Notes under the pieces: model-generated
Told to the model about the DNA's origin: nothing
The model's input: the letters and a program-made list of their open reading frames with translations, nothing else
Databases searched by the model: none
Shown here: positions 1-38,342 of the stretch, one piece after another
Layout of the letters: each line of letters begins with the position of its first letter
How positions within the stretch are numbered: position 1 is the first letter of the stretch
Made by a program: the position numbers and the translations under genes
Source: Oscillospiraceae bacterium
Lineage (GTDB): Bacteria > Bacillota > Clostridia > Oscillospirales > CAG-272
Assembly (NCBI GenBank): GCA_015064545.1
Contig: SVSA01000011.1
Coordinates: 1-38,342, forward strand
DNA length: 38,342 nucleotides
Direction of reading: 5' to 3'

Positions 1-202
1 TCGGGGGTGTTTGGGGGGTCGAAGCGGTAGGCTGGGGCGGGGGTGTTTGGGGGGTCGAAGCGGTAGGCTGGGGCGGGGGTGTTTGCGGAGCCGCAGGCGA
101 CGAGGCTTCGTTCTGTTCGCTGACAGGGGCATTGGCTATGTTTTCGGAATTGACCGTCGGATTGACGGGAGTATCATTGGTATGGTCGGGAGCGTTGTTC
201 AT
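1..202 (-). CDS. N-terminal part of a proline-rich protein, truncated by the window edge
   Basis: Not in the ORF track because it runs off the edge. Reverse strand from ATG at 202 reads MNNAPDHTNDTPVNPTVNSENIANAPVSEQNEASSPAAPQTPPPQPTASTPQTPPPQPTASTPQTPP..., open to the edge. An RBS-like GGAGG lies just upstream (CGGAGGAAACACCATG). Confidence 0.7.
   Translation of the reverse strand, partial: MNNAPDHTNDTPVNPTVNSENIANAPVSEQNEASSPAAPQTPPPQPTASTPQTPPPQPTASTPQTPP
3..84. repeat. 36-bp tandem repeat, two identical full copies (3-38, 39-74) plus a partial copy
   Basis: Unit gggggtgtttggggggtcgaagcggtaggctggggc repeated head to tail; 36 nt = 12 codons of the minus-strand ORF (PQTPPPQPTAST, phase arbitrary). 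Confidence 0.9.
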
Positions 203-257
203 GGTGTTTCCTCCGTTTCAGGATGCCAAAATCGGATGATTTTGGATGACTATCTTT

Positions 258-263
258 ATTATA
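258..263 (-). promoter_or_regulatory. Possible -10 (TATAAT) of the minus-strand edge gene; no clear -35
   Basis: Reverse complement contains ACTATAATAAAG about 55 nt upstream of the ATG at 202; the -35 match is poor. Confidence 0.35.
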
Positions 264-306
264 GTGTCCGAATGTGACAGTAATGTGATAAATTTCGAAA
301 TATTTA

Positions 307-335
307 TTGAAATTCCTACGGTGCTATGCTATAAT
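307..335 (+). promoter_or_regulatory. Sigma-A type promoter of the SDR gene
   Basis: TTGAAA (307-312), 17-nt spacer, TATAAT (330-335). Confidence 0.8.
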
Positions 336-373
336 AGCGGTAGAAAATGCGGGAAGGAAGGAGTGGTTCTTCG

Positions 374-1108
374 TTGAGAAAAACTGCTGTCATTACCGGC
401 GCCTCGCGCGGAATCGGACGCGAGACGGCAATACGGCTGGCTCAAAACGGCTATGCGGTTGTGATTGGCTGGTGCCGGGAAAAGGAAGCCGCCGGTCAGC
501 TTGTCAGGGATCTTACCTCACAGGGCTACGCGGCCGTTGAAAAGCAGGTGGATGTTGCAGACAGCGAATCGGTTCAAAGCTTTTTTGCTTTTGCTCATGC
601 TACCTATGGCTCGATTGACGTATTGGTGAACAACGCGGGGATTTCGCACCCCCAGCTTTTGACCGATGTAACGGATGAGGCGTATGCCCGCTTGTTCGAT
701 GTGAATATGAGCGGTGTCTTTCGCTGCTGCCGTACGGTAATTCCTTACTTTTTGGAGCATCATCGCGGTGCGATTGTGAATGTTTCGTCGATGTGGGGGA
801 TCTGCGGCGCTTCCTGTGAAAGCGTCTATTCTGCCACAAAGGCCGCTGTGATCGGGTTTACCAAGGCGCTGGCCAAGGAGCTTGGGCCCTCCGGTATTCG
901 TGTCAACGCGGTGGCACCCGGTGTGATTGATACCGATATGAATCGTGATCTGACAGCCGAGACGATGGCTGAGCTTGCCGATATGACACCGCTTGGCCGT
1001 GTCGGATCTCCGGAGGAGGTCGCGGCTGTTATTGGATTTTTGGTATCCGAGGACGCCTCGTTTGTCACCGGACAGATTTTGGCGGTTGACGGTGGTTTTG
1101 CTGTCTGA
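374..1108 (+). CDS. Short-chain dehydrogenase/reductase, FabG-like
   Basis: ORF 347..1108; TGASRGIGRETA cofactor motif, NNAGIS, YSATKAA (YxxxK). Preferred start is TTG at 374 after AGGAAGGAG; the track's ATG is at 347. Confidence 0.85.
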   Translation: MRKTAVITGASRGIGRETAIRLAQNGYAVVIGWCREKEAAGQLVRDLTSQGYAAVEKQVDVADSESVQSFFAFAHATYGSIDVLVNNAGISHPQLLTDVTDEAYARLFDVNMSGVFRCCRTVIPYFLEHHRGAIVNVSSMWGICGASCESVYSATKAAVIGFTKALAKELGPSGIRVNAVAPGVIDTDMNRDLTAETMAELADMTPLGRVGSPEEVAAVIGFLVSEDASFVTGQILAVDGGFAV

Positions 1109-1128
1109 CTGCTTGGAAGGGAGCTTTT

Positions 1129-2856
1129 ATGAGACGTAAACTGCGTGCTGCTCTTTTACTGATTTTGTCTCTTGTGCTGCTATCCTCCTGTACCAGCTTG
1201 GACTATTTGTTTTCGGCGCTGCAGGGAGATACGCGCTTTTTGGCAGATTATAGCGATATCACCTACGTTCGCCCCGATCTTGTACAGCTTGAACAGCAGA
1301 TCGATACCCTGATCGATGCCGTAAAGAATGATACCACCAACAGCAAAGAGGTGCTGGAGACGATGGAGAAGATCGTAGATGCGTATTACTACGAGCTTAA
1401 CACCATGATGTCGCTTGCGTTTTTGGAATATTCGCGCGATCTGAACAGTGAATTCTATCGGAATGAGTATTACGATCTGATGGCTGAGAGCGATCGTCTT
1501 ATGACGCGTTTGGAGGAGCTGTACAGCTATTTGGCACAGTCTCCTTATCGGGATGCCTGCGAAGAGAAAATCTTCGGCAGCGGCTTTTTGGAGTCCTATG
1601 CTGACGGTCCTGTCAGCTATCCGGAGGAGTTTTTGTCATTATTCCGCCGGGAGAGCGAGCTCTTGATGCAATACAGCGAATATCTGGCCGATCCTCAGGT
1701 GAGCTATCAAGGTAAGATATACAACGGTGTCGATATCGACGCCATCGAGGATCCGGAGCTCTACCGTCAGGTGTGCGAGGCTTATTATCAAAAGTATAAT
1801 ACCCTGATTGCTTCGATTTATGTTGAGCTTGTCGGGATTCGACAGGAAATCGCTCGGATGTGCGGTTACGAGAGCTATGCTTCGTATGTCTTCGATTCTT
1901 CCGGCAGAGAATATACGCCTGCCGAGGCCGATACTTATCTTACCGGGATCCGACGCACTCTTGTGCCGATTTATCGTGAGGTTATCGCGTCATACGATGA
2001 CGAGCGCTTGGCGTTACTTCCGCCGCTGACATCGGATGCGGTGGTGTCTAAGGCCGAAACGCTGGTGTCGTCGCTGTCCGGAACGCTGGGCGCTATCTTT
2101 GCGGATATGAAGGATCATAATCTCTATACGGTCGGCTCTTCGGATACCATGTATTATGGCTCCTTCCAGACCTATTTCAATTCGTTTGAAACGCCCTATC
2201 TTTTTGTCAACGGTACGGGTTATGCCGAGGATGTAATGACGATGGTTCATGAATTCGGTCACTTTACCTCAGCCTATCTGAATTATGGCTCAACCGGAAG
2301 CAACGACGAGGCCGAGGTGGCTTCGCAGGCGCTGTCGCTGTTGTCACTTCGCCATTTGGATCAGGTCTTTTCGCAAGAGCAGGCGGAGGTGCTTTACGAA
2401 TACGAGCTCTGCGGAATCCTCTCGTCTTTGAATGAATGTGCCGCTTATACGGCTTTTGAAAACATGGTTTATGCCGATACGACGCTTACGCCGGCAGAGT
2501 GTAATGCGTATTTTGGAAGCTGCATGAAGGAATACGGGCTTCTTGATCCGACCGAGAGCGGTGTTGCCGGCGATCGCTATTGGGTGTTTATCAACCACTT
2601 GATTGAGTATCCGTATTATATGATCGGATATTCGGTTTCCGCCGATGTATCGCTTCAGATTTTTGCGCTCCCCGAAGAAAAGGGCGTAAGCACCTATATG
2701 GATCTGATTGATCGGGCTTACCGCTATGATTTCTTCGGTAATCTTGCGGCTGTCGGGCTGCAGTCGCCCTTTGAAGAGGGAAGAGCAGAGGCGCTTGCCG
2801 CCTTCTTCTCGCGCGAGCTTTTGAAACGGGCCAACGGAGAACGCGTATATCCATAA
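1129..2856 (+). CDS. M3-family (oligoendopeptidase-like) metallopeptidase, predicted lipoprotein
   Basis: Signal peptide with lipobox LLSSC; zinc motif HEFGH followed by DEAEVASQALSLL as in M3 peptidases. Confidence 0.75.
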   Translation: MRRKLRAALLLILSLVLLSSCTSLDYLFSALQGDTRFLADYSDITYVRPDLVQLEQQIDTLIDAVKNDTTNSKEVLETMEKIVDAYYYELNTMMSLAFLEYSRDLNSEFYRNEYYDLMAESDRLMTRLEELYSYLAQSPYRDACEEKIFGSGFLESYADGPVSYPEEFLSLFRRESELLMQYSEYLADPQVSYQGKIYNGVDIDAIEDPELYRQVCEAYYQKYNTLIASIYVELVGIRQEIARMCGYESYASYVFDSSGREYTPAEADTYLTGIRRTLVPIYREVIASYDDERLALLPPLTSDAVVSKAETLVSSLSGTLGAIFADMKDHNLYTVGSSDTMYYGSFQTYFNSFETPYLFVNGTGYAEDVMTMVHEFGHFTSAYLNYGSTGSNDEAEVASQALSLLSLRHLDQVFSQEQAEVLYEYELCGILSSLNECAAYTAFENMVYADTTLTPAECNAYFGSCMKEYGLLDPTESGVAGDRYWVFINHLIEYPYYMIGYSVSADVSLQIFALPEEKGVSTYMDLIDRAYRYDFFGNLAAVGLQSPFEEGRAEALAAFFSRELLKRANGERVYP

Positions 2857-2881
2857 CGATAAGTAAGCGTAAATGAATATA

Positions 2882-2919
2882 AGAAAACGACAAGTTTCAA
2901 AAGAAACTTGTCGTTTTCT
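2882..2919. terminator. Bidirectional intrinsic terminator between the M3 peptidase gene and tRNA-Lys
   Basis: Perfect 17-bp stem AGAAAACGACAAGTTTC-AAAA-GAAACTTGTCGTTTTCT with T-rich flank in both directions. Confidence 0.8.
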
Positions 2920-2994
2920 GGTGCTCCTGCGGAGACTCGAACTCCGGACACCTTGATTAAAAGTCAAGTGCTCTACCATCTGAGCTACAGGGGC
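2919..2994 (-). tRNA. tRNA-Lys(TTT), CCA encoded
   Basis: Reverse complement GCCCCTGTAGCTCAGATGGTAGAGCACTTGACTTTTAATCAAGGTGTCCGGAGTTCGAGTCTCCGCAGGAGCACCA folds as a cloverleaf with anticodon loop CTTTTAA. Confidence 0.95.
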
Positions 2995-3013
2995 TTATGT
3001 ACCGTACCCATCT

Positions 3014-3042
3014 ATTATATCACAGGTGATGGCGAATGTCAA
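3014..3042 (-). promoter_or_regulatory. Consensus promoter of tRNA-Lys
   Basis: Reverse strand TTGACA, 17-nt spacer, TATAAT, ending about 20 nt before the tRNA 5' end. Confidence 0.85.
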
Positions 3043-3066
3043 GAGAAATCTGAAATTTTATCAAAG

Positions 3067-3096
3067 AAACCGCCTACCCGAAAGGGCAGGCGGTTT
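3067..3096 (-). terminator. Intrinsic terminator downstream of ftsZ
   Basis: Reverse strand CCGCCTGCCC-TTTC-GGGTAGGCGG followed by TTTCTTT. Confidence 0.8.
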
Positions 3097-3102
3097 TGGC
3101 AA

Positions 3103-4230
3103 TTACTGCTGTTTTCTCTTCTTCTGAACAATGTCCCAAAGAGCGAGGAAATCGTCATCGGGAATCTCGTCCTCATCCGAAGCCTTGGTGTCGTCAGCTT
3201 CGTCGGTTTCTTCCGCATCCTTCTTAGGAATATTGAACGAGGTCTTCTTGGTTTCCTTCTTGTCCTCTTTCTTCTCGCCTTCAAAGCCCGTAGCAACGAC
3301 CGTGATGGACATGGTGTCCTCCAGGTTTTCGTCGAATGCAGCACCCCAGATGATCTGCGCATCGGGATGAGCCTCGTCGTGAATCATCGAGGAAGCGATA
3401 TCGATTTCTTCCAAACCGATGTCGGGCGAAGCGGTGATATTGATCAAGATGCCTCTTGCGCCGGCAATCGAGGTCTCGAGCAGCGGTGAGGAGATGGCAA
3501 GCTTGGCAGCCTCGGCAGCCTTGTCCTTACCCTGAGCAATGCCGACACCCATGTGAGCCGATCCGGCATTCTGCATAACGGCGGTAACGTCAGCAAAATC
3601 GAGGTTAACGATACCGGGAACATTAATCAGGTCGGAGATGCTCTGAACACCACGACGGAGAACATTGTCGGCCTCGGCAAAAGCGTTGGCAAAGGTGATT
3701 CTGGTCTCCGAGATCTGCTTCAGTCTCTCGTTCGGGATGATGATCAGCGAGTCAACGGCATCGCGGAAGACCTTGATACCGGCCTCAGCCGCTTCCATTC
3801 TCTTACGGCCCTCGAAAATGAAGGGCTTGGTAACGATACCGATTGTAAGAATGCCCATGTCGCGAGCAATCTTAGCAATCACAGGAGCAGCACCGGTACC
3901 GGTTCCGCCGCCCATACCGGCCGTGATGAACACCATATCGGTGTCCTTCAGCGCGGCAGCGATTTCTTCCTGGCTTTCCTCGGCAGCTCTTGCGCCGATT
4001 TCGGGATTTGCGCCGGCACCGCGGCCCTTGGTGATCTTTTCGCCGATGGCAATCTTGTGCGGGGCTACCGAACGGTTCAGTGCCTGCTTGTCGGAGTTGA
4101 TTACGATAAATTCAACGCCGCGGATATTGGTTTCGATCATACGGTTTACAGCGTTTCCGCCGCCGCCGCCGACACCTACTACCTTTATTTTTACGCCGAT
4201 GTCATACTGTTCTTCGAGCTCGAATGGCAT
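3103..4230 (-). CDS. ftsZ: Cell division protein FtsZ
   Basis: [15 protein letters not shown] and [13 protein letters not shown] tubulin-type GTP-binding motifs; AGGAGG upstream of the ATG. Confidence 0.97.
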
Positions 4231-4313
4231 GCTATGTATCCTCCTAAAACTTTTAAATAGACCTTTTTATTTCAATACCGACTTTTGTCGGGGCAAAACA
4301 GGTACACAGTAAT

Positions 4314-4342
4314 ATGATAATTCTTTTTGAGACGCGATGCAA
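4314..4342 (-). promoter_or_regulatory. Putative promoter of ftsZ
   Basis: Reverse strand TTGCAT, 17-nt spacer, TATCAT in the 150-bp ftsQ-ftsZ gap. Confidence 0.6.
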
Positions 4343-4381
4343 GACTTTTTTTCAAAATTAACTATTTGTTCACAATTTCCT

Positions 4382-5254
4382 TTACTTTTGGTCGATGTCA
4401 AAGCGGTTTTCTTGCTTTTTTACAATGGCTTGCTTGACATATTCGACATTGATCGAGGCGATGGTGAATTCATCGAAGGTTTTGTCCTTCAGAACGCCGG
4501 CAACAAAGTGAAGCTTGACCGTGAGGCTTTCAGAGGTACCGAGCTGGATCAGATAGCGGCCGTCACCGGCATAAAGATCCATATGATAACGATCCGAGGC
4601 ATCCACGGCATCCAGAGAAGCGAAGATTTCTTCGGCACGAAGGGCTGTCAGAAAATCGTAGATATATTTGTAGTTTGCGGCTTTTGTGAATTGTAACGGC
4701 TCGCCGGTAATGGCTGACTGAACCTCCGGCAAACGGACATACAGAAGCGGAAGTCCCATAATCTCGATTTCCTCGCGGATATCGTGACGCGAGATGACAC
4801 GCAAATCCTCGGATAACAAAAACCAGTTGCCAAAAATTTCAGCGTAATAGCTTGGCGCATCCTCAACCACGGTCATAATCAAGGTGGAGGGAAGCACCCG
4901 TTCAAAGCTGACACTGCTGACATAGGGGCAGGCCTTTCGGACAGCCTCTTGTGCGGCTTCAAGATCGAGGTCAAAGAGGTTGTTCGTCGAATCGAGTCCG
5001 CTGGCGGTAACCAGCTCTTCTTTGGTATAGCGGCTGTTTCCTTCCACTTCTATGGTTTTCAGCCCGAAGAAGAGGACGATACAGAGAAATCCGATTGCGA
5101 TCAGAAGAAGTATGGCCAAGATGAAATAGAAGATCCGGCGAAGGAGTTCTTTCCTTCGGTTTTTAGAACGAAGGCGCTCAAAGGAGTCTTTGTTGACGAT
5201 TTCGGCGTTGTTTAACCCGCGTCCGGCGTCAATCGAAGGATCCTCGTAGTTCAT
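4382..5254 (-). CDS. Cell division protein FtsQ/DivIB
   Basis: Single N-terminal TM, POTRA-like segment (IEVEGNSRYTKEELVTASGL), position between murG and ftsZ. Confidence 0.85.
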   Translation of the reverse strand: MNYEDPSIDAGRGLNNAEIVNKDSFERLRSKNRRKELLRRIFYFILAILLLIAIGFLCIVLFFGLKTIEVEGNSRYTKEELVTASGLDSTNNLFDLDLEAAQEAVRKACPYVSSVSFERVLPSTLIMTVVEDAPSYYAEIFGNWFLLSEDLRVISRHDIREEIEIMGLPLLYVRLPEVQSAITGEPLQFTKAANYKYIYDFLTALRAEEIFASLDAVDASDRYHMDLYAGDGRYLIQLGTSESLTVKLHFVAGVLKDKTFDEFTIASINVEYVKQAIVKKQENRFDIDQK

Positions 5255-5313
5255 AGACCGTAACTCCTTTCCGAGATTGCCGAAGAAGCATTCGGCTCGT
5301 AACTACCAGTATA

Positions 5314-6435
5314 TCATACTTTCTTCGATTTTACAAGTTCTTTTATTTCTTTATAGATCAAATTATTCGCATTTTTTATGGCGAATTTGCCGAAATTTTC
5401 CGACAGCAGCCGCCGCTTTTCACGATTTGACAGGATTGCCTCGATGGTGTCGGCCATCAGACTCCCATGTAACTGGGATTCCTCGATCAAAACGGCGGCA
5501 CCGGCGTCGGCGAGCAGCTTGGCATTTTTATATTGATGATTATCGGTGACATTGGGGGAAGGAATCAGAATGGCGGGCTTGCCGAGAAGTGCCAGCTCCG
5601 AAATGGTCATCGCTCCGGCGCGGTTGATGACGAGGTCGGCCGCGGCCAAGCGATCCGGCATGTCATAAATGTAATCAACTAAGGCAAGATTGGGATAGCG
5701 ATCCAGCCCCAATCGTTCAAATTCGGCGCGGGTTTCCTCGTAGTTACCGACACCGGCTTGATGCAGATGATGGATTTCAGGATGCTTGGCGGAATATTCC
5801 GCCATAACCCGCAGCATTTCGCGATTAATGGCTTCAGCCCCCAGGCTTCCGCCACAGGAGAGCAGAGAATAGCGGTAGGTGTTGGTGAAGCCGAGGCGTC
5901 GGCGGGCTTCCTCGTAGGAAACCGAAGTAAAGGCCGTTTTCAGGGGATTACCCACATGAAGCACCTTGCGCGCACGGGGGAGCTGTTCGGCGGTTTGAGC
6001 AAAGTTGACAAAGATAAGATCGGTGTAAGGTGCTAACAGTTTGACAGCGACACCCGCCAAGGCATTCGATTCATGTAGGGCAGTCGGTATGCCCAGTGCC
6101 GCCGCGGCGCGAATGAGCGGCCAGGAGACATATCCACCGGTACCGATGCAGACATCCGGCTTAAATTCGCGAATCAATGCCTTGGCTTTGCCGACTGAAG
6201 TGATCATCAGTGCCAGCGTTTTCAAATTGGCGGGCGAAAGACTGCGCCGCAGACCGCGCATTTCAATGTGATGGAGAGGAAATCCTTCTTTGGGAACAAG
6301 GCGGTTTTCCATGCCGCGTGCGGTGCCGACAAAAGCAATTTCGGAATCCGGTTCCTCGGACAGAATCGTTTTGGCGATGGCAAGTGCGGGATTGATGTGA
6401 CCGCCTGTGCCGCCGCCGGTCATCAATACTCGCAT
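5314..6435 (-). CDS. murG: UDP-GlcNAc:lipid I GlcNAc transferase MurG
   Basis: N-terminal MTGGGTGGHINPALAIA, C-terminal GAMTISELALLGKPAILIPSP. Confidence 0.97.
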   Translation of the reverse strand: MRVLMTGGGTGGHINPALAIAKTILSEEPDSEIAFVGTARGMENRLVPKEGFPLHHIEMRGLRRSLSPANLKTLALMITSVGKAKALIREFKPDVCIGTGGYVSWPLIRAAAALGIPTALHESNALAGVAVKLLAPYTDLIFVNFAQTAEQLPRARKVLHVGNPLKTAFTSVSYEEARRRLGFTNTYRYSLLSCGGSLGAEAINREMLRVMAEYSAKHPEIHHLHQAGVGNYEETRAEFERLGLDRYPNLALVDYIYDMPDRLAAADLVINRAGAMTISELALLGKPAILIPSPNVTDNHQYKNAKLLADAGAAVLIEESQLHGSLMADTIEAILSNREKRRLLSENFGKFAIKNANNLIYKEIKELVKSKKV

Positions 6436-6454
6436 GACCGACTCCTTTTCGGAA

Positions 6455-7889
6455 TTAGTTTAGATCGCGTTGATAGGAATAGCGTGAAATCGAGAGGATA
6501 ATTCCCATTTCACCGAGCTGCATCAGAAGGGCGGTTCCTCCGTAACTGAAGAAGGGTAAGCTGATACCGGTATTGGGGATCGTGTTGGTAACGACTGCGA
6601 TATTGAGGATGGCCTGAATGGCAACCTTACTGATCAGACCGATCACGACAAGGGAGGAGAAGGTGTCCGGCGCCTTCATGGCAATCACAAAGCCGCGCCA
6701 GATTAACAGCATGAAAAGAATAATGACCAGAGCCGCGCCCGCAAATCCCAGCTCCTCGGCAATAATGGAGAAGACAAAGTCGTTTTGCGGTTCCGGAACA
6801 TAGAGATGCTTTTGACGGCTGTTTCCCAGGCCAACACCGAAGAGTCCGCCCGAGCCGACGGCATATAACCCCTGAACCGTCTGCCAGATACCGCCGGTTA
6901 ACGGATAATTTTCGGGGTTGAGCCACATATTGATGCGCTCACGGGCATACGGTACCAGCAAAATCGCGGGCACAATAAAGGTAGCTGCGGCACCGCCGGC
7001 AATGAAGAACCAGAATTTTCTGGCACCGGCGGCAAAAATGACTACCATACCGATCAGGAAGACAATGATGGTACCCGAAAAATGACGTTCCAAGGCAATC
7101 AGAACGCAGGCAATACCGACAATGGCGGCCGGAATAAAGACGCCGAAAATGGAGGACTGCCAAAAGTTTCGATAGTTGGTGATGCGGTCTTGATTTCGTG
7201 CAGTATATAGCGCCAGCATAATGACAAGCGAGAACTTCATAATTTCGGAGGGCTGTATGGTAATGCTTCCGACACGAATCCACCGCTGGGCAACACCGCT
7301 GGCAACACCGTAGGCCAGAACGCCAATCAGAAGAAGAACGGTGACCAGAAAGGCAGGAACCGTAAATTTTCGAAGCCATCGGTAGTCAAAATGCATCGCA
7401 ACAAACAGCGCTACCATGCCCAGAACGGCAAAGGCCGTCTGACGCTTGACATAGTGAAAGCTGTCGCCGTATTTACTGAAGGCAGAGGGGTAACTGGCCG
7501 AAAAGTCCATCACCAGTCCGAACAGCGTCAGAACAATCACCAGGATCAAAAAGAGGCGGTCATAGCTTCCCTTGACGCGTACGACGTCGGTGGGTTTGAT
7601 AAAGTCATTTTTGATACGGCGGCGCTTGGACGGCTGAGTCGGAGGTGCGACACGACCGACACGAACGCCCTGTTCTTCGGATACGCTGCGGCTGTGATTC
7701 GGCTCTGTCGGTGGGACAGGACGCTTTTTGGAGGAAGGGGGTGTCTCGATAGCCTTGGGATCGGGCGCCGTTGTGACATCGGGACGAAGGACCTTGCGCT
7801 TGGCGGCTTCCTTGCGGCTGATGCTGCTACGGCGTACTTTGAAACCGCTTTGCGGTTTGTTTTGGCTGGTTTTTGGTGTTTTGTTCATG
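6455..7889 (-). CDS. ftsW: FtsW-type SEDS protein with long basic N-terminal extension
   Basis: SEDS motifs (GGIWQTVQGLYAVGSGGLFGVGLGNSRQK, NDFVFSIIAEELGFAGA, TGISLPFFSYGGTALL). Preferred start is ATG at 7889, just downstream of the mraY stop; the track's start at 8002 overlaps mraY. Confidence 0.93.
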
Positions 7890-7911
7890 GAGGATCCGCC
7901 TTTATCGGAGA

Positions 7912-8901
7912 TCAGAGATAAGCGAAGAAGAAGGTGAGGAAGCAGAGAAGAAGGGTAACCATACCGAAGATCAGCACAATGCGAATCTCGCTCCATCCGC
8001 ATTTTTCAAAATGATGATGAATCGGTGCCATCTTGAAAAGACGCTTACCGTGCGTGATTTTGAAGAACCCAACCTGGAGTATGACCGAAATCGCTTCCAA
8101 AAGATAAATAAAGCCTACAACAAGAATGACAAGCGGATTTTGAATCATAAAAGCCATACCGATGACCAGTGCGCCGAGAAACAGCGATCCGGTATCACCC
8201 ATAAAGACACGGGCGGGATAGAAATTATAGACCAAAAATCCAAGACAGCCGCCAATTGCGGCTCCGGCCAGAATGCCAAGTGAATAGGAGCCAAAGAGGA
8301 AGGCCACCGCAGCAAAAAACATCGAGACAATCGCTGTTTGTGAGGCGGCAAGGCCGTCAATGCCGTCGGTCAGGTTTACGCTGTTGATTATACCGGTCAA
8401 AAGAAGAACGGCAAAAGGGTAATACACCCACGAGAGGGGAAGCGTTATGTCAATAAAGGGAAGATACAGGTCGGTGGTTAAATAGCCAAAGCCATGCATG
8501 GCGAGAAGATAAAGAATCGAGGCACCAAGCTGAAGCAGATACTTTTGCCAGGAGAGCAGACCCTCATTCTTGTTTTTGGAAAATTTGGTGCGATCATCGA
8601 TGACGCCAATCAAGCCGTTGACAAGCGCAAAAAGCAGGGTGATGACGAGAAGGGGAAGGTTTTCGGTTTTACCGGAGAGTGACAAAGCAGCAAGAAGAAC
8701 AGCGGAAAGCAAAAGAATGGAGACAAGGAAGGAAAGACCGCCCATGGTGGGAGTTCCTTCTTTGGATTTGTGCCAACGAGGGCCGATATCGAGGATTTTT
8801 TGGCCGAGCTTACGGCTTTTTAAGTAAGGAATCAGAAACCGCAGGATAACGGCAGTAAAAACGAAGGTGAGAACAAGAGCAAGAAGAAAATACAGAGTCA
8901 T
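7912..8901 (-). CDS. mraY: Phospho-MurNAc-pentapeptide transferase MraY
   Basis: GTPTMGGLSF, NLTDGIDGLA, FMGDTGSLFLG, APIHHHFE motifs. Confidence 0.97.
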   Translation of the reverse strand: MTLYFLLALVLTFVFTAVILRFLIPYLKSRKLGQKILDIGPRWHKSKEGTPTMGGLSFLVSILLLSAVLLAALSLSGKTENLPLLVITLLFALVNGLIGVIDDRTKFSKNKNEGLLSWQKYLLQLGASILYLLAMHGFGYLTTDLYLPFIDITLPLSWVYYPFAVLLLTGIINSVNLTDGIDGLAASQTAIVSMFFAAVAFLFGSYSLGILAGAAIGGCLGFLVYNFYPARVFMGDTGSLFLGALVIGMAFMIQNPLVILVVGFIYLLEAISVILQVGFFKITHGKRLFKMAPIHHHFEKCGWSEIRIVLIFGMVTLLLCFLTFFFAYL

Positions 8902-8953
8902 AAGGTACAGTATGGCGGTTGAGCCGTTTTCCTTTCCCGAGTGTAATACTCAT

Positions 8954-10369
8954 TTAGTGATCCGATGAATCCGCAAGCAGAAGATCCGCAATGCGCTCCA
9001 TACGAATGGAATGACTGGCCTTGAGTAGGTAACAGTCTTGAGGGCGGCGGTCTCGGAGAATTGCTTCTGCCAACGGTTTGGCGTCTCTGATATCGGGGAA
9101 ACAGGCCACGGATTCCGCAGGAAGACCCAGACGGATGGCTTCTTCTGCAATCAGGGACGCTTCTTCGCCAAAGGTATAAAGACGGTCGATGCCGCATTGC
9201 TTGGCAAAGGCACCGATGCGGCGGTGAAGGGCATCGCTGTGTTCACCAAGCTCGAGAACACTGCCGAGGACGGCAATCGTTCGCCCATTGCGCTGTGCGG
9301 CCAAGCGTTTGGTGACGGTCAGCGAGGCCTCAATCGACTCGGCGCTGGCGTTATAGTAATCCAAGACGTAAAGACAGCCGTTTGCTTCACGAAGATTCTG
9401 ACGCATCCCGACGCCCTCGAAGGAGGCCAAACCGCGACGGATATCAGCTTCGGAAAGACCGGCGATGCATCCGACCGCAACCGCATACATCGCGTCCAGA
9501 ACCGTGTGCTCACCCAGCGTCGGGATCCGAAGATCGGTTAACACCGCATCCGGGCAGATGGCATCGAAATACATTCCCTCAGCGGTATAGCGGAGATTCA
9601 CGGCGCGATAATCGGCCGATCGATGGTGGAGTGCCACGTAAACCGCATGTGGGATGTCGGCAAGAAGCGGTTCATCGCCGTTCAGAATCAGTGTTCCACC
9701 CGGCTTTAGCCCTTCGGCAATTTCCATTTTGGCATCGCGGATACCTTCGCGCGAGCCCAGATATTCAATGTGTGCCGTTCCGATATTGGTAATCACCGCG
9801 ATATCGGGGCGGACAAGCGAGGTAAGATAGGAAATCTCGCCCTTTGCCGACATGCCGAGTTCAAGCACAGCGGCCCGATGAGCGGGGGAGAGTGCGAGGA
9901 GAGTCAGCGGCACGCCAAGCTCGTTGTTGAGATTGCCGTCGGTTTTATGCGTGGGAAGAACGGCCGACAAGACCGCGTAAATAAACTGACGTGTTGTTGT
10001 TTTGCCGACGCTGCCGGTTACCGCTACTGTCATAGCGGAACAACGTGCCTTGTAAGCGGCGGCAATTTTACCAAAGGCCGAAACGGTGTGATCACAGAGA
10101 ATAACCGAGCAATTATGAGAGATGAGATCCTCAAGCGGAAGATCGGGACGCTCAACCAAAACGGCGGCGGCGCCGTGCTCGGCGGCGGCTGTGACGAAAC
10201 GATGCCCGTCGGTGTGTTCACCCGCAATGGCAACAAACAGAGCGCCTTCGGTCACCTTGCGTGAATCAATAACAACTGAGGTCACCGGTACGGTTCCCTC
10301 GAACAGAAGCTTCCCTCCGCAAGCAGAGGCAAGAAAGGCGGCGGTCAAGCCGTCGGAGCAAGTCGGCAT
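8954..10369 (-). CDS. murF: UDP-MurNAc-tripeptide:D-Ala-D-Ala ligase MurF
   Basis: Mur ligase ATP motif TGSVGKTTTR, ELGMSAKGEI, YYNASAESIEASL; position between murE and mraY. Confidence 0.95.
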   Translation of the reverse strand: MPTCSDGLTAAFLASACGGKLLFEGTVPVTSVVIDSRKVTEGALFVAIAGEHTDGHRFVTAAAEHGAAAVLVERPDLPLEDLISHNCSVILCDHTVSAFGKIAAAYKARCSAMTVAVTGSVGKTTTRQFIYAVLSAVLPTHKTDGNLNNELGVPLTLLALSPAHRAAVLELGMSAKGEISYLTSLVRPDIAVITNIGTAHIEYLGSREGIRDAKMEIAEGLKPGGTLILNGDEPLLADIPHAVYVALHHRSADYRAVNLRYTAEGMYFDAICPDAVLTDLRIPTLGEHTVLDAMYAVAVGCIAGLSEADIRRGLASFEGVGMRQNLREANGCLYVLDYYNASAESIEASLTVTKRLAAQRNGRTIAVLGSVLELGEHSDALHRRIGAFAKQCGIDRLYTFGEEASLIAEEAIRLGLPAESVACFPDIRDAKPLAEAILRDRRPQDCYLLKASHSIRMERIADLLLADSSDH

Positions 10370-10393
10370 GAGAAGGGGATATCCTTTCTGATA

Positions 10394-11863
10394 TTAATAG
10401 AGTCCCTTGGATTTGAGGCGTTTTTCCGCCGCCTCCAAGACAATGGCCCGTTCGGAAAAGGGATGAATCCCATCGGGCATAATTTCATATTCCTCGTGTC
10501 CTTTGCCGCAGAGCAAAATGACATCCTTCTCTTTGGCAGAGGTAATGGCGTAGGTGATGGCTTCCCGTCGGTTTTCGATGACGGTGTGAGAGCAGGAATC
10601 CTCGATTCCTTGGAGAATATCATTCAAAATGTCGGCGGTGCGTTCGCTGCGGCTGTTATCGGCGGTTAGAATTACGTAATCGGCACGCTGTGACGCAATT
10701 CGCCCCATCAGAGGCCTCTTGGTGCGGTCACGGTCTCCGCCGCATCCAAAGAGAAGAACGAGGCGCTGAGAGGGCGACATGAAGCCGCGCACCGTGCGAA
10801 GGATATTATCCAGCGCGTCGGGGGTATGGGCATAATCGATATAAACCGCAAAGTCATTGGTCGGAAGCTCGATGCTTTCCAGGCGTCCCTTAACGCCGCG
10901 GAAGCCGCCAAGCGCCCCACGGATAATGTCGCGCGGAATGCCGTCGGTATAGGCAGCAACCGCCGCCTGCATGGTATTCATGACGGCAAAATCGCCGGGA
11001 ATCGGTGAACGAATGCGGAAGATCGCGTCGGCGGTGCAAAGATCATAGGTGATGCCGCAGCTACCGTTTTTCACGAGATTAACCGCGAAAAAGTCGGCGG
11101 CAGACTGCCTGGCACTGACGGTAATGACGTGTCCGGTAGCCGAGGCGGCCATGCGCGGCATGGCGGGATCGTCGGCGTTAAGTACTGCGCGTCGACATTT
11201 GGCAAACAGCTTGGCCTTGGCCGCACCATAGGACGCCATGTCGTGATGAAAGTCGAGGTGCTCGGGTGTCAGATTGGTGAAGATTCCGCAGTCGTAGGTA
11301 AGGGGATCCAGCTTGCCGAGTGCCAGCGCATGAGAGGAGGCTTCCATGAATACATGCGTGATTCCCTCGTCCGAAAAACGGCGAAGAAGTGGATATAGCT
11401 CGGCGGGATCGGGAGTGGTGAGCTTTCCCGAAAGCGTGCCGATGGTCTTGGCCTTATAGCCGGCTCGCGTATAAATAGCCTCAAGCATAGCGGTGACTGA
11501 GGTTTTCCCGTTCGTGCCGGTAACGGCAGTCAGATGAAGTGACTGATGGGGATCTCCCCAGAAGCGTGAGGTCAGATGCGCTTCTGCAATGCGCGAATCG
11601 GATACGGTCAGAAACGGAAGCCCGCGCTCACGCAAAAAGGAAGCCGCTTCAGGATGAGCGTTATCGATAACAAAGGCGGTGGCGCCGCCGGCGATCGCTT
11701 GCGCAAGCGCCGTATGTCCGTCTCGCTGAAAGCCGTGAATGGCCAGAAAGAGGGTATGCGGACGGCATTGCTCGGGATCCGGTGTCAGGTGCTGGATGGT
11801 GATATCCGGCCCGAACCGGTCAAAGGGGAAGGGAAGAGCCTGAGAGAGTATGGTGAGTGTCAT
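10394..11863 (-). CDS. murE: UDP-MurNAc-dipeptide amino-acid ligase MurE
   Basis: TGTNGKTS, EASSHAL, DYAHTPDAL. ATG at 11863 is preferred over the track's ATG at 11872 because GGAG abuts the latter. Confidence 0.95.
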   Translation of the reverse strand: MTLTILSQALPFPFDRFGPDITIQHLTPDPEQCRPHTLFLAIHGFQRDGHTALAQAIAGGATAFVIDNAHPEAASFLRERGLPFLTVSDSRIAEAHLTSRFWGDPHQSLHLTAVTGTNGKTSVTAMLEAIYTRAGYKAKTIGTLSGKLTTPDPAELYPLLRRFSDEGITHVFMEASSHALALGKLDPLTYDCGIFTNLTPEHLDFHHDMASYGAAKAKLFAKCRRAVLNADDPAMPRMAASATGHVITVSARQSAADFFAVNLVKNGSCGITYDLCTADAIFRIRSPIPGDFAVMNTMQAAVAAYTDGIPRDIIRGALGGFRGVKGRLESIELPTNDFAVYIDYAHTPDALDNILRTVRGFMSPSQRLVLLFGCGGDRDRTKRPLMGRIASQRADYVILTADNSRSERTADILNDILQGIEDSCSHTVIENRREAITYAITSAKEKDVILLCGKGHEEYEIMPDGIHPFSERAIVLEAAEKRLKSKGLY

Positions 11864-11932
11864 GGAAATCATCTCCGATCGTAAAAAATGATAGGTTACG
11901 TCTTTGAGATTGGACTTCCTTGACCGCTCGGA

Positions 11933-14182
11933 TCAGTTGGCGGTACCGTCGAGATAACGGACTGTGATGGTAACAACCGTAGCCTCGGTGGCCAACGTGC
12001 CGGGAGCAATCGATTGTGATACCACGTAGGCCTCAGCGGTGGAGGAGTTGGTGGCACCGTCAATAATGACATTAAAGCCGTTATTGGTGAGAATTCTGTT
12101 GGCGGCGGAAACGGTTCTGCCGACAACGTCGGGAACCTTACGGTCGGATATCGGCGTAGCGGTACCGGTATAGAAAATGACCTTGCCCTCGCTTTTCATG
12201 ATGGACTCTCCACGAGCCGGTACCTGATAGGTGATAATATCGCCGTCTCCGCGTACCTCATAGGTGAGACCGCGGTTACCGGCCGTGGCAAGGGCATCTG
12301 CGGTCGGCCAGCCCACATAATTGTGAAGCGTGGTTTTGACGCGCTGGAGCTCGGCTTCGGTGTAGTTTCGCTCAATGCCGATATGAGGAAGAATTTCTTC
12401 CATCAGGTTGGAGATGTAGGGGGCGGCGACAATCGAGCCGTATTTGTTGGCAATCATAGGGGTGTCGACAACGATGATCGCGGCAATCTGCGGATCATCG
12501 GCTGGCGCATAGGCGGCACAGGAGCCGACACGGTAAGAGAAGTTGCCGTCCGGGTCAGCCTGGTCACGAACCTCGGAGGTGCCGGTTTTGGCGGCAATCT
12601 TATAGCCGGCGACATAGGCGTTTTTGGCACCGCCATTGCCGGATACGCCGCGCTCCAGTACACCGGCAATCGTCTGACAGACATCGGTGCTGATTACCTG
12701 AAGCTTGGGCGTGCTTTCGTGTTGCATGAGAATATTGCCGTCATCGTCAATCATCTGCTCGACAACATAGGGCGTGAGCAGATATCCGCCGTTGGCAACG
12801 GCAGAAAGCGCCGTCAGGTGTTGAATCGGGGTGACCTTAAAGGTCTGGCCGAAGGAATAGACGGCAAGAGAGACGTTACCGAAATCGGTAAAGGAGGAGT
12901 AGATCGATCCGGCTTCACCGGGCAAATCAATGCCGGTGCGGGAGGTATATCCAAAGGCTTCAAAATACTTGTAGAAGGTTTTCTGCCCGATGCGCAGACC
13001 GAGCGTCATCAGAACAGGGTTACAGGACTGCTGCAGACCGACTTCAAAGGTCACGGAACGATGACCACTGGTACGATGGCAGTGAATCGGCTGTGGATAG
13101 CCTTCCACGCGAAGACTGCCCGAGCAATAGAAGTTTTCATCGAGCGTGACAAGACCTTCTTCTAACCCCATAGCGGTCGTGATGATCTTGAAGGTAGAGC
13201 CGGGCTCGTATAGCTCAGAAACCGCTTTGTTGCGCCACAGCGTATAGAGAAGCTCGGTGCGGTAGGAAGCGTATTCGGCGGATGCGGGATCATAGCCGCT
13301 TTCGCTGAGTTTAAGCAGGGAATCCTCATCCAACGTAAAGGGGGAATTCAGGTTAAAGGTCGGATAGGTTGCCATTGCCAGTACGGCACCGGTGTTGACA
13401 TCCATGACGATGCCGGTAACGCGGTTAAGCGGATCCGAATCAAGATAGGTTTGCTTGAGTTGCTTTTCCAGTGCTTTTTGGATGGTGACATCAATCGTCG
13501 TGACGAGATTGGCACCGTTGGAGGCATCGATATAGGTATCGTATTTGCTCGGCATCTGGCCGCCGAGCGCGTCCTTGGAGGTGATGTATTTGCCCGATTC
13601 TCCGACAAGAAAGCTGTTGTACTGATATTCCAGACCGGTCAGACCGGCATCCGTACCGACAACGCCGATGACATTGGCGGCCAGCGAGGAATAGGGATAG
13701 TAACGGGCAGAATTTGCCTCTAAATGGATTTGAAGGGTATAATTATGCTCGAGAATAAAGCGGCGAACCTCGTCTGCTTCTTCCTCGGTGGCGTTCTTCT
13801 TGACGGTTTCGTCGGCGCGGTGCTTCTTTTGGGTAAGGGAATAAATCTTGTCATAATCAACATCCAAAATGTCCGACAATCCCTGCGAAATGGTTGCGGC
13901 GGCAGCATCGTCGGCGATGTCGCGCGGAGAAATGAAAATGCGGTACACCGTATAGTTGGAAGCAAGCTTATTCATGTCCGAATCATAGATCTCGCCGCGC
14001 TCGGCCTTGAGCGTGGTCATGCGCTGGACATTGCCGATAACCTTGTTTTGATAATATTCATAATCGATGATCTGCAGCTGGAACAGGCGGATAATCAGGA
14101 CACACCAGAGGATCATACAGCCGAGCAGGATGATCATGCTGCGTCCGGGAATCCAGCGGTTGACATCGCGGTTTTGTTTCAT
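11933..14182 (-). CDS. Class B penicillin-binding protein with C-terminal PASTA domain (SpoVD/FtsI-like)
   Basis: SxxK in EPGSTFKI, SCN, AAKTGTSE, C-terminal PASTA-like KVPDVVGRTVSAANRILTNNGFNV. Confidence 0.92.
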   Translation of the reverse strand: MKQNRDVNRWIPGRSMIILLGCMILWCVLIIRLFQLQIIDYEYYQNKVIGNVQRMTTLKAERGEIYDSDMNKLASNYTVYRIFISPRDIADDAAAATISQGLSDILDVDYDKIYSLTQKKHRADETVKKNATEEEADEVRRFILEHNYTLQIHLEANSARYYPYSSLAANVIGVVGTDAGLTGLEYQYNSFLVGESGKYITSKDALGGQMPSKYDTYIDASNGANLVTTIDVTIQKALEKQLKQTYLDSDPLNRVTGIVMDVNTGAVLAMATYPTFNLNSPFTLDEDSLLKLSESGYDPASAEYASYRTELLYTLWRNKAVSELYEPGSTFKIITTAMGLEEGLVTLDENFYCSGSLRVEGYPQPIHCHRTSGHRSVTFEVGLQQSCNPVLMTLGLRIGQKTFYKYFEAFGYTSRTGIDLPGEAGSIYSSFTDFGNVSLAVYSFGQTFKVTPIQHLTALSAVANGGYLLTPYVVEQMIDDDGNILMQHESTPKLQVISTDVCQTIAGVLERGVSGNGGAKNAYVAGYKIAAKTGTSEVRDQADPDGNFSYRVGSCAAYAPADDPQIAAIIVVDTPMIANKYGSIVAAPYISNLMEEILPHIGIERNYTEAELQRVKTTLHNYVGWPTADALATAGNRGLTYEVRGDGDIITYQVPARGESIMKSEGKVIFYTGTATPISDRKVPDVVGRTVSAANRILTNNGFNVIIDGATNSSTAEAYVVSQSIAPGTLATEATVVTITVRYLDGTAN

Positions 14183-14315
14183 GGAAGGGCCTCCTTGGGA
14201 TACTCATAACCATTATACTACCGAATGGCCGTTTTTACAATAGCGAGGACGAAAAAAGAGGGCGCGCGGACAAAAAATTTTTCTGCCGTGCGGCCCTCTT
14301 GTGTTGTCGGAAAAA

Positions 14316-14972
14316 TCAGTTTGAGGTCGAAGGATCGGAGGCTTTGCCAAACGAGGTAATTTCGTCGTTATGATCCATCGTGATGTATTTCTTGGTAATC
14401 TCGTCGAGCTTAACCATGCCCAGCTCCTCGCGCGCAATTTGCTCAATCAAGGTCAGGTCGTTTTTCAGATCAAGCTTGGCGTTCAGATCATCTTTTTCGA
14501 CCAAAAGGGTGTTGATTTCGGCTTGCAGATCCGAAACTGTGGCGGTGTGCTCATTGATCTGAACATAATTAAAAATCATGTAGAAAAAGAGCATCGAGCA
14601 GATGAGCGCCAGAAAAACGATGGAATAGGGAAAGGCAACCTTTTGAGTGTTGGTGATCGTACGAACCTTCGGTTCTACGCGGACACCGGCCACCGGAATT
14701 ACCTTTTTGCGATCCTGCGGAACCGAAACCGGAACCGATCCGATAGCCACATTCGGATTCATCGCACGCGCATTGGGGTTCGACATATCGGGAGTACGTG
14801 TAACCGAGCGGCGCTTAAGATCGCCCGATTTGACGCGGGTATAACCGGTGACACGACGGTCGCGAGCCGCATTCTGGACAGGGGTGTGCGGAGGACGAGC
14901 TTTTTTCTTCGCGACGGGCAGGTCGGAGTCCGAAACCGGCATGGTTTTCTTTTTCGTGATCTCGTTTGTCAT
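14316..14972 (-). CDS. FtsL-like septum protein with long basic N-terminal region
   Basis: Between rsmH and the PBP gene; one TM followed by a short coiled coil (SDLQAEINTLLVEKDDLNAKLDLKNDLTLIEQIAREELGMV). Start chosen at MTNEITKKK. Confidence 0.75.
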   Translation of the reverse strand: MTNEITKKKTMPVSDSDLPVAKKKARPPHTPVQNAARDRRVTGYTRVKSGDLKRRSVTRTPDMSNPNARAMNPNVAIGSVPVSVPQDRKKVIPVAGVRVEPKVRTITNTQKVAFPYSIVFLALICSMLFFYMIFNYVQINEHTATVSDLQAEINTLLVEKDDLNAKLDLKNDLTLIEQIAREELGMVKLDEITKKYITMDHNDEITSFGKASDPSTSN

Positions 14973-14976
14973 CGAT

Positions 14977-15924
14977 TTATATCCTTTCGTTTTGAGTGCG
15001 TTCGGCAATCCTAAGCTTGGCGCTGTGGCTGCGTTTGTTAGCTTCAAGCTCTTCTGGGCCGGGTAGAATCGGTTTTTTTGTCAATATGGTGAGCTGCGGC
15101 TTTTTTCCGCAGACACATATCGGAAAGTCAGGAGGGCAGGTGCATCCCTTGGCAAGCTCGCTCATGCTTTGCTTGACTAAGCGATCCTCGAGGGAATGGA
15201 AGGTGATGACCGCCATACGTCCACCGGGCGTTAAGCAATCGGTGATGTCGCGAATGACCGGGGGAATGATGGTAAGCTCTCCGTTTACCTCAATGCGAAT
15301 GGCCTGAAAGGTTCGTTTCGCAGGAGAGCCGCCTTTTTCGCGGAATTTCGGAGGGATGGCGGCACTGATCAGATCAGCCAGCTCCAAGGTGGTTTCAATC
15401 GGCTTGTCCGTTCGTTTTTTGACGATATCGGAGGCGATACGGCGGGCGAATTTTTCTTCGCCGTATTGAAAGATCAGATTTGCCAGCGCTTCTTCGGAAT
15501 AGGTATTGACCACATCGGCGGCAGAGAGGGGGTCGTCGGGGTTCATGCGCATATCGAGCGGGGCATCTTTGGTGTAAGAGAAGCCGCGCTCGGCTGTATC
15601 AATTTGATGTGAGGAAATGCCGAGATCAATCAGGACACCGTCGGCTTTGCGCCCATTCAGAATTTGCTTCAGAACCGCAAAATTGCTTCGAACAATCTCG
15701 ACGCGGTCGGAAAAGGGAGCCAGCCGTGTGGTTACCGCCTGTATGGCCGCGGGGTCGCGGTCGATAGCAATAAGCTTGCCGCCTTCGGTAAGCTTTTCGG
15801 CAATGGCGTAGCTGTGTCCGCCACCGCCGGCGGTACAATCCACGTAAAGCCCGTTCGGCTTGATGGCAAGACCGTCGATGCATTCCTTCAGCATGACCGA
15901 GTAGTGTTCAAACTTCAGTTCCAT
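14977..15924 (-). CDS. rsmH: 16S rRNA m4C1402 methyltransferase RsmH (MraW)
   Basis: VDCTAGGGGHSYAIAEKL, DLGISSHQID, RTFQAIRIEVNGEL. Start at ATG 15924 next to the mraZ stop; the track's start lies inside mraZ. Confidence 0.96.
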   Translation of the reverse strand: MELKFEHYSVMLKECIDGLAIKPNGLYVDCTAGGGGHSYAIAEKLTEGGKLIAIDRDPAAIQAVTTRLAPFSDRVEIVRSNFAVLKQILNGRKADGVLIDLGISSHQIDTAERGFSYTKDAPLDMRMNPDDPLSAADVVNTYSEEALANLIFQYGEEKFARRIASDIVKKRTDKPIETTLELADLISAAIPPKFREKGGSPAKRTFQAIRIEVNGELTIIPPVIRDITDCLTPGGRMAVITFHSLEDRLVKQSMSELAKGCTCPPDFPICVCGKKPQLTILTKKPILPGPEELEANKRSHSAKLRIAERTQNERI

Positions 15925-15925
15925 A

Positions 15926-16345
15926 TCAGAAGCCCAGCTTGATGAGCAGGGCGGTAATGTCCTGCGTATTTTCCGACGAGTTTTCTTCGTTCCAGCGAGC
16001 CTCGTCCCAAATTTCAATGTGATCTCCGACACCGATGACCTTAACCGATTTTTCAAGACCGGCGTAGGTACAGAGGGTCGGGGAGACGAGAAGCCGTCCC
16101 TGACCGTCCACAGCGGTTTCGAAGGCCGCGGCGTAAAGGAAACGCTTGACCTGTCTCGTTTCGATATCCGGCAGGGAATCGAGCTTGGCCGTAAAGGCCT
16201 GCCAGCGTTCGGCGGGATAGAGAGAGATGCAACGGTCGACGTTTTTGGTCATAACCACATTGTCGCCCAGCTCGTCGCGGAGTCTGGCCGGCAGACTGAT
16301 ACGCTTTTTACTGTCGAGATTGTGACTGTATTCACCACAGAACAT
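15926..16345 (-). CDS. mraZ: Transcriptional regulator MraZ
   Basis: MFCGEYSHNLDSKKRISLPARLRDEL; first gene of the dcw cluster; RBS GAGGAGGGG before ATG 16345. Confidence 0.95.
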   Translation of the reverse strand: MFCGEYSHNLDSKKRISLPARLRDELGDNVVMTKNVDRCISLYPAERWQAFTAKLDSLPDIETRQVKRFLYAAAFETAVDGQGRLLVSPTLCTYAGLEKSVKVIGVGDHIEIWDEARWNEENSSENTQDITALLIKLGF

Positions 16346-16407
16346 CGCGTGCCCCTCCTCTCTTGTCAATCATGTTCCACCAAAGCAGGAAAAAGCGGTA
16401 AAGTTTA

Positions 16408-16445
16408 CCACTTTCTGACCACTTTATTCCACTTTATGCCACGTT
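16408..16445 (-). promoter_or_regulatory. MraZ-box-like array of four direct repeats
   Basis: Reverse strand AACGTGGCAT-AAAGTGGAAT-AAAGTGGTCAG-AAAGTGGTAA at 10, 10 and 11 bp pitch, between the dcw promoter and mraZ. Confidence 0.8.
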
Positions 16446-16452
16446 TACCTAT

Positions 16453-16481
16453 ATTATAGACGATCGATCCGGATTTGTCAA
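16453..16481 (-). promoter_or_regulatory. Consensus promoter of the dcw cluster
   Basis: Reverse strand TTGACA, 17-nt spacer, TATAAT. Confidence 0.85.
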
Positions 16482-16645
16482 GGGTTAAGAGGGAGATTTT
16501 TTGCCAAAATGACCGAATTTTTGACAAAAAAACAAAAAAATTTGTGAAACAGAACAGGTGTTCGGAAGAGAAGCAAGAACCGCTCGATACTGTCAGCCTT
16601 CCTATTGCGAAATCCGGCGACTGCACAGAACCCGATCGTATTAAA

Positions 16646-16689
16646 GCAAAAAAACACCTATGAACACACAGGCTGTGTATTCATAGGTG
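16646..16689 (-). terminator. Intrinsic terminator downstream of the vanZ-family gene
   Basis: Reverse strand CACCTATGAA-t-ACACA-GCC-TGTGT-g-TTCATAGGTG stem followed by TTTTTTTGCTTT. Confidence 0.8.
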
Positions 16690-16753
16690 AATGGATTTAG
16701 GATTTCCGCGACCCTTCGGGGCGGAAGTTCTGAGATGCCGGAACACGCTAAGA

Positions 16754-17380
16754 TTATGTTGAAATCGCTTTGTGCTTTGATCGAATAGCTTTCATAATAG
16801 CGCGGACAAAAGATACCACGCCATATCCAATCAGAATACCTGAAACATTCATCAACAGATCGTCAATATCAAAGCTGCGTCCGATCATCGGTTGCAGCAG
16901 TTCGATGACAAGCGGCAGGATCCATGACAGGAATAGCATACAGCGTGAGGTGATTTTTGACCAAGCGAGGGGAAGCAATATCCCCATAGGAACAAACATC
17001 AGGGCGTTACCGATCAGCATACGCAGAACCCAATCTCCGAGAATTCGCTCACCGATCAGACATTCATAAAAAACCGAAGTGAAATTGTAGCTGAAATCGG
17101 GACGAAAGAGTTCCCCTAACCCGAGAATGGGCTGTTTAGTGAAAATTCCGAACCAAAAGGAATTCCACAGGTTGTTCGGTACTAAAACCAAATTGATGAG
17201 TCCTGTTACATAGCAGACAAACAGCAGGCGAAGCGCTTCTGTACGCCATAGGATCGACTGTTTCTTGCTTTTAAGCAGAGCATAGCGCAGGATTGCGTAA
17301 AGCAGTCCCACAAGACAGGCAAGGGGGAGTACCTGTAAAAACATACCGATGAAGGTGTCGGACAACAGGAGTTGGCGCAT
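16754..17380 (-). CDS. VanZ-family membrane protein
   Basis: GNALMFVPMGILLPL, IELLQ, RSFDIDDLLMNVSGILIGY pattern. Confidence 0.8.
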   Translation of the reverse strand: MRQLLLSDTFIGMFLQVLPLACLVGLLYAILRYALLKSKKQSILWRTEALRLLFVCYVTGLINLVLVPNNLWNSFWFGIFTKQPILGLGELFRPDFSYNFTSVFYECLIGERILGDWVLRMLIGNALMFVPMGILLPLAWSKITSRCMLFLSWILPLVIELLQPMIGRSFDIDDLLMNVSGILIGYGVVSFVRAIMKAIRSKHKAIST

Positions 17381-17389
17381 CTTGTTTCC

Positions 17390-17866
17390 TCACAAAAGAC
17401 CGGCGGCATCCAAAACGGCCAGCGCCCTCTCGGGTACGATGCCGACCAGCGACTCACCGTATTTCAGCATATTCCGTACGTAGGAGGAGCTGATGTGAAA
17501 ATATTCGGGCTTGGCGGGAATGAACACAGTATCGGGATGATTGCGAAGTCCACGGTTGATGGTCGAGAGCGACATCTCATACGGAACATCCGAAGCATCG
17601 CGCACCCCGCGCACAATGACACCGATATCATGCGCCTCGGTATAAGCCGCAAGAAGTCCGTCACAAACATCGACCGTTACGTGGTCAAGACCTTCGCAGG
17701 CGGCCTTGACCATGGCGCACCGGGTGTTAAGATCAAAGCGGCAGCTTTTCTCGGTATTGTTGAAGACAACCGCATAGACCTCGTCAAACATCGTAGCCGC
17801 ACGGCGGATGACATCGAGATGGCCGACAGTAATGGGATCAAAGGTGCCGGAGATTAAGGCTTTCAT
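17390..17866 (-). CDS. coaD: Phosphopantetheine adenylyltransferase
   Basis: SGTFDPITVGHLDVIRRA and C-terminal YFHISSSYVRNML. Confidence 0.96.
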   Translation of the reverse strand: MKALISGTFDPITVGHLDVIRRAATMFDEVYAVVFNNTEKSCRFDLNTRCAMVKAACEGLDHVTVDVCDGLLAAYTEAHDIGVIVRGVRDASDVPYEMSLSTINRGLRNHPDTVFIPAKPEYFHISSSYVRNMLKYGESLVGIVPERALAVLDAAGLL

Positions 17867-18420
17867 GAAAGTGTCCTCTCTTTTTCCAAAATGGTGATAT
17901 AGGCTCGGCCATATTTGCTGTGTCGGAAAAGCGACATGCCGGGGCAGGACAGGGGTTCTGGTGATTCGGTTTCGCAGACAACATACCCGCCCTCGGTGAC
18001 AAGACCGTAGTCGGATAACAGCTTGAGCGCTGTCGGTAAATAGCCGCTTTGGTAGGGAGGATCCAAAAAGACGAGATGGAAGGTCTGCTTGCCGGACAGA
18101 TTTCTTAAAACCGATTTAAAATCGGTGCAGAGAAGCGTCATGCGGTCAAACAGCTTGGTCTTGCGGGCATTGCGCTTGATAACCTCACAGGCGGCGGGAT
18201 CGGCATCCGCAATATAGGCAGAGGCCGCACCGCGGCTGAGCGCCTCCAGCGCCAGCTGGCCGGAGCCGCCGAAAAGATCCAGGACGCGGCGTCCTTCCAG
18301 ATCAAATTGCAGAATACTGAAGACCGCTTCCTTGGTGCGTTCGGCGGTAGGGCGTGTGGTTTCGCCCTCCAGGGTTTCAAGACGGGCGCCCTTGGCGCTT
18401 CCGGTAATAATTCGCATCAT
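17863..18420 (-). CDS. rsmD: 16S rRNA guanine-N2 (G966) methyltransferase RsmD
   Basis: ITGSAKGARLE, RPTAERTKEAVFSIL, DLFGGSGQLALEALSRGA, FLDPPYQSG. Confidence 0.93.
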   Translation of the reverse strand: MMRIITGSAKGARLETLEGETTRPTAERTKEAVFSILQFDLEGRRVLDLFGGSGQLALEALSRGAASAYIADADPAACEVIKRNARKTKLFDRMTLLCTDFKSVLRNLSGKQTFHLVFLDPPYQSGYLPTALKLLSDYGLVTEGGYVVCETESPEPLSCPGMSLFRHSKYGRAYITILEKERTLS

Positions 18421-18423
18421 GGT

Positions 18424-20280
18424 TCAGGTTCCTTTTTTTGTTTTTTGAATCGGATGTTCGGTAAAGTAGGTGAGAATACGGGCAGCGTCCTTTTCGGAAA
18501 TTCCCTTTACGGTGGAGAGCTCATCCGCCGTTGCGGTAGCAACGGCACGTAACCCCCCAAAGTGACGGAGGAGCAGCTTGGCTTTGGCAGGACCGATGCC
18601 TTCGATTGCCTCTAAGGCGGAGGTGCGAAGCGATTTTCGTTTCGCTCCGGTCATACGGGAGACCGTATAGCGGTGAACCTCTTCCTGAAGCTTATAAATT
18701 AAAAGAAAAACCGGTTGCTCGCGTGCTATACTGATTTCCTCGTTCTCGGATGTCAGGGCGCGGGTTTTATGGAACTCATCCTTAACCATACCGAATACCG
18801 GGATCGGGATGCCTTTTTCGGCAAGAAGCGTGCGGATGACCGAGACATGTGCCTTGCCGCCATCCAGGAGAAAGAGGTCGGGGAGCGGATCTTCGGGATG
18901 ATTCAGACGGCGCTCGACCGCCTCACGCATCGAGGCATAATCGTCCTGACCGTCGGTAGCTGTAATTTTGTAGGTGCGATAAGCACTTTTAACAAAGCGT
19001 CCGTTTTCCAATCGAATCTTGCCGGCGGTGATGTGCTCACTTCCGTAGTTGGAAATATCGAAAGCTTCGATGGCCTCGGGCACGACCTCAAGCTGAAGAA
19101 GCTGAGCCAAGCGAATGAGGGTGTCGTTTTCCTTTTCGGCGTTGGCGTTGTATTGTGCCGCATATTCCTTGGCATTTTGGCGCACCATCGCACAAAGCTG
19201 TTTGAGGTTTCCTTTTTCGGGAAAGCGGACGTTAACCTTGTAGCCGGCCTTTTCGCGGAGCATAGCGGCCAGTGTTTCGCGGTCCTCGTCGGTAAGCGGA
19301 AAATCGAGTAAAATTTCCTTGGGAATATATTCGCGGATACGATAGAGCTCATAGAGGAAGGCGGCCAAGGCATCGGCATCGACAATGCGATCGGCGCCGA
19401 ACAGAAAGCTTTCATTATCGGTTACTGCACCGTTTCGGATATAGAAAACAGCGAGACAGGAGCAGGTGTCGTCGGTGTGCAGGGCGATAACATCCTGCTC
19501 GACATAAGGGGCGGCGACGACCTTCTGCTTGTCCCAAAGCTTGGCGAGGGCACGGATACGGTCACGGCAGAGCGCGGCTGCCTCAAACATCAGATTTTCG
19601 GCAGCATATTCCATCTGCTTGGTCAGCGAGTCCTTAACCTCCGAAAAGGCACCGCCGAGAAAGGGAATCAGATCTTGAAATACGGCGCGGTATTCTTCGA
19701 CGGATATTTTTCCGGTACAGACGCCGCGGCATAAACCGATCTGGTAATTCAGACACGGACGTGTTTTTCCGATGTCACGGGGAAATTGCTTTTTGCAGTC
19801 GGGCAGTCCAAAGGCTTTTCGGGCGGTATTGACGATGGTATAGGCAATGGAGGTACCGGAATACGGACCGAAATAACGCGCACCGTCGGCCAGACGCTTG
19901 CGAACGACCAGAATGCGGGGATAAGGCTCGTCAAGGGTAACCTTAATGTAGGGATAGCTTTTGCCATCCTTGAGCTTAATATTGAATTTTGGTGTATGAA
20001 GCTTGATCAAGCGGTTTTCAAGCGCCAGGGCCTCGATTTCAGTTGAGGTCAGCATGACCTCAAAATCGGCAATCAACGAGACCAGACGGGCTGTTTTCAC
20101 CGTGTGGTGCTCAAGATCGGTAAAATAGGAAAGGACACGGTTTTTCAGTGCTTTCGATTTGCCGACATAAATGATCGTTCCCGCCTTGTCCTTCATGAGA
20201 TAGACACCGGGACATAGCGGCAGACGGGAGGCTTTGTCACGAAGAGAGCGAATCGCTTCGGTTTCGGAAAGAAACGTCAT
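18424..20280 (-). CDS. uvrC: Excinuclease ABC subunit C
   Basis: LPLCPGVYLMKDKAGTIIYVGKSKALKNRV, FDISNYGSEH, LLDGGKAHV, C-terminal helix-hairpin-helix. Confidence 0.97.
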   Translation of the reverse strand: MTFLSETEAIRSLRDKASRLPLCPGVYLMKDKAGTIIYVGKSKALKNRVLSYFTDLEHHTVKTARLVSLIADFEVMLTSTEIEALALENRLIKLHTPKFNIKLKDGKSYPYIKVTLDEPYPRILVVRKRLADGARYFGPYSGTSIAYTIVNTARKAFGLPDCKKQFPRDIGKTRPCLNYQIGLCRGVCTGKISVEEYRAVFQDLIPFLGGAFSEVKDSLTKQMEYAAENLMFEAAALCRDRIRALAKLWDKQKVVAAPYVEQDVIALHTDDTCSCLAVFYIRNGAVTDNESFLFGADRIVDADALAAFLYELYRIREYIPKEILLDFPLTDEDRETLAAMLREKAGYKVNVRFPEKGNLKQLCAMVRQNAKEYAAQYNANAEKENDTLIRLAQLLQLEVVPEAIEAFDISNYGSEHITAGKIRLENGRFVKSAYRTYKITATDGQDDYASMREAVERRLNHPEDPLPDLFLLDGGKAHVSVIRTLLAEKGIPIPVFGMVKDEFHKTRALTSENEEISIAREQPVFLLIYKLQEEVHRYTVSRMTGAKRKSLRTSALEAIEGIGPAKAKLLLRHFGGLRAVATATADELSTVKGISEKDAARILTYFTEHPIQKTKKGT

Positions 20281-20349
20281 GGTGGTTTCCTTTACGGCAT
20301 TTGTTCAAGAGCTGTCTCCGGCAAGGGGAGGACGCTCGGTAAGCGAGCG

Positions 20350-20395
20350 AAAAGACAAAAGGGCAGACGATCCCGGCGAAGGGACAGCGTCTGCC
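20350..20395 (-). terminator. Intrinsic terminator downstream of the HPr gene
   Basis: Reverse strand GGCAGACG...CGTCTGCC stem with inner TCCC/GGGA, followed by CTTTTGTCTTTT. Confidence 0.7.
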
Positions 20396-20421
20396 TATTT
20401 CATTTGATACTTACGGCGCGC

Positions 20422-20685
20422 TTAGTCTTCGAAGCCGGTAGCAATCAGCTCGGCAAGGCCGTCGAGAGCTTCGGATTCATCTGCGCCGTCGGCAATCAGT
20501 GTTACGGTCATTCCCTTAACGATGCCGAGAGAAAGAACGCCGAGAAGAGACTTTGCATTGACGCGGCGATCTTCTTTTTCAACCCAGATGGACGCTTTGT
20601 AAGAATTTGCCTTCTGAATGAAGAATGTGGCAGGTCTTGCATGGAGACCGACATTGTTTTGTATCGTTACATCGCGAGAAATCAT
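20422..20685 (-). CDS. HPr-family phosphocarrier protein
   Basis: GLHARPAT active-site motif and NAKSLLGVLSLGI regulatory-serine region. Confidence 0.93.
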   Translation of the reverse strand: MISRDVTIQNNVGLHARPATFFIQKANSYKASIWVEKEDRRVNAKSLLGVLSLGIVKGMTVTLIADGADESEALDGLAELIATGFED

Positions 20686-20728
20686 AGGAAATGAACTCCT
20701 GTCTATGAAATGTGGTTATAACGTTATT

Positions 20729-20757
20729 ATTATAACAAACTTTTTATACAAAATCAA
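20729..20757 (-). promoter_or_regulatory. Promoter of the HPr gene
   Basis: Reverse strand TTGATT, 17-nt spacer, TATAAT. Confidence 0.75.
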
Positions 20758-20812
20758 GTCTTTTTTTTATTTTTTTGCGTCAAGTTTGCGAATTGGCAGA
20801 AAAAACAAAAAA

Positions 20813-21304
20813 TCAAACTTGATTCACATCCAAATACGTGACAAGCACCGTAACCGAAACATTTTCGGCTTGCAGAACAAACTGCGATCCGGCGGCGATA
20901 TAGGTGTTTCCGCCCAAAAGGAAACCGTCCTCCGAGCGGACAACCTGCGCGGTGAAGGTGGCGGTGACATCATAATGATCGGCCGATTGATAGGTGATCA
21001 ACGTGCCGAGCGGACTTTCCAGATACAGGGTTGCTTTTTCGGAGGAAACCTGTGTGAGCGTACCGAAGGTACTGCCGTTTGCCGAGAACACCGTGTTTTT
21101 GGCAAAGACAGCGGCTTCCTCGGCCGATATGTTGGAGGCAACGACAGTAATTTGCGCTTCGACCAAGGTGGCACCGGAAAACAGACGGGAGATAATTTGG
21201 TAGCGTACGGCAATTCCGATCAAAGAGACAAGGACAAGAAGAATGATAAGAAAGTCAATGACCGAAAAGCGGATACGACGGGTAGCTTTATTGTTTTCGT
21301 TCAT
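20813..21304 (-). CDS. DUF4330-like single-pass membrane protein (copy 2)
   Basis: N-terminal RFSVIDFLIILLVLVSLIGIAVRY TM and extracytoplasmic beta-rich region ending in VSVTVLVTYLDV; pattern resembles DUF4330. Confidence 0.6.
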   Translation of the reverse strand: MNENNKATRRIRFSVIDFLIILLVLVSLIGIAVRYQIISRLFSGATLVEAQITVVASNISAEEAAVFAKNTVFSANGSTFGTLTQVSSEKATLYLESPLGTLITYQSADHYDVTATFTAQVVRSEDGFLLGGNTYIAAGSQFVLQAENVSVTVLVTYLDVNQV

Positions 21305-21330
21305 AACCGAAATCCTTTCTGACAGCGTTG

Positions 21331-21843
21331 TTAATCCGGCGCGGCGGTGTCGGGGAGCGGCTCAAGAGAGAGGCAGGTTCCGGTACCGGTGAAATCGGGG
21401 GTGCGGAAGGAAAGCGGTTGCCCGAGCAAGAGCAGGCGTCCGTCGATTTCATAGCCGGCCTCGGTGAGAAGTGCGTCGGCACGAATGGTGAGAATCATGG
21501 TGACATGACCGGGGAAGGTGCTGGTAACAATGGCGCCGGTTGTCTTGTTAACGCCGGTGTAGCGGCATTCGGCATACGATACGTCGGTGATTTCTCCGAG
21601 ATCGGACAGCTTGACCGAGTCTGTCATCCGATCGCCGATCGAAACCAAATTGCGGAAATCTTCGCGCAGGGGTGAAACCTCAATTTGGTAGATTACCTCA
21701 ACCGTTTCGTTGCTGCCCGGTGTCAGAATCCGGCGTTCGCGCAGGAAAAAGACGACGGTAACCGTGGCGGCCAAAATCGCAACGATCAGAAGAACGTCGA
21801 TGAAATTAAAGAATAATTTTTTCTTTCCGTTGTTGGCATTCAT
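21331..21843 (-). CDS. DUF4330-like single-pass membrane protein (copy 1)
   Basis: N-terminal KLFFNFIDVLLIVAILAATVTVVFFL TM; same architecture as the adjacent downstream gene. Confidence 0.6.
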   Translation of the reverse strand: MNANNGKKKLFFNFIDVLLIVAILAATVTVVFFLRERRILTPGSNETVEVIYQIEVSPLREDFRNLVSIGDRMTDSVKLSDLGEITDVSYAECRYTGVNKTTGAIVTSTFPGHVTMILTIRADALLTEAGYEIDGRLLLLGQPLSFRTPDFTGTGTCLSLEPLPDTAAPD

Positions 21844-21871
21844 GGAAATAGTATCCTTTCAAACGTGTGGA

Positions 21872-23793
21872 TCAGTGCACCGAGAGATCTAAGGAGGGGC
21901 CGTCGGTAGGCGGCGTAATCCGTTCGCGGATGGCGGCACGGATGGCGGCCGAGCAAAGACCTACGATCAGCCAAAAGAGGAGGAAAATGCGGTAGTTGTA
22001 AAAAACATAGTCAAACAGTCCCATGAAAAGGAAGCCGCAGACGGCGGAAAAACCGGCTACCGCCGTGTAGCGAAGCGGCCGTTCATCCGTATGACTGTTG
22101 GCAAAATAGGAGAAGAAGTGACGGAAGAAGATAGCAAGCAGTGCAAGAAAAACGAGCAAGCCGGGAATGCCGAGAGAAACGGTAATCTGCGAAAACAGAT
22201 TGTGTGTATGCGGCGCGGCCTCAATCGCTTGCAGGGAATACAGGGGATAGATGCGACGGAACGCCGATTCTCCCAGACCGATTCCCCCATGAGGCAGTCG
22301 GCGAGCAGGCGATTGGTGCCCTCATAGATGCCGAAACGGTATGCGATAGAGCTGTCGGTCATATCAAAAATGCTGAGGAAGCGCGTTGTGATTTCGGTCG
22401 GTAACAGCGCTGCCAACAGCGGCAAGCAGAGTACGCAGACCGCCAGAACCGCAAGAGAACGGCGCGAGGACAGGAGAAGGATAACCATGGCGATCAGAAT
22501 AGCCGCCAGCCATCCTCCTCTTGACCAGGTAAAAATCAGACAGACAAGCGAGAGAAGGCCGAGCAGTCCATAGCCAAGCCGAGTATCACCGATTTTGCTG
22601 CGTAAGAAGCCAACTGCTAAGAAGGGTGTGGTGAGTAGCAGCATTTCTGCCAGAACATTGGGATTGCCGAAGAGCGAAACCGCGCGTCCGGGGATCAGCG
22701 CGAGCATGGAGGTGTCCAACCAGTTTAAGGGAGACAGGCCGAGAACGTATTCCGTAACGCCAATCAGCGCCGTGACCGAAAGCGAGGCCGTCAGCGCACC
22801 GACACATCGATACACCCAAGCCGACGTGCGGATGAGATTTACGGTAATGAAAAATCCGCAGAGCAGACAGCATTGAAGCAATGCCGTGCGCAAACTTTCG
22901 CCAGGTGTCAACGAGACGAAGCCGCCAAACAGCAGGATAAGACCAAAGCCAAATACGGCAAGATCCGGTGCGGTTGTTGACAGCGTGCGCTTTCCGCGCA
23001 TCAGCTTGCAAAGCCAGGCAACGGTTACCGTTGCTGTCAGAATTGCGATTTGAACGGTGGAAAGGAAGGGGAGAACCAGGAAGATTAATACGACACCGCA
23101 CTCGGGCAGTAAAAAGAGGGCGCAAAGAAGCGATAAGACCGGAATGGCAAGCGTCATCGCGAGTGGGGAGGTAAAGGCGCCGAGAATGCCGAGCCCCAAG
23201 CCGCAGAGAAAGGCGATGTCACCGCGCCCGTATGGTATACCGTCGGGCGTAAGAATCGCCGGCTTAATGCCAAGCACGCGGAACAAGAAGAAGGAGAGTA
23301 GGCGGCTCTCGGTGAAAGCGACACCGCAGGATTTGGGTGATGTGCTTAATATGCCGCCGATCGCGGAACAAATCAAGCCCAAAAGGATGGTCAAAAGCGG
23401 TGTTTCGGTATGACCGAGAACAAAACGCTCAATCGTATAAGCGACGGAGAGGCAGAGACCGAAGGCAAAATAGAAGGTGCCAAGACATTTTAATTGAAGC
23501 AAGGGAAGGCTGCGAAGGAAGGCAACCAACTTTGTTAAGAGAAAGCTTTGCTCAAATTCGCGTGCCATCCAGCGCTTGAAGGGGATGGAAAGACGGCGGC
23601 GAAACGCGATTTTCTCATTTGCTTTGGCTAACAGTCGGTCACCGTCAGGGTGATGACCACCGGTCAGGAGATGACCGACGGCGCTTTCGGGCAGCTTGTC
23701 GTAGAAGTATTCTGAGGCGCGGGCCAGCGTTGAGAGAATCAAGCTGTGGGAAATAAGATCAAAGCGCTCTTTTTTCTTGCGGGGAGAATTCAT
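21872..23793 (-). pseudogene. O-antigen ligase/polymerase-like membrane protein, apparent 1-nt frameshift at 22284-22288
   Basis: ORF 22057..23793 loses homology-like sequence after LLADCLMG. A -1 shift at the G5 run gives GGIGLGESAFRRIYPLYSLQAIEAAPHTHNLFSQITVSLGIPGLLVFLALLAIFF, continuous with ORF 21872..22159. Confidence 0.8.
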
Positions 23794-25234
23794 TCCGTTG
23801 TGATCTCCTTTCTCTGCCGGGTAAGAGCTCTCGGCAGATTATCAAATAAAACGGCAGACCGCACAGTACGGTCAGGCAGGGAAACAGAAGGAGTGGAGCG
23901 GTGAAGCGAATCTGCAAACGATCAAAGAAACAATAACAAAGAGAGAGACTTGCCGCACCAATCAGGATCGGTGGTAAGGATCGAACGAGGGGAGACATTG
24001 CGATAACACGGCGAAGACGCCAAAAGCCGAACAGCGCAAGCCCAATTTGTGCGAAAAGGAAAGCAAAGGCAAGTCCGCGTAATGAGGTTGTCGGAAGACA
24101 GCCATACACGCACAAGGGTAAGGGGGCGATGAAAAAAAGGAAAAGCATCCGATGTGAGCAAGAGGCCGCATCCGCGATACGGCGAAGCATTTCGTTGGCC
24201 ACAAGCCAAGGAAGCGCTAGGGCCAGTATCGAAAGAACCTCGGATACAAGAGCTGTATCAGCTTGCGAAAAGCGACCGTACTGATACAATACCGTGACAA
24301 TTTCGTCGGCAAAAAAGCAGAGAAGGAGCGAAATCGGCACTGAAAACAGAAGGGCACCCGACAGAGACGCGGCGGCACAGCGGCGAAACCGGCATGGCGT
24401 ACGGCAGACGGCAAGATGCGGAAAGCAGAGATTGACCGTTCCCGCAATCAGGATACCCGAAACGGCGGATAATAGCAGCATGGCGTAATCGGCAACCGCT
24501 GTACCGAACCGTGATACTTTTCCCATCAGAAGAAAGAATAAGACGCGGATCAGTGGCAGAAGCGATGCCGTGACGGTAACAAGCGGTGCGCGCCTCAGCA
24601 GAGGACCCAACAGCCGTAGCTCTTCGGAAACCTGGCGGTGAAACCGTAGCTTTTGATGCAGGGGCGGAAGCAAGAGCAGGCATTGGAATATCAGCGAAGC
24701 CTGTAAGATAGCCGTGATAACAAAAAGCGTTACGGTATCCGAAAAAGGATCCACAAAGGTCAAGGCGATGACAACCGCAAGATTAGCGATAGCACCGGCA
24801 AGGGCCGGCATCAAAAAACGGTGATTTGCTTGATGGAGTGCTGTCAGAAGAGCCACCAAACCCGAACCGATAACCGAGGGAAAGGATACCCGTAACAGCA
24901 TGACGGCTTTGTTGTGAAGGAAGGGCGATAAATGCGGCGCGAAGCAACGCACCAGCGGATCAGCCAGCAGGATACCAAGAACGGTAAGCACCAAAGAAAA
25001 GAACAAAACCATGTGCAGACAAGCAGAAGCAAAGCGCTTGCGCTGTTGCTCTTCGGCAGGATACAGCGGAAGAAAGCAGCCGGAAATGGCCGCCAAAAAC
25101 AGTGTATCGGACAAGACGGCGGGAATCCGCTGTGACAGCGTAAAAACAGAGGAAAGCTCGCTGAGGCCGAGCAGAGCCGCAAGCCGCGAGGAGCGCAAGA
25201 GCCCAAGCAGCTTGGAAAGCGCCGTGATTCCCAT
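23759..25234 (-). CDS. MurJ/MviN-family lipid flippase
   Basis: Multi-TM; ALSKLLGLLRSSRLAALLGLSELSSVFTLSQRIPAVL and GCFLPLYP resemble the MurJ N-terminus. Start codon uncertain. Confidence 0.8.
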   Translation of the reverse strand: MGITALSKLLGLLRSSRLAALLGLSELSSVFTLSQRIPAVLSDTLFLAAISGCFLPLYPAEEQQRKRFASACLHMVLFFSLVLTVLGILLADPLVRCFAPHLSPFLHNKAVMLLRVSFPSVIGSGLVALLTALHQANHRFLMPALAGAIANLAVVIALTFVDPFSDTVTLFVITAILQASLIFQCLLLLPPLHQKLRFHRQVSEELRLLGPLLRRAPLVTVTASLLPLIRVLFFLLMGKVSRFGTAVADYAMLLLSAVSGILIAGTVNLCFPHLAVCRTPCRFRRCAAASLSGALLFSVPISLLLCFFADEIVTVLYQYGRFSQADTALVSEVLSILALALPWLVANEMLRRIADAASCSHRMLFLFFIAPLPLCVYGCLPTTSLRGLAFAFLFAQIGLALFGFWRLRRVIAMSPLVRSLPPILIGAASLSLCYCFFDRLQIRFTAPLLLFPCLTVLCGLPFYLIICRELLPGRERRSQRNEFSPQEKRAL

Positions 25235-25269
25235 GATAAGCAGGGGTAACAGCGCGGGAGATCGGTCGG

Positions 25270-25947
25270 TCAGAGAAGGTCGGGGCGTTTTTTTCGTGTT
25301 CGTTTGAGAGCCTCCTTAAAGCGCCAGGCGTTAATTTCGGCATGATTGCCGTTAAGTAGAGGATCGGGTACCTTTCGCCCACGGAACACGACGGGGCGGG
25401 TATATTGCGGATATTCAAGCATACCGCAGGAGATGCTTTCGATTTCATGACATTCGCTGGCCGGAAGAACACCGTCGATGAGACGGCCTACACAGTCGAC
25501 CAGAAGACAGGCCGGAATCTCGCCGCCGGTCAGAACATAGTTTCCGACCGAAAGCTCTTCGTCTACGATTTCTTCCAGAATTCTCTCGTCGATTCCCTCA
25601 TAATGGCCGCAAAGGAGAACCAGATGCTCATAGGTAGCAAGCGTTTTGGCCTTTTGCTGTGTCAGCACCTTGCCTTGAGGTGAGAGATAGATAACATGGG
25701 GCTTAGCTTCTGCGGCGGTTGCAAGAATGGATTCATAGCATCGGTAAATCGGCGGTGCGGCCATCAGCATTCCCATGCCGCCGCCATACGGCGTATCGTC
25801 GACGCGGTGATGCTTATCCTCGGAATAGTCGCGGATATTGTGCGTTCGGATATCGAGCAGACCGGCCTTGCGAGCTCGTCCGAGGATGCTTTCGGACAGC
25901 ACGCCCTCAATCATTGCCGGAAAGAGCGTCATAATGTCAATTCTCAT
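25270..25947 (-). CDS. trmD: tRNA (guanine-N1)-methyltransferase
   Basis: MRIDIMTLFPAMIEGVLSESI, DDTPYGGGMGMLM, LLCGHYEGIDERI, SVGNYVLTGGE. Start chosen at MRIDIM. Confidence 0.97.
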   Translation of the reverse strand: MRIDIMTLFPAMIEGVLSESILGRARKAGLLDIRTHNIRDYSEDKHHRVDDTPYGGGMGMLMAAPPIYRCYESILATAAEAKPHVIYLSPQGKVLTQQKAKTLATYEHLVLLCGHYEGIDERILEEIVDEELSVGNYVLTGGEIPACLLVDCVGRLIDGVLPASECHEIESISCGMLEYPQYTRPVVFRGRKVPDPLLNGNHAEINAWRFKEALKRTRKKRPDLL

Positions 25948-26455
25948 CAAACATACCTCGAATCGGAGCCAAAACAATACCGGTAGTCAGATCAATCGAC
26001 TTGACAAATTCCTTAACCGCCGGGACAAGAACCATGCCACGCTCGGTTTGGATTTCATAAAGATCACCGGCTCCGCCTTGGATCACATCGTGAAGCGTGC
26101 CGTAGGTATGTCCGTCATGATAATCGGTAACGGGCAGGCCCTTCAGATCGTCGATCAGAAAAGCCCCCTCAGCAAGCGGGATATCGTCGCGGTCGGCAAA
26201 AATCAGGGTATTCTTCATCGCCTCGGCAGCATCAAAGGTGTCGATGCCCTCCAAGGTCAGCAGAACGTGATATTTTTGCACCGATCCCTTGAGAATGATC
26301 AGCTTCTGATATGGCTCGCCATGATGCTTCGGCGAAAGATAGACTTGCTTCATCTGCGCCAATACTTGGGGGGTATCGCACCATGGTTCGACCTTAACGG
26401 TACCGTGTACACCATGTGTATTGATGATTTTACCGATTTCAATATATTTTCGCAT
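25937..26455 (-). CDS. rimM: Ribosome maturation factor RimM
   Basis: IGKIINTHGVHGTVKVEP and C-terminal LVPAVKEFVKSIDLTTGIV. Confidence 0.95.
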   Translation of the reverse strand: MRKYIEIGKIINTHGVHGTVKVEPWCDTPQVLAQMKQVYLSPKHHGEPYQKLIILKGSVQKYHVLLTLEGIDTFDAAEAMKNTLIFADRDDIPLAEGAFLIDDLKGLPVTDYHDGHTYGTLHDVIQGGAGDLYEIQTERGMVLVPAVKEFVKSIDLTTGIVLAPIRGMFDEN

Positions 26456-26597
26456 ACGCTGTCTCCTGTGGCCGCGATCCGATTTCCATGATATTCCTTC
26501 TTAATATTTTACCACTCGGCGCGCCGATAACTATGAACATACTGTAAACATTTTGGCCATAGCCGCGGCAACGGTCGAAAATACGTGGTTTTTCAGC

Positions 26598-26638
26598 GAA
26601 AAAATCGCCCTACACAGGAGGTGTGGGACGATTTTTTT
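26598..26638 (-). terminator. Intrinsic terminator downstream of radA
   Basis: Imperfect stem AAAATCGcCCtACAC-aggag-GTGTgGGaCGATTTT flanked by A/T tracts on both sides. Confidence 0.7.
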
Positions 26639-26639
26639 G

Positions 26640-28019
26640 TTATTTGAGGACAGCGGCAAGCGCATCATAGAGCCCCTTGACAGGCTCAATGCGGATAGAA
26701 AACTGCTGGGGATTCAGCTTGCCCTCGCCGATATTGCGGTAAGGCACCAGAATCCGCGAAAAGCCGAGACGCTCGGCTTCACGCACGCGCTGCTCGACCG
26801 AGCCGACGGCGCGGCATTCTCCCGAAAGACCGATTTCCCCGATGGCTAACAGATCGTCGGGCAGAGGCTTGTCCTTCATACAGGAGATGAGGGCCAACGC
26901 CGCCGGCAGATCGGCCGCCGGATCGTCGAGGCGGAGACCGCCGATGACATTCATATACGTATCGCAGGAGGAGAAGCGCAGGCCGAGGCGTTTCTCCAAA
27001 ACCGCGAGCAACAGACAAAGACGATTCGTATCCAGGCCGTTGGCGGTTCGCCGCGGAGAGGGAAAAACAGTATTGGTTACCAGCGCCTGAATTTCGGCAA
27101 TGATCGGGCGGGTGCCCTCCATGACACAGACAGCGCAGTTACCCGAAACATTTTGGGGACGTCCTGCCAGTAGTGCCTCGGATGGGTTTGGTACCTCGGC
27201 CAGTCCCTTGGCTGTCATTTCAAAGACACCGATTTCATTGGTGGAGCCAAAGCGGTTTTTGATCGCACGGACAATGCGATAGGTGTTTTCACGTTCGCCT
27301 TCAAAGTGCAGAACGGCATCGACCATGTGTTCCAGTACCTTAGGGCCGGCGATGGCACCCTCTTTGTTGACATGACCGACAAGAATGACCGAGATTCCCT
27401 CATTTTTGGCTAAGGCAATCAGGCGTCCGGCTGCCTCCTTGACCTGCGTGACACTGCCGGGAGCCGAGGATGAGGCTTCACCGTAAATGGTTTGTACCGA
27501 ATCGGCAATGACAACATCGGGCTTTCGTTTGGAAACTTCTTCTAAAATGCGTTCCAGATTGGTTTCGGTCTGAACATAGAGCTCGCCCTCCTCAACACCG
27601 AGACGGCGGGCACGCATTTTCAGCTGTCCCGGCGATTCTTCGCCGGACACATACAGGATGGTTTGGCCAAGAGAAGCCAACTTGCCGCCAATCTGCATCA
27701 GCAGGGTGGACTTGCCGATACCGGGCTCACCCGAAAGCAGAACAACCGAGCCGCTGACTAAGCCGCCGCCGAGGACGCGGTCCATTTCACCGTATCCGCA
27801 GGAGACACGCATATAGACCGGCATCTCAAGCTCATGCAGCCGCACGGCGGGAGCCGATTTGCCGCTGTATGGCTGGTGAGGCGCTTTCGCCGACTTTTTT
27901 TCGTCGGTGATGATCTGCTCCTCCATTGTGTTCCAAGCATTGCAGGAGGGACAGCGACCAAGCCACTTGGCCGAACGGTACTCGCAGGCTGAGCAAACAT
28001 AGAGGGTTTTGGTTTTCAT
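26640..28019 (-). CDS. radA: DNA repair protein RadA
   Basis: N-terminal CxxC zinc finger, Walker A GEPGIGKSTLL, KNRFGSTNEIGVF, Lon-like C-terminus. Start at ATG 28019 with AGGAG upstream. Confidence 0.96.
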   Translation of the reverse strand: MKTKTLYVCSACEYRSAKWLGRCPSCNAWNTMEEQIITDEKKSAKAPHQPYSGKSAPAVRLHELEMPVYMRVSCGYGEMDRVLGGGLVSGSVVLLSGEPGIGKSTLLMQIGGKLASLGQTILYVSGEESPGQLKMRARRLGVEEGELYVQTETNLERILEEVSKRKPDVVIADSVQTIYGEASSSAPGSVTQVKEAAGRLIALAKNEGISVILVGHVNKEGAIAGPKVLEHMVDAVLHFEGERENTYRIVRAIKNRFGSTNEIGVFEMTAKGLAEVPNPSEALLAGRPQNVSGNCAVCVMEGTRPIIAEIQALVTNTVFPSPRRTANGLDTNRLCLLLAVLEKRLGLRFSSCDTYMNVIGGLRLDDPAADLPAALALISCMKDKPLPDDLLAIGEIGLSGECRAVGSVEQRVREAERLGFSRILVPYRNIGEGKLNPQQFSIRIEPVKGLYDALAAVLK

Positions 28020-28059
28020 AATAACTCCTGTATCATAAACGTCGTGTAGAATCGGTTGG

Positions 28060-28791
28060 TTATTCGGCTTCGGCAGAAGCCGTATGCCAGGACGCATACG
28101 AGGTGGCTAAGAGGACGGCTAATTTGGTTCGATAGACCGGATCCTCAAGCAAAAGCGCCTCGTCGGGATTGGACAAAAAGCCGCATTCAATCAAAACAGC
28201 AGGGGAATGGATGCGGTGAAGGAGGTAGATCGCGGAGGTGGCAGGCTTGATGGCGCGATTGTTATCGGGCTGCAGAGAGGCTTGCACCGCAGACTGAATG
28301 GTTTCGGCCAGGATTTGGCCGGAGGGATGATGGGTGGAATAATAGACCTGCAGACCGCGGTAGCGGCTTTGGGGGAATTTATTCATGTGAATACTGAGAA
28401 ACGGTACACCGGGGTTGGCTTCGGCAATAGCCAGACGGCCGCGGAGATCCTGCATTTTTCGTGAGGATGCTGCCTCGGAGGTGAGCGAAATATCGCTGTC
28501 GCGGGTGAGGATAACATCGTAACCGAGAAGATGAAGGAGTTCGGCCACCGATAATGTTGTCTCAAGATTCAGCGTTTTTTCGGCCGTTCCGGTCACCGAA
28601 ACGGCGCCGCCGTCAAAGCCACCATGTCCGGCGTCTAAAATCAAAGTACGTCGTTCTCCGTCGGCAAGAACGGCATCGGCATCGCGAAAATAACGCAGAT
28701 AGAGCTGATGTAAAAGCGAGGCGGTCACAATCAGCAGTAGCGCAATAAGACAATAGAGGAAAAGACTGCCGTTTCGTTTTTCGGTATGCAT
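28060..28791 (-). CDS. N-acetylmuramoyl-L-alanine amidase (Amidase_3), CwlD-like
   Basis: N-terminal TM, LDAGHGGFDGGAVS, LSIHMNKF, VLIECGFLSNPDEA. Start at MHTEKRNG. Confidence 0.85.
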   Translation of the reverse strand: MHTEKRNGSLFLYCLIALLLIVTASLLHQLYLRYFRDADAVLADGERRTLILDAGHGGFDGGAVSVTGTAEKTLNLETTLSVAELLHLLGYDVILTRDSDISLTSEAASSRKMQDLRGRLAIAEANPGVPFLSIHMNKFPQSRYRGLQVYYSTHHPSGQILAETIQSAVQASLQPDNNRAIKPATSAIYLLHRIHSPAVLIECGFLSNPDEALLLEDPVYRTKLAVLLATSYASWHTASAEAE

Positions 28792-28856
28792 GGTATCCCC
28801 CGAGTATGGAAAATTGTCGCAAGCGACTCGTTCCATTCTATGCGGCAGATCAAGAA

Positions 28857-31172
28857 TTATGCACGCGGCTCCGTTTCGTTCGGGTGCGGCTCGGTGTGTG
28901 CGGTGTCAGGCGGTATCGTTTTGCGACGCGACGCACGGGCACCAGCGGACGGCAAGCGTCTGCGACGGAAGCGAACGAGCAGAACAAAGACGATCAGAAG
29001 AAAGCCAACGGCCACAGCGATCGTTACCAGCAGCAGGAAGAGCGTAAATAGCGGTGCTATAGTCTTGGTTTTTCCCAGCGTTATCGTTTTGACATCCAAA
29101 TACTGATCCTCCGCCCCCGAGCCGGTGCGCGTCCAAAGACGGAGCTTAGCGGATGATAGTGCCATACTTTCTAACTCATTCAGCGGAAAGGTGATCGTCA
29201 ACCACTCGTTGGTGTCTACCGTTGCTTCGGCATTCCAAACGATTTCGTGTCCGTTTTGATTTCCGATGAAAAGAAGGCGCAGATCGGCGGTTTTGCTTTT
29301 GGAAACAACACGAACCGTCAGTGTCAGCGAATCGGCATGGCCGAGTCGCGTCAGATCCGGGACGGTGGCTCCGATTCCCATGTGCTCAAAGGAGGATACC
29401 CGCAACAGCGCGGCACGCAAGAAGGTGGCATCTTCTTCTTCGCAGAGCTCAAGATACTCGGTATTATCGGTAGGATAGAAGTCATAGAGGCTTTTACTGA
29501 AGTCGTAGAGCACTTCGATGGTTTCTTTGGACGTCAGTATCGTGGGTTTGATGGGAGAGACGGTGATTTCGACACGGTGTGATGCGAAATCCTCGGGACT
29601 GATCGTGTTTTCGGGAAGTAATGACAGGTAAGGAGTGATAAGATCGGTGTTATTCTCACGGTCAACCGCTTTGAACACGGCATGAATGGCCTTCGGTGTT
29701 GAGGGCTCTAACAAAAGATCGGAGGAGGCATAGAGACCGTAATACAGCGAGGATTCCGCGGCGTGATCGACATGACGATGCCAGATCAGTGCCTCAACCG
29801 TGTCATGCTGCAAGGCAATTTTGTAGGCGTAGAGATAGGCCGCGGCTTGAAGCCGTTCATTTGCGGTTCCGCTCTCACCGCTAACGCCGAATTCGCTTAG
29901 CAGAAGCGGACGCACAGTGCCTTGATAGCGGTACGGATCGGCTTGGAGACATTCGATCAGCACCGAAAGATTTTTCATGGTAATATACGAGGCATCGGGC
30001 TTATCCAGGGCGGCAGGATCATTCCAAAAATCGGTTTGGGTAAGGACCGAAGGGTAGGGGTTGACCGCGATGCCGAAGGGAAGATCCGAACAGCGCGTTA
30101 CAACCGCCGTTAAGAAGTCATAGGCGCAGAACAGATACGGCTTTTCATTTTCTTGGGTAATGTGATAGCGGTTTGAGAGTGGGACAAAAACACGGGCATT
30201 GGCATAGGCGCTTCGCACGGCCGTGTCGGCAATGCGCAAAAACGTGGCATAAGCCGCAGCATAATCGTCGAGACGGGGAATACCGGCGCTGTTGCGATCT
30301 CCCTCCTCATTGGCTTCATAACCGAGGATAAAGCTGCCGCAGAAGCCGTTGGCAGACGTGGGATCGGAATAGCGGGAGGCCAAAAAGTGAAGCATGGCCG
30401 CATAGCGAAGTACCCCCTCGCGTGTGGAAACATTGGGGGCAAACAACGTGCCGCTGTTGCCCACCGCCGCATCATAGTATAAATCGGAAGAGGCCGTGGT
30501 ATCAAAGGCTAACAAGCAGTTCAGATAAATGTGAATTCCGGCGTCGGAAAGCGAACGAATACGGTAATCCAATGCCGAAACTGCGGTACTGTTGACATAG
30601 TATTTGTTCCCGCCGTAGAGAAAGGTGATTGCCTTTTCCTCGGAATAGGCGATCAGCTCGTTGAAAAAAACCGTGACAGTTGTATGCTTGACACCGAGTA
30701 GTTGTGCGTCGGTAAGGAGCTGAACTTGCAGACCTTTCTTTGAGGTCATGGCAGGATAAGACTGTGTATGGGGGGCAAAATCCGCGAAATTGGAGAGATA
30801 GACGGCAGGAGAAATGACCTGATATTCGCCGACCTCATCGACTAAAGCCAGCCGATAGCCGTAAAGAGCCAGCGAGGCATCCGAGACATCGTAAGGCAGC
30901 GTAAAGCGAATCGATCGCTTGTCGGCATCGGTAATGGCGATAGGAGTCAGTGTTTCGATCGACTCATTTTCAGGAGAGACACGGAAGAGGTAGACCGCGC
31001 GGTTACCCTCGATAAAGCCGGGTGCCAGGGTGGCCTCGGCAATTAATTCGCTTCCGTCCTCAGACAGATAAACGCGGTTCAGCTCGGTGACATCTCCTTC
31101 GGCGGCAAAAACCACTCCGAACAAAGAGACGGCACATAAGAGCAGTATCGGCAGTAGGATGAGGCGTTTCAT
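28857..31172 (-). CDS. Membrane-anchored glycosidase-like protein, DUF5722-like
   Basis: Signal peptide (MKRLILLPILLLCAVSLFGVVFAAEG), TIM-barrel-like region with ILGYEANEEGD and LLLSEFGVSG, C-terminal TM plus basic tail. Start at ATG 31172 with GGAGGG upstream. Confidence 0.65.
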   Translation of the reverse strand: MKRLILLPILLLCAVSLFGVVFAAEGDVTELNRVYLSEDGSELIAEATLAPGFIEGNRAVYLFRVSPENESIETLTPIAITDADKRSIRFTLPYDVSDASLALYGYRLALVDEVGEYQVISPAVYLSNFADFAPHTQSYPAMTSKKGLQVQLLTDAQLLGVKHTTVTVFFNELIAYSEEKAITFLYGGNKYYVNSTAVSALDYRIRSLSDAGIHIYLNCLLAFDTTASSDLYYDAAVGNSGTLFAPNVSTREGVLRYAAMLHFLASRYSDPTSANGFCGSFILGYEANEEGDRNSAGIPRLDDYAAAYATFLRIADTAVRSAYANARVFVPLSNRYHITQENEKPYLFCAYDFLTAVVTRCSDLPFGIAVNPYPSVLTQTDFWNDPAALDKPDASYITMKNLSVLIECLQADPYRYQGTVRPLLLSEFGVSGESGTANERLQAAAYLYAYKIALQHDTVEALIWHRHVDHAAESSLYYGLYASSDLLLEPSTPKAIHAVFKAVDRENNTDLITPYLSLLPENTISPEDFASHRVEITVSPIKPTILTSKETIEVLYDFSKSLYDFYPTDNTEYLELCEEEDATFLRAALLRVSSFEHMGIGATVPDLTRLGHADSLTLTVRVVSKSKTADLRLLFIGNQNGHEIVWNAEATVDTNEWLTITFPLNELESMALSSAKLRLWTRTGSGAEDQYLDVKTITLGKTKTIAPLFTLFLLLVTIAVAVGFLLIVFVLLVRFRRRRLPSAGARASRRKTIPPDTAHTEPHPNETEPRA

Positions 31173-31189
31173 GCGACCCTCCGAAAAAA

Positions 31190-31233
31190 GAATAGAGAAA
31201 AAGCGGAGCGAAAGGAATGTCCTCGCTCCGCTT
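31190..31233 (-). terminator. Intrinsic terminator downstream of tpiA
   Basis: Perfect 11-bp stem AAGCGGAGCGA/TCGCTCCGCTT followed on the reverse strand by TTTCTCTATTCTTTTTT. Confidence 0.8.
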
Positions 31234-31242
31234 GTCATGTGA

Positions 31243-32010
31243 TTACTGTGCCGCGTCAATGATAGCGGTGAAGTCCGAGGCGACAAGGGAAGCGCCGCCG
31301 ATCAGTCCGCCGTCAACATTGACCTTGGCCAAAAGCTCGGCCGCATTGCTCGGCTTCATCGAGCCGCCGTACTGAATGGTAACGCTCTCGGCAACCTCAG
31401 TACCATACTTTTCGGCCACAACCGAACGAATCACGGCGCAAACCTCCTCGGCCTGCTCTGCGGTGGCGGTTCTGCCGGTGCCGATTGCCCAAACCGGCTC
31501 ATAGGCGATGATGACCTTGCTCATGTCCTCGGCAGAAACATCGAGCAGGGCAATTTTTGTCTGCATCGAAACCACCTCGGTGGTGATGCCGCGATCACGC
31601 TCATCAAGAAGCTCACCTACGCAAAGGATAGGGGTAAGATCAGCGGCAAGTGCAGCCTTGAGGCGGAGATTGACGGTGGCATCGGTTTCGCCGAAGTACT
31701 GTCTTCTTTCGCTGTGGCCGATGACAACGTACTCGGCACCGCATTCCTTCAGCATATCGGCCGAAATTTCACCGGTAAAGGCGCCCTTCTTTTCAAAGTG
31801 GACATTCTGTGCGCCAACCTTGATATTGGTGCCGGCGGTAAGCGTAACGGCGGTCATCAGATCAACAAAGGGGACACAAACCACAATGTCACAGCCGTTC
31901 TTGCCTTTGACCATCGGAATCAGTCCGGAAAGGAGCTTGGCCGTTTCGGAGGGGGTCATATTCATTTTCCAGTTGCCGGCGATGACAGCTTTTCTAACAT
32001 TTTTATTCAT
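31243..32010 (-). CDS. tpiA: Triosephosphate isomerase
   Basis: AGNWKMNMTPSE, VIGHSERRQYFGETD, IAYEPVWAIGTGRTAT, QYGGSMKPSN. Confidence 0.98.
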   Translation of the reverse strand: MNKNVRKAVIAGNWKMNMTPSETAKLLSGLIPMVKGKNGCDIVVCVPFVDLMTAVTLTAGTNIKVGAQNVHFEKKGAFTGEISADMLKECGAEYVVIGHSERRQYFGETDATVNLRLKAALAADLTPILCVGELLDERDRGITTEVVSMQTKIALLDVSAEDMSKVIIAYEPVWAIGTGRTATAEQAEEVCAVIRSVVAEKYGTEVAESVTIQYGGSMKPSNAAELLAKVNVDGGLIGGASLVASDFTAIIDAAQ

Positions 32011-32050
32011 GGGAGAACCTCAAAATAATCCTTTCGTGATAAAGTGGGGA

Positions 32051-32072
32051 AGCGCGGGTGTTACCCCGCGCT
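32051..32072. other. Intergenic hairpin between pgk and tpiA
   Basis: Perfect 8-bp GC-rich stem AGCGCGGG-tgttac-CCCGCGCT without a U-tract. Confidence 0.6.
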
Positions 32073-32084
32073 GTCATGAGCAAA

Positions 32085-33380
32085 TTAGTTTTTATCCTGC
32101 AGGCAGGCGATACCGGGAAGCTCAAGGCCTTCCAAGAATTCGAGCGATGCGCCGCCGCCGGTGGAGATGTGCGTCATCTTTTCGGCAAAACCGAGCTTCT
32201 CAATGGCAGCAGCCGAGTCTCCGCCGCCGATGATCGAAATGGCATTGCTTTGAGCGACTGCCGTTGCGACACCGCAGGTACCATCTGCGAACTTTTCCCA
32301 TTCCGAAACACCCATCGGGCCGTTCCAAACCACCGTGCCGGCACCCTTGATGGCATAACCAAAGAGAATGACCGAGGCAGGGCCGATATCAAGACCCATA
32401 TAACCATCGGGAATATCCGCCGAGTCGACAAAGATGTCGTGGCAATCGGGATCATACTTGTCACCGACGTGGTTATCCACGGGGAGAAGAACCTTGACAC
32501 CCTTGGCAGCGGCCTTGGCAAGAAGCTCGTTCGCCAGATCCAGCTTATCCTCCTCGAACAGCGAGGTACCGATCTTATGGCCACGTGCCTTATTAAAGGT
32601 GTAAGCCATCGCACCGCCGATGATGAGGGTGTCGACCTTTTCCAAGAGGTTATTGATAACGCCGATCTTGTCCGAAACCTTGGCACCGCCGAGGATGGCA
32701 ACAAACGGGCGCTTGGGATTGGAGAGCGCGCCGCCCATGATCGAGATTTCCTTCTGAATCAGGTAACCGCAAACGGCAGGGAGGTAGTCGGCAACACCGG
32801 CGGTCGAAGCGTGGGCACGGTGGGCGGTACCGAATGCGTCGTTCACGTAAATTTCGGCAAGAGCAGCCAGCTTCTTGGCAAATTCGGGATCGTTCTTTTC
32901 TTCCTCAGCATGGAAACGAACGTTTTCCAGCAACAGGACCTCACCGGCCTTCAGCGCGGCAGCCTTAGCGGCAGCATCAGCGCCGACAACATCGGAGGCC
33001 ATGATGACAGTCTGGCCGAGCATCTCGGAAAGCTTATCGGCAACCGGCTTGAGCGAAAGCTTGGTGATGTCGCCCTTTGCCTTTTCCAATGCGGCAGCCT
33101 TGGCGGCCTCCTGCTCCTCGGCGGGAAGTGCTTCAATTTTCTTTTTCTCTTTTTTATCGAGCTTCAGCTCAGCATTCAGCACATTGTGGGGACGACCCAT
33201 GTGTGAGCAGAGAATAACGGCTGCGCCGTTTGCCACAAGATATTTGATCGTGGGGAGTGCACCGACAATACGCTTATCGTCGGTAATGACCCCGTTTGCC
33301 ATGGGAACGTTGAAGTCGCATCTGACAAGAACCTTCTTGCCGGAAACCGCAATGTCTTCGATGGTTTTCTTGTTGTACAT
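32085..33380 (-). CDS. pgk: Phosphoglycerate kinase
   Basis: [45 protein letters not shown]. Confidence 0.98.
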
Positions 33381-33489
33381 CGTTTGTCCTCCGATTCGCC
33401 GTTCAAGGCGATCTATCTATTAAAATATTAAATGATTGACAATGAGTGATTCATAACCAAATCTTTGGCGCAAAAAACTCACAAACTAT

Positions 33490-33518
33490 ATCATACCATA
33501 TTTTTAGGGGGTTGGCAA
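33490..33518 (-). promoter_or_regulatory. Putative promoter of pgk
   Basis: Reverse strand TTGCCA, 17-nt spacer, TATGAT. Confidence 0.6.
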
Positions 33519-33622
33519 GATAAAAAACGAAAAAAATGTGAGTTTTTCTCATTTTTGGAATTTTTGACAGGGATAAAACACAAAGTTACGCGCGATTCGT
33601 CACAGAAATGCAAAATCCGGTG

Positions 33623-33934
33623 TTAAAAACGGGTTTCGGTCCGACAGCAAGGGCACTTGGGATAGTCGATGTCATAGCGGTGACCGCAAACCGGGCAGGT
33701 AATTTGGGCAATGCCCGTGTCAGCGTCGGAGTGTGTTTCTTCCTCATCCTCTTCCGCTATGTAAAACTCACAGCGCCGACAATCCTCGCAGAGAAAAATG
33801 TTCAGCGTGATGGCGCCGGCGAGCAGGTGAGGAAGATCACCGAGCAGCCAGCCTTGCTTGCCGAGCTGTATACGTTCGCGACGCCAGAAGCGAACCGTAC
33901 CGCCACAGCGTAAGCAGACATCCTTCGGAATCAT
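33623..33934 (-). CDS. Small zinc-ribbon-like protein
   Basis: Four CxxC motifs (CLRC, CEDC, CPVC, CPCC) in 103 aa; overlaps the prmC end by 4 nt. Confidence 0.65.
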   Translation of the reverse strand: MIPKDVCLRCGGTVRFWRRERIQLGKQGWLLGDLPHLLAGAITLNIFLCEDCRRCEFYIAEEDEEETHSDADTGIAQITCPVCGHRYDIDYPKCPCCRTETRF

Positions 33935-34665
33935 AGGGCGTTCCTTTCTGTAGGACGATAGTATGCCACACGGTCGTGGCCGCTATAGTCTTTTGTTACC
34001 GTGCATCCCATCGAACGGAGAGAATCGCCTTGATCATAGCCGATTTCCATCAACAGAAAGCCGTCGTTTTTCAAATTTTTGGGATAAGCAGTTAGCAGAA
34101 TGCGATAAAAGGAAAGACCGTCTTCGCCGCCATCCAGCGCCATATGCGGCTCGCGGCGCACACCGGAATCCAGCGTATCGATGACAGCTGTCGCAATATA
34201 CGGTGGGTTACTGACAATCGCGTCATAGCGCACCTCTGCAAGTGCCGTTCCGCTCAGAACATCGGCATGTCGGAAATCGATGCGGTCGGCCACACCGTTT
34301 CGAACGGCATTTTGCTGTGCCAATCGTAAAGCATCCTCTGACAGATCAATGGCGATGGCCGTTAAGTCCGGTCGGTGTGCCAGCACCGAGATGGCGATGC
34401 ATCCGCTTCCGGTACAAAGGTCGGCAAAGATGCCGCCATGGGGAAGCGAGGTAATCAGCTTTTCAACAAGATGCTCGGTTTCGGGGCGGGGAATCAGACA
34501 GGCAGGAGAGACGGTATAGACTTCATCATAGAAATACCATTCGCCGAGTACATAGGCAAGAGGCTCACCTTCTGCGATTTTCCGATAGGCCTCAGCATAG
34601 TCATCGGGATCGGGAAAACGCTTGCGAAGAAGCTGCTCGTCGCGGTAGGATAGTGCTTCGCTCAT
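33931..34665 (-). CDS. prmC: Release factor glutamine methyltransferase PrmC
   Basis: IPRPETEHLVE, DLCTGSGCIAIS, VSNPPYI. Confidence 0.93.
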   Translation of the reverse strand: MSEALSYRDEQLLRKRFPDPDDYAEAYRKIAEGEPLAYVLGEWYFYDEVYTVSPACLIPRPETEHLVEKLITSLPHGGIFADLCTGSGCIAISVLAHRPDLTAIAIDLSEDALRLAQQNAVRNGVADRIDFRHADVLSGTALAEVRYDAIVSNPPYIATAVIDTLDSGVRREPHMALDGGEDGLSFYRILLTAYPKNLKNDGFLLMEIGYDQGDSLRSMGCTVTKDYSGHDRVAYYRPTERNAL

Positions 34666-35750
34666 TCGGAGGCCTTGTCGGTGTCCGCGGAAACAGACGG
34701 CTCGCTTGCCGCCTGAGAACAGGACTCGGGTTCGGACGCAGACTCGGTCTCGGTTTCGCTATTCTCATCGGATACCGCATCGTGGGGATCCTCATATCGG
34801 TAATCCGGGAAGACATCGGGCAGCGCTGTTTTGAGCGCAATGATGGCGATCTCAATCTGACTGTCATCGGGTTCGCGTGTGGTAATGCGCTGCATAAACA
34901 GACCGGGCGCCGAAAGAATCCGTGTCAGGAAGTTATCGTGCTTGCCGGCAAACATGATAAATTCAAAACCGATACCGACAATTAGCGGCAGGATAAGAAT
35001 CTTGGTGAGCATCCGAAGGAGCATATTATCCCAGGTGACAAAGGGCAGGGAATTGACCAAAATGCTGATGATCAGAATCACAAAGATAAAGCTGGTGCCG
35101 CAACGGGGATGGAATCGACGGTGCTTCTTCACGTTTTCCACCGTCAGCTCTTCACCGCTCTCATAGCAGAAGATCGACTTATGCTCGGCTCCATGATATT
35201 CAAAGGTGCGGCGGATGTCCTTCATCAGCGAAACAAGCATCAGATAGGCCACAAAGATGATAATTTTGATGACGCCCTCGATCAGGTTCATGAAAATGCC
35301 AAGGCTTCGTCCGGCCAGCCATTCAATACCCTTGGCAATATACGAGGGCAACAGGAAAAAGAGACCGATTGCCAGCGCAATGCCGAGGAACATGCTGATA
35401 CCCATAATAACCGACATCAGCTTTTCGCCAAAGGTGTTGGTCAGCCATTTTTCAAACTTAGTTTCGGGCTCGGCTTCCTCGAGACCGTATTGCTCGGCCG
35501 AGATACTGAGCGTCTTGAAATTCAAGACCATCGATTCGACAAAGCCGACAATACCTCGCAGAATCGGCAGGCGTAGGATTTTGTGCTTACTGCGAATGGA
35601 GGTGAAGCGTTGCTTGGTTAGGCTGACCGTGCCGTCCTCGCGACGCACCGCGATGGCATACTCCTCCTTGCCCTTCATCATAATGCCTTCCAGCACGGCC
35701 TGTCCGCCAACCGTGCCGAGACGGCAATTTTTTTCTGCTTGTTTACTCAT
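34662..35750 (-). CDS. DUF1385-family membrane protein
   Basis: GGQAVLEGIMMKG, EYHGAEHKSIFCYE, HPRCGTSF motifs. Start at MSKQAEK. Confidence 0.85.
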   Translation of the reverse strand: MSKQAEKNCRLGTVGGQAVLEGIMMKGKEEYAIAVRREDGTVSLTKQRFTSIRSKHKILRLPILRGIVGFVESMVLNFKTLSISAEQYGLEEAEPETKFEKWLTNTFGEKLMSVIMGISMFLGIALAIGLFFLLPSYIAKGIEWLAGRSLGIFMNLIEGVIKIIIFVAYLMLVSLMKDIRRTFEYHGAEHKSIFCYESGEELTVENVKKHRRFHPRCGTSFIFVILIISILVNSLPFVTWDNMLLRMLTKILILPLIVGIGFEFIMFAGKHDNFLTRILSAPGLFMQRITTREPDDSQIEIAIIALKTALPDVFPDYRYEDPHDAVSDENSETETESASEPESCSQAASEPSVSADTDKASE

Positions 35751-35777
35751 GATCGATAGATTCCGTTTCTTATTTAT

Positions 35778-35801
35778 GTGAGAGCTGCTTTCGGCTCTCA
35801 C
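35778..35801. other. Hairpin in the DUF1385 5' leader
   Basis: Perfect stem GTGAGAGC/GCTCTCAC with 8-nt loop. Confidence 0.55.
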
Positions 35802-35946
35802 GTTATAATCCTATTTATTATAGCAGATTATTTCCGAAAAATATATAACAAATTGTTAATTTCAATCGCTTTTCGCGAAAAATGTCCCTTGCGGCGCTGA
35901 AATGTTGAAAATCTGCGCTTTCTTTAAAAGTTTTTTGAAATACCGA

Positions 35947-35975
35947 TTGACAAAGCGAGGAAAGTGTGATAGGAT
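35947..35975 (+). promoter_or_regulatory. Promoter of the amino-acid ABC transporter operon
   Basis: TTGACA (35947-35952), 17-nt spacer, TAGGAT (35970-35975). Confidence 0.75.
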
Positions 35976-35980
35976 TATCA

Positions 35981-36143
35981 CGATAGAGGCGCGAAACGTA
36001 TGAGTAAGGCAGTCGAGATCCGGCCGATCGATGACGCTGTCAGAAAGGACGCTTCGCCGAAATCCGCATTTGCCGAGACTGCGGGTTGGGCATAGCGATA
36101 AGATCGCTATGACTGTCACATAGGCTTATGTGGAGTGCTGTCG
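35981..36143 (+). promoter_or_regulatory. Lysine riboswitch (L-box) aptamer
   Basis: Conserved blocks GATAGAGGCGCGAA, GAGTA, GAAAGGacGCTTCGCCGAA, GCGGGTTGGGC, GACTGTCA, TGGAGTGCTGTC in canonical order. P1 CGATAG/CTGTCG, P3 AATCCGCA/TGCGGGTT, P4 CATAGCGAT/ATCGCTATG, P5 CACATA/TATGTG. Confidence 0.93.
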
Positions 36144-36168
36144 CTTTTCAATTTATCTTGGAATGTGT

Positions 36169-36203
36169 ACGGCTCCGTCCTCTGTCGGAAGTCGTCATTT
36201 TTA
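36169..36203 (+). terminator. Putative riboswitch expression-platform terminator
   Basis: ACGGCTCCG...CGGAAGTCGT imperfect stem followed by CATTTTTATTT, just before the RBS. Confidence 0.6.
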
Positions 36204-36220
36204 TTTATAAGGAGTTTGTT

Positions 36221-37075
36221 ATGAAACACTTCATTCGCACACTCGCACTTCTTCTCGTGAGCGTAATGCTCGTCTGTGGCTTTGCTGCCTGCTCGGCCGA
36301 GGACGGCTCTGCCGATCTGGAAAAGGTTAAGGCAGCCGGTGTTCTCAAGGTCGGTATGGAATGCAACTATGCGCCCTACAACTGGGCACAGACAAACGAA
36401 ACCGATACCACCGTTAAGGTGCAGGACGGTATGTATGCCGATGGTTACGATGTTCAGATCGCCAAGAAGATTGCCGACGCACTCGGTGTCACGCTCGTGA
36501 TCAAGCCGATGGAATGGGATGGTCTGATTCCCGCGCTGGAATCGGGTGAGATCGATATGGTTATCGCCGGTATGTCTCCCACCGAGGAAAGAAAGCTTTC
36601 CATCGACTTCTCCAACACCTATTTTGACAGCAATCTCGTCATGGTTGTGAAGAAGGATTCCTCCTATGCTACAGCAACCAAGATTGCCGATTTCAAGGAT
36701 GCCAAGATCACCGGTCAGCTCAACACCTTCCACTATGCTGTTATCGATCAGATCGAGGGCGTCAAGAAGCAGACCGCGCTTGCTGACTTTGCCGCGTTGA
36801 CCCAGGCGCTTGCCTCGGACACGATCGACGGCTATGTTTGTGAAAAGCCCGGTGCGATTTCTGCCGTTGCGGCTAACCCCGACTTTGCCTTTGTTGAATT
36901 CCCCGAAGGCAGCGGCTTTACCTGCGATCCTGCCGAATCCTCGATTTCGGTCGGTGTCAGAAAGAACAGCTCGCTGACAGCCGAGATCAATAAGGTTCTT
37001 GCCGGTCTGACGACCGCCGACAAGGAGGCTATGATGGACGCCGCTATCGCTCGTCAGCCGGTCAACGAGGAATAA
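36221..37075 (+). CDS. Amino-acid ABC transporter substrate-binding lipoprotein, probably lysine
   Basis: Lipobox CGFAAC, SBP family 3 pattern (AAGVLKVGMECNYAPYNW, GYDVQIAKKIADALGV, GEIDMVIAGMSPTEERK). Start at ATG 36221 after AAGGAG. Confidence 0.92.
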   Translation: MKHFIRTLALLLVSVMLVCGFAACSAEDGSADLEKVKAAGVLKVGMECNYAPYNWAQTNETDTTVKVQDGMYADGYDVQIAKKIADALGVTLVIKPMEWDGLIPALESGEIDMVIAGMSPTEERKLSIDFSNTYFDSNLVMVVKKDSSYATATKIADFKDAKITGQLNTFHYAVIDQIEGVKKQTALADFAALTQALASDTIDGYVCEKPGAISAVAANPDFAFVEFPEGSGFTCDPAESSISVGVRKNSSLTAEINKVLAGLTTADKEAMMDAAIARQPVNEE

Positions 37076-37112
37076 GACGAGACAACCGGTTTAAGGGATA
37101 TAGCGAAGTATT

Positions 37113-37883
37113 ATGAGCTTTTTTGACTGGGTGCTCCGCCTGCTGAAGGAGTATTGGTCTCTGTTTTTGCAGGGCGCGGGCTATACCGTTATTATGGCAA
37201 TCGTCGGAACGGTGGTCGGTTTTATCATCGGTCTTCTGATTGCGATTGTCCGTACGGTTCCGATTCGTTCGGGAGATCATCCTCTCAAGCGAGGATTTCT
37301 TCATACCGTTAACGCGATTCTGACGGCGTATGTGGAGATCATTCGCGGCACGCCGATGCTGGTGCAGGCCTTGATCTTCCATTACAGCTTGTTCTCCAAG
37401 ATCGGTGTTCCGCCGCTTCTCTCGGCCATCATTATCATTTCGGTCAATACCGGTGCCTATATGGCAGAAATCGTGCGCGGCGGCATCATTTCGATTGATA
37501 AAGGGCAGTTTGAAGGGGCCGAGGCCATCGGCATGACGCATTTTCAAACAATGTTTCATGTTGTTCTGCCGCAGGCTGTTCGCAATATTATGCCCTCTAT
37601 CGGTAACGAATTTGTTGTCAATATCAAGGATAGCTCGGTGCTGAGCGTTATTTCGATTACCGAATTGATGTTTATGGCCAAGAGTGCCGGCGGTACATAC
37701 GTTCAGTTTGTGCCGGCCTATGTGATTTGTGCGGTCATTTACTTTATTTTGACCTTTACCGTTACCAGAATTCTTCGCTATGTGGAGAAAAAGATGGACG
37801 GTGACGATTCGTATGTGATCTGCGGCTCGCAGAGCGACTACAAATCGATGATCAAGGTCAAGGGAAAGGAGAAGAACAAATGA
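37113..37883 (+). CDS. Amino-acid ABC transporter permease
   Basis: GAGYTVIMAIVGTVVGFIIGLLIA, YVEIIRGTPMLVQ, EAIGMTHFQTMFHVVLPQAVRNIMPSIGNEF. Confidence 0.95.
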   Translation: MSFFDWVLRLLKEYWSLFLQGAGYTVIMAIVGTVVGFIIGLLIAIVRTVPIRSGDHPLKRGFLHTVNAILTAYVEIIRGTPMLVQALIFHYSLFSKIGVPPLLSAIIIISVNTGAYMAEIVRGGIISIDKGQFEGAEAIGMTHFQTMFHVVLPQAVRNIMPSIGNEFVVNIKDSSVLSVISITELMFMAKSAGGTYVQFVPAYVICAVIYFILTFTVTRILRYVEKKMDGDDSYVICGSQSDYKSMIKVKGKEKNK

Positions 37884-38342
37884 CGGTTCTTGAAGTATCG
37901 CATTTGAAAAAGAACTTCGGACAGAATGAGGTTCTTCACGATATCTCCTTTTCGGTCGAGCAGGGGGATGTGATCAGCGTGATCGGCGCTTCCGGCTCGG
38001 GTAAGAGCACCATGCTTCGGTGCATGAATCTTCTTGAAAAGCCGACGGATGGGCTCATTACCTTCCACGGTAAGAATATTGCTGACGGTTCGCAAAAGCT
38101 GACCGACTATCGTGCTAAGGTTACGATGGTCTTTCAGAGCTTCAACCTGTTTAATAACATGACTGTCCTCGGGAACTGTACGATTGGAACGCGAAAGGTT
38201 CTTGGCCTTTCGAAGCAGGAGTCCGAGGAGCGAGCCATGAAATACTTGGCTAAGGTTGGTATGGATGCCTATATCAATGCCAAGCCCCGTCAGCTTTCGG
38301 GCGGTCAGAAGCAGCGTGTGGCCATTGCCCGCGCACTTTGTA
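37880..38342 (+). CDS. Amino-acid ABC transporter ATP-binding protein, truncated by window edge
   Basis: Not in the ORF track. ATG at 37880 overlaps the permease stop (ATGA). Walker A GASGSGKST and signature LSGGQKQRVAIARAL are visible. Confidence 0.95.
   Translation, partial: MTVLEVSHLKKNFGQNEVLHDISFSVEQGDVISVIGASGSGKSTMLRCMNLLEKPTDGLITFHGKNIADGSQKLTDYRAKVTMVFQSFNLFNNMTVLGNCTIGTRKVLGLSKQESEERAMKYLAKVGMDAYINAKPRQLSGGQKQRVAIARALC

Follow-up and report, generated by a model that had tools for sequence, protein, structure and literature searches.

At the end of the window, by which we mean the whole analysed stretch of 38,342 nucleotides from an Oscillospiraceae bacterium, we found a lysine riboswitch followed by the genes for a substrate-binding lipoprotein, a permease and an ATP-binding subunit (Table 1). 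The ATPase gene is incomplete because the contig ends at 38342; in relatives the same gene order is found with a complete ATPase. The RF00168 match of the leader and the domain matches of the three proteins (PF00497, PF00528/TIGR01726 and PF00005) bear out the original prediction of a riboswitch in front of a three-gene operon for a polar amino-acid ABC transporter. Binding protein and permease are fused in one frame under the lysine riboswitch at two related loci (L082:3992-5527 and L088:3998-5536). Elsewhere in the window, an 809-codon open reading frame on the minus strand (28857-31286) carries DUF5722 (PF18989, E 6e-84) and lies beside tpiA and pgk.

Table 1. Features of the riboswitch-controlled transporter operon, in the order in which they are read.
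Feature	Position	Strand	Basis
Predicted promoter, TTGACA - 17 nt - TAGGAT, extended -10 TG	35947..35975	+	consensus scan, 10/12 matches plus TG
Lysine riboswitch aptamer, RF00168	35976..36148	+	cmscan, full length; P1 = 35981-35986/36138-36143
Predicted antiterminator, GCUGUCGC-U-UUUCAA-loop-UUGGAA-U-GUG-U-ACGGC	36137..36173	+	minimum-energy fold of the post-aptamer leader
Predicted intrinsic terminator	36169..36208	+	stem 36169-36177/36186-36195, one bulge, then CAUUUUUAUUUAU; folding, about -12.8 kcal/mol
Shine-Dalgarno-like AAGGAG	36209..36214	+	sequence; precedes ATG 36221
Substrate-binding lipoprotein, family 3, 284 aa	36221..37075	+	PF00497 E 1.6e-28; AlphaFold pLDDT 94
Permease, polar amino-acid ABC transporter, 256 aa	37113..37883	+	PF00528; TIGR01726 over cutoff
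ATP-binding subunit, partial	37880..38342	+	PF00005 E 1.5e-30

The search of the whole window with cmscan against all of Rfam 15 gave two matches, one tRNA and the Lysine family RF00168. The latter covers model positions 1-182 of 182 and reaches 116.3 bits (E 1.3e-30; gathering cutoff 30 bits), while no other Rfam family was matched at E<=1 between 35700 and 36300. The sole tRNA gene of the window is a tRNA-Lys (anticodon TTT, 2919-2994, minus strand), which is probably a coincidence. The original prediction had placed a lysine riboswitch at 35981-36143 and named Infernal with the Rfam Lysine model as the check; the riboswitch was upheld by this check, and the interval proved to be the exact P1-to-P1 span of the match. 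The L-box block order, which had been read from the letters, was recovered as well: in the model alignment, the conserved core blocks AGAGG.GC, AUGAGUA, GAAAGG, GCCGAA, UGGGC, GACUGUCAC and GUGGAGUGCU are all present in the window aptamer. A kissing loop between the apical loops of P2 and P3 is expected in the lysine riboswitch class, and by eye the P2 loop CGGC (36021-36024) is indeed complementary to the P3 loop GCCG (36072-36075). The highly conserved lysine-riboswitch nucleotides listed in PMC3764141, where the ligand pocket is located around the five-helix junction, fall in the same blocks, all of which are identical in the window aptamer, with the mapping to 3dil made by block and not by residue. 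The full-length match and the conserved blocks together confirm the riboswitch far beyond chance. Judged by its sequence, the leader of the operon holds a genuine lysine-sensing RNA switch, which would bind lysine itself.

Relatives of the binding protein were found at 70 loci in a collection of 84,980 species genomes, and RF00168 stands directly upstream in 48 of them (47 with default filters, plus L080 with laxer filters). On the tree of 79 binding-protein sequences, presence and absence of the riboswitch form strong clusters, with 7 changes versus a shuffled mean of 20; the riboswitch is retained across deep branches and is present in all 12 sequences of the window's clade (support 100). 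We considered that the relatives without an Rfam match might hide divergent riboswitches, which turned out to be true for L080 alone, the others having ordinary leaders by eye. The divergent riboswitch at L080:3777-3942 (61 bits) shows ACU-CC...GAAGAGGCGCU at the P4/P5 junction where ACUGUCAC...GUGGAGUGCU is usual. Here, conserved positions near the ligand pocket are changed, and by sequence the ligand specificity of this riboswitch may be altered. The sister-group loci without riboswitch (L043, L045, L046, L048, L050-L052, L055-L058, L060, L061, L078 and L101) offer a different picture upstream of the binding-protein gene: a TTGTA-n-TACAA palindrome is found at 9 of the 15 sister-group loci versus 0 of 47 riboswitch loci, and many sister-group loci combine the palindrome with an additional TTTGTA box directly 5' of the -35 element. 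This suggests that a DNA-binding regulator may have replaced RNA control in the sister group.

The other lysine riboswitch of the genome (G000:C55:28264-28445, 67 bits) lies directly upstream of dapA-dapB-lysA, and each of these three genes scores over its own NCBIfam equivalog cutoff. With riboswitches on both operons, one signal covers lysine synthesis and, presumably, import, so that a cell with sufficient lysine would lower both. At another locus, the dapA-dapB-lysA operon with its riboswitch (at L003:4265) is directly preceded by a gene resembling phage terminase large subunits (PF03237; L003:2638-3858, minus strand); this gene has two more, unassigned open reading frames next to it and possibly marks a prophage edge beside lysine biosynthesis.

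Within the window's family, 17 of the 98 genomes encode a closely related binding protein, 13 of these 17 with the riboswitch immediately upstream. The 31 riboswitch loci of the family that we read are placed before the ABC operon (12), before an NhaC-type antiporter (12) and before dapA (6), with one locus left unassigned. The antiporter, assigned by PF03553 for one tested protein and by homology to it for the rest, is the lysW of the literature and a predicted lysine transporter. LysW occurs in 0 of the 17 genomes that encode the ABC binding protein versus 39 of the 81 others (hypergeometric 6e-5, a value that ignores shared ancestry and genome incompleteness), and in two genera (g23 and g24) we found one species of each transporter type. 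The window's own genome (G000, 82% complete) likewise gave no match in the search for LysW. Of the sequence-level arguments for lysine as the substrate, the strongest is this replacement of one transporter by the other in a shared regulatory position. The lysine originally predicted as substrate thereby draws support from four sides, namely the RF00168 match, the second riboswitch on dapA-dapB-lysA, the 48 of 70 relatives and the exclusion of LysW.

We next consider what the binding protein itself reveals. No NCBIfam equivalog scored above its cutoff; the best were cystine (91.6 bits), Lys/Arg/Orn (89.2 bits) and glutamine (69.6 bits), all far below. The LAO/ArgT family TIGR01096 has its cutoff at 256.35 versus the 89.2 bits obtained, and the score is far below the NCBIfam ArgT cutoff, too. 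Structure comparison with the AlphaFold model (mean pLDDT 94.3) returned T. maritima ArgBP, pneumococcal AbpA, 4ymx and the ancestral arginine-binding AncQR as the nearest solved folds, with LAO and ArtJ further down. The earlier description of the transporter as a polar amino-acid system stands, while the epithet glutamine-like is only partly apt, the nearest solved structures being arginine and cationic amino-acid binding proteins. In the alignment with LAO (reference sequence identical to PDB 1laf), its residues Asp11, Tyr14, Phe52, Ser72, Arg77 and Asp161 correspond to Glu47, Tyr50, Trp99, Ser119, Arg124 and Glu208. Glu47, Tyr50, Trp99 and Arg124 are identical in 79 of 79 sequences, with the acidic Glu47 matching Asp11 of LAO. 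Residue 11 of LAO-type proteins is the one that we take to contact the cationic end of the ligand side chain. As far as the alignment can tell, the pocket supports a cationic amino acid and does not choose lysine versus arginine or ornithine. As a lysine/arginine discriminator the pocket residues were rejected, because groups with the riboswitch and groups lacking it have the same ones.

These data leave some room for an importer that is broad or takes up mainly arginine or ornithine under a genuine, lysine-sensing riboswitch, with lysine being one of several substrates or the signal alone. We regard this as possible but rather unlikely: the arginine-binding proteins ArgBP, AbpA, 4ymx and AncQR as closest solved structures and the unchanged pocket residues of the 14-sequence sister group, which lacks the riboswitch, are consistent with it, whereas the persistence of the lysine riboswitch across deep branches of the binding-protein tree and the alternation of the operon with LysW at one regulatory slot argue for lysine. 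Tentatively, and somewhat against our own expectation of being right, we further propose that the binding protein represents a distinct lysine-preferring family 3 subfamily in Clostridia (motif M-E-C-[NA]-Y-A-P-[YF]-N-W, Trp99) that is swapped with the NhaC-type LysW behind one and the same riboswitch. One branch of relatives would use a protein operator (TTGTA-n-TACAA) in place of RNA control, so that the regulator and perhaps also the substrate would have changed there.

How the riboswitch controls the operon was read from the folding of the leader. From the predicted promoter, transcription would start near 35982, within the first pairs of helix P1. Behind the aptamer, folding predicts an expression platform that links P1 to gene control in the form of a competing antiterminator and terminator. 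The antiterminator takes up one strand of P1, the 3' one (36138-36143); ACGGC (36169-36173) is common to antiterminator and terminator, and the two helices are mutually exclusive. This predicts an ON-to-OFF transcriptional attenuator, which is the usual arrangement. The computed energies are -58.5 kcal/mol for the aptamer with P1 and terminator versus -54.1 kcal/mol for open P1 with the antiterminator. The ON state comes to -69.4 kcal/mol when the 5' strand of P1 also pairs with CCUCUGUCG (36179-36187), where the P1 3' motif CUGUCG recurs inside the terminator and with which the P1 5' strand plus AGG (35981-35989) can form 9 base pairs. We rejected such a double strand exchange as a built-in part of the switch, since the relatives do not conserve it and shuffles match its length in 7.5%; the additional pairing is possible but unproven.

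At low lysine, P1 would be open and its 3' strand would pair into the antiterminator, which would block the terminator and allow transcription of the operon. At high lysine, the five-helix aptamer would close on its ligand and lock P1, and with the antiterminator strand withheld, the terminator stem (36169-36195) would form and RNA polymerase would stop ahead of the genes. The riboswitch thus most likely halts transcription at plentiful lysine, a direction of control that we infer from the competing helices. Control at the level of translation, in which ligand binding masks the ribosome-binding site, appears quite improbable to us. The terminator is imperfect, with an interrupted U-rich tract CAUUUUUAUUUAU, and a simple terminator scan did not call it, which speaks for this mechanism; but the folded leader has an antiterminator/terminator pair that ends 14 nt 5' of AAGGAG, and its ribosome-binding site lies outside any stable helix. 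Additionally, most of the relatives inspected by folding have a stem-loop with a trailing U run in the interval from the aptamer to the gene. These terminator-like hairpins are strong and occupy the position of the window terminator, which is weaker than most of them.

Taking the aptamer match, the competing helices obtained by folding, the operon order and the conserved association together, we conclude with a probability of about 0.82 that the three-gene ABC importer is under the control of a lysine riboswitch typical of its class, which acts by ON-to-OFF attenuation, and that L-lysine is its main substrate or among the main ones. The operon probably serves lysine uptake; the binding of lysine, the direction of control and the substrate are the deduced parts of this reading. 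Import of a lysine relative such as diaminopimelate or a lysine peptide would also make sense under a riboswitch that reports the end product, yet it is hardly credible given that the family 3 binding protein keeps its alpha-amino-acid pocket (Arg124, Glu208) and that LysW, the predicted lysine transporter, replaces the ABC importer in other genomes. For annotators this means that an ABC transporter of uncultured gut and rumen Clostridia with the unspecific label "polar amino acid" can be named a probable lysine importer; the inference of a substrate from a riboswitch is an established principle. Moreover, the ABC importer and LysW under the same switch provide a clean natural comparison for what such transporters carry.

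Compared to the L-box class (RF00168), the window shares the full-length model match, the core blocks, helices P1-P5 and the antiterminator/terminator platform, and nothing of substance is different apart from a terminator weaker than in relatives and the additional, unconserved pairing open to the P1 5' strand. With LAO (ArgT) of Salmonella the binding protein has the fold and the pattern of ligand residues in common at about 19-20% identity, while the regulation differs. A further parallel is lysX-lysY of Firmicutes: these ABC transporters under lysine riboswitches, some of them annotated as glutamine ABC transporters, were assigned to lysine in PMC5584792 (2017), which extends Rodionov 2003, and genomes with lysX-lysY were reported to be without lysW. 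The original prediction had regarded the substrate assignment as its new part, a claim that fails because such transporters had already been described in 2003 and 2017. As in lysX-lysY, the window has amino-acid ABC genes directly downstream of the lysine riboswitch, a likeness of arrangement, in a genome likewise without a LysW match; its operon consists of three separate genes for binding protein, permease and ATPase. The operon is no new system; it adds one more clean case to a pairing that is already in the literature.
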